Shown here: in pieces, positions 1 to 64,000 of the stretch
How positions within the stretch are numbered: position 1 is the first letter of the stretch
How the letters are laid out: every line of letters starts with the position of its first letter
Made by a program: the position numbers and the translations under genes
Notes under the pieces: model-generated
What the model saw: the letters and a program-made list of their open reading frames with translations, nothing else
Told to the model about the DNA's origin: nothing
Databases searched by the model: none
Source of the DNA: Myxococcales bacterium
GTDB taxonomy: Bacteria > Myxococcota > Myxococcia > Myxococcales > Anaeromyxobacteraceae
Direction of reading: 5' to 3'
Assembly (NCBI GenBank): GCA_021806645.1
Contig: JAJZQX010000018.1
Span: forward strand, 1 to 64,000
DNA length: 64,000 nt

Positions 1-536
1 TCGACCTCGACGGTGGCGGTGGTCCTTCCCGGACCGGTGGCCCAGAGCTGGCCGCGGGTGTCGCCGCGGCAGACCTCCTCGTCGTCGCAGCGGGTCAGCA
101 CCAGCCGTCCCGCCACCGGAGCGCCCTGGTCGTCCCAGGCCTGCAGCTTCACGGTGAGTGGTCGGCGGTCGTCGGCCAGCTCGAGCGCCGCCGCCTCCTG
201 GCCTAGCACCACCTTCGCCACCACCCGGACCGAGACGGGCGCCGAGGCCAGCAGGTCGCCGATGGCGCAGCTGACCGTGGCCGACCCGGGGCCGACCGAG
301 GAGACGGTGGCGTCGTTGCCGCGCGCGCTGACGGTGGCGACCTGGAGATCCGAGCTGCTCCAGGCGCAGCGGGTGTCGGGGAGCGGCTTGCCCCCCTTGG
401 CGCGCGGGGTGGCGTGGAGGAGCCCGGTCCGGTCGCGTCCGGTGAAGGCGAGCGAGGCCGGCTCGAGTTCGACGCGGACCGGGCCGCCGCAGGCGGCGAG
501 CAGCAGGACGGGCAGGGCGAGGCTGAGGGCGCGCAT
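1..536 (-). CDS. Putative lipoprotein with Ig-like (BIG2-like) domain, partial
   Basis: The gene is cut by the left edge, so its C-terminus is missing; 178 residues are visible from the ATG at 536. The N-terminus is a lipoprotein signal ending LLLAAC, with the lipidated Cys at residue 16. Residues about 20-110 read like a bacterial Ig-like (BIG2) fold, with the patterns VELEPASLAFTG, ATVS and GSATVSC. A further beta-rich stretch after residue 115 (LTVKLQAWDDQGAPV) suggests a second Ig-like module. Such proteins usually sit at the cell surface or outer membrane; no enzymatic motif is visible. It reads away from the transhydrogenase operon on the same strand, 58 bp downstream of pntB. The exact family is not certain. 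Confidence 0.7.
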   Translation of the reverse strand, partial: MRALSLALPVLLLAACGGPVRVELEPASLAFTGRDRTGLLHATPRAKGGKPLPDTRCAWSSSDLQVATVSARGNDATVSSVGPGSATVSCAIGDLLASAPVSVRVVAKVVLGQEAAALELADDRRPLTVKLQAWDDQGAPVAGRLVLTRCDDEEVCRGDTRGQLWATGPGRTTATVEV

Positions 537-594
537 GGGCCGGCATGGTAGCGCGAGGCGGGGCCGGGCGTCGTGGCCCTGGCGGGCGGGGCGC

Positions 595-2013
595 CTACGC
601 CTGCTTGATCTCCTGCACCAGGCGGGAGAGCGAGGCCTTGGCGTCGCCGAAGAGCATGGCGGTGTTCTCGGCGTAGAAGAGCTCGTTCTCGATGCCGGCG
701 AAGCCCGGGTTCATGGAGCGCTTCAGGACGATGACCTGCCTGGCCTGGTCCACGTCGAGGATGGGCATCCCGTAGATGGGCGACGCCTTGTCGGTGCGGG
801 CCGCCGGGTTGACCACGTCGTTGGCGCCGATGACCAGCGCCACGTCGGCGTTCTTGAACTCCCCGTTGATCTCCTCCATCTCCTTGAGCCGGTCGTAGGG
901 GATGTCGGCCTCGGCCAGCAGCACGTTCATGTGGCCGGGCATGCGGCCCGCCACCGGGTGGATGGCGTAGAGCACGGTGCCGCCGTTCTTCTCGACCAGC
1001 TGCGCCAGCTCCTTGACCTGGTGCTGGGCCTGGGCCACCGCCATGCCGTAGCCGGGCACCACGATCACCAGCCGCGCGAAGGCCAGCTGGATGGCGGCGT
1101 CCTCGGGGGTGATGGACCGCACCGTCAGGCCACTGGCGGTCCTCTCCGAGGGCGGCGGAGGCGTCCCGAAGGCGCCGAAGAGGACGTTGGCGAAGGACCG
1201 GTTCATGGCCCTCGACATCACCAGCGAGAGGATGAAGCCGCTGGCGCCGTCGAGCGCGCCGGCGATGATCAGCACGTTGTTGCCGATGGCGAAGCCGGTG
1301 GCGGAGGAGGCCAGGCCGGCGTAGCTATTGAGCAGCGAGATGACCACCGGCATGTCGGCGCCGCCGATGGGGAGCACCAGCGACACGCCGAAGAGCAGGC
1401 CGAGCCCCACCATGGCGTAGAAGGCGGCCGGGTTGGCGGGATCGACCAGGAGCCAGGCGAAGAGCCCGAGCCCGGCGCCGAACATGAGGATGGAGACGAC
1501 GTTCTGGCCACGGAAGGTGACGGGGCGCGAGGGCAGCAGCGCCTGCAGCTTTCCGAAGGCCATCAAGCTGCCGGTGATGGTGAGGGCGCCGAAGAGCACC
1601 TCGAAGCCGAGCGCCGCCATCTGGGCGCGCCCCACCGCGGCGCCGTTGCCCAGGTGCCAGAACTCGGCCACGCCGACCAGCGTCGCCGCCACCGCGCCGA
1701 ACATGTGGCTGATGGCGATCCGCTGCGGCATGGCGGTCATGGGCACGAAGACGCCCAGCGGCCAGCCGATGGCCGAGCCGAGCGCCAGCCCGGCGATGAT
1801 CCAGCCGTAGGTGACGATCTGGTGGTTCACCAGCGTCCCCACGATGGCCACCAGCATGCCGAGGGCGGCCAGCTGCATCCCGCGGCGAGCCTTGTCGGGG
1901 ACGGTCAGGCTCTTGAGCCCTAGGATGAAGAGGATCGAGGAGACCAGGTAGGCCGCCTCGATGAAGACCTCGCGGGGGCCGGTCGCGTGCTCCGCCAGTT
2001 CGGCCGGGTTCAC
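595..2013 (-). CDS. pntB: NAD(P) transhydrogenase subunit beta
   Basis: This is the membrane and NADP(H)-binding subunit of the proton-translocating transhydrogenase, which uses the proton gradient to make NADPH from NADH. It has 472 residues, the usual PntB length. The N-terminal half is a run of membrane helices and the C-terminal third is the dIII NADP-binding domain, with PGYGMAVAQAQ, the HPVAGRMPGHMNVLLAEA block and GANDVVNPAA. The GTG start at 2013 overlaps the stop of pntAb by 4 bases (GTGA), so translation is probably coupled. It is the last gene of pntAa-pntAb-pntB; splitting PntA into two polypeptides is common outside enterobacteria. Confidence 0.97.
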   Translation of the reverse strand: MNPAELAEHATGPREVFIEAAYLVSSILFILGLKSLTVPDKARRGMQLAALGMLVAIVGTLVNHQIVTYGWIIAGLALGSAIGWPLGVFVPMTAMPQRIAISHMFGAVAATLVGVAEFWHLGNGAAVGRAQMAALGFEVLFGALTITGSLMAFGKLQALLPSRPVTFRGQNVVSILMFGAGLGLFAWLLVDPANPAAFYAMVGLGLLFGVSLVLPIGGADMPVVISLLNSYAGLASSATGFAIGNNVLIIAGALDGASGFILSLVMSRAMNRSFANVLFGAFGTPPPPSERTASGLTVRSITPEDAAIQLAFARLVIVVPGYGMAVAQAQHQVKELAQLVEKNGGTVLYAIHPVAGRMPGHMNVLLAEADIPYDRLKEMEEINGEFKNADVALVIGANDVVNPAARTDKASPIYGMPILDVDQARQVIVLKRSMNPGFAGIENELFYAENTAMLFGDAKASLSRLVQEIKQA

Positions 2014-2308
2014 CGGGCCCGCTCCGGCTTGCGGTCACCGCGCCGGAACATCTTGAGCATACGGTCGGTGATGATGAAGCCGCCCACCACGTTGATGGTG
2101 GCGCAGGTCACGGCCACGAAGCCGAGCACGGTGGCCACCCTGCCGCGATCGGCACCCGCCAGCACCAGCGAGCCGACCAGCGAGATGGCGCTGATGGCGT
2201 TGGTGGCCGACATGAGCGGCGTGTGCAGCAGCGCCGGCACCCTGGTGATGACGAAGAAGCCGACGAAGCCGGCCAGGACGAAGACGTAGAGCTCGATGAG
2301 CTGGAGGT

Positions 2309-2312
<4 letters not shown>
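2010..2312 (-). CDS. pntAb: NAD(P) transhydrogenase alpha subunit, membrane part
   Basis: This short integral membrane subunit of 100 residues corresponds to the C-terminal dII portion of enterobacterial PntA. It shows three to four hydrophobic helices (LIELYVFVLAGFVGFFVITRVP, then two further segments) and the conserved HTPLMSATNAISAI block. It forms part of the proton channel together with pntB. The gene overlaps pntAa upstream by 4 bases and pntB downstream by 4 bases, so the three are one transcript with coupled translation. Confidence 0.96.
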
Positions 2313-3412
<1,100 letters not shown>

Positions 3413-3496
3413 CGTCACCTCCGAGTAATCCCGGGGCGACTCGCGGTCGAGCCCCTTCTCGGGGGTCAGGTAGCCTTGCCGGCGCCGCCGCCGAGG

Positions 3497-3673
3497 CCGA
3501 GCGGCAGCTCCTCGCCGGTCATCTCCGCGCCGCTCCCGGCGCTGGCGTGGCCGGCGCTGCTGCTCGGACCGCTCCTGCCGCTCGCGGTGGACGAGACGGC
3601 CAAGTGGGTGGGCCGGCGGCGCGCGGCGAGGCGCGCGGGACTTCAGGGACATGCCCTGACGGCGCTGCGCTAG
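3497..3673 (+). other. Possible C-terminal membrane-protein remnant
   Basis: Between pntAa and the LysE gene lies a short open stretch ending in a stop at 3671-3673. Its predicted peptide has a hydrophobic helix (PALAWPALLLGPLLPLAVDE) followed by a basic tail (WVGRRRAARRAG). That pattern resembles the last helix and tail of a P-type ATPase or similar transporter, but there is no start codon with a ribosome site and no upstream body. It may be a truncated remnant or chance; I cannot decide between them. Confidence 0.2.
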
Positions 3674-3683
3674 GCTGGGCGAC

Positions 3684-4307
3684 GTGGTGCCCGCCGCCCT
3701 CCTCGCCCAGGGGTTCGCCCTTGGCTTCTCCGCCTCGGCGTCGCCCGGCCCGTTCCAGGCGCTGCTGCTGGAGCGGTCGGCCCGTCTCGGCCCGCGCCGC
3801 GCCCTGCACATCGCGCTGGTCCCGCTGGTCTCCGACCCACCGGTCATCGCCGCCTGCTTGCTGGCCCTCGCGGGCCTGCCCGTCGGCCTGCTGCGTCTCC
3901 TCTCGCTCGCCGGCGGCGCCCTGCTGGTCTACCTGGGCGGCTCGGCGCTCCGCGACCTGTGGGGCTCGCGGCTCGACGTCCCGGTGGCCGGTGGCCCGGC
4001 TGCGGCGCCGGCGGCAGGGGGGTTCTGGCGCGCCGTGCTGCTGAACCTCCTCAACCCCAACGCCTGGATCTTCTGGAGCCTGGTGGGCGGCCCCATCCTG
4101 GCTGGCGCGCTTCGCGAGGACGCCCCGCACCCGCTCGCCTTCCTGAGCGGCTTCTACGTGGCGCTCACCGCCACCAACGCGGCCACGGTGCTGGTCTTCG
4201 GCGCCGTCGGGCGGCTCGGCCCGCGCGCCGCCCGCGCCCTGGGCGGTCTCTCGGTGGTGGCCTTCCTGGCGCTGGGCCTGGCGCAGCTCTGGCGGGCGGC
4301 GGGCTGA
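3684..4307 (+). CDS. LysE family exporter
   Basis: A 207-residue membrane protein of the LysE/RhtB amino-acid exporter family. The family signature is clear: the N-terminal helix with SASPGPF, the central hydrophobic helices with GGALLVYLGG, and the NLLNPNAWIFW motif near residue 118. About six membrane helices are expected, as is usual. The substrate cannot be read from sequence. Translation starts with GTG at 3684, with a second GTG directly after it. The gene stands alone, divergent from the transhydrogenase operon. Confidence 0.88.
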   Translation: MVPAALLAQGFALGFSASASPGPFQALLLERSARLGPRRALHIALVPLVSDPPVIAACLLALAGLPVGLLRLLSLAGGALLVYLGGSALRDLWGSRLDVPVAGGPAAAPAAGGFWRAVLLNLLNPNAWIFWSLVGGPILAGALREDAPHPLAFLSGFYVALTATNAATVLVFGAVGRLGPRAARALGGLSVVAFLALGLAQLWRAAG

Positions 4308-4315
4308 ACCCGCCG
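4297..4315 (+). terminator. GC-rich hairpin at the end of the LysE gene
   Basis: A perfect 7-bp stem, CGGCGGG and CCCGCCG, with a 5-base loop overlaps the stop codon of the LysE gene. There is no T-run, as is common in very high-GC genomes, so it could be a weak terminator or an RNA 3'-end stabiliser. Confidence 0.4.
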
Positions 4316-4516
4316 GGCAACGAACCGGAGGTCGAGGTGAGGGTGATCGTGGGCATTGTGCTGCGAAGGATGCCCGGCCCGGTGGCGCCGCCAGCGCCTT
4401 TCCGACGGGCGAGCGGGCCCTCGGCGACGGTGAAATCCATCCGGGTGGCGACCCTCCCGGGACCATGCCTCCGGGCCGGAGGCTCGATAGATCGGATGCC
4501 GGAAACGGAGACGCCG

Positions 4517-5011
4517 ATGATCAGCAAGACCATGCAGGACGCGCTCAACGCCCAGATCAACCTCGAGCAGGCGTCGGCCCAGCTCTACCTGGCCATGAGC
4601 GCTCACTGCGAGGCGCGCAGCTTCCGCGGCTTCGCCCACTGGCTCAAGGTCCAGGCCGGCGAGGAGACCGCCCACGCCCTCAAGCTGGTTGACTTCCTGC
4701 TGGCGCGAAAGGGCACGCTGGACCTGAGGCCCATCGCCGCTCCGCCCACCGGGTTCGGCGGAGTCATCGAGGTCTTCGAGAAGACGCTCGAGCACGAGAA
4801 GGGGATCACCGCGCGGATCAACGCGCTCTTCGAGCAGGCCCGTTCGGAGAAGGACTTCGCGTCCGAGATGGCGCTCCAGTGGTACGTCACGGAGCAGGTC
4901 GAGGAGGAGAGCCGGGTCGGGCTCATCGTCGACCACCTCCACGCGGTGGGCGACAAGGGCGGGGCGATCTGGTACCTCGACTCGCGCCTCGCGAAGCGCG
5001 GGACGACCTAG
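4517..5011 (+). CDS. ftnA: Non-heme ferritin
   Basis: A 164-residue bacterial ferritin that oxidises Fe(II) and stores iron in a 24-mer shell. The ferroxidase ligands are in register with the FtnA family: Glu17, Tyr24, Glu50 and His53 in the EETAH motif, with further Glu/Gln residues in the EKGITARIN and WYVTEQVEEE helices. The ATG at 4517 is preceded by GGAG with good spacing; an in-frame ATG at 4496 would add seven residues and cannot be excluded. The stop codon is directly followed by the displaced copy of the DUF420 3' end. Confidence 0.94.
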   Translation: MISKTMQDALNAQINLEQASAQLYLAMSAHCEARSFRGFAHWLKVQAGEETAHALKLVDFLLARKGTLDLRPIAAPPTGFGGVIEVFEKTLEHEKGITARINALFEQARSEKDFASEMALQWYVTEQVEEESRVGLIVDHLHAVGDKGGAIWYLDSRLAKRGTT

Positions 5012-5321
5012 CCGCCCTCGGCTCCTCGGCGCCACCTGGTAGAGCAGCAGGTAGACCACCACCCCGGTCACCGACACGTAGAGCCAGACCGGGAAGGTGA
5101 AGCGCGCGATGCGGCGGTGGTCTTCGAAGCGCTCCTTCACGCCGAGGAAGAGGGAGCGGAGCGCCATGGGGGCCGCCGCGACCGCCAGCAGGGTGTGGCT
5201 GACCAGGATGGCGAGGTAGAGCCCGCGCACCCAGCCGTCGCCCGGGAAGCGGTGGGTGCCGGAGAGCGCCACGCGGGTGAGGTAGCTGGCCAGGAAGAGG
5301 GCCGAGACCGAGACCGCCGCG
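5011..5321 (-). pseudogene. Displaced 3' fragment of the DUF420 gene (direct repeat copy A)
   Basis: This stretch is a direct repeat of 9045-9355 and encodes, on the minus strand, the last ~100 residues of the DUF420 membrane protein. I count six base differences over 311 bp by eye, so about 98 percent identity. One of them turns the native TGA stop into CGA, so the frame reads on into the antisense of the ferritin gene. The 5' part of the gene and any start are missing. The similarity begins right at the ferritin stop codon and ends abruptly at 5321. Together with the other copy it brackets the sensor kinase and binding-protein genes. Confidence 0.9.
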
Positions 5322-5418
5322 GCGAGCCGGGTGCCGAGGGCACGGGCGCCCGTCCCGGCGTGAAGCTGCTCAGCCCGCCGTTCGGCCGCGCAATGATCGG
5401 CCCGACCAGGGCCTGGGA

Positions 5419-7968
5419 TCAGGCGTCCGGTGGGCCCCCGCCATCCAGCACCTCGCGGACCTTGCGCAGCAGCTCGAGCTGGGTGAGCGGCTTGCCGATG
5501 AACTGGAGGCCCGGGTCGAGGATGCCGTGGTGGACGATGGCGTTGTCGGTGTAGCCGGACATGTAGAGGACCCTGGTGCCGGGGCGGACCTTCGCGAGGC
5601 GTTCGGCGAATACCCGCCCGCCCATCAGCGGCATCACCACGTCGGTCAGCACCAGGTGGATCGCCGACGGGTGCCGCTCGCAGATGTCCAGCGCCTCGAC
5701 CCCATTCGCGGCGGTCAGCACCGTGTACCCGGCGGCGTCGAGGATGCGCCTGGCGAGGCCGCGCACGGCCGGGTCGTCCTCCGCCAGGAGGATGGTCTCC
5801 GCGCCGGCCGAGCGCGGCCGGCCCGGCGTGGCCGGACTGGCCGGCGTCGCGGCCGAGGCGTGCCGGGGCAGGTAGACCTTGAAGGTCGTCCCCCGGCCCG
5901 GCTCGCTGTAGACGTAGATGCTGCCGCCGCTCTGCTTCACGACGCCGTAGACCGTGGACAGGCCGAGGCCGGTGCCCTTGCCCGGCCCCCTGGTGGTGAA
6001 GAACGGCTCGAAGATCCGGGCCATGGTCCGTTCGTCCATCCCGGCGCCCGAGTCGGTGACCGCCACCATGACGTGGGGACCCGGCACCGCCCCGGCGTGC
6101 CGCTCCGTGTACTCCGCGTCGAGGTCCACGTTGGCGGTCTCGATGATGAGCTTGCCCCCGTCCGGCATGGCATCCCGCGAGTTGACGGCCAGGTTCATGA
6201 ACACCTGCTCGATCTGGCCCGGGTCGGCCGTCACCAGCCCGAGTCCGGGCTCCAGCACCTGCACCAGCTCGACGTCCTCGCCGATGATGCGGCGCAGCAT
6301 CTTCTCCATCTCGGTGAGGAGCCTGTTGAGGTCGAGCGGCACCGGCTGCAGCACCTGCTTGCGGCTGAAGGCGAGGAGTTGCCGCGTCAGCGAGGCGGCG
6401 TGCCGGCCGGCCTTCTCGATCTCCAGCAGATCGTCGCGGACCGGGTCGTCCGCGCGCAGGCCCTCGAGCGCGAACCCGGCGCAGCCCAGGATCACGGAGA
6501 GGGTGTTGTTGAAGTCGTGCGCGATGCCGCCGGCCAGGCGACCGATGCCCTCCATCTTCTGGGACTGGAGCAACTGGGCCTCGAGGGCGAGCGTGCTGGA
6601 GATGTCCCGCTTCACCGCCACGTAGCTGGTGATGACCCCGGCCGCGTCACGGATCGGCGAGATGCTCTCCTCCTCGGTGTAGAACCGGCCGTCCTTGCGC
6701 CTGTTGACCACGCGTCCGCGCCAGGTCCTCCCGCTGCTGATGGTGTCCCAGAGCGCGCGGTAGTAGCCCTCGTCCTGCGCGCCGCTCTTGAGGAGGCGCG
6801 GGTTCTGGCCCAGGACCTCCGCGCGGGTGTAGCCGGTCACGGCCTCGAAGGCCGGGTTGACGTACACGATGCCCCCCTGCGCGTCGCTGACCAGCACCAT
6901 CTCGGCGGCCTGCTCGATGGCGGTGGTCAACCGCTCCCGGTCGGCCTCGGCCCGCTTGCGCGCGGCGCTGTCGAGGATGATGGCGTGGAGGAGGTACCTC
7001 CCCTTGACCTCGATCCGGCTGCTGAAGAGGTCCACGTCCCCGATCGAGCCGTCGGCTCGCCGGTGGCGGGACTCGAAATGGGTCCGTTCCATGGACCAGG
7101 CCATCCGCACGTTCCGCTGCATCTCCTCGGGGGAGAGCACGCTGATGTCCTGGATCCTCATCCGCCGGAGCTGCTCCCTCGACCATCCGTAGTAGCCGGC
7201 GGCGGCCTGGTTGGCGTCTACGATGCTCCCGGTCTCCGGATCGACGATCAGCTTGGCGGCGGTGTGGCCTTCGAACAGGTTCCTGAAGAGCGCTTCGCTC
7301 TCGCGCAGCGCCGCCTCCGCCCGCCTCTTGGCGCGGCTGCTCGCCACCACGGCGGCGCAGATGAGCGCCAGCAGGCCCCCCGACCCCCACAGGATCGCCG
7401 CGCGAACCCGGGCGAAGCGGCGCATCGTCTGCGAGAGGTCCCGACGGATCCGCGCCTCGATCGCATCCGCCTTCCGCTCGAGATCGAGAAAGCCGATGCG
7501 CAGTCCCGCTTCCCGTCCCGGATCCGTTCCCTGGTCCGCGCGCTGGTCCAGCAGCAGGTTCCGGAACCGGGCCACGGCCTCCGCGAAGGCCGTGAACTGC
7601 GCGTGGAGAGGCCCGCCGGCCCCCGGGGCGGCGGCCGAGGTGAAGTCCCGTTGCAACAGCGAGGCGCGTCTCAAGGACGAACCGGCCTGGTCGAGCAGGG
7701 CCAGGCCCTGGGCGCGGTCGAACGGATACCGCGGCCGATCCGCCAGGGAGACGTGCAGATACCCCTTGGCCAGATCGACCCTCGCCTGGCCCAGCAGGGC
7801 CTGTTCATCCGCCGCGTGGGCGAGGACTCGCTGTTCCTGTCCATCGAGCCAGACCAGGGCTATCAGGATCGAGGCCGCGGCCAGGACGGTGATCCAGACC
7901 CAGGCGATGGGGGCCACCCACCGGCTGGCGCGGGGCGCCGCGCTCCCGCTCGAGGCCGGCTTGCTCAC
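5419..7968 (-). CDS. Hybrid sensor histidine kinase with two PAS domains and a C-terminal receiver
   Basis: An 849-residue membrane sensor. The order is: TM1 at ~17-42, a periplasmic helical region, TM2 at ~189-211, PAS at ~225-335, PAS/PAC at ~350-458 ([20 protein letters not shown]), HisKA with phospho-acceptor His484 in GGIAHDFNN, and HATPase at ~580-702 (N box [11 protein letters not shown] boxes DSGAGM and GTGLGLS). A receiver follows at ~725-845 with acidic Glu730/Asp731/Asp732 and phospho-acceptor Asp776 (LVLTDVVMP). It has no DNA-binding output. The GTG start overlaps the upstream binding-protein stop by 4 bases, so the pair is made together and the solute-binding protein is the likely ligand-sensing partner. 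Confidence 0.95.
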
Positions 7969-8858
7969 CTGGCACCGGGGGACAGGATCTCGGCGGTGGT
8001 GACGCCGAGGGAGAGCTCGTCATCGCCAAAGCCGAACCGGGCCAGCAGGCGCCGGTGTCCGGCGCTGCCCAGGAAGCCGATCAGCTCACGGTTCCAGGCC
8101 TGCTGGAGGTCGTCGTCCCTGGCCCGGAACGCGACCGCGCCGAAGCCCGTGAGCGGCCCTCCAGGGGAGCCCGGCGGCTCGAAGGGTTCGGCGATCTCGG
8201 TCAACCCCAGCCCCCGTTGCCGGGCCATGAACCGGACCGTGGGGGAAGACAGGGCGAGCCCGCCAGCCAGGGAGGACTCCACGGCCACCCTCCCGGTCAG
8301 CGCATCCGGGACCACGATTAGCTGGTCGGCCGGCACGCCCAGCCGCCGGACCAGCTCCTCCTCGACAGCCCCAGCCATCACCGCCAGCTTGAGCCGCGGG
8401 TGCTCGATCACGTCCTCATAGGCGTGGAGCCGGTGCGGATTCCCCGCCTGCACCAGCAAGGCCTGGCGCACGCGAAAGGTCGGCTCGGAGAAGCTCACCC
8501 GTCGAGCCCGCTCCGGGGTGATGAACATCCCGGCGACGACGGCGTCGAACTGGCCCGCCTCCAGCTCCGGGATGAGGGACCTGAACTCGGTCTGCAGCCA
8601 CTCGATGCGAAGGGACAGGCGGGCGGCGACGACCCGGGCCAGCTCGACCTCCTCGCCCGTGAGCTTCCCGTGGGAATCCAGGAACACGTAGGGAGCTTCC
8701 ACGGCGTACCCGATCCGGATGGAGCCTGCCCGCTGGATTCTGGCCAGGGCCCGGTCGCGCGGGGAGCAGGCCGTGGACCACCAGAGCCCGAGGCCCGCCA
8801 GCGCGAGTCCGGCCAGCGCGAGCGCGCCCGGCACCAGCCACTTCCAGCGTTCTTTCAT
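7965..8858 (-). CDS. Membrane-anchored amino-acid-type solute-binding protein
   Basis: A 297-residue family 3 extracellular solute-binding protein (SBP_bac_3). The N-terminus is basic, then has a long hydrophobic helix ending at ~residue 30 (WWSTACSPRD); it may be cleaved at the Cys as a lipoprotein or stay as an anchor. The SBP_bac_3 signature follows (IRIGYAVEAPYVFLDSHGKLTG, then EWLQTEFRSLIPELEAGQFDAVVAGMFITPERARRVSFSEP). No ABC permease or ATPase lies nearby. Instead its stop overlaps the kinase start, which fits a sensory role: binding a small ligand in the periplasm and passing the signal to the kinase. The start at 8858 is chosen on protein features; the ribosome site is weak. Confidence 0.85.
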   Translation of the reverse strand: MKERWKWLVPGALALAGLALAGLGLWWSTACSPRDRALARIQRAGSIRIGYAVEAPYVFLDSHGKLTGEEVELARVVAARLSLRIEWLQTEFRSLIPELEAGQFDAVVAGMFITPERARRVSFSEPTFRVRQALLVQAGNPHRLHAYEDVIEHPRLKLAVMAGAVEEELVRRLGVPADQLIVVPDALTGRVAVESSLAGGLALSSPTVRFMARQRGLGLTEIAEPFEPPGSPGGPLTGFGAVAFRARDDDLQQAWNRELIGFLGSAGHRRLLARFGFGDDELSLGVTTAEILSPGAR

Positions 8859-9044
8859 CACGGATCCCGTCGCGAGCCAGCCTTCACGAAGGGGTCGCGC
8901 CCGCCTTCGCTGGAACGGAAACGTAGCAGAGAACGGGGGAGGCCGCCGGTCCTCCAATGGTCCTCCCCGGGACAGGCCCGAGGTCCAACGCCGCGCCGTT
9001 CTCACGGACTCATCGTGAAACCATGGTTGACGGACGACGACCGC

Positions 9045-9355
9045 GCCGCCCTCAGCTCCTCGGCGCCACCTGGTAGAGCAGCAGGTAGACCACCACCCCG
9101 GTCACCGACACGTAGAGCCAGACCGGGAAGGTGACGCGCGCGATGCGGCGGTGGTCTTCGAAGCGCTCCTTCACCCCGAGGAAGAGGGAGCGGAGCGCCA
9201 TGGGGGCCGCCGCCACCGCCAGCAGGGTGTGGCTGACCAGGATGGCGAGGTAGAGCCCGCGCACCCAGCCCTCGCCCGGGAAGCGGTGGGTGCCGGTGAG
9301 CGCCACGCGGGTGAGGTAGCTGGCCAGGAAGAGGGCCGAGACCGAGACCGCCGCG
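9045..9355. repeat. Direct repeat copy B (3' end of the intact DUF420 gene)
   Basis: This is the native copy of the 311-bp direct repeat whose other copy is 5011-5321, 4,034 bp away in the same orientation. It covers the last ~100 codons and the stop of the DUF420 gene. The repeat stops inside the DUF420 coding sequence, so only this copy has an intact gene attached. Confidence 0.92.
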
Positions 9356-9480
9356 ATCATCAACCGGCGGTGAAGCAGGCGGTCACCGCGGCGGATGGCG
9401 CGCCAGCCCAGGAAGAGCAGCGTGCCGGCCGTGGCGTTGAGGAGGGCGTTGAGCGGCGGCAGCGCCTCGCCTAGGCTCAC
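9052..9480 (-). CDS. DUF420 membrane protein, cytochrome oxidase assembly
   Basis: A 142-residue protein of the DUF420 family with four predicted helices. Conserved features are the N-terminal LPPLNALLNATAGTLLFLGWR, the central histidines HRRLM, the TRVALTGTHRFPG block, ILVSHTLLAVAA, and the final helix with VSVTGVVVYLLLY. Family members (for example CtaM in Gram-positive bacteria) are needed to mature heme A oxidases. That fits its place in an operon with ctaA and ctaB. The GTG at 9480 overlaps the ctaB stop by 4 bases. Its 3' end is duplicated at 5011-5321. Confidence 0.9.
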   Translation of the reverse strand: MSLGEALPPLNALLNATAGTLLFLGWRAIRRGDRLLHRRLMIAAVSVSALFLASYLTRVALTGTHRFPGEGWVRGLYLAILVSHTLLAVAAAPMALRSLFLGVKERFEDHRRIARVTFPVWLYVSVTGVVVYLLLYQVAPRS

Positions 9481-10391
9481 CGGTTGGCTCCGGCGAAGAG
9501 CGCCACCATCAGCACCGTCAGGTAGAGCAGCGTGGCCAGGAAGATGCGGCGCGCCCAGCGGTTCGACTCGCCGGTCAGCCGCAGCCCGGTGAGCGCGTAG
9601 CCGGTGAAGGCGAGCGAGGCGGCCACCGCGACGCCGCCGTAGACCCAGCTGGCCAGCCCGAGCGCCACCGGCAGCAGCGAGGCCGGCAGGAGCAGCAGGC
9701 TGGTGCCGGCGATCCAGGCGCGCGCCATCCGGTCGCCGTGGACCAGCGCGAAGACCTTCATGCCGCCGCGCGCGTAGTCCTCCTTCAGGTAGAGCGAGAT
9801 GGCGATGAAGTGCGGCAGCTGCCACGCCAGCAGCAGCAGGAAGACGGCCACGCCGCCCAGGTCGGCGCGCCCGGTCACCGCGGTCCAGCCCATCAGCGGC
9901 GGGATGGCGCCCGGCACGGCGCCCACGAAGAGGGCCAGCGAGCTGCGCCGCTTCATGGGCGTGTAGACGGCGACGTAGGAGACCAGCGCGGTGAGCGCCA
10001 GCGCCGCGGTGAGCGGGCCGGCCACCAGCGCCAGCACCGGCAGGGCGAAGGCCGGTACGGCCAGGCCGAAGGCGAGCGCCAGCGTCGGGTCGAGCCGGCC
10101 GGCCGGCAGCGGCCGGTGGCGGGTCCGGTGCATCAGCCCGTCGCTCTCCCGCTCGAAGTAGCTGTTGAGCGCGTTGGCGGCCGCCACCACCGCGGCGGTG
10201 CATAGCACGGTGAGCACCGCCCGGGCCGGCTGGATGCGCCCTGGCGCCAGCCACATGCCGCCGGCGGTGGTGAGCAGCACCAGTCCCGAGAGGCGTGGCT
10301 TGGAGAGGAGGAAGAACTCGCGTCCGAGCGCCAGCGGTGAGGTGGCGGCGCGGGCCGGGACCTGGTCGGCGGCCGGTGAGAGCGGGGTCAT
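9477..10391 (-). CDS. ctaB: Protoheme IX farnesyltransferase (heme O synthase)
   Basis: A 304-residue UbiA-superfamily prenyltransferase that adds a farnesyl group to heme B to give heme O. The signature NALNSYFERESDGLMHRTRHRPLP carries the Asp-rich substrate site in the first half, and YTPMKRRSSLALFVGAVPGAIPPLMGW follows. Roughly nine helices are expected. The ATG at 10391 overlaps the ctaA stop by 4 bases. It works between heme B supply and CtaA for oxidase heme A. Confidence 0.97.
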   Translation of the reverse strand: MTPLSPAADQVPARAATSPLALGREFFLLSKPRLSGLVLLTTAGGMWLAPGRIQPARAVLTVLCTAAVVAAANALNSYFERESDGLMHRTRHRPLPAGRLDPTLALAFGLAVPAFALPVLALVAGPLTAALALTALVSYVAVYTPMKRRSSLALFVGAVPGAIPPLMGWTAVTGRADLGGVAVFLLLLAWQLPHFIAISLYLKEDYARGGMKVFALVHGDRMARAWIAGTSLLLLPASLLPVALGLASWVYGGVAVAASLAFTGYALTGLRLTGESNRWARRIFLATLLYLTVLMVALFAGANR

Positions 10392-11308
10392 GGTGCGGTC
10401 TCCGGCGCGAGCAGGGTGGCGGATGCGGCGGCCCGCGGCGGGACCGCGGCGCCGCGCGGCCCGAGCAGGAGGAAGAGGGTGAGCTGGTTGGCCAGCAGCG
10501 CCGCGCCGAAGGCGAGGTGGAGCGCCACGATGGGGAGCGAGACGTAGCTCGCCACCGTGAGCAGGCCGAGCGTCACCTGCGCGGCCGCCAGCGCCGGGGC
10601 CAGCAGCGCCAGCCGGCGCCGGATGGGCGGTCCGCCGGCGGCCAGCCGCCAGGTCCGCAGCGCCGAGCCGATCACCAGCGCCGCCACCAGGTAGCCGAGA
10701 AGCCGGTGCGTGACCTGCACCTGCGCCGGCCCCCACGACGGCCAGAGTGCCCCCTCGCAGAGGAGCAGGTCGGTGCCGCAGGCCAGCGCCGAGCCGGTGT
10801 GGCGCACCAGGGCCCCCACCACGATCTGGACGTAGATGGCGACGGTGGCCAGCCCGACCAGCCCGCGGCCGGCCGGCGGCGCCCAGCGGGATCCGGGGCG
10901 CAGCCGGTGGGCCAGGTAGATGGTGAGCGAGAAGAAGGCCATCGAGGTGGCGAGGTGGCTGGCCGAGACGACGAGCGGCAGCTTGTAGATGACCGTGATG
11001 GCGCCCAGCGAGGCCTGCACGCCGACCAGCGCCACGGCGACCAGCGCCAGCGCTCGCAGGTCGCGCTCGCGCCTGGCGCGGAAGACGCCGACGGCCAGCG
11101 CCACGGTCAGGATGGTCACGGTGAGCGCGGCCAGCCGGTGGCCGTGCTCGTAGAGGATGCCCCCCTGCATCGGCGGGAAGACCATGCCGTTGCAGAGCGG
11201 CCAGTCGGGGCAGGCCAGCGACGATCCGGTCGGGTGGACCAGCCCCCCGATGACGAGGAGCAGGAAGGTGGCGGCGGCGGTGGCGACGGCGAAGCGGTAC
11301 TCGCGCAT
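10388..11308 (-). CDS. ctaA: Heme A synthase (COX15/CtaA)
   Basis: A 306-residue membrane enzyme that oxidises the C8 methyl of heme O to make heme A. The N-terminal half has the LVHPTGSSLACPDWPLCNG cysteine pair and YEHGHRLAA; the second half repeats this with LVRHTGSALACG and VTHRLLGYL. These His residues are the heme ligands of the family. About eight helices are expected. It is the first gene of ctaA-ctaB-DUF420. A good sigma70 promoter lies so close to the start codon that the message may be nearly leaderless. Confidence 0.96.
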   Translation of the reverse strand: MREYRFAVATAAATFLLLVIGGLVHPTGSSLACPDWPLCNGMVFPPMQGGILYEHGHRLAALTVTILTVALAVGVFRARRERDLRALALVAVALVGVQASLGAITVIYKLPLVVSASHLATSMAFFSLTIYLAHRLRPGSRWAPPAGRGLVGLATVAIYVQIVVGALVRHTGSALACGTDLLLCEGALWPSWGPAQVQVTHRLLGYLVAALVIGSALRTWRLAAGGPPIRRRLALLAPALAAAQVTLGLLTVASYVSLPIVALHLAFGAALLANQLTLFLLLGPRGAAVPPRAAASATLLAPETAP

Positions 11309-11319
11309 GGTCCGCCAGG

Positions 11320-11348
11320 GATATATGAATGGCCGGCCGGGGGGTCAA
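11320..11348 (-). promoter_or_regulatory. Sigma70 promoter of ctaA
   Basis: On the minus strand, -35 TTGACC (11343-11348) and -10 TATATC (11320-11325) are separated by exactly 17 bases. The -10 ends 11 bases before the ctaA ATG, which implies a leader of only about 4 nt. Confidence 0.55.
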
Positions 11349-11409
11349 CGAAGGTTAACGGCACCGGGAGGGTATGGTCCGGCCCGCGCACCCCCTCCGA
11401 GGAGCCGCC

Positions 11410-12075
11410 ATGAACGCCCGGTCCGCAGCCGTCGCCACCCTCCTGCTCCTCGCCCCGCCCCTCGCCCGGGCGGGTGAGGTCCGCGGCCAGGTCCGCTGGA
11501 ACGGGGCCGCCGCCGCCTCGGCCACGGTGGAGACCGACCGGGACCAGTCGGTCTGCGGCCAGCGGGTCGCCGAGGAGTCGGTGCTGGTCTCGGAAGGTGG
11601 CCTGGAGAACGTGGTGGTCCGGATAGAGGTCCCCGGGGCCCGGAGCGCGCCCCGGACGCTGGTCCTCGACCAGCAGGGGTGCCGGTACCGGCCGCGCGTC
11701 CAGGCGGCGGCGCCCGGCTCGACGCTGGAGCTGCGCAACGGCGACCCGGTGCTCCACAATGTCCACGGCTACGCCGGCGCCGCGACCGCCTTCAACGTCC
11801 CCATGCCCACGCCGGGGGGCAGGACGCCACGCCAGCTGGCGCGGCCCGGAGTCATCCGGATCGCCTGCGACGTGCACGGGTGGATGAGCGCCTCGATCCT
11901 GGTGACCGACACGCCGCACGTCCTGGTGACCGGGAAGGGTGGACGCTTCGAGCTGAAGGACGTCCCCGCCGGCACCTGGCAGGCTGTGGCCTGGCACGAG
12001 AAGTACGGCGAGAAGCGGCTGGTGATCGAGGTCCCGTCCGCCGGGGCCGCGACGCTGACGTTCAGCTACCCCTGA
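11410..12075 (+). CDS. Periplasmic cupredoxin-like protein with C-terminal Ig-like domain
   Basis: A 221-residue exported protein. It has a Sec signal ending APPLARA at ~residue 20. A plastocyanin-like domain follows with a plausible type I copper set: His in LHNVHGY, then Cys, His and Met in ACDVHGWMSASI. Residues ~175-221 (GRFELKDVPAGTWQAVAWHEKYG) look like a carboxypeptidase-regulatory/CNA-B beta sandwich. Such proteins are annotated as methylamine-utilisation or plastocyanin-like proteins, but no amine dehydrogenase genes are here. Divergence from ctaA suggests a role in electron transfer or copper handling near the oxidase. GAGGAG precedes the ATG at 11410. Confidence 0.8.
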   Translation: MNARSAAVATLLLLAPPLARAGEVRGQVRWNGAAAASATVETDRDQSVCGQRVAEESVLVSEGGLENVVVRIEVPGARSAPRTLVLDQQGCRYRPRVQAAAPGSTLELRNGDPVLHNVHGYAGAATAFNVPMPTPGGRTPRQLARPGVIRIACDVHGWMSASILVTDTPHVLVTGKGGRFELKDVPAGTWQAVAWHEKYGEKRLVIEVPSAGAATLTFSYP

Positions 12076-12092
12076 GTCCAACGCGAGGGCGA

Positions 12093-12347
<255 letters not shown>

Positions 12348-12377
12348 GATTCTCCTCACGTCAGGCGGAGCATGGCG

Positions 12378-12407
12378 CCTTTAGCGTGGCGTGGAGGGGC
12401 GCGTCAA
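12378..12407 (-). promoter_or_regulatory. Sigma70 promoter of the FYDLN gene
   Basis: -35 TTGACG (12402-12407) and -10 TAAAGG (12378-12383), spacer 18, on the minus strand. The start would lie near 12371, giving a ~24-nt leader that contains the GAGGAG ribosome site. Confidence 0.5.
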
Positions 12408-12451
12408 AGGAAAAGAGGCGCCGAGACGGGGCGTTCGGACGGGAGAGGGTG

Positions 12452-13312
12452 ATGGTGGACGTGGAGAGGCTGGAGCGGCGGATCATCCGGGACACGGCGA
12501 GGGCCATCGCCGACTTCTCGCTCATCGGCGAGGGGGACCGGATCCTGGTGGCCTGCTCGGGCGGCAAGGACAGCTACACGCTGCTCCATGTGCTGCAGCG
12601 GCTGCAGGAGCGGGCCCCGATCGACTTCTCGCTGGTGGCGGTAAACCTCGACCAGGGGCAGCCAGGCTACCCCGCCCACCTCGTCGAGGACCACCTCAGG
12701 TCGGTCGGGGTCCCCTACCGGATGGTGAAGCGCGACCTCTGGGCCGGCGTGAAACGGTTGGTGCCCGAGGGCAAGACCGCCTGCGCGGTCTGCTCCCGCT
12801 TCCGCCGCGCCGTCCTCTACGACGTGGCCGTCGAGCTGGGCTGTACCCGCATCGCGCTCGGCCACCACCGCGACGACCTCGTGGAGACGCTGCTGCTCAA
12901 TGCGCTCTACGCGGGCTCGCTCAAGGCCATGCCGGCGCTGCTCCGCTCCGACGACGGACGCAACACGGTGATCCGCCCGCTCTGCTACGCCGCCGAGGAG
13001 GAGATCGCCGCCTTCGCCGCGGCCATGGCCTTCCCCATCGTCCCCTGCGACGCCTGCGGCAGCCAGCCCCACCTGCGGCGCAAGCGGGTCAAGGCCCTGC
13101 TCACCGAGCTGTCGGCCGAGCACCCGTCGGTGAAGGCCAACCTGCTCAACGCGCTCGGCCACGTCATCCCCTCGCACCTGCTCGATCGCGGCCTGCTGGA
13201 GCGGCTGGCCACCTCCGCCGGCCGCGATCCGTGGATTGATGGCGGTGAGGAGGACGCCGCACCGGCCGCCTTGCCATCGGATCCGCTGGTCCGTAGGATC
13301 GCCGGCTCGTGA
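12452..13312 (+). CDS. ttcA: tRNA 2-thiocytidine biosynthesis protein
   Basis: A 286-residue PP-loop ATPase of the TtcA family, which thiolates C32 of certain tRNAs using an Fe-S cluster. The PP-loop SGGKDS is at residues 36-41. The cluster cysteines occur as CAVCSRFRR near residue 110 and CDACGSQ near 200. GHHRDDLVETLLLN is the conserved central motif. The ATG at 12452 follows GGAGAGGGTG; earlier in-frame starts lack a ribosome site. The stop overlaps the next gene by 4 bases. Confidence 0.94.
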   Translation: MVDVERLERRIIRDTARAIADFSLIGEGDRILVACSGGKDSYTLLHVLQRLQERAPIDFSLVAVNLDQGQPGYPAHLVEDHLRSVGVPYRMVKRDLWAGVKRLVPEGKTACAVCSRFRRAVLYDVAVELGCTRIALGHHRDDLVETLLLNALYAGSLKAMPALLRSDDGRNTVIRPLCYAAEEEIAAFAAAMAFPIVPCDACGSQPHLRRKRVKALLTELSAEHPSVKANLLNALGHVIPSHLLDRGLLERLATSAGRDPWIDGGEEDAAPAALPSDPLVRRIAGS

Positions 13313-14349
13313 ATTTCGCCTGCGAACGGTGCGCCAAGCGTTACACCCTCGACGATGCCAAGGTGCCGGCGCGCGGTTTCCGGGTGACGTGCCAGCAGTG
13401 CGGCCACGTCTTCGTGGTCGGGCCGGCGCCGCGACCGCCACGGCCATCGCAACCGCCAGCGGGGCCACCGCCCCTGCCCAGGCGCACCGTCGCCGCGCCC
13501 GCCTCCGCCCCAGCCCCAGCCCCAGCCCCAGCCCCCGCGTCGGCGGACGAGCACGAGCACTTCTTCACCAGCGCCCCCGACTCGCACCCGCCAGCGACCA
13601 CCCAGGAGCTGGTGCTCTCGCTGAAGGGCCGCCACCCGAACCGCCCCCCGGTCATCGCCACCGGCGCCGTCGTCGTCGGCCTGGTGATCGGCGGCGCCTG
13701 GTGGGCCGGCCTGCTGGGCGGAAGCGACCCTGCTCTCGGCACCTCCCCCGAACCTCGCGGCGGCCGGCTCGAGGGGCAACCACCCGCGCCGCCTGCATCG
13801 GCGCTGGCCGAGCGGGACGAGCCGCCGGTGAGCCCCCCGGAAGCGCCGCCGCCGGCGCCCGCCGGTCCGACCAGCCCCGGGGGCGGCCAGGCGCGGGCTG
13901 GTCCGGCCCCCTCCGCGCGGGACCGCCGTGGCCGGGTGGGGGCGCCCATCGGCAAGCGGGACAAGAAGCTGCTCGACCTGCTCGGCCGCAAGCAGGATGC
14001 GCCGGGGGTGTCGGCGCCCGCGGCCGAGGAGCTGAGCACCGGGAGGGCCTCGCTCCAGGAGGCGACGGTCCGCGGCGCGCTCGCCGCCAACTCGGGCGCC
14101 TTCTCGGCGTGCATCGGCAAGGCGGCCAAGGCCGACCCGGGGTTCCGCCTCGGGAGGAACTCGCTGGTGGTGGAGCTGCTGGTCCAGCCGAGTGGACTGG
14201 TGACCCAGGCCTCGGTGCGGGCTCCGAGGCACGGCCAGACCGCGCTCGGTCGGTGTCTCGTCGCGGCCGCTCGCCGCATGGTCTTCCCGTCCTTCGAGGG
14301 CGAGCAGATCCTCGTGCAGGCGCCACTGAAGCTCTCGGCGGTGCAGTGA
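13309..14349 (+). CDS. MJ0042 zinc-ribbon membrane protein with AgmX/TonB-like C-terminus
   Basis: A 346-residue protein starting with GTG in overlap with ttcA. Residues 1-38 form an MJ0042-type zinc ribbon (CERCAKRYTLDD and CQQCGHVF). A Pro/Ala-rich linker with short CCCAGC repeats follows. One membrane helix lies at ~120-142 (GAVVVGLVIGGAWWAGLLGG). A second low-complexity linker leads to a C-terminal domain at ~245-346 (VRGALAANSGAFSACIGKA, LVVELLVQPSGLVTQASV), like the C-terminal domains of myxobacterial AgmX-type gliding-motility proteins. The layout suggests a cytoplasmic ribbon and a periplasmic C-terminus. The role is unknown; envelope or motility is a guess from the family. Confidence 0.8.
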   Translation: MNFACERCAKRYTLDDAKVPARGFRVTCQQCGHVFVVGPAPRPPRPSQPPAGPPPLPRRTVAAPASAPAPAPAPAPASADEHEHFFTSAPDSHPPATTQELVLSLKGRHPNRPPVIATGAVVVGLVIGGAWWAGLLGGSDPALGTSPEPRGGRLEGQPPAPPASALAERDEPPVSPPEAPPPAPAGPTSPGGGQARAGPAPSARDRRGRVGAPIGKRDKKLLDLLGRKQDAPGVSAPAAEELSTGRASLQEATVRGALAANSGAFSACIGKAAKADPGFRLGRNSLVVELLVQPSGLVTQASVRAPRHGQTALGRCLVAAARRMVFPSFEGEQILVQAPLKLSAVQ

Positions 14350-15026
14350 GCCCCGCGACCGGGAGACCGGGCTCGCGCCGCGAGCTGGCCGCGTACATCG
14401 ACCACACGGTGCTGCCGGAGGCGGCGACCGCTGAGCAGGTGGCGCGGGCGTGCGACGAGGCGCTCGAGCATGGCTTCGCCGCGGTCTGCGTCCGGGGCGC
14501 CTTCGTCGGCGAGGCGCGGCGCCGGCTGGCCGGCTCGTCCGTGAAGGTGGCGGCGGTGGTGGACTTCCCGCGCGGCGAGGCGTCGACCGAGGCTCGAGTG
14601 GCCGAGGCTTGCGCGCTGGTGGCCGCCGGGGCCGGCGAGCTGGACCTGGTGGCGCCGCTCCCGGCGCTGCTGGCCGGGCGCTGGGACGCGGTCTTCGCCG
14701 ACCTGCGCGCGGTGGTGGCGTCGTCGTCCACGCCGGTCAAGGTCATCCTCGAGACCGGCGCGCTCGGCCGGGACCAGATCACGGCCGGGGCCGCGGTGGC
14801 GCGGGCCGCCGGCGCGGCCTGGCTCAAGACCTCCACCGGCTTCGGGCGCGGTGGGGCGACCGTGGAGGCGGTGGCGCTGCTGCGGTCCGTGGCCGGCGAG
14901 GCGCTCGGCGTCAAGGCCTCGGGCGGGATCCGGACCACCGGGCAGGCGCTCGCCATGATCGAGGCCGGGGCCAGCCGGATCGGCGCCTCGGCGTCGCTGG
15001 CCATCGTGGCCGGGTGGAGCGGCTGA
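14346..15026 (+). CDS. deoC: Deoxyribose-phosphate aldolase
   Basis: A 226-residue class I aldolase that cleaves 2-deoxyribose-5-phosphate into acetaldehyde and glyceraldehyde-3-phosphate. The Schiff-base lysine lies in WLKTSTGFG and the proton-relay lysine in GVKASGGIR. The N-terminal IDHTVLPEAAT and the VVDFPRGEAS block are typical. GTG start at 14346, overlapping the preceding stop by 4 bases, so it forms a unit with ttcA and the MJ0042 gene, although no functional link is evident. Confidence 0.95.
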   Translation: MSPATGRPGSRRELAAYIDHTVLPEAATAEQVARACDEALEHGFAAVCVRGAFVGEARRRLAGSSVKVAAVVDFPRGEASTEARVAEACALVAAGAGELDLVAPLPALLAGRWDAVFADLRAVVASSSTPVKVILETGALGRDQITAGAAVARAAGAAWLKTSTGFGRGGATVEAVALLRSVAGEALGVKASGGIRTTGQALAMIEAGASRIGASASLAIVAGWSG

Positions 15027-15062
15027 TGGCCCGGCGCGTCCTCCTGCAGGTGGCCGGAGTCT

Positions 15063-15467
15063 CTAGCGGCAGGGGGCCATGCCGAGCAGCACCGGCCCCG
15101 AGGCCGGCAGGAGCACCTTGGTCTCGGGTGAGCAGAGGTCGCCCGAGGTGGCCGAGACGATGACCTGGCCGGCCGGTCCCTTGCCGACGCCGGCCGGATC
15201 CGGCGCGCCGCCGCCGATGCCCGAGACCAGGAGCCAGAACCCCCCGGTCGCGTCGCTGGTCCGGCTGCCGGCCACGTGCTTGGCGCCGTCCACCGCCACC
15301 ACCGCGCCGGCGACCAGGGCGCCGGAGTGGCGCATCCGCACCTCCCCGACGATCTGGTAGGCGTGGCGGGACCGGTCCGGATCCTCCTCGGGGGGAAGCC
15401 GGAACGCCGAGCAGGCGGCGGTGGTGGCGAGCGCGGCGAGCAGCAGCAGGTGGTCGAGGCGAGGCAT
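15063..15467 (-). CDS. Small putative lipoprotein
   Basis: A 134-residue protein with signal peptide and lipobox (LATTAAC, Cys19). The mature part is beta-rich, with GEVRMRHSGALVAGAVVAVDG followed by DATGGFWLLV, which resembles a carboxypeptidase-regulatory-like fold. No catalytic motif. Its final residues include a possible Cys pair (DLCSPE and APCR). Start at ATG 15467. Function unknown. Confidence 0.6.
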   Translation of the reverse strand: MPRLDHLLLLAALATTAACSAFRLPPEEDPDRSRHAYQIVGEVRMRHSGALVAGAVVAVDGAKHVAGSRTSDATGGFWLLVSGIGGGAPDPAGVGKGPAGQVIVSATSGDLCSPETKVLLPASGPVLLGMAPCR

Positions 15468-15508
15468 GACGGGAAGCGTGGCACGCCCGGTGCCCCGGCG
15501 CCACGGCC

Positions 15509-16660
15509 TCAGACGGGGGGCGGCGGACCCAGCTCGGCGGTCCAGCGGAGGAGCCCGCCGGCCAGGTGCCAGACCCGGGTGAACCCCGCGTCGAGGAGCC
15601 GCCTCGCCGCCGTGGCGCTGCGCTGACCCACCCTGCAGTAGAGCACCAGGTCCCGGTCGCGAGGCAGGGCGGCCAGGTGGGCGTCCAGCTCGGAGAGCGG
15701 CGCCAGCCGGGCGCCCGGCAGCCGCGTGACCACCCACTCGTGCCGCTCGCGCACGTCCACCAGCTCGACCGGCGGGCCGGAGGCCAGCCGCGCCGCCAGC
15801 TCACGCGGCGTGTATTCGGCCACGCCGCGAGCGGTGGAGGCGGCCGGGCCGGCGCAGAGCGCCTCGTGGTCGGGAAGCTCGCGCAGCGTCCTGGTCCCGC
15901 AGGCCGGGCAGCGCGGGTCGCGCCTCAGCTTCATCGACTGGAAGCGCATGGTGAGCGCGTCCACCAGCAAGAGCCGGCCGACGAGCGGCTCGCCGACCCC
16001 GAGGATCAGCTTGAGCGCCTCGGTGGCCTGGATGAGCCCGAGCAGCCCGGGCAGCACGCCGAGGACGCCCGCCTCCGCGCAGGAGGGGACCAGCCCGGGC
16101 GGCGGCGGCTCGGGGTGGAGGCAGCGGTAGCAGGGGCCTTCGGCGGTGGCGAAGACGGAGGCCTGGCCCTCGAAGCGGAAGATCGAGGCGTAGACGTTGG
16201 GCCGGCCGGACAGCACGCAGGCGTCGTTGACCAGGTAGCGGGTGGCGAAGTTGTCGGTGCCGTCGACCACCAGATCGTGGGCGCGCACCAGCTCGAGCGC
16301 GTTGGCCCGGTCGAGCCGGAGGGCGTGGGGCTCGACGTGGACGTCGGGATTGAGGTCGGCCAGCCGTTCGCGGGCCGCGTCGACCTTCAAGCGCCCCAGG
16401 TCGCGCGTGCCGTAGAGCACCTGCCGCTGCAGGTTGCTCCGCTCCACGGTGTCGAACTCGCAGAGGCCGAGGTGGCCGACGCCCGCGGCGGCCAGGTAGA
16501 GCGCGGCCGGCGAGCCGAGTCCACCGGCGCCCACCAGCAGGACGCGCGCCCGCTTGAGCCGGCGCTGCCCCTCGGGGCCGACCTCGGGGAGGATCAGGTG
16601 CCGGCCGTAGCGGTGCTGCTCCTCGTCGGTCAGCGGTGGCAGGTCATCCGGGCCGGACAT
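15509..16660 (-). CDS. moeB: MoeB/ThiF-type adenylyltransferase with rhodanese domain
   Basis: A 383-residue E1-like enzyme that adenylates the C-terminus of a sulfur-carrier protein, fused to a rhodanese. Residues ~1-255 are the ThiF/MoeB domain: RYGRHLILPEVG, the ATP site GAGGLGSPAALYLAAAG, DTVERSNLQRQ, and a zinc CxxC pair (CYRC and CPAC). Residues ~285-380 are the rhodanese domain with active-site Cys in YCRVGQRS. The fusion matches enzymes serving molybdopterin, thiamine or cysteine synthesis. With cysK just downstream of DUF4395 in the same cluster, a sulfur-transfer role near cysteine formation is plausible. Confidence 0.92.
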   Translation of the reverse strand: MSGPDDLPPLTDEEQHRYGRHLILPEVGPEGQRRLKRARVLLVGAGGLGSPAALYLAAAGVGHLGLCEFDTVERSNLQRQVLYGTRDLGRLKVDAARERLADLNPDVHVEPHALRLDRANALELVRAHDLVVDGTDNFATRYLVNDACVLSGRPNVYASIFRFEGQASVFATAEGPCYRCLHPEPPPPGLVPSCAEAGVLGVLPGLLGLIQATEALKLILGVGEPLVGRLLLVDALTMRFQSMKLRRDPRCPACGTRTLRELPDHEALCAGPAASTARGVAEYTPRELAARLASGPPVELVDVRERHEWVVTRLPGARLAPLSELDAHLAALPRDRDLVLYCRVGQRSATAARRLLDAGFTRVWHLAGGLLRWTAELGPPPPV

Positions 16661-17210
16661 GGCCGTAGTCTAGCGGCCCGGCCGGATCGGCGCTGCGTGC
16701 CGGCAAGGCCTGGCACTCGGCGCAGACGGTGGTGGCGAAGCGGGAGACGACGTCTCCGAGCGGGGCGCCGCGCCACGAGGCCACGGCCTTGAAGAGCAGG
16801 CACCCCACGCAGAGCCCGGTGGTGGCGGCCAGCAGCGCCAGCGCCGCGACCGTGCCGCCGAGCGCCAGGGCGGCGGTTTGCCAGCCGAGGGCGCCGGCCA
16901 GTGTGGCGGCCGCGAGGAAGGTCGCGCCCACCTGGTTGGCGAAGCGGACCGGCCGGCTGTCCTCGAGCGGCCCCTCGCCGAAGCGCGGCTGCACCAGCTC
17001 GAAGTAGAAGAGGCAGGGCAGGCACCAGCGCCGGCCCAGCGCGAGGCCGGCGAGGAGCTGGAGCGCCACGGCGCCGAAGAGCGGCCACCAGCCGGTGAGC
17101 ACGCCGGCCAGCGAGACCAGCCCCACGGTGGCCTGGTTGAAGCGGGGGGCCCGGGCGTCGATGACCCGGAGGTCGCGGTAGGGGTGGGCGGCGGGCATGG
17201 GGCGGGGCAC
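16644..17210 (-). CDS. DUF4395 membrane protein
   Basis: A 188-residue membrane protein. The start RVIDARAPRFNQATVG and the helix with WCLPCLFYF are characteristic of DUF4395, as is the CVGCLLFKAVA segment. Four helices and two Cys pairs (CLPC and CVGC) could support thiol or sulfur chemistry in the membrane; family members often neighbour rhodaneses and sulfur genes. The GTG at 17210 shares one base with the cysK stop, and its 3' end overlaps moeB by 17 bases. A downstream ATG at 17198 is an alternative start. Confidence 0.8.
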   Translation of the reverse strand: MPRPMPAAHPYRDLRVIDARAPRFNQATVGLVSLAGVLTGWWPLFGAVALQLLAGLALGRRWCLPCLFYFELVQPRFGEGPLEDSRPVRFANQVGATFLAAATLAGALGWQTAALALGGTVAALALLAATTGLCVGCLLFKAVASWRGAPLGDVVSRFATTVCAECQALPARSADPAGPLDYGHVRPG

Positions 17211-18178
17211 TAGGCGGTGAGCCCCTCGAAGAGGATGCTGGAGAGGTAGCGCTCGCCGGCGTCGGGCAGGATGGCGACGATCAGCTTCCCCTTCGACTCG
17301 GGCAGGGCGGCCACCTTGAGCGCGGCGGCGACGGCGGCGCCACTGGAGATGCCCACGGTGATCCCCTCTTCCTTGTGGAGGCGGCGGGCCAGCTCCACCG
17401 ACTCGTCGTTGGAGACGGTGACGATGTCGTCCACCAGCGAGAGATCGAGCACGCCCGGCTTGAAGCCGGCGCCGATCCCCTGGATCTTGTGCGGACCGGG
17501 CCTGGGTGGCTCACCGGCGCGGATGGCGGTGAGGACCGGCGAGTGGATGGGCTCGACGGCGACGGAGCGGACGGCGCGCTTCCTCTCCTGCTTGAGGTAG
17601 CGCGAGACGCCGGTGATGGTGCCGCCGGTGCCGACCCCGGAGACGAAGATGTCGACCTTCCCGTCGGTGTCGTCCCAGATCTCCGGGCCGGTGGTCCGGA
17701 AGTGGATGTCGGGGTTGGCGGGGTTGGTGAACTGCTGCGGGAGGAAGTACCGCTTGGGATCGCCGGCGGCGATCTCCTCCGCCTTGGCGATGGCGCCCGG
17801 CATGCCCTTGGCGCCCTCGGTGAGGATCAGCTCCGCGCCGAAGGCCTTGAGCATGCGCCGCCGCTCGATCGACATGGTCTCCGGCATGGTGAGGGTGATG
17901 GGGTAGCCGCGCGCCGCGGCCACGAAGGCCAGCGCGATGCCGGTGTTGCCGCTGGTCGGCTCGATGATGGTCCGCTGGCGCGAGCCCGGGGTCAGCAGGC
18001 CGTCGCGCTCGGCGGCCCAGATCATGGCGGCGCCGATCCGGCACTTGACCGAGTAGGCGGGGTTGCGCCCCTCGATCTTGGCGACCACGGTGGCGTGGAG
18101 CCCCTGGGTGACGCGGTTGAGCCGGACCAGCGGTGTGCCGCCGATGCTGCGGCTGTTGTCCTCGAAGATGCGTGCCAT
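17210..18178 (-). CDS. cysK: Cysteine synthase A
   Basis: A 322-residue PLP enzyme that makes cysteine from O-acetylserine and sulfide. The PLP lysine is Lys45 in [28 protein letters not shown] binds substrate, and [10 protein letters not shown] binds the cofactor phosphate. The sequence follows the enterobacterial CysK type closely, including KCR instead of KDR. ATG at 18178 has GAGG upstream; longer frames enter the regulatory region. It is the first gene of cysK-DUF4395-moeB, divergent from the metB-like gene, with a palindromic operator on its -10 box. Confidence 0.97.
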
Positions 18179-18237
18179 GAGAGCCTCTTTCGCCCGGGTC
18201 GGGCGGCGCGACAGGCGCCGGTGAGTCGGGATGACAT

Positions 18238-18270
18238 GTCCGCTATAGCGGACGACGCCCGGCGATGCAA
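18238..18270 (-). promoter_or_regulatory. cysK promoter with palindromic operator on the -10 box
   Basis: On the minus strand, -35 TTGCAT (18265-18270) and -10 TATAGC (18242-18247) have a 17-base spacer. A perfect 16-bp palindrome, GTCCGCTATAGCGGAC (18238-18253), covers the -10. A near-identical site lies on the promoter of the divergent metB-like gene, and a related one at the metY transcription start. Confidence 0.75.
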
Positions 18271-18348
18271 GTGGAACGCGACCGGAGGGTGCTGGCGGCA
18301 CCGAGACTCGCCGGCCAACGGCCGTTTTGCGGTCGGGCCTGGATGGGG

Positions 18349-18380
18349 TTGCGTGGCGTCCCGGGGTCCGCTAAAGCGGA
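18349..18380 (+). promoter_or_regulatory. metB-like promoter with palindromic operator on the -10 box
   Basis: -35 TTGCGT (18349-18354) and -10 TAAAGC (18372-18377), spacer 17. The inverted repeat TCCGCT-AA-AGCGGA (18367-18380) covers the -10 exactly as at cysK. The transcript would start near 18384 and have a ~52-nt leader. Confidence 0.75.
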
Positions 18381-18435
18381 GGACCCGCTGACGCCCCGCC
18401 GGGCCTCGCGGCGGACGCCGCCACGGAAGGGCCCC

Positions 18436-19716
18436 ATGTCCGACCAGACCCACCTCGATCCCAACGTCCCCGGCAACCCCGCCTACCACTTCACCATCCT
18501 GCCGGCCGGTTCGCCCAGCCAGGTGGGCTGGTCCAGGCGAGCCCCGCTGGTCCCGAGGGCGAGGCTGGCCACGCGCTGCGTCCACGCCGGCGTCCAGCCC
18601 GACCCGGCCTACGGCGCGGTGATGCCCCCCATCTACCTGACCTCCACCTTCGCCTTCCGCGACGTCTGCACCAACGCCGGTTACGACTACACCAGGAGCG
18701 GCAACCCGACGCGCGCCGCGCTGGAGGAGGCCATCGCGCAGCTGGAGGGCGGGATCGGCGCCACCTGCACCACCACCGGCATGGCCGCCGTGACCCTGGT
18801 GCTCAACCTGCTGCCGGCCGGCAGCCACGTGGTGGCGACCGTCGACTGCTACGGCGGCACCTTCCGGACGCTGGAGCACGCCAAGGTGGCGTCGAACCTG
18901 AAGGTCACCTACCTCGACCTCGGCGACCTGGCGGCGGTGAGCAAGGCGCTCGAGCAGGAGACGGCGCTGGTCTGGATCGAGACGCCCTCCAACCCGCTGC
19001 TGCGGCTCACCGACATCGCGGCGGTGGCGGCGCTGGCCCGAGCCCGCGGCGCGCTGACCGCTGTGGACAACACCTTCCTCTCGCCGGTGCTGCAGCGCCC
19101 CTTCGAGCACGGCGCGGATCTGGTGGTCCACTCGACCACCAAGTACCTGAACGGCCACTCCGACGTGGTGGGCGGCGCGGTGGTGGCGGCGCCGGGCCGG
19201 ACCGCGCTGCTGCAGCGGATCCAGTCGATGAACAACCTGCTGGGCACCTCGCAGAGCCCGCACGACTGCTTCCTGGTGCTGCGCGGCCTGAAGACGCTGC
19301 TGCTGCGCATGAGGGCCCATGAGGAGGGAGCGCGGCAGGTGGCCGGGTTCCTCGCGGCCCACCCGGCGGTGGCCAGGGTCTTCTACCCGGGCCTGCCGGG
19401 CCACCCGCAGCACGAGCTGGCACGGAGGCAGCAGGACGGCTTCGGCGGCATGCTCAGCTTCGAGCTGAAGGACGGCCGCCCCGACCGCGTCAACCACGTG
19501 CTCCGCACGTTGCGCTGGTTCACGCTGGCCGAGAGCCTGGGCGGGGTGGAGAGCCTGGTGGCCCACCCGGCCTCGATGACCCACGCCTCGATGACGCCGG
19601 AGGCGCGGGCCCGCGCCGGGATCACCGACAGCGTCATCCGGCTCTCGGTCGGGATCGAGGCGCCGGAGGACCTGATCGGCGACCTCGGCGAGGCGCTGGC
19701 GTCGCTGCCACATTAG
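18436..19716 (+). CDS. metB: Cystathionine gamma-synthase/lyase family PLP enzyme
   Basis: A 426-residue trans-sulfuration enzyme. After a ~45-residue N-terminal extension the family core begins (LATRCVHAGVQPDPAYGAVMPPIYLTS). Marker motifs are YDYTRSGNPTR for phosphate binding, GGTFR, DNTFLSP, the PLP lysine in HSTTKYLNGHSDVVGG, and SLGGVESLVAHPASMTHASM. It could be cystathionine gamma-synthase, a lyase, or O-succinylhomoserine sulfhydrylase; sequence alone does not settle this, so the symbol is approximate. The ATG at 18436 follows GGAAGG. Divergent from cysK and probably under the same repressor. Confidence 0.85.
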   Translation: MSDQTHLDPNVPGNPAYHFTILPAGSPSQVGWSRRAPLVPRARLATRCVHAGVQPDPAYGAVMPPIYLTSTFAFRDVCTNAGYDYTRSGNPTRAALEEAIAQLEGGIGATCTTTGMAAVTLVLNLLPAGSHVVATVDCYGGTFRTLEHAKVASNLKVTYLDLGDLAAVSKALEQETALVWIETPSNPLLRLTDIAAVAALARARGALTAVDNTFLSPVLQRPFEHGADLVVHSTTKYLNGHSDVVGGAVVAAPGRTALLQRIQSMNNLLGTSQSPHDCFLVLRGLKTLLLRMRAHEEGARQVAGFLAAHPAVARVFYPGLPGHPQHELARRQQDGFGGMLSFELKDGRPDRVNHVLRTLRWFTLAESLGGVESLVAHPASMTHASMTPEARARAGITDSVIRLSVGIEAPEDLIGDLGEALASLPH

Positions 19717-19735
19717 GGCGCCCTTCAGGGCGCCC
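19716..19735 (+). terminator. Hairpin terminator after the metB-like gene
   Basis: A perfect stem GGGCGCCC-TTCA-GGGCGCCC begins at the last base of the stop codon. It has an 8-bp stem and 4-base loop but no T-run. Confidence 0.55.
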
Positions 19736-19808
19736 AGGCGCCTGGCGGTTCGTTGGCCACCCCCGGGAATCCCAGGTCGGATTGCCCTGCCACCGGGGAG
19801 GCGGACCG

Positions 19809-21287
19809 TCAGCGGCGCTCGCGTCCCACGGGAGCGAAGGTGGCTCCCGGCACGACTGGACCCGGCAGGTAAAGCCCGGTCGAGTTGAGTGCTGGGCCGC
19901 AGGCGCCCGCCGGTCCGAGCCGCCAGTAGGCGCTCCCGGTGAAGGCCGTGCCGAGCGTCCGGATCGCCGTGACGGTCGTCGTCGTCGCGGTCGTCTCCTC
20001 GAAGTAGATCGCCCCCTTCGTCGGCCTGTCGGAACCCCAGACCTCGACCAGCCGATCGAGGCAGGCGGCGTCGGTGAAGTACCAGTACTCCAAATCCCGC
20101 TGAGGCTGGCTCTGGTGGGCCACCGGCCAGGGGATCCAGCGCTCGGCGCCCTCGGGGTCCAGCTGGGCGTGGACTTCCAGCCCGAGGGTAGTGTCGATCG
20201 CACTCCCGATCTTCCAGACCCAGCCGTCGCCGACGGCGCTGGCCTGGCGGACCAGCCGGCCGCCGCCCGGGACGGCGGTAACCTCCCGGAACTGGGCGGG
20301 CGGCAGCTCGGCCCCGAGCCGGAAGCCCGTGAAGTAGGGGGTCACGACCGCCTGACAGGTCGAGCTGCTCCAGCCCCGGTAGAGCGTGGCCAGCCGCGCA
20401 CCGACGGCGTGCACGGCGTAGCCCCACTGGCCGGTCTGTGGGAGGACCTGTCCGACCAGCGTGGTCGGCCCACCTTCGGCGCAGTCGCCCTCGGAGAGGA
20501 CCGCGGGCTCGCTGCAGGCGGCGTCGGCCGAGAGGAACCCGGTCCATGTGTCCAGGTTGGCCGCCTCCGTCGGCAGGAGGCGCGCGACGCCGTCGCTCGC
20601 CGGGAGCGGCCAGCCGTACTGGCTGGATCCGACCACCCGGAGCCCGAGCGCTTGCCGGGAGCCGTCCTGGCCCGAGCGGAACACCTCGGTGACGCCGCTC
20701 CTGGTCTCGCCGTCGGCCTGGACCGCTGCCACGAACTGGGTCGGTGGAACCTCGGCGACCAGGTGGTAGGTGTCCATGGAGGGGACCAGCGAGACGCAAG
20801 CGCCGACACTGTCACGGTAGTAAGTGGGGGACGAGGCCGGCCGCAGCGCCCCGATGGTCCAGACCTGGCACCGGGACGGGCAGGCGGCCTCGTCGAGGAG
20901 GCAGGCCAGCGCCGGGAGCGGGGAGGCGGTGCTGGGCCAGGCGACGACCCGGGAGCTGCAGGTGGCGTCCGAGTAGACCCGTCCCCAGGGTAGGTTGATG
21001 GTCTCCAGGAGCATGTTCGCGGGCAGGCAGCGCACCCGGCCGTCCGACGCGGGGAAGAAGGCACAGTCCTCGCCGCGGGCCAGGTCGTGGAACTGCCCCG
21101 GGAAGGGATCGCTCGGCATGGCGAAGCCGTCGGGCCCGAGCAGCCAGTTGGCCCGGAGGCGGGTCCCCCCGCGCACGTCGTCGCTGGCGACGCCAGGCCA
21201 TGGCGGTGGGGGCGGGTTCGGCTCAGCGACGCAGCCTGCCGCGCCGAGGGCAAGGAGTGCGGCGCCGCCGAAGGTGAGCGCTCTCAT
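19809..21287 (-). CDS. Large putative lipoprotein, Cys-rich repeats
   Basis: A 492-residue exported lipoprotein: the signal ends in LGAAGC (Cys 19). The rest resembles the repeated myxobacterial DUF7481-type surface lipoproteins. Several related blocks each pair a short Cys-containing turn (YSDATCSSR, FLSADAACSEP, YFTDAACLDR) with a beta stretch such as FVAAVQADGETRSGVTEVFRSGQDG. No catalytic motif is visible. The ATG at 21287 was chosen because the signal peptide starts there. It is a lone gene. I infer a cell-surface role. Confidence 0.7.
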   Translation of the reverse strand: MRALTFGGAALLALGAAGCVAEPNPPPPPWPGVASDDVRGGTRLRANWLLGPDGFAMPSDPFPGQFHDLARGEDCAFFPASDGRVRCLPANMLLETINLPWGRVYSDATCSSRVVAWPSTASPLPALACLLDEAACPSRCQVWTIGALRPASSPTYYRDSVGACVSLVPSMDTYHLVAEVPPTQFVAAVQADGETRSGVTEVFRSGQDGSRQALGLRVVGSSQYGWPLPASDGVARLLPTEAANLDTWTGFLSADAACSEPAVLSEGDCAEGGPTTLVGQVLPQTGQWGYAVHAVGARLATLYRGWSSSTCQAVVTPYFTGFRLGAELPPAQFREVTAVPGGGRLVRQASAVGDGWVWKIGSAIDTTLGLEVHAQLDPEGAERWIPWPVAHQSQPQRDLEYWYFTDAACLDRLVEVWGSDRPTKGAIYFEETTATTTTVTAIRTLGTAFTGSAYWRLGPAGACGPALNSTGLYLPGPVVPGATFAPVGRERR

Positions 21288-21607
21288 CGTGAACCGCAAG
21301 GTACAACGGAACGTCCGGTTTGTCAGGGGGCTCGGCATGGAATTTTTACGACTTGGTGGGGGCCACGACCCCGGCCGGCACACTCGCCGAGCCGCTGGGC
21401 GGTCGCGGTCCGGGCGCGCCGGGCACGGCGGCCAACTTCATAAGTCACTCGCAGTGAGACCAGGTTGCTCCCGCACCCGCGGCAGAAAGATCGTGGTGCC
21501 GGAGCGCGACGTGTCAAACGGCCCAGGATCTTCTTTGGCCAAAGGCCCGGAACTGGAAGGGCTCTCACCGTGCGCGTGGGTGGCCTCGCTCACGCTCGCT
21601 TCGAAGC
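21288..21607. other. Intergenic region, nothing recognised
   Basis: About 320 bases between a lipoprotein gene and the broken HNH gene. GC drops near 21300-21350. A short minus-strand stretch encodes a CRGCGSN-type peptide, but without a start or a family match I would not call it a gene. Confidence 0.3.
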
Positions 21608-22457
21608 TCACGCGCTGTCGCGCCGCGGCCCGCGCTTCCGCGCATACCGCTCCACGCACCGCGCCCCGAAGATCTGCCTTGCGGCGAGGGCGTTGTGCCG
21701 GTTGCAGACGACGCGAAGATTCTCGACCGTGGACGGTCCCCACTCGGCCCAGGGGATGAGGTGGTCGAGTTCCAGGCGGTGCGTGGAGCCGCAGCAGCCG
21801 CCACCGTCGAGCGGCCAGGTGCAGCGCCCCTGGTCCCGCTCCCAGACGGCGCGGCGGACGGCGGCGGGGATGGGCTCCCTGGGCCCCTCGCGGGCGTCCT
21901 TCAGCTTCCTCACCACCTGCCTGTCGACGTTGAAGTGGACCCGGCGCAGGTTCGCATTGAGCGGCACGATCTCATCGCGCCTGGGGTGGACCGGGACGCC
22001 TCCGTCATCAGCACCTCCCCCATTCGCGATTCCCGACGTCGGGAATCGCCAAGGAGGGACCACGTTCGGGTCCACGCAGGGCATCGGCCCGGACGCAAGC
22101 TCGAGCGAGAGCATCGGCTGCGCGACGCGGGCCGACTCCACCGGCCGGTCGAACAGCCTGGTCACCACCATCCTGGTGGAGGGGACGTGGCGCGGCTGGA
22201 GCTCGGCGACCAGCTCCTGCGCCTCACGGGCGGCGAGGCCGAAGAAGCGAGGCGTGACCTAGCGCCTCCCACCCGCGGCGGCGATCGAAGCCAACCAGGG
22301 CGACCAGGAAGTCGGCCATGGCGGCCTGCTCCGTGCGCAGGAGAGTCTTCAGTGAATCGCGGAGCTGCCGTGCTTCCAGGAGTGCGAGAGGACGGCCGGC
22401 CGGGGCGTGAGCGGAAGCCACGACCGAGGAAGGGTTCGGGTGGGCGTAGTTGGTCAT
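21608..22457 (-). pseudogene. HNH endonuclease gene, internally deleted and frameshifted
   Basis: The intact ancestor would be a 13E12/DUF222-like HNH protein. Its N-terminal part is in one frame (22457 down to ~22225: LLEARQLRDSLKT, MADFLVALVGFDRRRGWEALGHASLL). The middle and C-terminal part are in another frame (about 22250 to 21608: AREAQELVAELQPRHVP, then the HNH module RDQGRCTWPLDGGGCCGSTHRLELDHLIPW and NLRVVCNRHN). Between them, near 22240, the frame changes. The expected ~60-codon stretch after the GHASLL position is gone. The HNH core itself looks intact and could still be expressed from an ATG at 22171, so a short active product is not excluded. Confidence 0.7.
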
Positions 22458-22873
22458 TCACGCAGCGTCTCATGCGCCTCCGACATTTCCAGGCCCCGAG
22501 AGGCGCTGGGAACCCAATCGGGACGCCGGTTCCCGCGATCACTGGCGCGGGCCACCGCACCCGTCGCAGCCCGGCTCGCCGGCGGCATTCGATCAGGAAC
22601 CGATCGATGTCGAAGCAATGGAAGGCGCCGCCCCGAGGGCCCGGTGGGCGGGCCGCGAAGGCCCCTGCGAGCACCGCCGAGTGGCACCCGTTCGCCCGGC
22701 GCGCCCTCGAACCGCTGGCGGCGCTTCCCGAGCCGCCCACGTTCGATCCGGGGCCGCGCGCCGAAGGCCGGCCAGCAGCTCGTGGCGGCGCGCAGCACAG
22801 GGCCGGAGCGGACCCGACCCGCCGGGCCCAGGCCGGCGCCGTCACATGAAGGGCCCTGCCGGGGCCGTCACGC
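22458..22873. other. Intergenic region, nothing recognised
   Basis: About 415 bases between the broken HNH gene and metY. It holds only biased antisense-type frames without ribosome sites, and no repeat or hairpin that stands out. Confidence 0.3.
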
Positions 22874-24261
<1,388 letters not shown>

Positions 24262-24386
24262 GCCTGCTCGCGGCTACAGCATGGTCCGGTCCGTGCACGG
24301 ACGGGCGTCCGTGATGACGGACAACGGGTGGTCCTTCGTGTCGCGGGGCTTCCGCTCCCGGGGAGTTCCGGTACATTCGGCGCCCA

Positions 24387-26195
24387 ATGTCACTGGCCCG
24401 GCTTCAGCCTCGCTCCGTGGGGGAGCTGTTCCTCGATCGCGTCGGTCGGACCCCCGACGCGCTCGCCTTCACCTACCCGGAGGGCTCGGGCTGGCGCAAG
24501 CTCACCTGGGCGGAGACGGAGGCCCGGGTGCGCGCCATCGCCTGTGGCCTGCGCGCCATCGGCCTGGAGAGCGAGAACGTCGCCGCCATCCTGGCCGGCA
24601 CGCGGATCGAGTGGGTGCTGGCCGACCTCGGCATCCTCTGTGCCGGCGGCGCCACCTCCACCATCTACCCGTCCTCCACCGCCGACGAGTGCGCCTACGT
24701 CCTCGGCGACTCGGGGGCGGTGCTCTGCTTCGCCGAGAACGAGGAGCAGGTGGGCAAGCTGCTCGGCCAGCGCGGCCAGCTCCCCGCGCTGCGCAAGATC
24801 GTGGTCTTCGACGGCGCCGCCTCGCCCGACGGGTTCGTCATCCCGCTCGCCGCGCTGGAGGAGCTGGGGCGCGCCCGCGATGGCGCCCACCCCGGCGAGT
24901 TCGAGGAGACCTGCGCGGCGGTGGAGAGCGACTCGCTGGCCACGCTCATCTACACCTCGGGCACCACCGGCCGCCCCAAGGGCGTCGAGCTGACCCACGC
25001 CTGCTGGGTCGAGCAGTCGGCCGCCATCGAGGAGTCGGGCATCCTCGACCACGAGAACCCGTCGCAGCTCTTCTGGCTCCCGCTGGCCCACAGCTTCGGC
25101 AAGATGATCGGCACGGCCCAGCTGCGCATCGGCTTCCCCACCGCGGTGGACGGCCGGATCGAGAAGCTGGTGGAGAACCTCGGCCTCGTCAGGCCCACCT
25201 TCGTCTGCGCCGTGCCACGCATCTTCGAGAAGGTCCACGCCAAGGTGGTGCAGGGGGCCACCGAGGCCGGCGGCCTCAAGGCGGCGCTCTTCACGTGGGC
25301 CGTCGAGGTCGGGCTCTCGGTCTCCCGCAAGCGGCGCGCCGGGGAGGCCCCCGGGCCGCTGCTGGAGGCGCAGTACCTGCTGGCCGATCGGCTGGTCTTC
25401 CGCAAGGTGCGCGACCTCTTCGGCGGGCGGCTCCGCTTCTTCATCTCGGGCTCGGCGCCGCTCTCCCGCGACGTGGCTGAGTTCTTCGACGCCATGGGCG
25501 TGGTCATCCTCGAGGGCTACGGCCTGACCGAGTCGTCGGCCGCCACCCACTGCAACCTGCCGTGGAACCGGAAGCTCGGCACCGTCGGCCCGGCCCTCCC
25601 GGGCATCGAGGTGAAGCTGGCCGCCGACGGGGAGATCCTGATGCGCGGGCCGTGGATCATGCGCGGCTACCGCGGCCGGGCCGAGGCCACCGCCGAGGCG
25701 CTCGACGCCGGCGGGTGGCTCCAGACCGGCGACGTGGGCGTCGTCGACGAGCAGGGGCGCCTCTCCATCACCGACCGGAAGAAGGACCTCATCAAGACCT
25801 CCGGGGGCAAGTACGTCGCGCCCACCGAGCTGGAGAACCTGCTCAAGGCCGCCACGCCGCTCCTCTCCCAGGTGCTGGTCCACGGCGACCAGCGCAACTA
25901 CGTCACCGCGCTGGTCACGCTCGACCCCGAGGCGCTGGGACGGCTGGCCGCGCGGCATGGGCTGGGCGACCTCTCCGGCGAACGGGCCGCCGAGCACCTC
26001 CTGGTGCGGCAGCAGGTGCAGCGCGCGGTGGACCAGGTGAACGCCGGCCTGCCGCGCTACGCGAGCATCAAGCGCTTCACCATCCTGCCGCGCGAGTTCA
26101 GCGAGGCCGAGGGCGAGGTGACGCCGTCGCAGAAGGTGAAGCGCAAGGCCGTCGAGCAGCGCTACCGCGCCCAGCTCGACGCCATGTACCGGTAG
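24387..26195 (+). CDS. fadD: Long-chain acyl-CoA synthetase
   Basis: A 602-residue AMP-forming ligase that activates fatty acids to acyl-CoA. Motifs in order: the P-loop LIYTSGTTGRPKGVELTH near residue 190, FWLPLAHSFGKM, the A5 motif GYGLTESSAATHCNL near 380, GDVGVVDEQGRLSITDRKKDLIKTSGGKYVAP near 450, and the C-terminal lysine in TPSQKVKRKAVEQRY. The long type with an extended N-terminus fits long-chain or very-long-chain substrates. The gene stands alone on this strand, convergent with the TPR lipoprotein gene. Confidence 0.93.
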   Translation: MSLARLQPRSVGELFLDRVGRTPDALAFTYPEGSGWRKLTWAETEARVRAIACGLRAIGLESENVAAILAGTRIEWVLADLGILCAGGATSTIYPSSTADECAYVLGDSGAVLCFAENEEQVGKLLGQRGQLPALRKIVVFDGAASPDGFVIPLAALEELGRARDGAHPGEFEETCAAVESDSLATLIYTSGTTGRPKGVELTHACWVEQSAAIEESGILDHENPSQLFWLPLAHSFGKMIGTAQLRIGFPTAVDGRIEKLVENLGLVRPTFVCAVPRIFEKVHAKVVQGATEAGGLKAALFTWAVEVGLSVSRKRRAGEAPGPLLEAQYLLADRLVFRKVRDLFGGRLRFFISGSAPLSRDVAEFFDAMGVVILEGYGLTESSAATHCNLPWNRKLGTVGPALPGIEVKLAADGEILMRGPWIMRGYRGRAEATAEALDAGGWLQTGDVGVVDEQGRLSITDRKKDLIKTSGGKYVAPTELENLLKAATPLLSQVLVHGDQRNYVTALVTLDPEALGRLAARHGLGDLSGERAAEHLLVRQQVQRAVDQVNAGLPRYASIKRFTILPREFSEAEGEVTPSQKVKRKAVEQRYRAQLDAMYR

Positions 26196-26200
26196 GCGCG

Positions 26201-27409
26201 CTACCCCTTGTCCGGCATGGCGTCGGGCGGGAGCTGCGGCTCGCCGTGCGGCGCGTCCTCCGGCGGCACGTCGTGGAGCGCCTGCTTCATCCGGTCGAGC
26301 GAGGCCTGGGTCTCGGCCACGTAGCGGTTGTCCTCGATCCGGGCCCGGCCCGCCACCGCCAGGGTCTGCTCGTAGATGGTGATGGCCTTGATCACCAACA
26401 CGCGGACCTTCCGCTTGAGCTCGGACCGGTAGGCCTCGGTCTGCTCGGCGTCCAGCCCGGGCGGCGGCGGGGCTTCCACCATGGCGGCGTGGAGCCCGTC
26501 GTAGAGCTCGCCGATCCGGTAGCCGGAGGCCACCGCCCAGTCGCCGTTCCCCATGCGGATGGCGCGCAGGTAGTTCCCCTGCGCCGAGAGCAGCAGCGAG
26601 GCCTTGGTCTCGAGCGCCTGCGCCAGCCGCTGCTCGTCGTCCTTCGACGGGTCGAGCCGAACCGCCAGGAAGTGGGCCCGGTAGACCTCGCCCAGGTAGT
26701 ACTGCGCCTGCGACGGGAAGTAGTCGTCGAGCCGCTCCTGCTCGCTCCCCGACCTCCACGCCGAGACCGCCAGCCGCAGGTGCTTCTCGGCGTCGTCGAG
26801 CCGGCCGGCTTCCAGCTCGACGATGCCGAGCTGGGTGAGGGCGCGGATGTGCTCGCCAGGCGCCAGGTCGCTGCGGGCCGACAGGCCGACCAGGACCTCG
26901 GCCGCCTCGGCCAGCTCGTCGAGGTGGTAGTGGCACTCGGCGATCCGGAAGGCGGCCTCCAGCGCGTCCGGCCCGGTGTACTTCCGTGCCATGGCCCGGA
27001 ACCGCTCCAGCGCCACCCGCCACTGGTCCAGCCGCTCGTGGGCCACGCCGCCGTCGTAAAGTGCCACCGCCTCGCGCCTCGAGCCGGGGTGGAGATCGAC
27101 CAGCCGGTCGAAGGCCGCGGCGGCCCGCTCGAACTCCCTGGCCGCGAAGGCGGCCTGGCCGATGGCGAAGAGCTCCTCGTCGTTCTTCCCCGCCAGCGCC
27201 AGGTCGGCCGGTGTCACCTCGATCTGCTGCGGCTGGTAGGCGAACTGGGTGGCGCCGTCGGGCGCCGTCGCCCCGGGCGCCGCACCGCAGGTCGGGCAGT
27301 CCGCGGTCTGGACCGGCCGGGTGGTGGCGCAGCCGGCCAGCAGCGCGAGCAGGGGGAGGGCGGGACGGAGCCGGGAGCAGGGGGAGGGCATGTGGTGCAG
27401 AGAGGTCAT
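26201..27409 (-). CDS. TPR-containing lipoprotein
   Basis: A 402-residue exported lipoprotein. Signal and lipobox are clear (LLALLAGC). A linker with CPTCG follows, then helical TPR repeats from ~residue 80 (EELFAIGQAAFAAREFERAAAAFDRLVDLHPGS, then VALYDGGVAHERLDQWRVALERFRAM and several more) to ~residue 340. This is a scaffold type; the partner is unknown. The start at 27409 was preferred to the longer frame; a second Met at 27391 is also possible. Confidence 0.8.
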   Translation of the reverse strand: MTSLHHMPSPCSRLRPALPLLALLAGCATTRPVQTADCPTCGAAPGATAPDGATQFAYQPQQIEVTPADLALAGKNDEELFAIGQAAFAAREFERAAAAFDRLVDLHPGSRREAVALYDGGVAHERLDQWRVALERFRAMARKYTGPDALEAAFRIAECHYHLDELAEAAEVLVGLSARSDLAPGEHIRALTQLGIVELEAGRLDDAEKHLRLAVSAWRSGSEQERLDDYFPSQAQYYLGEVYRAHFLAVRLDPSKDDEQRLAQALETKASLLLSAQGNYLRAIRMGNGDWAVASGYRIGELYDGLHAAMVEAPPPPGLDAEQTEAYRSELKRKVRVLVIKAITIYEQTLAVAGRARIEDNRYVAETQASLDRMKQALHDVPPEDAPHGEPQLPPDAMPDKG

Positions 27410-27462
27410 ACCGCGAGCGGGCGCCTGGCGAGGAGGGGGTGGCCTCACGGCCGCATGGCCGC

Positions 27463-28578
27463 TCAGCCTCGGAGCCGCTCCGCCAGCGCGGCCAAGCCCG
27501 CGAGATCGTGGACGTCTCCAGGGAGGCGCGGCACCACCGCGTGGGGGGCGGCCGCCAGCAACGGGGCCACCGCCGCGGCGTCGAAGGCGGCCATCCGTTC
27601 GTTCTCGTCGATGGCCAGCGCCAGCCCCGGCGCCAACCCGCCCTCGGCCTCGCCGAGCGCCGCCGCCAGCTCGGCTTCACCCGGGCGCGGGCGGCCGGCC
27701 GGCCAGAGCGACGCCGTCACCCGGTTGGCGACCACGCCGGCGATCGGCATCCCCTCGGAGGCCAGCCGATCGTGGAGCGAACGGGCCTCGGCGACGGCGC
27801 GCTCGCTGGCGCTGGCCACCAGCACGAAGCCGGTGGTGGGCCTGGCCAGCAGGTCGTGGACCGCCGCGGCCCGCGCCTTGAACCCTTCGTACATGCCGTG
27901 GAAGCTGGCGAGGAAGTCGCCCAGGTCGTGCAGCAGCTCGGCCCCGGTGAAGCGCGCCAGCGTCTTCACCACCAGGCTCCCCCCCAGCTGCGCCAGCCGG
28001 AAGCCGAGCCGCGCCCCACGAGCGGGGGAGAGCAGCAGCGGGGCCTGGTCGTCGCCGAGGAAGTCGAGGATCCGATCGGGCGCGTCGAGGAAGTCGAGCG
28101 CGTGGGCGGTGGGCGGCGTGTCGAGGACGATCAGGTCGTAGTCGCGATCGGTGGCCAGCTCGTAGAGCTTCTCGGTGGCCATGTACTCCTGGGAACCGGC
28201 CAGCGCCGCCGACATCTGCTGGTAGAGCCGGTTGCGCAGGATCCGGTCGCGCCGCTCCGCGGTGGGGGCGTGGCGCGTCACCAGGTCGTCCCAGGTGCGC
28301 TTCACGTCGAGCATCATGGCGAAGAGCTGGCCCCGCGGGTGCAGTCCGGCCGCGGCGAAGGCCTGGTCCGGAACGCGGGTCTCGGCGTTGCCCAGGGCGT
28401 CGAGCCCGAGCGCGGTGGCGAGGCGCCTCGCCGGGTCGATGGTGCAGACCAGCACCTTGCCGCCCTCCAGGGCGCGCGCCAGCCCCAGGGCCGCCGCCAC
28501 CGAGGTCTTGCCGACGCCGCCGGCGCCCACGCAGACCAGCACTCGCTTGCCGGCGAGCGCTCCGGCTAGTCCAGCCAC
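27463..28578 (-). CDS. ArsA-family ATPase, second copy
   Basis: A 371-residue P-loop ATPase of the ArsA/GET3 family. The deviant Walker A is VGAGGVGKTSVAAALG (residues ~16-25), then CTIDPARRLATALGL (Switch I type), IVLDTPPTAHALDFL, and a late Asn-Arg motif VVANRV. ArsA proteins power arsenite export; GET3 relatives deliver tail-anchored proteins. No arsB or arsR is present here, so a protein-targeting or other role is as likely. GTG at 28578 has a perfect GGAGG just upstream and overlaps the upstream gene by 13 bases. The pair is one transcription unit. Confidence 0.85.
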   Translation of the reverse strand: MAGLAGALAGKRVLVCVGAGGVGKTSVAAALGLARALEGGKVLVCTIDPARRLATALGLDALGNAETRVPDQAFAAAGLHPRGQLFAMMLDVKRTWDDLVTRHAPTAERRDRILRNRLYQQMSAALAGSQEYMATEKLYELATDRDYDLIVLDTPPTAHALDFLDAPDRILDFLGDDQAPLLLSPARGARLGFRLAQLGGSLVVKTLARFTGAELLHDLGDFLASFHGMYEGFKARAAAVHDLLARPTTGFVLVASASERAVAEARSLHDRLASEGMPIAGVVANRVTASLWPAGRPRPGEAELAAALGEAEGGLAPGLALAIDENERMAAFDAAAVAPLLAAAPHAVVPRLPGDVHDLAGLAALAERLRG

Positions 28579-29522
28579 GGTGACCTCCCCTCCGTGCCCG
28601 CCAGCGCGTCGGCGATCCGCTCCACCTCGGCAGTCCCCCAGCCGACCGACGCCACCAGGGGGAGGAGCGCCGTGGGGATCGGTAACGCCGCTCGCAGCCG
28701 CTTCAGCTCGCGGCCGGCCGTCTCGGTCCGGACCGCGTGGAGCCGCGCCGCGCAGGCGGCGGGCCCCACCGGCTCCGCGGCCGACTCGAGCGGGCCGAGC
28801 CGAGCCGCCTGCGCCGCCGTGAAGCGCGACTCGGGCATGGCGTTCATCAGCACCGCCGTCGGGACCAGGCCGACCCGCTCGCGCAGCTGCGCATCCAGCT
28901 CGATGGCCTCCGTGACCGGCATCTCCTCGGGGAGCGTCACCAGCACCGCGGTGGTGCGGGCCGGGTCCACCAGCCACGCCTGCATCCACTGGGCGTCGCT
29001 CCGGAGCGGCCCGGGCGGCACCATGCCGAGCATGGCCCCGGGGACCCGCAGCAGCTGGACGGCGTGACCGGTGGACGGCGCATCGACGATCACCTGGTCC
29101 CAGCGCGGGCGCCCGCCCTCCTCGGCGCGTGCCTCGTGGAGGATCTTGCCGAGCATGACCAGCTCGCCCAGCCCCGGCACCACCCGGAGGAAGTGGCGCA
29201 CCACCCGGTTCTCGAAGATGGCGTCGTAGACGGCCCGGAACTTCACCATCTGCAGGCCGTACTCGCGCAGCGCCGCCGGCGGCGCCACGTTGACGGAGAA
29301 GATCCCGGGGCTGGCCTCGCGGATGGTGGGGCCGGCGGGCGGTGCGCCCAGCAGGGGCGCCACCCGCTCGGCCGCGTTCACCTCGGCCACCAGCACCCGC
29401 TTGCCGGCGCGCGCCGCCAGCAGCGCCATGGCGGCGGCGACCGTCGACTTTCCGGTGCCACCCTTTCCAGTGACGACGACCAGGCGTCGGTCGAGGTGAG
29501 GGGCGGGCGCCACGCTTGACAA
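28566..29522 (-). CDS. ArsA-family ATPase, first copy
   Basis: A 318-residue ArsA/GET3-type ATPase paired with the next one. The Walker A is VVTGKGGTGKSTVAAAMALLAA, followed by VAEVNAAERVAPLLG, and IVDAPSTGHAVQLLRVPGA. Only one nucleotide site per polypeptide is visible; the two adjacent proteins could form a heterodimer, like the two halves of a classical ArsA. Start is TTG at 29522 or GTG at 29513; neither has a good ribosome site. It is divergent from the phasin-like gene. Confidence 0.8.
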   Translation of the reverse strand: MSSVAPAPHLDRRLVVVTGKGGTGKSTVAAAMALLAARAGKRVLVAEVNAAERVAPLLGAPPAGPTIREASPGIFSVNVAPPAALREYGLQMVKFRAVYDAIFENRVVRHFLRVVPGLGELVMLGKILHEARAEEGGRPRWDQVIVDAPSTGHAVQLLRVPGAMLGMVPPGPLRSDAQWMQAWLVDPARTTAVLVTLPEEMPVTEAIELDAQLRERVGLVPTAVLMNAMPESRFTAAQAARLGPLESAAEPVGPAACAARLHAVRTETAGRELKRLRAALPIPTALLPLVASVGWGTAEVERIADALAGTEGRSPWLD

Positions 29523-29551
29523 GCTAGAGTGGGGAAGGGGACAAGTCCACC

Positions 29552-29890
29552 ATGGTCTTCGACGAGGTCCTGAGGCACCCGGCCGTGAAGCGGGTGATCG
29601 CCTCCGGCGAGGAGCGGGCCACCAGGGTGGTGGGCCAGCTGCTCGCCGACGAGCGGGTCACCCACGGGCTGCAGGAGCTGCTGGCCGCCGCCGCGGCGGC
29701 CCGCGCCACGGTCGAGTCGGGCGTGCAGGCGGCGCTCCACGCCGCCAACCTTCCCACCGCGGACGAGCTGCGCACCATGCGCCAGCGGCTGAGCGAGCTG
29801 GAGGCCCAGGTGGACGAGCTCGGCACCCGGCTGAAGCAGGTCGAGCCGACCGCGCCCGCGGCGCCGAACGAGCCGACCGAGACGCCGTAG
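29552..29890 (+). CDS. Small coiled-coil protein, phasin-like
   Basis: A 112-residue helical protein. A hydrophobic Ala-rich segment (residues ~45-70) is followed by a coiled coil (RLSELEAQVDELGTRLKQVE) and a Pro/Thr-rich tail. It resembles granule-associated phasin-like proteins, in line with the PhaR-like gene that follows on the opposite strand. No enzyme motif. The ATG at 29552 opens the frame. Confidence 0.55.
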   Translation: MVFDEVLRHPAVKRVIASGEERATRVVGQLLADERVTHGLQELLAAAAAARATVESGVQAALHAANLPTADELRTMRQRLSELEAQVDELGTRLKQVEPTAPAAPNEPTETP

Positions 29891-29929
29891 CGGCCGGACG
29901 GCGGCGGGTCGAGGGTCGAGGGTCGCGCG

Positions 29930-30526
29930 CTACTTGCGATCCTGCTCGTCGAGCTTCTTCTCCAGCGCCTCGATCCGCCTGGCGATGTCGTCGAGCTGCC
30001 GCTTCACCTCGGGGAGGTTCTGGATCCCCTCGGCGGCCGACCGAACCCGCTCGTCGAGGCGCCGCTGCAACCCCGCCAGCGCCTCCTGCGAGGCGCTCAC
30101 CAGCTCGCGGGCCTTCTCGCCGGTCTGCTGGCCGCGCGCCAGCAGGCTCTGGACCCGCTGCTCCGCGGCGTGCCGGACCGCGTCGACCCGCTCGCGCAGG
30201 TCACCGCCGGCGTCGCCCACCAACTGCTGCGCCACCTCGCTGCCCTGGCGGATCAGCCCGAGCAGCGTCTTCATGCTGGTGCGGGAGCTCTTCTTCTCCT
30301 CCTCGAAGATGATCTGGGCCAGGGTGACGGCCGTGAGGTCGTCCTTGGTCCGGTTGTCGATCACCTTCACCTCGCCGCCCGCCTTGATCATCTCGGCGAT
30401 CTCGTCGAGGGTCACGTACCGGGACTCCACGGTGTCGTAGAGCTTCCGGTTGGTGTACCGCTTGATCACCTTCGGCTCGGTGCCGGAGGAAGCGGGTTCG
30501 GCGGTGGTCTCCAACTCGTCGGTCAT
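29930..30526 (-). CDS. phaR: Polyhydroxyalkanoate synthesis regulator PhaR-like
   Basis: A 198-residue protein. The N-terminal domain (residues ~18-80) holds the PhaR/PHB-accumulation signature: VIKRYTNRKLYDTVESRYVTLDEIAEMI, then VKVIDNRTKDDLT and LAQIIFEEEKK. The C-terminal half is a long coiled coil with a phasin-like character. PhaR binds both DNA and polyhydroxyalkanoate granules and represses phasin genes; here a phasin-like gene lies close by, convergent with it. No PHA synthase gene is in the window. ATG at 30526 was chosen because GGGGGAAGCG precedes it. Confidence 0.8.
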   Translation of the reverse strand: MTDELETTAEPASSGTEPKVIKRYTNRKLYDTVESRYVTLDEIAEMIKAGGEVKVIDNRTKDDLTAVTLAQIIFEEEKKSSRTSMKTLLGLIRQGSEVAQQLVGDAGGDLRERVDAVRHAAEQRVQSLLARGQQTGEKARELVSASQEALAGLQRRLDERVRSAAEGIQNLPEVKRQLDDIARRIEALEKKLDEQDRK

Positions 30527-30566
30527 CGCTTCCCCCGAGGGAATCCAAGTGCCTGCAACGCAAGGG

Positions 30567-30595
30567 ATTGTTCTGGCGATGGCGCTTGGTGTCAA
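30567..30595 (-). promoter_or_regulatory. Sigma70 promoter of the PhaR-like gene
   Basis: On the minus strand, -35 TTGACA (30590-30595) and -10 AACAAT (30567-30572) are 17 bases apart. The -35 box is a perfect consensus. Confidence 0.55.
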
Positions 30596-30615
30596 GCGAG
30601 TTCGCGGTGTAATCT
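30586..30615 (+). promoter_or_regulatory. Sigma70 promoter of the second MJ0042 gene
   Basis: -35 TTGGTG (30586-30591) and -10 TAATCT (30610-30615), spacer 18. The -35 overlaps the -35 of the divergent PhaR promoter, so a regulator bound here would touch both. Confidence 0.45.
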
Positions 30616-30637
30616 CGAAGTCTCGAACGGTTCCGCG

Positions 30638-32050
30638 ATGATCGTCGTCTGCACCGCTTGCTCCGCCAAGTTCCGCGTCGCCGACGAGAAGGTCGGTCCT
30701 CGCGGCGCCAAGCTGCGCTGCTCGAAGTGCCAGACCGTCTTCTCGGTCCAGCGCCCGGTCGAGGTGCCGCCACCGGCCGCGCCGCCGGCCGCCGCCGATC
30801 CCTTCTCGTCGGCCTCCGCGCCGCCGCCCCGCGCCGGACCTCCGCCGCTGCCCCGGCGCGCCACCACGCTCGACGCGCGCGCCGCCTTCGAGGTCGACCT
30901 GGAATCCCGATCCGGCGCGCCACCCGAGCCCACCGATCCCTTCGCGCCCCCTCCCGGCGGCGCGGCGCCGGACGTCGATCCGTATGCCTCGCCCGCGGCC
31001 GGCGCGCGGCGGGCCGATCCCTTCGCCGCTCCGGCCGCGGACGCCGACCCCTTCGCGCCATCGGCCGCGAACATGGCGGATCCGCTGGAGGGGACCGGTT
31101 CGCCCGCTCCAGCGCCACCGGCCCTCGGACCCGGTGCGGGCGCGAACAGCACCCTCGCCCTCGAGGAGTTGACCACGCCACCGGCGCGACGGGTGGCGGG
31201 ACCGCCCGGGCCGGCCCCCATGCCGGTGATGCGCGCCTCCGAGGATCCGTTCGCATCCACGGCGCCCCTGGACCCCGGACTGTCGGAGCTGGGCGACGAC
31301 GTGTTCGCCACGGCCGCGCCCGTCCTCCGGGGCGCCCCCAGGCCGCTCCCGGAGGCGCGAGCCGTCGCGGAGCCCGAGGAACCGCTCCAGCTCGACCCGT
31401 TCGGCGCCGCCGCGGTGGCCGCCGATCCACTGGCGGTGGACGAGCCGGTTCGCGGGTGGGCGCCACGGTCCCCGGCCGAGCCGACCTCGGAGCGGCCTGT
31501 CGCGGTGAGTGCCTTCGGGGTCCGCGACGTCCTGGTGAGCGCCATGGCGCTGGCCACGTTGCTGGTGCTGGCGCTGGCCATCCTGGTGGTCTGGCGCGGG
31601 GGCTTGGCCCGGTCCGGTGCGTTCCGACCCTCGGCCATCCTGGCGGCGCTGGCCCCCCGGCCGCCGGCGGGGGTTCTCGCCGCCACCGGCGTGACCAGCG
31701 GGCTCTACGAGCGGGCCCGCGGCACGCCGCTCCTCTTCGTCCGTGGCACGGTGACCTCGACGGCATCGACCTCGCTCGAGGGCGTGCGGGTGATCGTCGA
31801 GGTGGTGCGCGATGGCGCCGTCCTGGTCCGCGGCGAGGTGCCGGTGGGGGCGGTGCCCGGGCCCGAGGCCCTGTACGGCGCCGCTGACGGGGACTCCTTG
31901 TCGAAGGCGGCGGCCGAGGCCGCCTCCCCCGAGGGGGCGCGCCTGGCGCCGGGCGCCTCGGCCCCGTTCCTGGTGGCCTTCGCCGAATACCCCGCCAACC
32001 TGGCCGGCGCGTCGCTGCGGGTCCACCCGGTGGCGGGCCACGTCAGGTGA
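30638..32050 (+). CDS. MJ0042 zinc-ribbon membrane protein, large
   Basis: A 470-residue protein. The MJ0042 zinc ribbon is at the N-terminus (CTACSAKFRVADEKVGPRG, CSKCQTVF). A ~270-residue Pro/Ala/Asp-rich, low-complexity linker follows, with repeated DPFA/DPYA motifs. One membrane helix lies at ~298-320 (LVSAMALATLLVLALAILVVW) and the C-terminal ~140 residues are a DUF3426-like beta domain (FVRGTVTSTASTSLEGVRVIVEVVRDGAVLVRGEVPVG). The likely topology is ribbon inside, beta domain outside. It overlaps the next gene by 4 bases. The role is unknown; this family is expanded in Myxococcota. Confidence 0.78.
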   Translation: MIVVCTACSAKFRVADEKVGPRGAKLRCSKCQTVFSVQRPVEVPPPAAPPAAADPFSSASAPPPRAGPPPLPRRATTLDARAAFEVDLESRSGAPPEPTDPFAPPPGGAAPDVDPYASPAAGARRADPFAAPAADADPFAPSAANMADPLEGTGSPAPAPPALGPGAGANSTLALEELTTPPARRVAGPPGPAPMPVMRASEDPFASTAPLDPGLSELGDDVFATAAPVLRGAPRPLPEARAVAEPEEPLQLDPFGAAAVAADPLAVDEPVRGWAPRSPAEPTSERPVAVSAFGVRDVLVSAMALATLLVLALAILVVWRGGLARSGAFRPSAILAALAPRPPAGVLAATGVTSGLYERARGTPLLFVRGTVTSTASTSLEGVRVIVEVVRDGAVLVRGEVPVGAVPGPEALYGAADGDSLSKAAAEAASPEGARLAPGASAPFLVAFAEYPANLAGASLRVHPVAGHVR

Positions 32051-32826
32051 GCCCTGCGGTCCCGGGCGGCGGCGCCGCGGACGTGAGCGTGGCGCGGGTG
32101 AGGGCGCTCACCCGCACGCTGGCGGCGTTCGAGGAAGGGCCGGCGCGGTCGGGCGCCGCGGCGCGGGCGCTGGCCGCCATGCCGGCCGTGACCGCGGTCC
32201 GCGTCGTGGCGGCGCTGGCGCGGAGCGGCGGGGCCGAGGCCCGGGCCGCCATGGCCGCGGTGGGGCAGGCGCTGGTCGGTCCCGACGCCGCGCTCCTCTA
32301 CGATCACCTCGCCGAGGTCTACGCGGTGGCCGCCGAGCGGGAGCTGCTCGAGGTGAGCAGCCTGCTGGTCTCGCCGCCGGCGCGGCGGGCCTGGGTGCCC
32401 CCGCGGGACAAGGCCAACGCGCGCCTCGCCAATTTGACGCTCGGTCACAAGAAGACGCTGGCCCGCACGCACCGGGACCCCGACCTGCTGGCCCGGCTGG
32501 CCGCGGAGGGGGAGCCGCCGGTGGTGCGCGAGCTGCTGCGCAACCCGCTCCTCACCGAGCCGTTCGCCGTCCGGATCGCGGCGCGGCGGCCCATCCGGCC
32601 GGAGACGCTGCGGCTGCTGGCCGAGTCTCGCCGCTGGCGGACGCGGCCGGCGGTGATGCTGGCGCTGGCGCGGAATCCGTACGCCGAGCCGGCGGTGGCG
32701 TTGAAGCTGCTGGCGCTGCTGCCGGCCGCCGAGCTGGCCGAGCTGGGGCGCGACGGCACCGTCCACCCGCTGCTGCGGGCCACCGCGGCCCGGCTGGCGC
32801 GCGCCAGGACCGGCGCGGCGGAGTAG
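32047..32826 (+). CDS. Helical-repeat protein of unknown function
   Basis: A 259-residue, all-helical protein without cysteines. From residue ~100 it shows HEAT-like short repeats (RDPDLLARLAAEGEPPVVRELLRNPLLTEPFAVRIAARRP and the following helices). GTG start overlaps the upstream MJ0042 gene, so the two are probably functionally linked. I do not recognise a named family. Confidence 0.7.
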   Translation: MSPAVPGGGAADVSVARVRALTRTLAAFEEGPARSGAAARALAAMPAVTAVRVVAALARSGGAEARAAMAAVGQALVGPDAALLYDHLAEVYAVAAERELLEVSSLLVSPPARRAWVPPRDKANARLANLTLGHKKTLARTHRDPDLLARLAAEGEPPVVRELLRNPLLTEPFAVRIAARRPIRPETLRLLAESRRWRTRPAVMLALARNPYAEPAVALKLLALLPAAELAELGRDGTVHPLLRATAARLARARTGAAE

Positions 32827-32843
32827 GGCTGGGGGGGCGCGGG

Positions 32844-33038
32844 CTACCTGGGCGGCTCACCCGGCGCGGCCGGCGGCGCCGGCTTCTTCGGCGTCACGTC
32901 GATGGCCGGGTCCTCGGTGACGCTCTTCTTGAAGTTCCGGATCGCCTTGCCAAGCCCGTCACCCAGCGCCGGGATCTTGTTGGCCCCGAAGACGAGGAGG
33001 ACGACGATCAGGACGACGATCAGCTCACCCATGCCCAT
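32844..33038 (-). CDS. tatA: Twin-arginine translocase subunit TatA/TatE
   Basis: A 64-residue Sec-independent (Tat) translocase component. The single N-terminal helix [23 protein letters not shown] is followed by the amphipathic segment [16 protein letters not shown] and a Pro-rich tail. The FGANKIP hinge and [14 protein letters not shown] are diagnostic. tatB and tatC are not in this window. GGGAG lies upstream of the ATG at 33038. Confidence 0.92.
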
Positions 33039-33121
33039 GGTTGACTCCCACCCGTCGTTGCCACGCCGGTGGCTCGCGGCGCGGTAGCATAGTCGCGCGC
33101 TCCCGCCGACGCCAGGAGACG

Positions 33122-33925
33122 ATGGCGCGCACCGCAACCATGACCCTTCCCTTCGTCCCCGCCCCCCGCCGCACCGACCGGCCGCTGGTGCTCGGCCACC
33201 GGGGGGCGTCGGCCACCGCGCCGGAGAACACGCTGGTGGCCTTCGCGCAGGCGCTGGCCGAGGGTGCCGACGGGGTCGAGCTGGACGCCTGGCGCTGCGC
33301 CACCGGTGAGGTGGTGGTGATCCACGACGAGGAGACGACGCGGACCTGCGGGGAGCGGCTGCGGGTGCCGGAGGCTCCGTTGGCGGCGCTGCGCCGGCTC
33401 GACGCCGGGAGCTGGAAGGGGGCGCGGTTTCGCGGCGAGCGGATCCCGCTGCTGCGCGAGGTGTTCGAGGCGCTCCCCGGGGCGATCGTCAACGTGGAGC
33501 TGAAGGGGCGGGACGGCCGGCAGGACGCGGCGCTGGCAGCCGCCGTGGCGCGGGTGGTCGCCGACGCCGGCGCCGGCGCCAGGGTCATCGTCTCCTCGTT
33601 CGACTTCGCGCTGCTGAAGGCCTTCCGCGACGCGGCGCCGCGGGTCGCCACCGGGCTCCTCTTCGGGCCGGCCTGGCACCGGCCGCTGCGATTGCCGCTG
33701 GCGACCACGTGGCTGCGCCCCTCGGCGCTCCACCCGGACGTCGGGCTCTGCACGCCGGCGCGGCTGGCGGGCTGGCTGGCGGGCGGCCGGGCGGTGAACG
33801 TCTGGACGGTCGACGCGCCGGACGAGGTGGCGCGCCTGGCGCGGGCCGGGGTGGCGGGGATGGTCTGCAACGGCCCGGGCGCGGCTCGGCGCGCGGTCGA
33901 CGCGGCGCTGGCTCGCCCGCGCTAG
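33122..33925 (+). CDS. glpQ: Glycerophosphodiester phosphodiesterase
   Basis: A 267-residue GDPD-family TIM-barrel enzyme that hydrolyses glycerophosphodiesters to glycerol-3-phosphate and an alcohol. Catalytic and metal residues lie in [21 protein letters not shown] and [12 protein letters not shown]; the VNVELKG segment supplies another metal-side acid. No signal peptide, so cytoplasmic (UgpQ-like). AGGAG precedes the ATG at 33122. Confidence 0.9.
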
Positions 33926-33941
33926 TGCCTGGGCCGGGGCT

Positions 33942-34886
33942 CTAGAACTCGAAGCCGAGCTTGAAGGCGCCGGCGAGCGACGACTTGAGGCCGTAGGCCG
34001 GGTAGGGGCCGGCCTTGTAGCGGCCGCCGCCGAACCAGGTGGCCTCGGCGGCAATGCTGGTGGCGAAGGCGGTCATCCGCAGGCCGAGCGTGGTCCGGTA
34101 GAGGGTGCGGTTGAGCGTCGGGAACTGGGCGGTGTCGCGCACCACGACGTCCGGCGCGGCGCCCTCCGGCGCGTAACCGAGCGGATCGCTGCTGGCCCGC
34201 ACCAGCAGGTAGCGGGCCGCCAGGTAGGGGGTCAGGCTCATGATGGCGTTGACCCCGAACCGCTTGGAGGTCATCAGCGTCAGGTCGGTGGAGGAGAGGT
34301 TGAAGTCCTTCTGGCCGAGGAAGATGGTGTGGGCGGCCAGCAACGCCACGTCCGGGATCATGGCGTAGCCCTCCTGGAGGGCCCACTTCCCGTGGAGCTG
34401 CACGGCGAAGTAGCTCGACTGCGAGAGGTAGAGGACGCGGCCGCCCAGCTCGATGCTGAAGGGGAGCGACTTGCGGACGTGGAACGACGGGACGAGGAGT
34501 TCCGAGGGCGTCTTGGTCCGCGTCGGCCAGTAGTTGCGCGGGTAGCCGCCCGGCGCGAATGGGGTGTTGCTTCCGACCACTTCCTTGTGGACCGTGGTGT
34601 AGGCCGACTCGAGGTCGAAGGCGAAGCCGGAGTGGCCGATGGTGGCGGCCGGCTCGAGCAGCGCCGAGGAGAGCGAGAGCGCCAGCTCGGAGCTGAGCAT
34701 GGCGAAGCGGGCGCGGGCGTCGGCGGCGAGCAGGGCGGCGTCGGCGGCCGAGGCGCCGGCGTTCACCCAGATCTGCGCGCTGGGCGGGCCGAGCAGCGTG
34801 ATGTCGAGGTCGAGCGGCTCGCCGGCCTGGGCCGTGGGCGCGGCGAGGGCGAGAACGGCGGCGAGAAGCGCCAGCGGGCGACGCAT
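33942..34886 (-). CDS. Putative outer-membrane beta-barrel protein
   Basis: A 314-residue exported protein with a cleavable signal (ALAAPTAQA). The mature sequence alternates amphipathic strands and ends in Phe (KLGFEF), the usual outer-membrane beta-barrel ending. There are aromatic girdle residues throughout. No plug or enzyme motif. The function is unknown; it is a lone gene between glpQ and ltaE. Confidence 0.65.
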   Translation of the reverse strand: MRRPLALLAAVLALAAPTAQAGEPLDLDITLLGPPSAQIWVNAGASAADAALLAADARARFAMLSSELALSLSSALLEPAATIGHSGFAFDLESAYTTVHKEVVGSNTPFAPGGYPRNYWPTRTKTPSELLVPSFHVRKSLPFSIELGGRVLYLSQSSYFAVQLHGKWALQEGYAMIPDVALLAAHTIFLGQKDFNLSSTDLTLMTSKRFGVNAIMSLTPYLAARYLLVRASSDPLGYAPEGAAPDVVVRDTAQFPTLNRTLYRTTLGLRMTAFATSIAAEATWFGGGRYKAGPYPAYGLKSSLAGAFKLGFEF

Positions 34887-34940
34887 GCAACCTCCAGGGG
34901 GGTATGGCGGATCGAGGTTACAGCCCCGATTTCGTGGGTG

Positions 34941-35999
34941 TCAACGAATGGCGGCGCCGAGCGCGGCGCGCAGGTCGGTGGCGAAGGCCTCGAGGTCGGC
35001 GTCGGTGGTGTCCCAGGCGGTCATGAGGCGCGACCCGGCGCCTGCGATGAAGTCGTAGAAGCGCCACCCGCGCGCGCGGACCGCGTCGGCCACGCCGGGC
35101 GGCAGGTCCACGAAGACGCTGTTGGCCTGCGGCGAACGGCGCGGCGTGGCGCCGGGAATGGCGGCGAGGAGGTGGTGAAGCCGGCGGGCCTGCGCGTTGG
35201 CTCTCGCCGCGTGGCGGAGCCAGGCGCCGTCGCGGAGCATCCCCACCCAGGGGGCGGCCAGGAAGCGCATCTTTGAGGCGAGCTGCCCGGCCTGCTTGCA
35301 GCGGTAGGCGAACTCGGCCGACAGCGACCGGTCGAAGAAGACCACCGCCTCGCCCAGCGCCATGCCGTTCTTGGTGCCGCCGAAGCAGAGGACGTCGACG
35401 CCGGCCCGCCAGCTGAGGTCGGCCGGGTGACAGCCGAGCGCCGCCACGGCGTTGGCGAAGCGGGCGCCGTCCATGTGGACCCGGAGCCCCAGGTCGCGGG
35501 CGGTGGCGCCGACGGCGCGCAGCTCGGCGGGCGTGTAGACGCTCCCCTGCTCGGTGGCCTGCGTGACGCTCACCACCTTCGGCTTCGGGTAGTGGATGTC
35601 GGAGCGCTTCTCCACCAGGTGGCGGACGCCGGCGGGGGTCACCTTCCCCTCCGGGCCGGCCATGGTGAGCACCTTGGTGCCGTTGGAGAAGAACTCGGGG
35701 GCACCGCACTCGTCGGTCTCGACGTGCGCCGTCTCGTGGCAGAGGACCGAGTGGTAGCTGCGGGTCAGCGAGGCGAGGGCGAGCGAGTTGGCGGCCGTGC
35801 CGTTGAACACGAAGTAGACGTCGCAGTCGGTCTCGAAGAGCCCGCGCAGCAGGTCGGCGGCCTCGGTGGTCCAGGGGTCGTCGCCGTAGCCGGGAGCGTG
35901 GCCGGAATTGGCCTCCTGCATGGCGGCGAGCGCCTCGGGGCAGATGCCGGCGTAGTTGTCGGAGGCGAGCTGCCTTGCGTTCGGCGAGGCGGGGGGCAT
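34941..35999 (-). CDS. ltaE: Low-specificity L-threonine aldolase
   Basis: A 352-residue PLP enzyme that cleaves threonine or allo-threonine to glycine and acetaldehyde. Family motifs: SDNYAGICPEALAAM, GHAPGYGDDPWT, FVFNGTAANSLALASL, HVETDECGAPEFFSNGTK, HMDGARFANA and the PLP lysine in CFGGTKNG. The ATG at 35999 was chosen because the family starts just before LASDNYAG; an in-frame upstream ATG would add unrelated residues. Confidence 0.92.
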   Translation of the reverse strand: MPPASPNARQLASDNYAGICPEALAAMQEANSGHAPGYGDDPWTTEAADLLRGLFETDCDVYFVFNGTAANSLALASLTRSYHSVLCHETAHVETDECGAPEFFSNGTKVLTMAGPEGKVTPAGVRHLVEKRSDIHYPKPKVVSVTQATEQGSVYTPAELRAVGATARDLGLRVHMDGARFANAVAALGCHPADLSWRAGVDVLCFGGTKNGMALGEAVVFFDRSLSAEFAYRCKQAGQLASKMRFLAAPWVGMLRDGAWLRHAARANAQARRLHHLLAAIPGATPRRSPQANSVFVDLPPGVADAVRARGWRFYDFIAGAGSRLMTAWDTTDADLEAFATDLRAALGAAIR

Positions 36000-36082
36000 G
36001 GGTGGGCGGGGTAACACGCGAGCGGACGGGAGTCCACGATGACGGATGGATGCAGATCGTTGTTGACCTCCAACCGGCACCC

Positions 36083-36104
36083 GTGAGATGGGAATGAGTC
36101 TCAC
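36083..36104. promoter_or_regulatory. Inverted repeat between ltaE and the outer-membrane protein gene
   Basis: Perfect 6-bp arms, GTGAGA and TCTCAC, separated by 10 bases, lie 40 bp before the start of the rightward gene and 84 bp from ltaE. The spacing fits an operator for a dimeric regulator; none can be named. Confidence 0.3.
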
Positions 36105-36143
36105 ATGTGCTGTTCAATTAACGACCATGGAACTGGAAACCCG

Positions 36144-36902
36144 ATGACCAACCGATGGACTGCCCTGGCCCTAGTTGCTGTTTTCACCGTAATTCCAGCC
36201 ATGACGCGGGCCGACGAGCGCCCGTATGCCTTCACCTACGAGCCGACGGTTTCGGCCGCCGGCGAGGTTGAGCTGGAACTATATGAGACTTTGTATCAGC
36301 CATTTTCGGGAGGCAGCACGAGCCGAAGCTGGGTCACCCAGGTCGAGGCCGGTTACGGCCTCACCGACAGGTTCGATCTGAGCGCCTACGGGGTTTTCCG
36401 CACCACCTCCGCCACCAGCTTCGAGGCGACCGCCGTCAAGCTGCGGGGGCGCTACAAGCTGCTCGGCAGCGACGCGCCGCTCGAACTGGTGCTCTACGCC
36501 GAGGTGGTGAAGGAGGTCGTGGACAGCGAGCCGTGGGTCCTCGAGGGGAAGGTGATCTTCGGCCGCAACTACGGCCGGTTCGCCTGGGCCGCCAACCTGA
36601 TCGCCGAGCGGGAGTTCCCGAAGGGCGGCGGCTCCGAACTCAGCCTCGGTTGGTCGGCGGGCGCCGCCTTCGAGCTGGTACGCGGCCTGCGGCTGGGCGC
36701 CGAGACCTTCGGCGCTCGCGCCGGGGCCGTGGACGGCCCCGGGGTGTGGAAGGCCTGGGCGGGCCCCACCGGCTCGGTCCTGCTCCCCTTCCTGGCGCGA
36801 GGCTCCGTCAACAGCGCCTGGCTCACGGTCGGTGCCGGCCTCGGCCTCAACGACGCCAGCGACCGGGTGCGGGCGCGCGCCGTCCTCGGCTGCGACTTCT
36901 AG
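36144..36902 (+). CDS. Exported outer-membrane protein, unknown function
   Basis: A 252-residue exported protein (signal MTNRWTALALVAVFTVIPAMTRA). Mature sequence is rich in amphipathic beta strands (FTYEPTVSAAGEVELELYETLYQ, VEAGYGLTDRFDLSAYGVF) and ends in Phe (VLGCDF), fitting a small beta-barrel. Its place directly before the metal efflux operon suggests a possible link, but it has its own start and a 48-bp gap to the efflux leader. GGAAAC precedes ATG 36144. Confidence 0.65.
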   Translation: MTNRWTALALVAVFTVIPAMTRADERPYAFTYEPTVSAAGEVELELYETLYQPFSGGSTSRSWVTQVEAGYGLTDRFDLSAYGVFRTTSATSFEATAVKLRGRYKLLGSDAPLELVLYAEVVKEVVDSEPWVLEGKVIFGRNYGRFAWAANLIAEREFPKGGGSELSLGWSAGAAFELVRGLRLGAETFGARAGAVDGPGVWKAWAGPTGSVLLPFLARGSVNSAWLTVGAGLGLNDASDRVRARAVLGCDF

Positions 36903-36910
36903 CGGGCGCC

Positions 36911-36940
36911 TTGACTGCGCGCAGGCCCGCCTATTATAGA
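36911..36940 (+). promoter_or_regulatory. Sigma70 promoter of the metal efflux operon
   Basis: -35 TTGACT (36911-36916) and an AT-rich -10 region TATTATAGA (36932-36940). Read as TATAGA the spacer is 18; read as TATTAT it is 15. It stands out in a very GC-rich background and lies 10-15 bases before the GTG of the leader ORF. Confidence 0.55.
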
Positions 36941-36950
36941 AGCCGCCCAC

Positions 36951-37268
36951 GTGAGCAGACTCCTCGCCATCTACCTCGCAGCCATGGTGCTGCCGTCGGC
37001 CGGCGCACTGGCCGAGCCCGCGGGGGTGGGTTTCCAGGCGGGCGAACCGGAGTTCCGGCAGGGGCGGCCGCAGCCCGAGTCCGAGGGTGGTTGCTGCGAC
37101 CTGGTTCACGCCTGCTCGTGTCACACCCCGGTGAGTTCCGCTCGTGCCCCTGGGCACCTCGCGGCCGGGAAGATCGAGCCCAGGGGTCGGACCTCCCGGC
37201 CAGGCGGGCACGAAGCCGCGAACACCCGAATCGGGGAGCCACCTCCGCTGCCGCCTCCGATCGCCTGA
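36951..37268 (+). CDS. Small exported Cys/His-rich protein leading the efflux operon
   Basis: A 105-residue frame starting with GTG just after a strong promoter. Residues 1-21 are a good Sec signal (MSRLLAIYLAAMVLPSAGALA). The mature part has a Cys/His cluster, GGCCDLVHACSCHTP, near residue 50, able to bind a soft metal. The rest is Pro/Arg-rich and may be low-quality sequence for a protein. If real, it could be a periplasmic metal carrier that hands its metal to the CzcCBA pump. The family is not recognised. Confidence 0.45.
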   Translation: MSRLLAIYLAAMVLPSAGALAEPAGVGFQAGEPEFRQGRPQPESEGGCCDLVHACSCHTPVSSARAPGHLAAGKIEPRGRTSRPGGHEAANTRIGEPPPLPPPIA

Positions 37269-37332
37269 GTTCTTCCGGAACTCTCGGCGCGTACTCGCCC
37301 TCTCGGGCGCTGTCATCGGAGGAAGCCCCACC

Positions 37333-38583
37333 ATGTCTGCACGGCCCGCGGCGGTCGTGCGCGTCATCCTCGCCATCGCAGTCCTGGCGTGGCAGGCGCG
37401 CTCGACCATGGCCGCCGAAGCGATCACGCTCGATCAGGCGCTCGAGCGCGCAGTCACCGAAAACCCGGAGATCAGGGCTGCCGTCGCGGAGCTCCGCGCG
37501 GCCGAGGGGCGCCGCGTCGCCGCCGGGACCATCGCATACAACCCTGAGTTCGATGCGCGCCTCGGGCGACCGTCCGGGGGAGGACAGACGGGGTACGACT
37601 ACGAGGTGTCGCTGAGTCAACGGCTGGAGCTCGGAGGAAAGCGATCGAAGCGCACCTCCGCGGCGGAGGCCCAGCAGGAGTCGTCCAGGCTCCGGCTGGA
37701 GTGGACGCGGTGGCGAGTGCGGGTCCAGGTGCGGCGCGCCTATTGGCTCGCCATCGTGGCTCGCGACCGGCTCGCGATCGTGGAACAGGCGCAGGCGCTC
37801 GCGCGCGAGTTGGCGCAGGCCGCGCGCGAGCGCATGGAGTTCGGGGCGGCCACGCAGCTCGAGCTGAACCTCGCCGTGGCGGCCGAGGGACGCACACGCC
37901 AGGATCGGCTCGTCGCGGAGCAGCGCCTCCGACTGGCCCGTGCGGACCTCGCGGCCGCGACGGCGACGCCGGCCGGCACGGAACTCGACCCGGTGGGTGG
38001 TCTCCCGGAGATGGCTGCGCCGGCCATCGGGGAAGACGAGTACGTGGCTGGCGCGTTGCGCCGGCGCAGCGACCTGGTGGCGGAGCAGCGGCAGGTGGAG
38101 GCCGCTCGGGCACGGCGTGACCTGGCGAGAGCCCAGGCCGTGCCGGACGTGGCGGTCGGCGCGACCTTCGGTCGCGGCGCCATCGGTGCGAGGGACACCG
38201 TCCTGTTCGGCATCTCGGTTCCGCTCCCGCTGTGGAACCGGAACCAGGGCGGCCGGATCGAGGCCGCGGCCGACCTGGCCCGCGCCGAGGTCGTCGCCGA
38301 CACGGCACGGCGGGAGCTGGAGCGCGATGCACGGACGGCCTACCGGAACTTCGCGCTGGCGCGGGAGGCCGTCGCGGGCTTCGACCGGGACGTGATCGAG
38401 CGGCTGTCGCAGAACCTCGAGCTGGCCCGCGAGTCCTTCCGGAGCGGCAAGATCGGGCTGCTGGTGTTCAACGTCGTCCGGCGCGATCTCGTCGAGACGC
38501 GCCTTGCCTATCTGGACGCCATGGCCGGCCTCGTCGAGGCCCACCAGGCGTTCGAGCTCGCTTCCGGCGGAAGCGTGGAGTGA
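37333..38583 (+). CDS. czcC: Outer-membrane factor of an RND metal efflux pump
   Basis: A 416-residue TolC-family protein with a signal peptide (ending TMAAEA). Two outer-membrane efflux (OEP) repeats are visible: TLDQALERAVTENPEIRAAVAELRAAEGRRVAAG near the N-terminus, and VEAARARRDLARAQAVPDVAVGATFGRG in the second half. Long coiled-coil stretches follow each. It would form the trimeric tunnel that carries metal ions out. GGAGGAAG precedes the ATG at 37333; it begins the czcCBA block. Confidence 0.9.
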   Translation: MSARPAAVVRVILAIAVLAWQARSTMAAEAITLDQALERAVTENPEIRAAVAELRAAEGRRVAAGTIAYNPEFDARLGRPSGGGQTGYDYEVSLSQRLELGGKRSKRTSAAEAQQESSRLRLEWTRWRVRVQVRRAYWLAIVARDRLAIVEQAQALARELAQAARERMEFGAATQLELNLAVAAEGRTRQDRLVAEQRLRLARADLAAATATPAGTELDPVGGLPEMAAPAIGEDEYVAGALRRRSDLVAEQRQVEAARARRDLARAQAVPDVAVGATFGRGAIGARDTVLFGISVPLPLWNRNQGGRIEAAADLARAEVVADTARRELERDARTAYRNFALAREAVAGFDRDVIERLSQNLELARESFRSGKIGLLVFNVVRRDLVETRLAYLDAMAGLVEAHQAFELASGGSVE

Positions 38584-38586
38584 CGA

Positions 38587-39786
38587 ATGACCCGTGAGAC
38601 CTCGAAGTACCTGCCGGTCGTCCTCGCCTGTGCGGTCGCGCTGGGCGGCTGCCGTTCCAGGGAGGCCGCCAAGGTCGAAGAGCCCCCCAAGGCAGCGGCG
38701 GCCGAAGAGGGCCCGGCGGCGGCTCACGCCGTCGTACTGACCCCCGAGCAGGCGAAGTCGGCCGGGATCGCGACGGCGGTCGTGCAGGAACGCGCCGAGG
38801 CCGTGCCCATCGAGGCGACCGCGACCATCGAGCCGGTCGCGGACCGTCAGGCCCGCGTCGGGACGAGGATCCCGGGGCGGATCACCGCGCTCCGCAGCGG
38901 CGTCGGCGATCCGGTCCGGGCGGGCCAGGTCCTGGCGGAGGTGGACTCCCCGGACCTCGGGCGCGCGCGAGCCGACTTCCTGGCGGCGCTGGCGGGCGCC
39001 AATCTCGCGCGCGACACGGCCGACCGGGAGAAGCTCCTGTTCGAGCGGAAGATCAGCGCGGAGCGCGAGTGGCGCGAAGCCGAGGCGCAGGCCATCAAGG
39101 CCCGGGCCGACAAGGAGGCGGCCGAAGCCCGGCTGCACGCGCTCGGCGTCACCGACGCCGAGCTGCCGGGGATGCGGGTCGACGGGCACCTCGGGTCCAC
39201 CATGGCGCTCAGGACCCCCATCGACGGACTGGTGGTCGAGAGGGCGGCCACGCTCGGGCAGATGGTGGAGCCCCAGGACACGCTCTTCCTGGTCATGGAC
39301 CTGCGCCGCGTCTGGCTCCAGGTGAACGTGTACGAGCAGGACCTCCCCCAGGTGCGCGCCGGGCAGAAGGCCGCGGTGCGCCTCAAGGCGGCGCCCGGCC
39401 AGGACTTCTCCGGCCTGGTGGAGAACGTCGGGGCCCTGGTGGACCCGAAGTCGCGCACCGTGAAGGTCCGGGTGGTGCTCGACAACCCGCGCGGCGTGCT
39501 CAAGCCCGGCATGTTCGCGACCGTCACCATCGAGGGGACGGCGGGCGAGCCGCGGCGGGGGCTCTACGTGCCGAGCGAGGCCGTCCAGCGGCTCGGGGAG
39601 GAGCGCGTCGTGTTCGTGGCCCGTGGCGAGAACGCCTTCGAGCCGAGACGGGTCAAGGTGGCGCGCGACGGGACGGAATGGACCGAACTGGCCCGGGGCG
39701 TCGTGGCCGGGGAGACGGTCGTGACCAAGGGAGCCTTCGCGCTCAAGTCCGAGCTGAAGAGGGACCAGCTCGGTGGCGAGGAGTAG
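38587..39786 (+). CDS. czcB: Periplasmic adaptor of an RND metal efflux pump
   Basis: A 399-residue membrane-fusion protein. It is a lipoprotein (ALGGC, Cys22) with barrel-sandwich and lipoyl-like halves (ADRQARVGTRIPGRITALRSGVGDPVRAGQVLAEVDSP), a central helical hairpin (~residues 110-190), a beta-barrel (LQVNVYEQDLPQVRAGQKAAVRLKA) and a membrane-proximal domain. It links the inner-membrane pump to the outer-membrane factor. It follows czcC by 3 bases. Confidence 0.93.
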   Translation: MTRETSKYLPVVLACAVALGGCRSREAAKVEEPPKAAAAEEGPAAAHAVVLTPEQAKSAGIATAVVQERAEAVPIEATATIEPVADRQARVGTRIPGRITALRSGVGDPVRAGQVLAEVDSPDLGRARADFLAALAGANLARDTADREKLLFERKISAEREWREAEAQAIKARADKEAAEARLHALGVTDAELPGMRVDGHLGSTMALRTPIDGLVVERAATLGQMVEPQDTLFLVMDLRRVWLQVNVYEQDLPQVRAGQKAAVRLKAAPGQDFSGLVENVGALVDPKSRTVKVRVVLDNPRGVLKPGMFATVTIEGTAGEPRRGLYVPSEAVQRLGEERVVFVARGENAFEPRRVKVARDGTEWTELARGVVAGETVVTKGAFALKSELKRDQLGGEE

Positions 39787-39792
39787 CGGGAG

Positions 39793-42700
39793 ATGATCGA
39801 AAGAATCCTGGAGTGGTCGCTCAAGAACCGTTTCCTGGCCTTCCTGATGACCGGGCTGCTCGTCGTCGGCGGGCTCGCGGCGATGAAGTCCCTGCCCATC
39901 GACGCGACGCCGGACGTCACCAACGTGCAGGTCCAGGTGCTCACCACGGCTCCCGCGCTCGGGCCGGAGGAGGTGGAGCGGTTCGTCACCACGCCGGTCG
40001 AGCTCGCCATGAGCGGCGTGCCGGGACTCGAGGACGTCCGCTCGGTGTCCAAGTTCGGGCTCTCGTCCGTGACCCTGGTGTTCGAGGAGGGCACCAACAT
40101 CTACTTCGCGCGGCAGCTCGTGAACGAGCGACTCCAGGCCGCGCGCCAGGGCATCCCCTCCGGCTACGGCGAGCCCGAGCTCGGGCCCATCACCACCGGC
40201 CTGGGCGAGATCTTCCAGTTCGAGGTCCGCGGCGAGGGCAAGAGTCCCATGGACCTCCGGACCATCCTGGAGTGGGAGATCGCGCCCCGGCTGCGGCGGA
40301 TCCCCGGGGTCATCGAGGTGAACAGCTTCGGCGGGGAGCTCAAGACCTACCAGGTCCAGGTTCGTCCCGACGACCTGGCGCGCTACCGGCTCGCCATCAC
40401 GGACGTCTTCCAGGCGCTCGAGCGCAACAACGCGAACGCCGGGGGCGCCTACGTGGAGAAGGGCGCGGAGCAGTACCTGGTCCGCGGCGAAGGGCTGATC
40501 CAGTCGCTGGACGACATCCGGGACGTCGTGGTCTCGACGGACGGCGCCGGGACGCCGGTCTACGTGCGCCAGGTCGCCGACGTCGCCTTCGCGCCGATGG
40601 TCCGGCAAGGCGCCGTGACCCGCGACGGTCGCGGCGAGGCCGTCGCGGGCATCGTGATGATGCTCCTGGGGGCGAACGCGCGCGAGGTGGTGGGCAACGT
40701 CAAGCAGGCGATGGCGGAGATGAAACCCGCGCTCGCGAAGCTTGGCGTCGAGGTGGATCCCTTCTACGACCGGACCGCGCTGGTCCAGAAGACCGTGCAG
40801 ACCGTCGCGAAGAACCTCGTGGAGGGCGGGATCCTGGTGGTGGTGGTCCTCTTCCTCCTGCTCCGGAACCTGCGCGCGGGGCTCATCGTCTCGTCGGTGA
40901 TCCCGCTCTCGATGCTCTCGGCCTTCATCGGGATGCGCTGGTTCGGCGTCTCGGGAAACCTCATGTCGCTCGGGGCCATCGACTTCGGCCTGATCGTGGA
41001 CGGCAGCGTCATCGTGGTGGAGAACGCGGTCCGGATGATCGCGGAACGGTCACACCACCTCGGGAGGCCGGTCTCGCCGGAGGAGCGCAACGGGCTCGTC
41101 CTCCGCGCCAGTCGCGAGGTGCTCCGATCGGCCACCTTCGGCGTCGCCATCATCGCCATCGTCTACCTGCCCATCCTCTCGCTGGTGGGGATCGAGGGGA
41201 AGATGTTCAGGCCGATGGCGATGACGGTCCTCTTCGCCCTGGCGGGCGCGCTCCTGCTCACCCTCACCTTCATCCCGGCCCTGGCGTCGCTCCTCCTCCC
41301 CGCCCGCCTCTCGGAGAAGGAGAGCTTCATCGTGGCTGGCGTCCGCAGGGTGTACCAGCCGCTCCTCGAGCGCGCCATGCGGAGGCGCTGGGCCACCGCC
41401 GGCATCGCCGTGGCCGTGCTGCTCGGGAGCCTGGCCGTGATCCCCTTCCTGGGCGCCGAGTTCGTTCCGCGCCTCGACGAGGGGGCCCTGGCGGTGCAGT
41501 CCTGGCGGCTGCCGAGCGTGTCGCTCGAGGAGTCGATCCGGCAGAGCACCGAGATGGAGAAGGTGCTTAAGCGCTTCCCCGAGGTCGTGACCGTGGTCTC
41601 GAAGACCGGCCGGGCGGAGATCGCGACCGACCCCATGGGGGTCGAGATCTCCGACGTGTTCGTCATGCTGAAGCCCCCCTCCGAGTGGAAGACCGCGTCG
41701 TCGCGCGAGGCGCTCATCGAGAGCATGGACGCGGAGCTCCGCAAGCACCTGCCCGGGACGGTGTTCAGCTACTCGCAGCCGATCGAGCTCCGTGTCGCCG
41801 AGCTCATCGCCGGTGTCCGCTCGGACGTGGCGCTCAAGATCTTCGGCGATGACCTCGGCACCCTGAAGCGCTCGGCGGACCGGGCCGTGGCGGTCCTGGC
41901 CAGGATCCCCGGAGCCGCGGACGTCAAGGCTGAGCAGACGGCCGGCCTCCCCGTGCTGAGGATCGGGATCGATCGGCGCGCCATCGCCCGGCTCGGGATC
42001 AACGCAGCGGACGTGCTCGACGTCGTCAACGCCGTGGGCGGGCGCGAGGTGGGCTCCATCGTCGAAGGGCGCCGCCGCTTCCCGCTGCAGGTGCGGTACG
42101 CCCCAGCCACGCGGGCCAGCCTCGAGGACCTCGCCAGGCTCGGGGTGCGCGCGCCGGGGGGGCAGCTCATCCCCATCTCGCAGCTCGCGGAGATCCGCGT
42201 CGAGGACGGGCCGGCGCAGGTGAGCCACGAGTCCGGGCGGCGGCGGATCACAGTGGAGCTGAACGTCCGTGGCCGGGACCTGGCCGGGTTCGTGGCCGAC
42301 GCGGAAGAGGCCATCCAGAGATCCAATGTGATCCCCGCGGGCTACTTCACGGAGTGGGGCGGACAGTTCGAGAACCTGCAGGCCGCCAGCCGGCGGCTGC
42401 TGGTGGTGGTGCCGGTCTCGCTCGCGCTCATCTTCGTGATGCTGTACCTCGCGCTCGGCTCGGCGGGCCTCGCGGCGCTCATCTACCTGAACGTCCCGTT
42501 CGCGATGACGGGGGGACTCCTCGCCCTGGCGGTCCGGGGCATGCCGCTCTCCATCTCGGCGGGTGTCGGGTTCATCGCCCTGTTCGGGGTGGCGGTGCTG
42601 AACGGGCTGGTCCTGGTGAGCTACGTGAAGTTGAAGCGGGACGAGGGGGCGAGCGCGATGGACGCCGCCGTCGAAGGGGGCCGCGTCCGGCTCCGCCCGG

Positions 42701-42966
42701 TGCTGATGACGGCCCTGGTGGCATCGCTCGGCTTCGTGCCCATGGCGTTCGCGACCGGGGCCGGGGCCGAGGTGCAGAAGCCCCTGGCGACGGTGGTGAT
42801 CGGGGGCCTGGTCACCGCCACCTTGCTGACGCTGCTGGTGGTGCCGATGGTGTACGCATGGCTCTTCGCCAAGGGAGGCCCCGGGCCCGAGCGCCGGCGG
42901 GCGCACCAGGGTGCCGGGGACGAGCCGCAGCCGCCGGCCGCGGCCGCCAGGGAGGTGACACCGTGA
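39793..42966 (+). CDS. czcA: Heavy-metal RND efflux pump
   Basis: A 1,057-residue inner-membrane proton-driven pump of the HME-RND type (Zn/Co/Cd or Cu/Ag). It has twelve membrane helices and two large periplasmic loops. The family motif DFGLIVDGSVIVVENA in helix 4 carries the proton-relay Asp and Glu residues. The N-terminus MIERILEWSLKNRFLAFL is typical. No Met-rich cluster like that of CusA is obvious, so divalent cations seem more likely than copper, but this is not certain. The stop overlaps the PII-like gene. Confidence 0.95.
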   Translation: MIERILEWSLKNRFLAFLMTGLLVVGGLAAMKSLPIDATPDVTNVQVQVLTTAPALGPEEVERFVTTPVELAMSGVPGLEDVRSVSKFGLSSVTLVFEEGTNIYFARQLVNERLQAARQGIPSGYGEPELGPITTGLGEIFQFEVRGEGKSPMDLRTILEWEIAPRLRRIPGVIEVNSFGGELKTYQVQVRPDDLARYRLAITDVFQALERNNANAGGAYVEKGAEQYLVRGEGLIQSLDDIRDVVVSTDGAGTPVYVRQVADVAFAPMVRQGAVTRDGRGEAVAGIVMMLLGANAREVVGNVKQAMAEMKPALAKLGVEVDPFYDRTALVQKTVQTVAKNLVEGGILVVVVLFLLLRNLRAGLIVSSVIPLSMLSAFIGMRWFGVSGNLMSLGAIDFGLIVDGSVIVVENAVRMIAERSHHLGRPVSPEERNGLVLRASREVLRSATFGVAIIAIVYLPILSLVGIEGKMFRPMAMTVLFALAGALLLTLTFIPALASLLLPARLSEKESFIVAGVRRVYQPLLERAMRRRWATAGIAVAVLLGSLAVIPFLGAEFVPRLDEGALAVQSWRLPSVSLEESIRQSTEMEKVLKRFPEVVTVVSKTGRAEIATDPMGVEISDVFVMLKPPSEWKTASSREALIESMDAELRKHLPGTVFSYSQPIELRVAELIAGVRSDVALKIFGDDLGTLKRSADRAVAVLARIPGAADVKAEQTAGLPVLRIGIDRRAIARLGINAADVLDVVNAVGGREVGSIVEGRRRFPLQVRYAPATRASLEDLARLGVRAPGGQLIPISQLAEIRVEDGPAQVSHESGRRRITVELNVRGRDLAGFVADAEEAIQRSNVIPAGYFTEWGGQFENLQAASRRLLVVVPVSLALIFVMLYLALGSAGLAALIYLNVPFAMTGGLLALAVRGMPLSISAGVGFIALFGVAVLNGLVLVSYVKLKRDEGASAMDAAVEGGRVRLRPVLMTALVASLGFVPMAFATGAGAEVQKPLATVVIGGLVTATLLTLLVVPMVYAWLFAKGGPGPERRRAHQGAGDEPQPPAAAAREVTP

Positions 42967-43307
42967 AGGAGATCAAGGCATACGTCCGAGCCGGGATGGC
43001 CAATCATGTCGTGGAGGCGCTGGCCTCGGAGCCGGCGCTCCATTTCTCCATCGTCGAGGTGAAGGGGATCTCGCTCGGCTTGCCGGCGGGCTCGTACGAC
43101 TACTCGGTCGTCCTCGGGGAGGCGTTCGAGAGGATGCTGAAGTTCGAGGTGGTCTGCCGCGACGAGAAGGCCGGCCGCATCGTGGAGCTGATCCGGCGCG
43201 CCGCCACCACCGGGCGGGAAGGCGACGGGATCATCTTCGTGGGAGCCATCGAGGAGGCGATCCATGTCAGCAGCGGGCTCCGTGGTCCGGAGAGCCTGCC
43301 GGAATGA
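42963..43307 (+). CDS. PII-like protein of the efflux operon (PII-NG type)
   Basis: A 114-residue protein of the PII superfamily. It starts with GTG, overlapping czcA by 4 bases. The start MKEIKAYVRAGMANHVVEALAS and the EVVCRDEKAGRIVELIRRAATTGREGDGIIFV block match the PII ferredoxin-like fold. The Tyr51 T-loop uridylylation site of GlnB is absent. PII-like proteins encoded next to heavy-metal pumps have been described as the PII-NG group, whose role is not established. It probably binds a nucleotide and may tune pump activity. Confidence 0.85.
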   Translation: MKEIKAYVRAGMANHVVEALASEPALHFSIVEVKGISLGLPAGSYDYSVVLGEAFERMLKFEVVCRDEKAGRIVELIRRAATTGREGDGIIFVGAIEEAIHVSSGLRGPESLPE

Positions 43308-43404
43308 CGTCGTCAGGGTGGTCAGGCCCGGCATGGTGGCCTTCCCGATCCCCGCCACCCAGATCCACCACGTCACCGAGACGGTCCTCGACCTGATTGT
43401 CGCC

Positions 43405-43623
43405 ACCGGCCTTGGCCTCGTCCCGCTGGCCCTCTCCGGAGGGAGCGCCGGCAGCGAGATCGAGACCGCCATGGCCATCGTCATCCTCCGCGGCCCCCTC
43501 ACGGCCACCACGCTCAACATGCTGGTGGTGCCGGCGCTCCACCTGCGCTATGGCGGAGTGCGGGAGCGGATCGCCAGGCTGGCGGCGAGCGGGGTGGCCC
43601 CCTGGTCCCGAGGGGGACGGTGA
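43405..43623 (+). pseudogene. Remnant of a second RND pump (C-terminal helices)
   Basis: The frame that overlaps the PII-like gene ends with a peptide matching the last helices of an HME-RND pump: GLGLVPLALSGGSAGSEIETAMAIVILRGPLTATTLNMLVVPALHLRYG. The same region in czcA reads VASLGFVPMAFATGAGAEVQKPLATVVIGG. Nothing upstream supplies the rest of a pump; the preceding codons do not fit. So it is a decayed remnant or a fragment left by recombination, not a working gene. Confidence 0.7.
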
Positions 43624-43717
43624 TGGTTGCCGGGGCGGTGCGGGCGCCCCGGTCGAATTCCCCTGCGCGGGACCGTTCGACAGCCGAAGCCGTGCGTGAT
43701 GCACGAGAAGACCACCT

Positions 43718-44923
43718 ATGCCGTCACCTGCCACTCCACGCCGCCCCACCCGGCGCGAGACCTGGGCGCTCCAGGCCGGTACGGTGGTCGCCTACGCCGA
43801 CATGTACATCACCCAGCCGATCCTCCCGGTCCTCTCCCGGGAGTTCGGCGTCGGGCCGGCGCGGGCGGGGATGACGGTCAGCGCCGTGGTGCTGGCCATC
43901 GCCGGCGCCTCGGCCTTCTACGGACCGCTCGCCGACGCGCTGGGCCGGCGGCGCGTCATCGCCGCCGCGCTCGGGCTGCTGGCGCTCGCCACCGCCGCCT
44001 GCGCGCTGGCGCCGTCGCTCCCGGCGCTGGTGGCGCTCCGCGCGCTGCAGGGGCTCTTCGTGCCGGGCATGACCGCGGTCTCGGTGGCCTACGCCGGCGA
44101 CCGCTGGGGGGCGGTCGAGCTGCGCTCGGTGGTGGGAGGGCTGATCGGCGCCAGCGTGGTGGGTGGCCTGGTCGGCCGCGTCGGCGCCGGGGCCATCACC
44201 GCCCACGTCGGCTGGAGGACCGCCTTCGTGGTCTTCGCCGCGATCACGGCGCTGGCGGCCATGGGCGTGGGGCGGGAGCTGTCGGCGCTCCGGACCTCAC
44301 CGGCGTCCGGGCTCGGCGCGGCCTGGCGCGGGATGGCCGATCACCTGCGCAACCGGCGGCTCATCGGCGCCTACCTGGTCGGCGCCACCATGTTCTTCGG
44401 CTGGATCGGCCTCTTCACCTACCTGCCGTACCTGCTCTCGGCGCCACCGTTCAACCTCTCCACCGGGCTGGTGTCGAGCGTCTACCTGGTCTACGCGGTC
44501 GGCGTGGTGGTCTCGCCGCTGGCGGGCCGGCTCTCCATGCGCGTGGCGCCGACACGGCTGGTGGCCGCCGGCCTGACGGTGGAGGCGATCGGGCTGCTCG
44601 CCACGCTCCACGCCTCGCTCGCCGCCATCATCGCGGGGCTGTTGCTGGTGGTGGCCGGGACCTTCACTGCCCAGGCGGTGGTGCCGGCCTTCGTCAACCA
44701 GCAGGCGCGCCGGGACAAGGGCGGCGCCAGCGCCCTCTACCTGACCTTCTACTACCTGGGAGGCACGCTCGGCTCGCTCCTTCCCGGGCTGGCCTGGGAG
44801 CGGTGGGGCTGGCCGGGCGTGCTGGCGTCCTGCACCGGCGCCGTCGCGGTCGGGATCGCGGCCAACGCCCTGCTCTGCGCCGGGCCGGAGCCCCGCCGGA
44901 TGACCGCGGCCGGGAGTCGCTAG
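43718..44923 (+). CDS. MFS transporter
   Basis: A 401-residue major-facilitator transporter with about twelve helices. The start GTVVAYADMYITQPILPVLSREF and the loop motif GPLADALGRRRVI (motif A) are typical of the drug/arabinose-efflux DHA type. The two halves show the usual sixfold repeat. The substrate is unknown. It ends tail-to-tail with the XRE regulator with a 4-base overlap. Confidence 0.88.
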   Translation: MPSPATPRRPTRRETWALQAGTVVAYADMYITQPILPVLSREFGVGPARAGMTVSAVVLAIAGASAFYGPLADALGRRRVIAAALGLLALATAACALAPSLPALVALRALQGLFVPGMTAVSVAYAGDRWGAVELRSVVGGLIGASVVGGLVGRVGAGAITAHVGWRTAFVVFAAITALAAMGVGRELSALRTSPASGLGAAWRGMADHLRNRRLIGAYLVGATMFFGWIGLFTYLPYLLSAPPFNLSTGLVSSVYLVYAVGVVVSPLAGRLSMRVAPTRLVAAGLTVEAIGLLATLHASLAAIIAGLLLVVAGTFTAQAVVPAFVNQQARRDKGGASALYLTFYYLGGTLGSLLPGLAWERWGWPGVLASCTGAVAVGIAANALLCAGPEPRRMTAAGSR

Positions 44924-45165
44924 TCGTTGGCGACGATGCGGGCCGCCGGCACCTCGAGGGCGCGGGCGATGGCCACCACCGTCGTGTACGGCGGGTTGCG
45001 GCCGCCGCGCTCGATCAGGCTCACGTAGGCGACCGAGAGGTCCAGCTCCTCGGCCAGCGCGGCCTGCGTCACGCCCTGACGGTGCCGCTCCTCGCGGATC
45101 CGGGCGCCGAGGTGGACCAGCTCGGCGGGGCGGGTGTTCTTGCTCTTCTTGGACTTGGCGCTCAT
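44920..45165 (-). CDS. XRE-family transcriptional regulator
   Basis: An 81-residue DNA-binding protein: a Lys/Ser-rich N-terminal tail, then a single HTH_3 domain at residues ~18-75 (LGARIREERHRQGVTQAALAEELDLSVAYVSLIERGGRNPPYTTVVAIARALEV). No effector domain. The ATG at 45165 has GGAAGGAA upstream. It lies convergent with the MFS gene, so a regulatory link is possible but not shown. Confidence 0.88.
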   Translation of the reverse strand: MSAKSKKSKNTRPAELVHLGARIREERHRQGVTQAALAEELDLSVAYVSLIERGGRNPPYTTVVAIARALEVPAARIVAND

Positions 45166-45287
45166 GTCGGTTCCTTCCGCAACGTGATCCGGCTCGCCGG
45201 GATGCAGCGCCGGTACGGCACACCCACCCCGAGAGAACACACGGTACCCCGAGTGCGTTCCCGGGGAGGCATGAAAACACCTACACA

Positions 45288-47474
45288 TCATGCCTCGCCC
45301 GGGTGCCCCTGTCCAACCCGGTGTCCGAGTTCCCGATCGAGTGAGGCGGGGTCGAAGACCGGCAGCCGGCAGGTGCGCCGCTCGCACACGAAGGCGGTGG
45401 CCCGGCCGTCGATCGGCCCGCGACCTACGGCCACGGGCGCCACCCGGGCGGCCCGGGCCACGGTCGAGGCCGGCCCGGAGATGACCGCCGCGCCAGCCAG
45501 CGGCGCCCGCCGCAGCACGTCCAGCATCGCCACCGGGGGTGCCGCGCCGTCCGGCCAGGTGAGCACCACCTCGCGCGGGGCCTGATGGGCCAGCTCCAGC
45601 CCGAGCAGCAGCTCGGAGCGTGCCGTCGGGGCCGCCTCCAGCGCCGGCCCGTCGTGGCGCAGCGCCCGGTCGGCCGCCTCGCGCCAGCGGTCGTCCCCGG
45701 TGAAGGCGGAGAGGCGAAGCAGCGCCTGGACCGCCACCGAGCTGCCGGCCGGCTCGGCCCCGTCGTGCGCCTGCTTCTCGCGGACCAGCAGCCGCTCGTG
45801 GTCGTCGGCGGACTGGAACCAGCCCCCCCGCTCCCGATCGCCGAAGTGGCGCTCGATCGCCTCGGCCAGCGTCACCGCCGAGGTGAGCCAGCGCGGCTCG
45901 GGCGTGGCGGCGAACAGCTCGAGCAGCCCGGCGGCGAGGAAGGCGTGGTCGTCTAGGAAGGCGAGGGTCGAGGAGGGCCCGCCCAGCCAGCCGCGCCGCA
46001 GCCGGCCGTCCACCACCAGGTGGCCGAGCACGAAGTCGGCCGTGCTGGCCGCCGCCGCCACCCACCGCGGCTCGTCGAGCACCCGGCCGGCGAAGGCCAG
46101 CGCCTCGATCATGAGCCCGTTCCAGCAGGCCAGCACCTTGTCGTCGCGCAGCGGCTGGACGCGACGCCCCCGCGCCTCGAGCAGGGTCCGCCGTGACGCG
46201 GCCAGGGCCCGCCACTCGGCCTCGTCCGGCCGCGGCACGTGGAGCACGTTGGCGCCGTCCCAGTTGCCGGCCGCCGTCACCCCGAAGTGGCGGCAGAACC
46301 GGTCGGCCTCGTCGCCGAGCAGCCGCCGGACCTCGGCCTCGCTCCAGGTGAAGCAGCGCCCCTCCTCGCCCTCCGAGTCGGCGTCCGAGGCGCTGGCGAA
46401 GCCGCCGCGGGGAGCCGCGAAGTCGCGCAGCACCATCTCGACCGTGTCCCGCGCCACCCGGGCGAACCGCTCGCTCCCGGTGACCTGCCAGCCCTCGGCG
46501 TAGGCGAGGATCAGCAGGGCGTTGTCGTAGAGCATCTTCTCGAAGTGGGGCACCAGCCACCGCTCGTCGGTCGAGTAGCGGTGGAAGCCGCCGCCGAGCT
46601 GGTCGTGGAGGCCGCCGCCGGCCATGCCCTCGAGGGTGCGGACGGCGGCGTCGAGCGAGCGCGGATCCCCGGTGCGCCGGTGATGGCGGAGCAGCAGCCG
46701 GACCGGCATCGACGACGGGAACTTGGGTGCCCCGCGCACCCCCCCGTGGACCGGGTCGAGCTGGCGCAGCCAGCTCTCCACCGCCGCGCCGACCACCGCG
46801 AGGGCCGGGAGGGCCGCGCCGGGCGGACCGTGCGGGGCCAGGGCGGTCCGGACCGCGGCGGTGAGCGACTCGGTGGCCTGCGCCACGCGCGCCGGGTCGC
46901 CGGCGTGGACCGCCGAGATCTCCTCGAGGACCGGGAGGAAGCCGCGCATGCCGCCGCGCGCCTGGTCGCGTGGCGGGAAGTAGGTCCCGCCGAAGAATGG
47001 CTTGCCGTCCGGCGTGAGCCAGACGCTCATGGGCCAGCCTCCGTGGCCGGTGAGGAGCTGCACCGCGGTCATGTAGAGCTGGTCGACGTCGGGCCGCTCC
47101 TCGCGGTCCACCTTGATCGGCACGTATCGCCCGTTGAGCACGCCGGCGATGGTCTCGTCCTCGAACGACTCGCCCTCCATGACGTGGCACCAGTGGCAGG
47201 TGGAGTAGCCGACCGAGAGGAAGACCGGCACGCCGCGGGCCGCCGCCTCGGCGAAGGCCTCCGCGCCCCAGGGCCACCAGTCGACCGGGTTGTGGGCGTG
47301 CTGGCGCAGGTACGGGCTCCGCTCCAGCACCAGCCGGTTGGTGAAGCGGGGCCGGCCATCGCGCAGGTGATGCGTACGCGGCGGGTCGTCCGGAGCCCGC
47401 CGCGCGGCGGCCTCGGCCAGCCGCCGGTCGAGTTCGGGGGGGCGGGGTGGCGCGCCGGGGAGCGGATCGAGCAT
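45288..47474 (-). CDS. Thioredoxin-domain protein DUF255 (YyaL/SPATA20-like)
   Basis: A 728-residue protein. The N-terminal domain (residues ~45-200) is the DUF255 thioredoxin-like fold: [41 protein letters not shown] with the CHWC pair at 93-96, and [14 protein letters not shown]. The C-terminal two thirds form an alpha/alpha barrel related to N-acylglucosamine 2-epimerases. The function is not established; relatives occur in bacteria and mammals. It lies alone between the XRE and MATE genes. Confidence 0.9.
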
Positions 47475-47513
47475 GCCGGGATCTAACCGGGGCCAGCTCC
47501 GGCGCCAGCCCGC

Positions 47514-48905
47514 TCAGCCCGCCGACCCGGCCAGCGGCGCGATCTCCCTCGACGAGATCCGCAGGAAGCGCCAGAGCAGCGCCGCCGAGACCGACACCAG
47601 CCCGACCACGAAGCCCCACCAGAGCCCGACCACGCCGAGCCCCAGCCCGAAGACGAAGATGAGCTGCGCCGGCGCCCCCAGCAGCCAGTGGCCGACCAGG
47701 TTGGCGAGGAAGGTGAAGCGGGTGACGCCGGCCCCGCGCAGCACGCCGGCCCCGGCCCCCTGCAGCCCGTCGAAGACCTGGAAGACGGCGGCCACGCGCA
47801 GCAGCGGCACCGCCGCGGCCGCCACCCCGGGATCGTCGGTCATGAGCCGGGCCAGCAGGCCCGGCACGGCCAGGAAGCCCAGTCCGGTGCAGGCCATGTA
47901 CCCGGCGGCGGCGGCGAAGGCGGTGAGGCCGGCCCGCCGCGCCCCCAGCCGGTCCCGGGCTCCGACGAAGGTCCCCACCCGGATCGAGCCGGCGTTGCCG
48001 ATGCCGACGGCCACCGTGAAGGTGAGCGTGGCCAGCGACAGGGCCAGCTGGTGGGCCGCCATGGGCTCGGCGCCGAGCCGCGCCGCCAGCACGCCTGCCA
48101 GCGAGAAGAAGGCCACCTCGACCACCATGTGGAGGCCAGTGGGCAGCCCCACCTGCACCGCGCGCCGGAGCTCGGCGGGATCCGGGCGGCGCGCCTCGGG
48201 CGGCAGGCGCGGGGCCGGGACGGCCCGGACGGCGGCGTAGAGGATGGCCGACTGGAGCAGCAGGCTCAGGCTGCTGCTGATGGCGGCGCCGGCGCCGCCC
48301 AGCGCCGGCAGCTGGCGGAGCGGGCCGGCCCAGGCCGGCAGCACCGCGCCGCCGAAGACCAGCAGCGCGCTGAGCGGCAGGTTGACCAGGTTGGCCACCA
48401 CCGTGGCGATCACCATGGGCCGGGTCTGGCCGGCCGCCGCCAGGTAGGCGCGTCCGCCCACGTAGAGGAAGAGGAAGGGGAGGCCGGGGAGCCGCCAGAG
48501 CACGAACCGACCGGCCAGCTCCGCCACCGCCGGCTCCACGCCGAAGGGGACCAGCGTGAGGGTGAGGAGCGCCAGCGGCAGGGCCAGCGCCACGGCCGCA
48601 ATCACCGAGAGTGATGCGCCCTGCCAGAGCAGCTTGCGCGCCCGCGCCGGATCGCCGCCGCCGAAGGCCTGCGCGATGAGCGGGTCGAGCCCCATCATCA
48701 GCCCGATGCCGACCACGGCGACGGTGAAGAAGAGGGCGTTTCCCAGCCCGACGCCGGCCAGCGGCACGGCGCCGGCCCGCCCCACCACGGCGGTGTCGAC
48801 CACGCCCATGAGCGCCTGCCCCGCCTGCGCGGCCGCCAGGGGGGCGGCGAGCCGGCCCAGGGCGCGCAGCTCGATGCGGACGGGGTGGAGAGTCCGGGCG
48901 GTCAT
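47514..48905 (-). CDS. MATE family efflux transporter
   Basis: A 463-residue multidrug and toxin extrusion protein with twelve helices. It begins with [44 protein letters not shown], a clear MatE start; a second half repeat begins near residue 240 ([20 protein letters not shown]). Uses sodium or proton gradient to export cationic drugs or metabolites. It starts 69 bp from the divergent ruvC. Confidence 0.9.
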
Positions 48906-48973
48906 CGGGGGCGGGAAGATAGCAGCGGCGGCCCCGCCGCGAGGTACTGGATCTCCGTTCAGCGTCTGCTACC

Positions 48974-49549
48974 ATGCCGCCGATGAGGGTCCTCGGCATC
49001 GATCCCGGCTCGCGCCGCTGCGGGTACGGCGTGGTCTCGCGCGACGGCGGCCGGCTCACGGTGGTCGAGTCGGGCGTGCTGGTCACCGGGGCGCGCCCCA
49101 TGGCGGAGCGGCTGGCGCTGCTGCTCGGCGGCCTCACCGCCGTCATCGACCGGACCCGGCCGGCCGAGGTCTCCATCGAGCAGATCTTCGCGGGCATCTC
49201 GCCCCGCTCGGCGCTGGCGCTCGGGCAGGCGCGCGGCGTGGCGATGGCGGTGGCGGCGCGGGCCGGCCTCCCGGTCTTCGAGTACCAGCCGAGCGAGGTG
49301 AAGCTGGCCTTCACCGGCTCGGGGCGGGCCGGCAAGGCCCAGATGATGCGGACCGCCCGCGCGCTGCTGGGCGTCGAGGCGGAGCTGTCGGACGAGGCCG
49401 ACGCCGTGGCGCTGGCGGTCTGCCACCTGGCGCGCCGGCCGCTAAAGCTCGCCGCGGTGACCAGGCTCGGCGGCTCGAACGCGGCCACCGCGCGGGCGGC
49501 CCTGTCCCGGCTCCGGCCGGCGCGGCACGATCACCGGAGGCTCCCGTGA
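48974..49549 (+). CDS. ruvC: Holliday junction resolvase RuvC
   Basis: A 191-residue endonuclease that cuts Holliday junctions. Catalytic acidic residues are in [22 protein letters not shown] and [13 protein letters not shown]. An alternative start is the Met at 48983 (MRVLG). The stop overlaps ruvA by 4 bases. First gene of ruvC-ruvA-ruvB. Confidence 0.96.
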
Positions 49550-50139
49550 TCGCGCGGCTCTCCGGCGCGCTGGTCGAGCGGGGCGAGGACTACGCGGTGA
49601 TCGACGTCCACGGCGTGGGCTACCTGGTCCACCTCTCCGCCGCCACGCTGCTGGCGCTGCCGCCGCGCGGCGAGCCGGTGATCCTGCGGACCATCACCCA
49701 CGTCCGCGAGGACGCGCTCGACCTCTTCGGTTTCGCCACCGAGGAGGAGGAGGGCGTCTTCCGGGCCCTTGTCGAGGTGAAGGGGGTGGGGCCGCGTGCC
49801 GCGCAGAAGATCCTCTCCGGCATCCCGGCGCGCGAGCTGGCGCAGGCGGTGGCCCACGGCGACGTGGCGCGCCTCACCAAGGTGCCGGGCGTCGGCAAGA
49901 AGACGGCCGAGCGGCTGGTGGTCGAGCTGAAGGAGAAGCTGCTGGCGCTGGCCCAGGCGGCCGGCCCAGCGACGGTCCGGGCGGCCGGCGGCCTGCTCGA
50001 CCAGCTCTCGGCGGCGCTGGTCAACCTCGGCTACCGGCCGGCGCAGGCGGAGCAGGTGGCGGAGCGGCTGCGCGGCCAGTCCGAAGGCATGGAGCTGGAC
50101 GAGCTGTTGCGCGAGGCGCTCAAGACCATCCGGGGGTAG
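49546..50139 (+). CDS. ruvA: Holliday junction helicase subunit RuvA
   Basis: A 197-residue DNA-binding subunit that holds the junction and loads RuvB. The OB-fold start [26 protein letters not shown] is followed by two helix-hairpin-helix motifs ([13 protein letters not shown] and [20 protein letters not shown]) and the C-terminal RuvB-binding helices. GTG at 49546. Confidence 0.96.
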
Positions 50140-50185
50140 GGCCCCGCCCGCCGGGGTCGGCCGGGCATGGCAGGCAAGGAGTCGA

Positions 50186-51226
50186 ATGACAGTTAAGGCG
50201 GTTCGAGAGGTGAGCGCCGGGGCGCTGGAGGGGGAGGCGAAGCTGGAGCAGTCGCTCCGCCCCGCCACCTTCGACGAGTACGTCGGGCAGGAGAAGATCG
50301 TCGACAACGTGAAGGTCTACGCGCGGGCCGCCAGGGCGCGCGGCGACGCGCTCGACCACGTGCTGCTCTCAGGGCCGCCTGGTCTCGGCAAGACCTCGAT
50401 GGCCCACATCCTGGCGCGCGAGCTGGGGGTCACGCTGCACGTGACCAGCGGCCCGGCGCTGGTGAAGAAGGGCGATCTGGCCGGCCTGCTCACCGCGCTG
50501 CAGCCGCGCGACATCCTCTTCATCGACGAGATCCACCGGCTCTCTCCGGCCGTCGAGGAGGCGCTCTACCCGGCCATGGAGGACTTCCGCTTCGACGTGG
50601 TGCTGGGGGCCGGCATCGGCGCCCAGACCATGGAGATGAAGCTGGAGCGGTTCACGCTCATCGGGGCCACCACCCGGACCGGCCTGCTGGCCGCGCCGCT
50701 GCGCGACCGCTTTCCCATCCAGGAGCGGCTCGACTACTACGCCACCTCCGAGCTGAAGGAGATCGCCACCCGCGCGGCCCGCAAGCTGGCGCTCCCGGTG
50801 GAGCTGCCGGCGGTGGAGGAGCTGGCGGCCAGGGCCCGGGGCACGCCGCGCATCGCCATCCGGCTGCTGCAGCGGGCCCGCGACTTCGCGCAGGTGGAGG
50901 GCGACGGGCGGCTCACCAGCGCCGTGGTGGAGACCACCCTGCGCCGGCTCGACGTGGACGCGCGCGGTCTCGACGCCATGGACCGGCGCATCCTCGCCAT
51001 CGTGATCGACACCTTCGGCGGAGGCCCGGTCGGCATCGACTCGGTGGCGGCGTCCGTGGGCGAGGAGTCCGGCACCATCGAGGACGTCTACGAGCCGTTC
51101 CTGGTGCGCGAGGGGTTCCTGGCCCGGACGCCACGAGGGCGGATGGCGCTGGAGGCGGCCTACCGCCACCTGGGCCGGATGGCCGGGCGTGATCGGCCGG
51201 GCGGGGGGCAGGGGAACCTGCTGTAG
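50186..51226 (+). CDS. ruvB: Holliday junction helicase ATPase RuvB
   Basis: A 346-residue AAA+ motor that drives branch migration. Walker A is GPPGLGKTS (residues 63-71), Walker B LFIDEIHRL, sensor 1 LIGATTRTG, and the arginine finger region follows with LRDRFPIQERLDYY. The C-terminal winged helix ends with RTPRGRMALEAAYRHLG. Start ATG 50186. Confidence 0.97.
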   Translation: MTVKAVREVSAGALEGEAKLEQSLRPATFDEYVGQEKIVDNVKVYARAARARGDALDHVLLSGPPGLGKTSMAHILARELGVTLHVTSGPALVKKGDLAGLLTALQPRDILFIDEIHRLSPAVEEALYPAMEDFRFDVVLGAGIGAQTMEMKLERFTLIGATTRTGLLAAPLRDRFPIQERLDYYATSELKEIATRAARKLALPVELPAVEELAARARGTPRIAIRLLQRARDFAQVEGDGRLTSAVVETTLRRLDVDARGLDAMDRRILAIVIDTFGGGPVGIDSVAASVGEESGTIEDVYEPFLVREGFLARTPRGRMALEAAYRHLGRMAGRDRPGGGQGNLL

Positions 51227-51445
51227 GGCAGATCCCCAAGACCCCCAGCCGGCGGCCGGGAGGTCAATCCATGACATGGATGTCAGGGCTGGCGGCTTCG
51301 GGTGTCAGGGATTCCGACGGGGGTCCGAAACACACCTTTGACCGAGGTGGAGGCCCGGTGCCCAGAACAGCCAGAAACACCAGTGATGTCGGCCACATGA
51401 AAATCGTCCGGCGCGCGACTCCAACCGCCTCACGCAACCCTTCCG

Positions 51446-51461
51446 TGGCACGCGGGTTGCT
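51446..51461 (+). promoter_or_regulatory. Sigma54-type promoter before lpxC
   Basis: The sequence TGGCACGCGGGTTGCT matches the -24/-12 consensus TGGCAC-N5-TTGCW exactly. A start would lie near 51472, with a ~90-nt leader. The -12 part also forms an arm of an inverted repeat GCAACCC (51434-51440) and GGGTTGC (51454-51460), so an RNA hairpin is an alternative reading. No activator-type binding sites can be named. Confidence 0.4.
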
Positions 51462-51560
51462 CTGTACCGGATCCGCCAGCGCGGTCGCCTTGTTCGGCAT
51501 CTCCCCCGATTCGAGCAGCAGGACTTCAAGGCCGCGGCGAACATCTGGAAGGTATCGAGA

Positions 51561-52484
51561 ATGGCTTACTGGAACCAGCGGACGGTTGCGAAGCGGGTCT
51601 CGTGCACGGGCGTCGGCCTGCACTCGGGCGCGCCGGTCACGCTCACGCTCGCCCCGGCCCCGGCGGATGCCGGCGTGGCCTTCGTCCGCATGGATCTCGG
51701 CGTCGAGATCCCGGCACGGCATGACCTGGTCGTCGACACCAGGCTCTCCACCTCGCTGGCCCTGGGTGGCGCCCGGGTCTCCACCGTCGAGCACGTCCTC
51801 TCCGCGCTGCAAGGCATGGGGATCGACAACTGCCGCGTCGAGGTGGACGGCCCGGAGATCCCGATCCTGGACGGCTCGGCCGCGCCGTTCGTCGCCCTCG
51901 TCAACGAGGCCGGCGTGAAGGTGCAGAAGGCCGCCAAGCGCTACGTCGTCATCACCCAGCCGGTCGAGGTCCGCGAGGGCGACAAGCTGGCCCGGCTCGA
52001 GCCGTCCGATGGCTTTTCGGTCAGCTTCACCGCCGACTTCGGCCACCCGCTCATCACCAACCAGGGCTTCGCGCTGGCCGTCTCCGATCGCTCCTACGAG
52101 CGCGAGGTGGCGCGGGCCCGCACCTTCTGCTTCCGCAAGGACATCGAGGCGATGCAGGCCGTCGGGCTGGCCAAGGGCGGCAGCCTGGAGAACGCCATCG
52201 TGGTGGACGAGTACTCGATCCTCAACCCCGAGGGGCTGCGCTGGCCCGACGAGTTCGCGCGCCACAAGGTGCTCGACGCCATCGGCGATCTCGCCCTGCT
52301 GGGGAAGCCGCTGCTCGGCTCGCTCACCGCGGTGAAGAGCGGCCACGCGCTCAACCAGGCGCTGGTGAAGCGGGTCCTCGCCGATCCGACCTGCCACCGG
52401 ATCGTCCAGGTCTCCGAGGAGAGCGAGGCGGCGCGCGCGCGCCTGCCGTTCCCGGTCGGCTCGGGAGCCCAGCAACCGGCGTAG
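51561..52484 (+). CDS. lpxC: UDP-3-O-acyl-N-acetylglucosamine deacetylase
   Basis: A 307-residue zinc hydrolase that commits precursors to lipid A. Zinc ligands are His78 (STVEHVLSAL), His235 and Asp239 (HKVLDAIGDLALLG); His262 (KSGHALN) is the acid catalyst. TGVGLHSG near the N-terminus is typical. GGAAGGT precedes the ATG at 51561. Its presence shows the cell makes LPS. Confidence 0.97.
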   Translation: MAYWNQRTVAKRVSCTGVGLHSGAPVTLTLAPAPADAGVAFVRMDLGVEIPARHDLVVDTRLSTSLALGGARVSTVEHVLSALQGMGIDNCRVEVDGPEIPILDGSAAPFVALVNEAGVKVQKAAKRYVVITQPVEVREGDKLARLEPSDGFSVSFTADFGHPLITNQGFALAVSDRSYEREVARARTFCFRKDIEAMQAVGLAKGGSLENAIVVDEYSILNPEGLRWPDEFARHKVLDAIGDLALLGKPLLGSLTAVKSGHALNQALVKRVLADPTCHRIVQVSEESEAARARLPFPVGSGAQQPA

Positions 52485-52526
52485 GGGTTCCATCCCTCCT
52501 TCGCGGCGCTGTTCTAGACTCCAAGG

Positions 52527-53567
52527 GTGCCCGTCATTCCGCTCCTGCTCCTCCGCGCCCCGGCCGACGCGCTCGGCCCCACCGGCGAGCCGCGCCTGGG
52601 GCGCTACCTGGGGTCGCTCGGCCGCGTCGAGCTCGCCTCGCTGGCCCCCGAGGGCATGGTGGCCTCGCTTCGCCACGCGGCCCGCTCCAAGCGGTGGCAG
52701 CGCGTGTTGCTGGCGCTCCCCGGCCACCTGCTGTTCCTCGAGATCCTGGACGGCGGAACGCTGGCGGGAGGCTCGGCCTGGATCGCCGAGCGCACCAGCG
52801 GCGAGGTGCTCTTCGACCGCGACGCGGCGGGCGTCACCGGCCTCAACGTGCGCGTCGGCGAGCGGCCCGGCGCCGGGGCGCGGGCCAGCTTCACCGCGCC
52901 GGGGGTGGCGCTCGGGCTGGAGCGACGCGCCGATCGCTACCGGCTCACCGCCGACCTGGGCAGCTCGCTCCAGCTCGACGTCATGCTCGACACGCATGAG
53001 GCCCCCGAGCCCTTCTCGCTGGTGGCCGGCCTCCCCGAAGGCGGCCTGCGCGCCGCGCAGGTGACCGGGCCGCTGCCCGTCGAGGGGACGCTCGAGGTGC
53101 GTGGCCGGCCGGTGCCGCTCGCCGGTGGCCTGGCGGTGCTGGAGTACGGCGCCGGGCTCTTCCCGCGCGAGGTGGGCTGGCGCAAGGTGACGGCGGTGGG
53201 GCGGCTGGGCGACGGCCGGCCGGTGGCGCTTCACCTCGTGGACGGCCTGCCCGGCGCCAGCAACGAGGACGGGGCCGACGACGTGCTGCTGGTGGGGCGC
53301 GGGCCGGTGGCCCTGCCGCCGGTCGTGGTGGAGATCGATCCGGGCACCGCCACCGCATCCTGCCGGATCCTCTCGTCCGACGGCTCGGTGGACCTCTCCT
53401 TCAAGCCGGCGGCGGCCCACCGCGACTCGCGTGGGCTGCTCCTGGTCTCGCTTGCGACCACGCAGCTGGCGGGCGAGCTCTCGGGGACGCTGCCGGGTCC
53501 CGGAGGGAAGCCGCTCCAGTTGAGCGGGCTGCCGTGCGTGCTGGAGGACCGCGAGGCGAGGTGGTAG
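52527..53567 (+). CDS. DUF2804-family protein, intact copy
   Basis: A 346-residue protein of the DUF2804 type, expected to fold as a beta-rich two-lobe protein. The marker region is GGLAVLEYGAGLFPREVGWRKVTAVGRLGDGRPVALHLVDG followed by GASNEDGADDVLLVG. There is no signal peptide or membrane helix. The function is unknown; relatives have been linked with lipid-like ligands. Codons 104 to the stop are repeated exactly at 57830-58562. Confidence 0.75.
   Translation: MPVIPLLLLRAPADALGPTGEPRLGRYLGSLGRVELASLAPEGMVASLRHAARSKRWQRVLLALPGHLLFLEILDGGTLAGGSAWIAERTSGEVLFDRDAAGVTGLNVRVGERPGAGARASFTAPGVALGLERRADRYRLTADLGSSLQLDVMLDTHEAPEPFSLVAGLPEGGLRAAQVTGPLPVEGTLEVRGRPVPLAGGLAVLEYGAGLFPREVGWRKVTAVGRLGDGRPVALHLVDGLPGASNEDGADDVLLVGRGPVALPPVVVEIDPGTATASCRILSSDGSVDLSFKPAAAHRDSRGLLLVSLATTQLAGELSGTLPGPGGKPLQLSGLPCVLEDREARW
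52835..53567. repeat. 733-bp direct repeat, copy A (3' end of the DUF2804 gene)
   Basis: The second copy is 57830-58562, 4,995 bp to the right in the same orientation. The copies look identical to me over their whole length and both end exactly with the stop codon. Beyond it the two flanks differ. The translated products are identical for 244 codons. Confidence 0.92.
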
Positions 53568-53642
53568 AGACGCGGCGGTCACGTTCGTGGGCACGAAGGG
53601 GCTGGCCAGGGTCAGGTCGTCCTCGGGCGGGGCCGCTCCGGG

Positions 53643-54212
53643 TCACGGGCGACCGCTCGCCGCCCGCCGAGCCTCCGCGGCGGCCACGACGTCCTCCCGC
53701 GCCGCGGCCAGCGCCCGTCGCAGCGCCCGGTGGGCCAGGACGCCCACCACCAGGGTGAGCACGGCCAGCGCCGCCAGGAGCCCCCACGGGATCGGCCCCA
53801 CGCCCTGCACCGCCTGGCGGGGATCGGGCAGGAGCGAGCAGAGCCAGGCGTAGACGATGGTGGCGGGGAGCATCCTGGCGAACGATCCGGCCGCGAAATC
53901 CCGCAGCCGCACCGGGGTCGCGCCCACCAGGTAGTTGAGGACCGGGAACGGGACCAGCGGGGTGGCGCGGAGCAGCGCCACCACCTGGAAGCCGCTGCGC
54001 CGGACCGCCTCGGCGATCACCGGCCAGTCGGCTACCCGGGCCAGCCGCCGGGCCACCAGGCCGTGCAGCAGCGTTCGCCCCAGCAGGAACGGGAGGCAGG
54101 AGGCCAGGCAGGTGGCCAGCGCCGCCACCAGCACGCCCACCACCGGGCCGAAGGCGTGGCCGGCGGCCACGGTGATGGGGCCGGCCGGGAGCATGAGAAG
54201 GACGGCCACCAT
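53643..54212 (-). CDS. TVP38/TMEM64 (VTT domain) membrane protein
   Basis: A 189-residue membrane protein of the SNARE-associated/VTT group (DedA-like superfamily). Landmarks: MVAVLLMLPAGPITVAAGHAFGP, the FLLGRTLL helix, VVALLRATPLVPFPVLNYLVGATPVRLRDFAAGS with the family-typical Pro residues, and PDPRQAVQG. Related proteins are proposed to be phospholipid scramblases or transporters. The N-terminus looks short: homologous-looking codons lie before the ATG at 54212 but have no in-frame ATG, which suggests a lost start or frameshift. The gene may therefore be partly damaged. Confidence 0.7.
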   Translation of the reverse strand: MVAVLLMLPAGPITVAAGHAFGPVVGVLVAALATCLASCLPFLLGRTLLHGLVARRLARVADWPVIAEAVRRSGFQVVALLRATPLVPFPVLNYLVGATPVRLRDFAAGSFARMLPATIVYAWLCSLLPDPRQAVQGVGPIPWGLLAALAVLTLVVGVLAHRALRRALAAAREDVVAAAEARRAASGRP

Positions 54213-54514
54213 GTAGACCAGGGCGAAGGCGATCCGACCCGCCGCCCCGGCGTCGCGGGCCGCCAGCAGGGCGTCGAGGATCCACCGCGTCGCCCATCCT
54301 CGCCTCCCGCGCTCGGTTCACCCTCCGAGTACGGTGATGCCACACTCGAGATCCACGTCAACTCATCCACTCCACGCTGATCGCGTGGCCCGGCAGAGCC
54401 CCAAGGAATCCGCGACATACACCCTCGGTCCTGATAGCGCGTCCCGCATGGATCCCCTCCTTCGCCACGCCTCTTTTCTCTTGGTACAGTAGAGGTAAGC
54501 TGTGAAGTTGACCG
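54213..54514. other. Start of the decayed island, no gene recognised
   Basis: About 300 bases between the VTT gene and the antitoxin remnant. GC is visibly lower from about 54340 onwards. The codons next to 54212 read like a lost N-terminus of the VTT protein. I see no ribosome site with an open frame and no clear hairpin. Confidence 0.35.
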
Positions 54515-54691
54515 GATAGGCTGACGTTCCAGAGGTACGAGTCCGGCCAGCAGCAGGTGAGCACCCCGATGGCCAACCGGCTGCGCCTCCTCTCAAAGGA
54601 GCCCCGGCTGCTCGCCACCCTGGAGTCGATGGAGGGATCGGTCTCCCGGTTAGCTTTGGCTGGCAAGCGACCAACCTTGCCGGAACTTTGA
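54515..54691 (+). pseudogene. Remnant of an XRE-family antitoxin (C-terminal half)
   Basis: The frame from about 54521 to the TGA at 54691 encodes LTFQRYESGQQQVSTP, then LRLLSKEPRLLATLESMEG. This is the pattern of the third HTH helix and tail of HigA/MqsA-type antitoxins. A stop lies just before it (54509-54511) and no start or toxin partner is visible. Confidence 0.5.
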
Positions 54692-54785
54692 CATGAATCC
54701 GGTGGACTCAGGGGCATTCTGGCCCGTCCGGGTTTTCGCCCAGATCGCGCAACTCACTGAAACTCCGAACGAACTCTTGGGGATG

Positions 54786-55637
54786 TCAGAGGTCTTCACC
54801 ACGAGCCGCGAGGTGAGCGAGACGCCCAGGCGACGTACTTCGGGTTCCACCGCTGCAAGGAGTCGATGCGTCCCGGCTAAAGGCGCCGACTCGCCAGAGC
54901 ACCAGAACCGTGAGCAGTAGCGGGAGGATGGTGGCTACGTCCGAGAGGACCGGCTTGACCGGCACGCAAGTCAACGCGCCCTTGATCTGACTGGGCGCCA
55001 CGTTGTTGAACACGTGCATCGCGAGACAAGGCCACACGCTGCCCGACGCGTAGTAGAGCCATCCGAAGATGAAGCTGAAGCACATGACGCCGATGAAGAA
55101 GGTGAGCCCGTGACGCAGGGTGGCTGACTCGCCGAACCAGACGTTCGGGTGCCAACTGAACCACACCAGGCCGCAGATGACGAAGGCGGCAACCGGGCCA
55201 GCCGGCCGGAGCTTCTCGACGAGGTAGCTCCGCCAGCCCAGTTCCTCTCCAACCAGGAACAGCGCCACGCCTGGCAAGGCGCGCAGCACCCTGGGAAGCG
55301 ATGACACGAGCGCATCCGCGTGCAATACGCAGGATCCGCTCAGGACGTCGAAGAGGTCGGTCGAGGTGTTCCAGGAGAGCGGCAGCAGTGCCGCAAGGAC
55401 CCAGTACCTTGCCTTGACGCCGCGGATACCAAGGTGCGCGTCGGCGAAGCCCTCCCGAGCCACGACCTTCCGGACGATCAGCGCGGCCAGCAGTGGGCTG
55501 TACACCGCGACGACCTGCAGCAGGGGATCAGCGCCCCGCTTCACGAGAAGATTCGACCCCAGGCACAGCCCCAGTGCGAGGGCGATGAAGACCACAATGT
55601 TACGCCAGGCCACTTCGCCGACGCCGTTGCCATTCAT
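54786..55637 (-). CDS. CPBP-family intramembrane protease (CAAX-like)
   Basis: A 283-residue protein with about seven helices. It carries the CPBP metalloprotease motifs: EELGWRSYL (EExxxR), then WFSWHPNVW (FxxxH) and HVFNN (HxxxN). They place it with bacterial CAAX-like proteases, which often process peptides such as bacteriocins or their immunity. The last ~25 residues look like extra non-conserved sequence, so the natural stop may be lost. GC is lower than in core genes, and it sits among gene fragments, which suggests horizontal origin. Confidence 0.8.
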   Translation of the reverse strand: MNGNGVGEVAWRNIVVFIALALGLCLGSNLLVKRGADPLLQVVAVYSPLLAALIVRKVVAREGFADAHLGIRGVKARYWVLAALLPLSWNTSTDLFDVLSGSCVLHADALVSSLPRVLRALPGVALFLVGEELGWRSYLVEKLRPAGPVAAFVICGLVWFSWHPNVWFGESATLRHGLTFFIGVMCFSFIFGWLYYASGSVWPCLAMHVFNNVAPSQIKGALTCVPVKPVLSDVATILPLLLTVLVLWRVGAFSRDASTPCSGGTRSTSPGRLAHLAARGEDL

Positions 55638-55800
55638 CGGAGTGAAGCTACTTCGACCCCGAGTGATGGAGCAAGCGGGGAATGCCGAACGCCGACGCCG
55701 TGTCCGCGTTGATGGGAGTCAACGCCGCGTTCCATCGCGCGCATCGTGAAAGTCCCACTTGGTGCGGATACCGGCCCAAGCCGATCACTGATTCCTTCGG

Positions 55801-55950
55801 TTCCAGGGCGGCTTACCAAGCGTCGATGACATCGACGAATGCCGCTCGTGCAACGTCCGGTACTTTGCCATAACGGTTGCAGAGGTGGCACGTACTGGGA
55901 GACGGGTGGGTTCGCGAACAGGAGCGCGTATTGCGACTACTTCACAGCGA
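55801..55950 (+). pseudogene. Remnant of a radical-SAM/SPASM protein (C-terminal cluster)
   Basis: Two frames carry one protein pattern: VDDIDECRSCNVRYF in one, then HNGCRGGTYWETGGFANRSAYCDYF in the next. Joined by a single added base near 55865 they give the auxiliary Fe-S cluster pattern CxxCxxRYxCxxxC typical of SPASM maturases. The fragment is cut at ~55942, where an ISKra4-type remnant begins on the opposite strand. The radical-SAM core is absent. Confidence 0.5.
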
Positions 55951-56248
55951 CCGCTCCACCACCACGGGTCCCGCCAGCGTGTAGTAGGTGGCCTCGCCGC
56001 GACCAACCCTGGTGTACCGAGCCCCAGCGATCTGCACCGCCAGACGGTCCACGTCCAGCCCTCCGGAGCACGTTCTCGTGGCTGGCCCGCTCGATCCGAG
56101 CGCTGGCTGCCCCGATGGCCACCTCGACCTCGGCGTAGTCCACCGACTTGCCGCTGCCGGCGCTCGCCATGATCCTCCGGACGGCCGCCAGGGATTCCGC
56201 CATGGCCTCTCCGAGGCTCTTGAGTGCTTCCGGCACTTCGATCACCAT
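55942..56248 (-). mobile_element. Degenerate ISKra4-family transposase fragment
   Basis: On the minus strand, MVIEVPEALKSLGEAMAESLAAV followed by VDYAEVEVAIGAASARIERASHENVL and, after a frameshift near 56065, LDVDRLAVQIAGARYTRVGRGEATYYTLAGPVVVERSL. This is the N-terminal ~100 residues of an ISKra4-type transposase; then a stop. The rest of the element is missing. Confidence 0.6.
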
Positions 56249-56341
56249 CGTTCCCACGGGGTATCCTCCACCAAGAGTCCTAGATAAACCCTTGATGGCA
56301 TGGCTCTGCCCCGTGTTCAAGAATCAAGCGCCCCGCTCAGG

Positions 56342-56731
56342 ATGAGATCCAGACCCGTCTACTGGGTGCCGGCGCCCCACGCCGAGACCGTCCGGCGCCT
56401 CTAGAGCGCCATCGAGAAGATCGGCAGCTCCAGGGTCTACCTGCTGCCGGTCCACTCCGCGGCCGACGCGAACCGGACCCTGGGCGACGCCGCCAAGCTC
56501 GCCATCGAGGACGAACTCGCAGCCCTCAAGGCCGAGGTGGAGGGGTTCGCGGCCTCGCCGCCCGACCGGCCGTCCACGCTGGTCCGGCGCCTCGATGCCT
56601 TCGAGGGGCTCCAGGCCCGCGCCAACCTGTACCGCGACGTGCTCCAGGTCCACGTGGCCGATCTGGAGACGACCCTGGCCGGGCTCACCTCCAGCGTCGA
56701 GAGCCTGCTGAACCGGAAAGTGGCGGCATAG
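56342..56731 (+). pseudogene. Phage/plasmid-type helical protein with an in-frame amber stop
   Basis: The frame runs from ATG 56342 to TAG 56729-56731 but has TAG at 56402-56404 after 20 codons. After it comes SAIEKIGSSRVYLLPVHSAADANRTLGDAAKLAIEDELAALKAEVEGF, then LVRRLDAFEGLQARANLYRDVLQVHVADLETTLAGL. The pattern resembles the DUF6744 group found near phage or plasmid genes; I am not sure of the name. The protein reads well on both sides of the stop, so the mutation is recent or the codon is read through. Confidence 0.45.
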
Positions 56732-56738
56732 GTGGTCT

Positions 56739-57461
56739 TTACGGTTTGAAGCCACGGCCGGACTTGTACTTCTCAATGAGTGGCGACACGACATTCTTGA
56801 ACGACGCGATGTAGTCGTCGCTCCGCGGCCACGAAGGATGAGGCAACGCCACAATCTGCGCACGTTCGCAGGCCTGGATGCCGACGGCCACGCCATGCCT
56901 GCTTCCTCCAGGTCCGACCGGCCTAGTCTCCCACCGCAGGGGTTCTCGCGGCCCGAGTAAGCGATCGGCCCTCGCCATGCACTCGGTCGAGTTGAGGGTC
57001 TCCAGCAGGTTCACGCCCATGAACATGAGCAGCCGGGGCTTCAACTGCTCGACATGAAACTCGAAGTTACCCCACGCGCGGACCAGTTCGGCGTGCGCAC
57101 TTTCGCCCTTCACATGGGGTGACTGGTCACTTCGCCAGTTGGTCTGGACGACTGACCTCTCGAAGGGCCCGGCCTCTGACTCGGAACCTGCGAGAGGGTG
57201 GCCAAACAACTCAAACCACCGAATGATGTTTCTCCGATATGGGGACGGGCCCGCGACGAACCGTGCATCGGAGAAGAAGCTATCGCCGAACACATCCTGC
57301 GTCAGTGCCGCGGCGTCCTCGGGACCGCCCCAGTTGATCCCGCAGATCATGAGTCCGCCTTCGCGGTTCTCCGGGAACTGACTCGTCGCGAGGTTCAAGA
57401 AGTGGTCCGCCACGTTCGTACGCTCTAGCGAAGGCGAGGGTGGAGTTCGTAGTGGTCGCAT
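56739..57461 (-). CDS. Uracil-DNA-glycosylase-superfamily-like protein
   Basis: A 240-residue protein that shows the order of UDG-superfamily motifs: motif 1-like LMICGINWGGPED at residue ~38, VVQTNW as the central strand, LKPRLLMFMGVNLLETL, and the C-terminal LPHPSWPR (HPS motif 2). UDG-type enzymes excise damaged or modified bases; the Asn in motif 1 replaces the acidic residue of classical UDG, so it may use another substrate or be non-catalytic. Start is ATG 57461 or GTG 57413. It lies on the same strand as a small Cys-rich gene, and both are flanked by fragments. Confidence 0.5.
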   Translation of the reverse strand: MRPLRTPPSPSLERTNVADHFLNLATSQFPENREGGLMICGINWGGPEDAAALTQDVFGDSFFSDARFVAGPSPYRRNIIRWFELFGHPLAGSESEAGPFERSVVQTNWRSDQSPHVKGESAHAELVRAWGNFEFHVEQLKPRLLMFMGVNLLETLNSTECMARADRLLGPREPLRWETRPVGPGGSRHGVAVGIQACERAQIVALPHPSWPRSDDYIASFKNVVSPLIEKYKSGRGFKP

Positions 57462-57640
57462 CCGTTCGCCGTCGCCATGGCGGGCTGTCCGGTCGCACCG
57501 TACGGCGCAAGCGGCTGACTACAGGAACCGTATGAAGTTGGGTCCACGTCGATCTGCGGGATGGAGTTGAACTCCCGCTGACCGCCCCAGTACACGCAAG
57601 TCGAGCAAAGTCGGTAGTCCTTGTTCAGCAGCGATCCCAT
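57425..57640 (-). CDS. Small Cys-rich protein, unknown function
   Basis: A 71-residue protein with a probable zinc site: DYRLCSTCVYWGG, YGSCSQP and GCDHYELH. The ATG at 57640 is preceded by GAGGGGCGC and the family pattern starts there; a longer frame from 57817 lacks support. It directly precedes the UDG-like gene with a short overlap if that gene starts at 57461, so they are probably co-expressed. It has no clear homologue that I can name. Confidence 0.6.
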   Translation of the reverse strand: MGSLLNKDYRLCSTCVYWGGQREFNSIPQIDVDPTSYGSCSQPLAPYGATGQPAMATANGCDHYELHPRLR

Positions 57641-57800
57641 GCGCCCCTCGTTCGGTGTGAGCTGGCACGGTAGCACTTCCACGGACACGCCGTCCGCCTG
57701 CCGCAAGGGCCGCATCGCTAGGACCTGCCTCAGACCCACCATGTCCCCAGGAGCGGCTCCGGAACTATCGGTGTCGCTCCGCCTGCCGCAGGAGTACACC

Positions 57801-58562
57801 ATGACAACTACCCCCATCCACTACCTTCGCACCGGCCTCAACGTGCGCGTCGGCGAGCGGCCCGGCGCCGGGGCGCGGGCCAGCTTCACCGCGCCGGGGG
57901 TGGCGCTCGGGCTGGAGCGACGCGCCGATCGCTACCGGCTCACCGCCGACCTGGGCAGCTCGCTCCAGCTCGACGTCATGCTCGACACGCATGAGGCCCC
58001 CGAGCCCTTCTCGCTGGTGGCCGGCCTCCCCGAAGGCGGCCTGCGCGCCGCGCAGGTGACCGGGCCGCTGCCCGTCGAGGGGACGCTCGAGGTGCGTGGC
58101 CGGCCGGTGCCGCTCGCCGGTGGCCTGGCGGTGCTGGAGTACGGCGCCGGGCTCTTCCCGCGCGAGGTGGGCTGGCGCAAGGTGACGGCGGTGGGGCGGC
58201 TGGGCGACGGCCGGCCGGTGGCGCTTCACCTCGTGGACGGCCTGCCCGGCGCCAGCAACGAGGACGGGGCCGACGACGTGCTGCTGGTGGGGCGCGGGCC
58301 GGTGGCCCTGCCGCCGGTCGTGGTGGAGATCGATCCGGGCACCGCCACCGCATCCTGCCGGATCCTCTCGTCCGACGGCTCGGTGGACCTCTCCTTCAAG
58401 CCGGCGGCGGCCCACCGCGACTCGCGTGGGCTGCTCCTGGTCTCGCTTGCGACCACGCAGCTGGCGGGCGAGCTCTCGGGGACGCTGCCGGGTCCCGGAG
58501 GGAAGCCGCTCCAGTTGAGCGGGCTGCCGTGCGTGCTGGAGGACCGCGAGGCGAGGTGGTAG
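57801..58562 (+). pseudogene. Truncated DUF2804 gene (displaced 3' fragment, repeat copy B)
   Basis: From 57830 on, it is the exact 733-bp copy of the 3' end of the DUF2804 gene at 52835-53567. It has gained a short foreign lead (MTTTPIHYLR, ATG at 57801 with an AGGAG ahead), so a 253-residue product could be made. It lacks the N-terminal ~100 residues and is probably non-functional. The part before 57830 continues the sequence in front of the Cys-rich gene. Confidence 0.8.
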
Positions 58563-58890
58563 GGCCACGAGACGTAGCGTCCACCGCGGCCCGCGCCGCG
58601 GCGAGCGCCCATCGCAGCGCTCGCCGGGCCAGCAGCCCCACCACCAGGGTGAGCAGGGCCAGCGCCGCCAGGAGTCCCCACGAGACCGGCCCCACGCCCT
58701 GCGCCGCCTGGCGGGGATCGGGCAGGAGCGAGCCGAGCCACGCACAGACGATGGTGGTGGTGAGCATCCCGGCGAACGAACCGGCCGCGACGTCGCGCAG
58801 CCGGATCGGGGTCGCGCCCACCAGGTAGACCAGCGCGAAGGCGAACCGTCCCGCCACCCCGGCATCGCGGGCGGCCAGCAGCGCCAGCCG
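58563..58890 (-). pseudogene. Second VTT gene copy, internally deleted
   Basis: The minus strand encodes LALLAARDAGVAGRFAFALVYLVGATPIRLRDVAAGSFAGML and onward to ALRWALAAARAAV. It is a diverged copy of the VTT gene at 53643-54212. About 110 residues are missing: the helix AFALVY joins directly to LVGATP. The rest of the frame runs into the antisense of the DUF2804 copy. Confidence 0.7.
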
Positions 58891-58917
58891 GTTCCGTCCG
58901 TGGCAGGATGTTCACCC

Positions 58918-60498
58918 ATGTCAGGAGTCGCCGATCCGGTCCCCCGCGCCGCGGTTCTCCCACCGGGCCAGGAGGAGTTCGTGGCCGAACTCGTGGGGCG
59001 CGGCGCGGTGCTCCCGGCCGGATGTCGCCTGGAGGCGGCGGCCATCCGCCAGGGCGACATCATGGTCCGCTACCGCTGCGGAGACCAGGAGGTCGGCGCG
59101 ACGATCACCCTTGACGATGCCGACCCGTCCTCGTCGATCCCGGCCGGCCGGTTGCTCCTGCGTCCGGATCCCTCCATGCCGCCGGCGCTGGTGGTCACCC
59201 TGGAAGGACGCCTGAAGGGCGGGCAGCAACGGCTCGCCTGGGGCCGCCCGCGCGACATGTCGACGACCTCGCGGGAAGGCGACCACCACTCCGGAGAAGG
59301 GTGGGGACGCTGGTTGCCCGGCGCCGGTGTCGCGCTCGGGCTGGCGGCGATGCTGGGGGTGGTCGCCCTGGTGGCACTGGCCAGCCGGCGCTGGTGGCGG
59401 CGGGCGGCGGGCTCCGCGGCCGGGCCGGAGCGGAGCACGGCGGTCGTGGCTGGAGCGGCGCTCGCCCTCGCCGCGGGTGCCCACGCCCTCCTCCGGGGGA
59501 CCGGGCTCATGCTCGGCGCCGTGGTTGGGCAGGACTCCGCCTTGATTCTCGCGCTGGCGCCGCTCCTGTGGCTGGCCGGGCTCGCCGTGGCCCTGGTGGG
59601 CGTCGCATTGCTGCGCGGCGTCGGCGCGCTGCGGCGGTCGGCCTGGATGGTGGTCGTGGGGACGGCCTACGTGACTGCCGGGCTGCTCATCAGCTTGCCG
59701 CCGGTGGTCGCCCCCGGTCTCGGCGGCCTCCTCCTCCCGTTCCGGGGATCACAGCAGGAGCAGGGGACGCGCCGGCCCAAGGTGACCTACCACTTCAACG
59801 AGCGCGGCTTCCGCGAGCCGGAGTTCGGCCCCAGGCCCGCGCCGGGGGTGCGCCGTGTCATCCTCATCGGTGACTCCTACGTCTTCGGCTCCGGCGTGCC
59901 GCTCGAAGGCACGCTCTCGAGCCAACTCGCCCGGGCGCTGGCGCGGCGGACCGGCTCGCCCGTCGAGGTGCTGAACCTGGGCGTCCCTGGGAGCAACCTC
60001 GCGTCCTACGTCGACCTCTACGAGGCGGCCGCCGCGCAGCTCGCACCCGACGTGGTCGTCATCTGCCTCACACTGCCGAATGACCTGTCCCGCTGGGACG
60101 TGCAGGTGGCGCGCCGCGAAGCGCTCCGCCCCGGGCTCTTCTCCCTCGCGAGGTTCCTGATGGGGGGGACCGGCGCCCAGGTGGCATGGGATCTCGCGCT
60201 CCTCGAACGGCGGGAGACGCGCGAGGGGTTGGCCCACCTGCGAGACCAGGTGGCGCGCCTCGGCCGGCTCCGGAAGGAACCGTGGCCGCGCCTCCTCATC
60301 TTCCGCTACACCCCCAAGGCGGCCGCCGTGGACGAGGTGCTGCGCTCCCTCCCCGACGCGGCCATGGAGGCCCCGGCCCTGTTCCGCGAGGACGACTTCA
60401 TCCCGGGCGACGGGCATCCCAGCGCCAAGGGCAACGAGAACTTCGCGGCGCTCCTGGCCGAGCGGCTGGGGCGGGAGGGCTGGCTCGCGGGGCCCTGA
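58918..60498 (+). CDS. Membrane protein with C-terminal SGNH/GDSL hydrolase domain
   Basis: A 526-residue protein. Residues ~1-120 form a soluble N-terminal domain without signal peptide. Next come four to five helices (~130-280, LGLAAMLGVVALVALASRRWW and on). The C-terminal domain (from ~300) is an SGNH hydrolase: VILIGDSYVFGSGVPLEGTL is block I with the catalytic Ser, LGVPGSN block II, LTLPNDLS near block III, and DGHPSAKGNENFA carries the Asp-His pair. The substrate is unknown; membrane SGNH enzymes often modify cell-surface polysaccharides. An upstream GTG at 58900 would add six residues. Confidence 0.75.
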   Translation: MSGVADPVPRAAVLPPGQEEFVAELVGRGAVLPAGCRLEAAAIRQGDIMVRYRCGDQEVGATITLDDADPSSSIPAGRLLLRPDPSMPPALVVTLEGRLKGGQQRLAWGRPRDMSTTSREGDHHSGEGWGRWLPGAGVALGLAAMLGVVALVALASRRWWRRAAGSAAGPERSTAVVAGAALALAAGAHALLRGTGLMLGAVVGQDSALILALAPLLWLAGLAVALVGVALLRGVGALRRSAWMVVVGTAYVTAGLLISLPPVVAPGLGGLLLPFRGSQQEQGTRRPKVTYHFNERGFREPEFGPRPAPGVRRVILIGDSYVFGSGVPLEGTLSSQLARALARRTGSPVEVLNLGVPGSNLASYVDLYEAAAAQLAPDVVVICLTLPNDLSRWDVQVARREALRPGLFSLARFLMGGTGAQVAWDLALLERRETREGLAHLRDQVARLGRLRKEPWPRLLIFRYTPKAAAVDEVLRSLPDAAMEAPALFREDDFIPGDGHPSAKGNENFAALLAERLGREGWLAGP

Positions 60499-60503
60499 TA
60501 CCG

Positions 60504-61778
60504 CTACCAGGTCCCGAAGCGGCGTCGCGCCTCGACGGTGAGGGCGTCGCGGTGGGTCGGGTCGGCGATGGCGATGAGCGCGGCGGCCCGCTGGCGCAGG
60601 TTCTTGCCCCACAGGTCGGCGATGCCGTGCTCGGTCACCACGTAGTGGACGTGGGCGCGGGTGGAGACCACGCCGGCCCCGGGCTTCAGGTAGGAGACGA
60701 TGCGCGACTCGCCCTTCGAGGTGGTCGAGTGGAGGGCGATGATCGGCTTGCCCCCCTCGGAGAGGGCGGCGCCGCGGATGAAGTCCATCTGGCCGCCCAC
60801 GCCGGAGAAGAGCCGGTCGCCGATCGAGTCGGCGCAGATCTGGCCGGTCAGGTCGACCTCGATGGCGCTGTTGATGGCGGTGACCTTGTGGTTGCGGCGG
60901 ATGACGGCGGTGTCGTTGATGTAGGCGATGTCGAGCATCGACACCTGCGGGTTGTCGTCGAGGAAGTCGTAGAGCCGGCGGTTGCCCAGCGCGAAACCGG
61001 CCACCACCTTGCCCGGGTAGACCTGCTTGGCCTCGCCGGTGATGACCCCGCGCTCGATCAGGTCCACCACCCCGTCGGAGAGCATCTCGGTGTGGATGCC
61101 GAGCCGGCGGTGATCGCGCAGGCCGATCAGCGTGGCGTGCGGGATGGCGCCGATGCCGAGCTGCAGGCAGGCGCCGTCCTCGACCAGCTCGGCGCAGTGC
61201 ATGCCGATGGCCTTCTCCACCTCGGTGAGCTGGTGGAGCGGCGCCTCGGCGATGGGGTCGTCGACCGGGACCATGAAGTCGATGTCGTCCTGGTGGAGGA
61301 TGCCGTCCCCGTGCGTGCGCGGCATGTTGGGGTTGACCTGCGCGATGACGGTGCGGGCCACCTGCACCGCCGCGCGGGTCACGTCGACCGAGACGCCCAG
61401 CGAGCAGAAGCCATGGCGGTCGGGCGGCGAGACCTGGATGAGCGCCACGTCGAGCGGGAGGACCCCGGCGCGGAAGAGCTGCGGCACCTCGGACAGGAAG
61501 ACCGGCAGGTAGTCGGCGCGCCCCTCGTTGACGGCCTGGCGGACGTTGGAGCCGACGAAGAGGGCGTTGACGCGGAAGCTCCTGGCCATCTCCGGGGCGG
61601 CGTACGGCGCGGCCCCCTCGGTGTGGAGGTGGACCACCTCGACGACGCGCAGCTCCTCGGACCGTGCCGTCATGGCGGCGATGAGCTGCTGCGGCGCGGC
61701 GGCGACGCTGTGGATGAAGACGCGGTCCCCGGACCGGATGACGGCGACGGCTTCCTGGGCGGTGACGGTGCGGGACAT
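60504..61778 (-). CDS. Acetyl-CoA hydrolase/transferase family protein
   Basis: A 424-residue CoA-transferase of the acetyl-CoA hydrolase/4-hydroxybutyrate CoA-transferase type. The active-site Glu lies in the IHTEMLSDGVVDLIERGVITG block; LQLGIGAIPHA and YPGKVVAGFALG are further family motifs, and PGAGVVSTRAHVHYVVTEHGIADL is the C-terminal signature. It moves CoA between short-chain acids, as in fermentation or acetate/butyrate recycling. The acceptor acid cannot be read from sequence. Confidence 0.88.
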   Translation of the reverse strand: MSRTVTAQEAVAVIRSGDRVFIHSVAAAPQQLIAAMTARSEELRVVEVVHLHTEGAAPYAAPEMARSFRVNALFVGSNVRQAVNEGRADYLPVFLSEVPQLFRAGVLPLDVALIQVSPPDRHGFCSLGVSVDVTRAAVQVARTVIAQVNPNMPRTHGDGILHQDDIDFMVPVDDPIAEAPLHQLTEVEKAIGMHCAELVEDGACLQLGIGAIPHATLIGLRDHRRLGIHTEMLSDGVVDLIERGVITGEAKQVYPGKVVAGFALGNRRLYDFLDDNPQVSMLDIAYINDTAVIRRNHKVTAINSAIEVDLTGQICADSIGDRLFSGVGGQMDFIRGAALSEGGKPIIALHSTTSKGESRIVSYLKPGAGVVSTRAHVHYVVTEHGIADLWGKNLRQRAAALIAIADPTHRDALTVEARRRFGTW

Positions 61779-61897
61779 GAGGGGCGGTGCTCCTCAAAGC
61801 GGGTGGAGGGCGGCACGATACCAGCGCCAGTGCCCGGGTGGGAATCGATCCGCTGCGGCCGGGGATCGCACCATCAGCCCGCCTGCGCCGGCTCGCG

Positions 61898-62671
61898 CTA
61901 CCGGAGGTCCAGCGCCAGCTTGATCGCCAGCGCCAGCGCCGAGAGGACCGCGACCCGCCGGACCAGCGCGTCGCCCCGGCGCACGGCGAGGTGGGCGCCA
62001 ATCCAGCCGCCGCAGAGCTGGCCGGCCGCCATGGGGAGCGCCACCTGCCAGACCACCAGCCCCCGCCACGCGAAGAGGGCGAGGGCGGCGAGGTTGGAGG
62101 CGAAGTTGACCACCTTGGCGGCGGCCGAGGCGCGGGCCAGGCCGTCGCCGAGCAAGGCGACGAAGGCGACGATGAGGAAGGTGCCGGTGCCGGGGCCGAA
62201 GAAGCCGTCGTAGGCGCCGATGACCAGGGCGATGACGCCGGCGGTGACCGTGCCGCCTTGCCAGCGAGGCGGCAGGCCCGCCGCGGCGCGGGCCTCGGGC
62301 CGGCCGCGCCGGAAGCCGATGAAGAGGGCGGCGGCGGAGAGCAGCACCAGCACGATCGGCTTCAGGCTCGAGGCGGGGACCGCCAGCACCAGCGCCGCGC
62401 CACCGGCCGAGCCGACCAGGCCGAACGGGAAGCCGACGCGGGCGCGGGCCGGGTCGATGAGCCCGCTGCGCCAGTAGTTCACCATGGCGGCGCCTGAGCC
62501 GAAGACCGACTGGCCCTTGTTGGTGCCGAGCGCCAGGTGGGGCGGCAGGCCGGCCGCCAGCAGCGCCGGGACCGTCAGCAGCCCGCCGCCGCCGGCGATG
62601 GCGTCGAAGAGGCCCGCCGCGAAGGCCACCAGCGCGAGGGCGGAGATGGCGAGAGGGGAGAGGGAGGGCAT
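61898..62671 (-). CDS. TSUP family transporter (TauE/SafE)
   Basis: A 257-residue membrane protein with about eight helices. Family markers: FAAGLFDAIAGGGGLLTVPALLAAGLPPHLALGTNKGQS in the first half and IGAYDGFFGPGTGTFLIVAFVALLGDGLARASAAAKVVNFASN in the second. TSUP proteins export organosulfur anions such as sulfoacetate or sulfite; the substrate here is unknown. The ATG at 62671 was chosen because the longer frame upstream is unlike the family. Confidence 0.88.
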   Translation of the reverse strand: MPSLSPLAISALALVAFAAGLFDAIAGGGGLLTVPALLAAGLPPHLALGTNKGQSVFGSGAAMVNYWRSGLIDPARARVGFPFGLVGSAGGAALVLAVPASSLKPIVLVLLSAAALFIGFRRGRPEARAAAGLPPRWQGGTVTAGVIALVIGAYDGFFGPGTGTFLIVAFVALLGDGLARASAAAKVVNFASNLAALALFAWRGLVVWQVALPMAAGQLCGGWIGAHLAVRRGDALVRRVAVLSALALAIKLALDLR

Positions 62672-63059
62672 CGACGGGGAGGCTTGTAGCACGGGGTCCA
62701 GGTGACGAGCACCCCAGGGCATGGTGAACCATCCCCGGAGAGCGCACCGGGCGGCGCCTCGCACAAGTCGCCCGGCCGCGGCCTCCGCGAGAGGAGACCC
62801 TGAAGTTCATCCGGTCTTGTGGAGTCCCCCGGCGTGAGCGGAGGACCGCGCAAGGAGCGCTATCGGAGCCGCAATGCCAGAAAGGAGAAGGGAAGGCTAA
62901 GAACGGCAGACTTGGAGCTTGGTGTTGCAGCCGTTGCAGCAGTCGCCGTCGGTACAGTCTGACCCCGCGGGGAGGCACCCCGTTGGGTCGGTGCAAATGC
63001 CAACGTTGCACAGTTGGCCGGTCGGGCAGACGGGCTTGCTGCAGGAGCCACTGCACATA

Positions 63060-63660
63060 ATGGTTCCACCGCAGCCGCACGCCTGGCCCAAAGTACCAGG
63101 CGTGGCGACGCTGCACAGTCCGTCACACAGAATGATTCCAGACCTCCTGACATAGACGGGTGCGGACTTGTCCGCTTTTCAGCAGATCGCACGGCCCCAC
63201 GTCAGGAAGATCGATCCCTTACGGATCCGCCACCGAAAAAAGCGGACAGGTTTGGGTTCGCACCCCAACCGGGTACAGGCGCTGGGAACCAGCTACAGGC
63301 TTGCGATTCCGAGTCCTATGTCAGGAGGTCTGGATTCCGCCGCATGAGCCGCACGCCTGGCCAAAAGTGACAGGCGTGGCGACGCTGCATGATCCGTCAC
63401 ACAGAATGATTCCGCCGCATGAGCCGCACGCCTGGCCAAAAGTGACAGGCGTGGCGACGCTGCAAGATCCATCGCAAAGAACGCTCCCCCCGCATAGGCC
63501 GCACGTCTGGCCTAGATTGCCGGGAGTAGCGACGCTGCATGAGCCATCACACTGAACCTTCCCGCCGCACGAGCCGCAGGCCTGGCCGAAATTGCCGGGA
63601 GTAGCGACACTGCACAATCCATCACACAGAATGATCCCGCCGCATGAACCGCATGTTTGG
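63060..63660. repeat. 75-bp tandem repeats encoding 25-residue Cys-rich units
   Basis: About five and a half units of 75 bp, at 63637, 63562, 63487, 63412, 63337 and, beyond the inserted element, 63137 down to 63060. The two units at 63337-63411 and 63412-63486 are almost identical over their first 52 bases; others differ more. The units are in frame with the gene and are not CRISPR-like. Confidence 0.8.
63138..63333. mobile_element. MITE-like insertion with 18-bp terminal inverted repeats
   Basis: Ends are CCAGACCTCCTGACATAG (63138-63155) and its exact complement CTATGTCAGGAGGTCTGG (63316-63333). The flanks have a 3-bp duplication ATT (63135-63137 and 63334-63336). Comparison with the neighbouring 75-bp repeats shows the uninterrupted target. 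It is 196 bp and holds no transposase; inside, GTCCGCTTTT (63170-63179) and AAAAGCGGAC (63238-63247) form a second inverted repeat. It is a non-autonomous element whose partner family I cannot name. Confidence 0.85.
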
Positions 63661-64000
63661 CCTGCGATACTCGCAGAACTGGGCCCGCAGGCCACCTGCG
63701 CAGTATACAGATACGTATTGTTTCCGTCCGCTACAATCCGTTGGCTTTCTGCTGGATAGAGAGATCCATAGGCGTTGCCGGTGTTGGTGTCCTCATCGTC
63801 GGTATAGACCCATCCCTTTTTGATGGCTCTCGCAAAGTCGCTGGGGGCGAATACGCCGTATGGCTGGGATATGCTCGGAAACGTATCCATGGGCGTTGCT
63901 GAATTCCGAAACATACAGAAGAAGAGCCTCACATTATACGAGGCGTCGAGGTAGTTGGGGCTGATAAGAGATTGGTAGTCCGCAGTCCTGGTTGAGCGGG

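Follow-up and report, generated by a model that had tools for sequence, protein, structure and literature searches.

Most bacterial MITEs have been described as A+T-rich and TA-ended (PMC2229807). MITEAba12 (PMC6382973) and the MITEs reviewed in PMC2229807 are short, bounded by TIRs, flanked by a target duplication, devoid of transposase and related to an IS. The element described here shares these traits but is neither A+T-rich nor TA-ended, and it lacks the high copy number of those MITEs. It lies in a window of 64,000 nucleotides, the whole stretch of Myxococcales DNA analysed. Judged from its sequence, it is a MITE of a Transposase_29 IS family, probably pasted by a transposase acting in trans into a GANTC site, where it cuts a Cys-rich gene; we give this reading a probability of about 0.92. 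As a MITE it is ordinary, and the IS family is seemingly unnamed, as judged from NCBIfam and open papers. The features of the locus are as follows.

62897-63137, minus strand: 3' portion of the Cys-rich gene, cut off by the element; its frame continues that of the 5' portion once the element and one ATT are removed; natural stop at 62897.
63135-63137, unstranded: left ATT target duplication, from the flank sequence (target GATTC, G at 63134).
63138-63333, unstranded: MITE-like element of 196 bp, with perfect TIRs, a 3-bp target duplication and a 97% identical second full copy in the genome.
63138-63155, plus strand: 18-bp TIR, exact CCAGACCTCCTGACATAG, equivalent to the transposase-3' end of the parents, as judged from the box at position 32.
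63169-63178, plus strand: TGTCCGCTTT, a conserved subterminal box at position 32 counted from the end; 18 related ends have it at 31-34.
63180-63238, unstranded: 59-bp core, common to the copies in contigs C13 and C2, with no match in the available parents.
63239-63248, minus strand: TGTCCGCTTT, the second conserved subterminal box, at position 86 counted from the end; the transposase-5' side of the parents has it at 76-79 or 87-88.
63316-63333, minus strand: 18-bp TIR, exact CCAGACCTCCTGACATAG, equivalent to the transposase-5' end of the parents (box position 86, compare L021 and L116 at 87).
63334-63336, unstranded: right ATT target duplication, from the flank sequence (C of GATTC at 63337).
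63337-64000, minus strand: 5' part of the interrupted Cys-rich gene, whose ORF starts beyond the window at 65147 of the same contig (C25) and ends inside the element.
63408-63412, unstranded: GATTC of the adjacent 75-bp repeat unit, a natural copy of the unoccupied site (3 of 65 bp differ from the joined site).

The first-pass annotation had proposed a 196-bp element with perfect 18-bp TIRs, a duplicated ATT and no transposase, and each of these points was borne out. The two copies of CCAGACCTCCTGACATAG form an exact inverted pair, no other site in the window matches at up to 3 mismatches, and none of 100 shuffles gave two matches. The flanks read GATT before the element and ATTC after it. Only short open frames are present inside, with neither a long ORF nor a transposase. 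Being short and TIR-bounded, with a target duplication, copies at several sites and ends common to an autonomous transposon, the element has the usual marks of a MITE.

The interrupted gene is read from the minus strand and encodes 25-residue Cys-rich repeats (75-bp units). With the insert, its frame stops after 608 codons, the last few of which are read from the element. When the flanks were joined by script, without the 196 bp and one ATT, the frame was restored, as had been noted, and stayed open for 683 codons, down to the stop at 62897; 75 terminal codons are thereby severed by the insertion. Compared with the joined site, the adjacent 75-bp repeat is the same at 62 of 65 bp, and none of the three differences falls where the element inserted. 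Since this neighbouring unit is uninterrupted and matches the joined site, it serves as a natural control for the unoccupied state and shows that the element is not part of the normal coding DNA. Relatives carrying the site as normal coding DNA, which would have spoken against an insertion, were not found. The Cys-rich gene was not detected in 18 genus and family relatives, which thus supply no empty-site orthologue. Upstream of the gene, on the same strand and beyond the window, the contig encodes a 1739-aa RHS/YD-repeat-like protein (L019:5958-11177).

Copies were searched in the element's own assembly, a 4.14-Mb draft of 33 contigs. A second full copy of 197 bp (97%) is present in C13, between flanks GAAT and AATC, that is, with its own AAT duplication at a GAATC site. 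It interrupts a transposase-like ORF of another kind, judged by eye, for which no Pfam match was found. A further copy in C2 has lost its first 62 bases, and lone ends are present in C5 and C4. In C4 the end runs directly into the middle portion of a Transposase_29 gene, which has suffered further loss and is a transposase remnant; no intact transposase of the family was found in this assembly. The copies thus lie at unrelated sites (C25, C13 and, truncated, C2) and in low number: with only two full copies, the MITE does not form an amplified family in this genome. All six own-genome flanks read GANT. The truncated C2 copy overlaps the mechanical start of a 202-aa ORF and may supply its first codons (L016:9133-9806), and the lone end in C5, with a GAGT flank, cuts off what by eye resembles part of a tyrosine integrase (L017:9251-9712), without a Pfam match. 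Plasmids gave neither a transposase match nor a flank match.

It could be argued that one full-length element inserted at this site, lost its transposase afterwards and decayed to what is now seen in the window, and decay products do exist in this genome, namely the TIR joined to part of a transposase gene in C4 and the lone end in C5. However, a structure of 196 or 197 bp with the same core is found at two sites that are unrelated and have separate target duplications, so that the same internal deletion would have to have occurred twice. The C13 copy largely refutes this explanation, which we hold to be very unlikely. An assembly artefact joining unrelated sequence is the least likely explanation of all, with hardly any probability left to it; the source is a draft genome in 33 contigs and related elements often lie at contig ends, but read pairs or long reads easily span a stretch of only 196 bp, and the two full copies are not identical, each with a correct target duplication.

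The insertion was also said to seem recent. The open joined frame and the perfect ends fit this, but the divergence between the two full copies (about five substitutions and one indel, approximately 3%), the lack of an intact transposase in the assembly and the lack of an empty-site relative weaken it. A recent insertion is thus plausible though weakly supported, and the amplification is not brand new, since the two full copies differ. The element is probably immobile in its genome now, because all that the assembly retains of a transposase is a remnant.

Other copies of the ends and a full-length parent, which the first-pass annotation had proposed to look for, were both found, the ends in many other genomes besides this one. 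One parent is a 2387-bp element with identical 18-bp TIRs in a genome of the same genus (G002, locus L048). Inside the TIRs, it resembles the window element with 83% similarity over 41 bp at one end and 76% over about 98 bp at the other. The 59-bp core matched none of the available parents, and derivation of the MITE from a known parent by simply deleting the interior is thus unsupported. An exact 18-mer scan of GTDB genome contigs, with phyla taken from record titles, gave 71 contigs from about a dozen phyla, all of them MAGs; the carriers include Elusimicrobia, Planctomycetota, Verrucomicrobia, Actinobacteria, Acidobacteria, Myxococcota and Chloroflexi. Transposase sequence is present in 25 of the 71, beside the end in 24, and many of the remaining contigs stop near the end, leaving the element at a contig edge. 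Full-length members measure approximately 2.3-2.7 kb and carry one transposase gene each. A transposase search through 195 genomes from the phylum of the window found carriers in 5, a patchy spread. No match to the exact end was found in IMG/VR, and the end sequence was not found in any of the open papers searched.

Because the scan selected exact ends, the exactness of the end by which an element was found carries no evidence. The opposite, unselected end of each element has 0-3 mismatches out of 18, also beside transposases approximately 40% identical to that of L048, and the parent in G036, detected solely through its transposase, carries CCAGACCTCCTGACCTAC at either end, with two mismatches. 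The transposases that accompany this nearly invariant end share no more than 32-66% identity with that of L048. In G036, two tandem left ends (L126:18 and L126:1048) precede one right end, possibly a nested or decayed second element.

The parental transposase is a single ORF of 715-850 aa in intact cases. It matches Pfam PF21804, Transposase_29, with 245.8 bits for L048 and 254.4 bits for L073 (cut-off 27); among the open papers searched, this family name or accession was found in one unrelated paper only. The predicted architecture consists of two N-terminal HTH units followed by a Tn5-like DDE catalytic core. With an AlphaFold2 model built from 11 sequences (mean pLDDT 72), structural re-alignment placed Tn5 transposase in all top five rows (Z 13.6-14.1 over approximately 300 residues), followed by piggyBac and ISCth4 at Z about 8-10. 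Foldseek alone gave no match under E 0.001, and the Tn5 reading comes from the re-alignment. In the alignment, D365 and D441 (L048 numbering) are invariant and E544 nearly so; in L112 an in-frame deletion has removed the E region, and this transposase is presumably dead. The predicted model thus has the Tn5-like RNase-H fold and the DDE residues of IS4 members. No named IS family of NCBIfam fits, the best matches being to HTH parts and below cut-offs. The IS4 model NF033592 scored 13.9 bits for a cut-off of 115, DDE_Tnp_1 was likewise weak and below its cut-off, and in place of the Y-2-R-3-E-6-K signature the consensus is RMFERWRQENFFKYLR, with R and E but without Y or K at the set places. As modelled, the protein would work like a Tn5-type DDE transposase, and we do not file it as IS4.

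A nested inverted repeat had been noticed inside the window element, and it is indeed there: GTCCGCTTTT is read from either end towards the interior, at positions 33 and 87 of the element. It is not incidental, being a conserved internal box held at set distances in the parents. Of 70 ends, 18 have the box, TGTCCG[C/G]TTT, at position 31-34 and 17 have it at 76-79 or 87-88; the two 5'-side positions are about one helical turn apart. Where a transposase is visible, the class at 32 corresponds to the transposase-3' end and the class at 76-88 to the 5' end. Distant actinobacterial and verrucomicrobial members are without the box in this form. What is new here is that the nested repeat can be recognised, from its spacing, as an internal box conserved in most parents at about 32 bp (3') and 76-88 bp (5'). 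Its retention in elements deprived of any coding sequence suggests that it serves transposition. The end and the box could be read by the two HTH units of the N-terminal region, as we infer from the sequences; weak profile matches of the HTH region to the DNA-binding domains of TnsB, Pax and Sleeping Beauty are compatible with this.

The element folds strongly as a palindrome on both strands (z -6.3 and -5.8), as would a module kept for a host role, for example in transcription termination or RNA structure, with mobility secondary. Such folding is nevertheless expected from long TIRs alone, both full copies interrupt reading frames, Rfam gave no family at gathering score or credible E-value, and a scan of 63000-63500 for terminators and promoters returned nothing. 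There is very little probability, in our estimate, that a host role explains the element. At the transposase-5' end of L048 (7245-7345), and similarly in other parents, GCGGAC-CCAAACCT-GTCCGC-TTTT resembles a hairpin followed by a T run upstream of the transposase gene, and perhaps also guards against outside transcription. A terminator role of the window copy was dropped because its scan was empty, although the parents carry the hairpin and TTTT.

Outside the element's own genome, the four bases beyond the TIR read GANT in 57 of 68 distinct flanks, for approximately 1% expected from composition (binomial P about 1e-101). Together with the duplications, these flanks indicate a GANTC target of which ANT is duplicated. 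All five MITE-sized elements with two ends have a 3-bp duplication; of the nine full-length elements for which both flanks are available, six show no clean one. Among full-length elements, L048, L057, L077, L082 and L109 show an unclean 3-bp duplication, yet each flank is mostly GANT. Recombination between copies or MAG misassembly perhaps accounts for the unclean duplications. One Verrucomicrobia MAG (L062, L069, L070, L074, L081, L101, L106) has the same ends with GANT in none of seven flanks, and its L062 transposase is distant, 32% identical to that of L048 in the alignment. This clade seems to choose its targets differently; as it keeps the end without GANT, the end is more conserved than target choice.

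Two other elements with both ends and GATT/ATTC flanks have different interiors: L071, of 219 bp, from Elusimicrobia, and L086, of 298 bp, from Bryobacterales. In G013 and in a Baikal Myxococcales MAG there are incomplete MITE-like pieces whose core is again different. MITEs have thus arisen repeatedly in this IS family, at least two others of them in other phyla. A possible further MITE is L095, of 196 bp, with an ACA duplication and three mismatches in one end.

Taken together, the MITE retains the DNA that the transposase would need, the 18-bp TIR and the box TGTCCGCTTT at 32 and 86 bp from the ends, as spaced in the parents. A transposase supplied in trans would, most likely, excise the 196-bp element and paste it into GANTC with a 3-bp stagger, duplicating ANT, here the ATT of GATTC; in the Cys-rich gene, the insertion has severed the final 75 codons.

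GANTC is the site of CcrM/HinfI-type methylases. It is methylated by CcrM in alphaproteobacteria (PMC2229807). No CcrM-type RAMA domain was found in four carrier genomes (the element's own and three relatives); the own genome has one N6_N4 methylase. Among the papers listed on GANTC together with IS or MITE, none showed an IS targeting GANTC. A link between the target and methylation is speculation. We regard as unlikely the wider proposal of an undescribed IS family of uncultured bacteria, with its 18-bp end, phased box, two-HTH Tn5-like transposase and GANTC target, in which host adenine methylation steers or regulates insertion.

The element is moderately interesting, chiefly for its GANTC target, the phasing of its internal box and the strong conservation of its end. 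A nearly invariant end beside such diverged transposases, with a GANTC preference, is unusual and merits a biochemical test. Ends, box, target and transposase offer a testable anatomy for a transposon family of about a dozen phyla, and annotators gain in the end sequence a diagnostic tag which finds copies and explains broken gene calls.

Compared with known systems, the closest are the Transposase_29 (PF21804) IS elements, whose full-length members have the same TIR, box and GANTC flanks but encode the transposase, whereas the window element has no coding capacity. With the IS4 superfamily and Tn5 the family shares a predicted catalytic domain and its conserved D, D and E residues in L048, but scores are below cut-off and the strict YREK signature is absent. 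Tn5 duplicates 9 bp of target, versus 3 bp here. GANTC is likewise involved in the CcrM-associated intergenic repeats of Caulobacter (CIR), but in these it lies inside the repeat (PMC2229807), whereas for the window element it is the target, outside the element.
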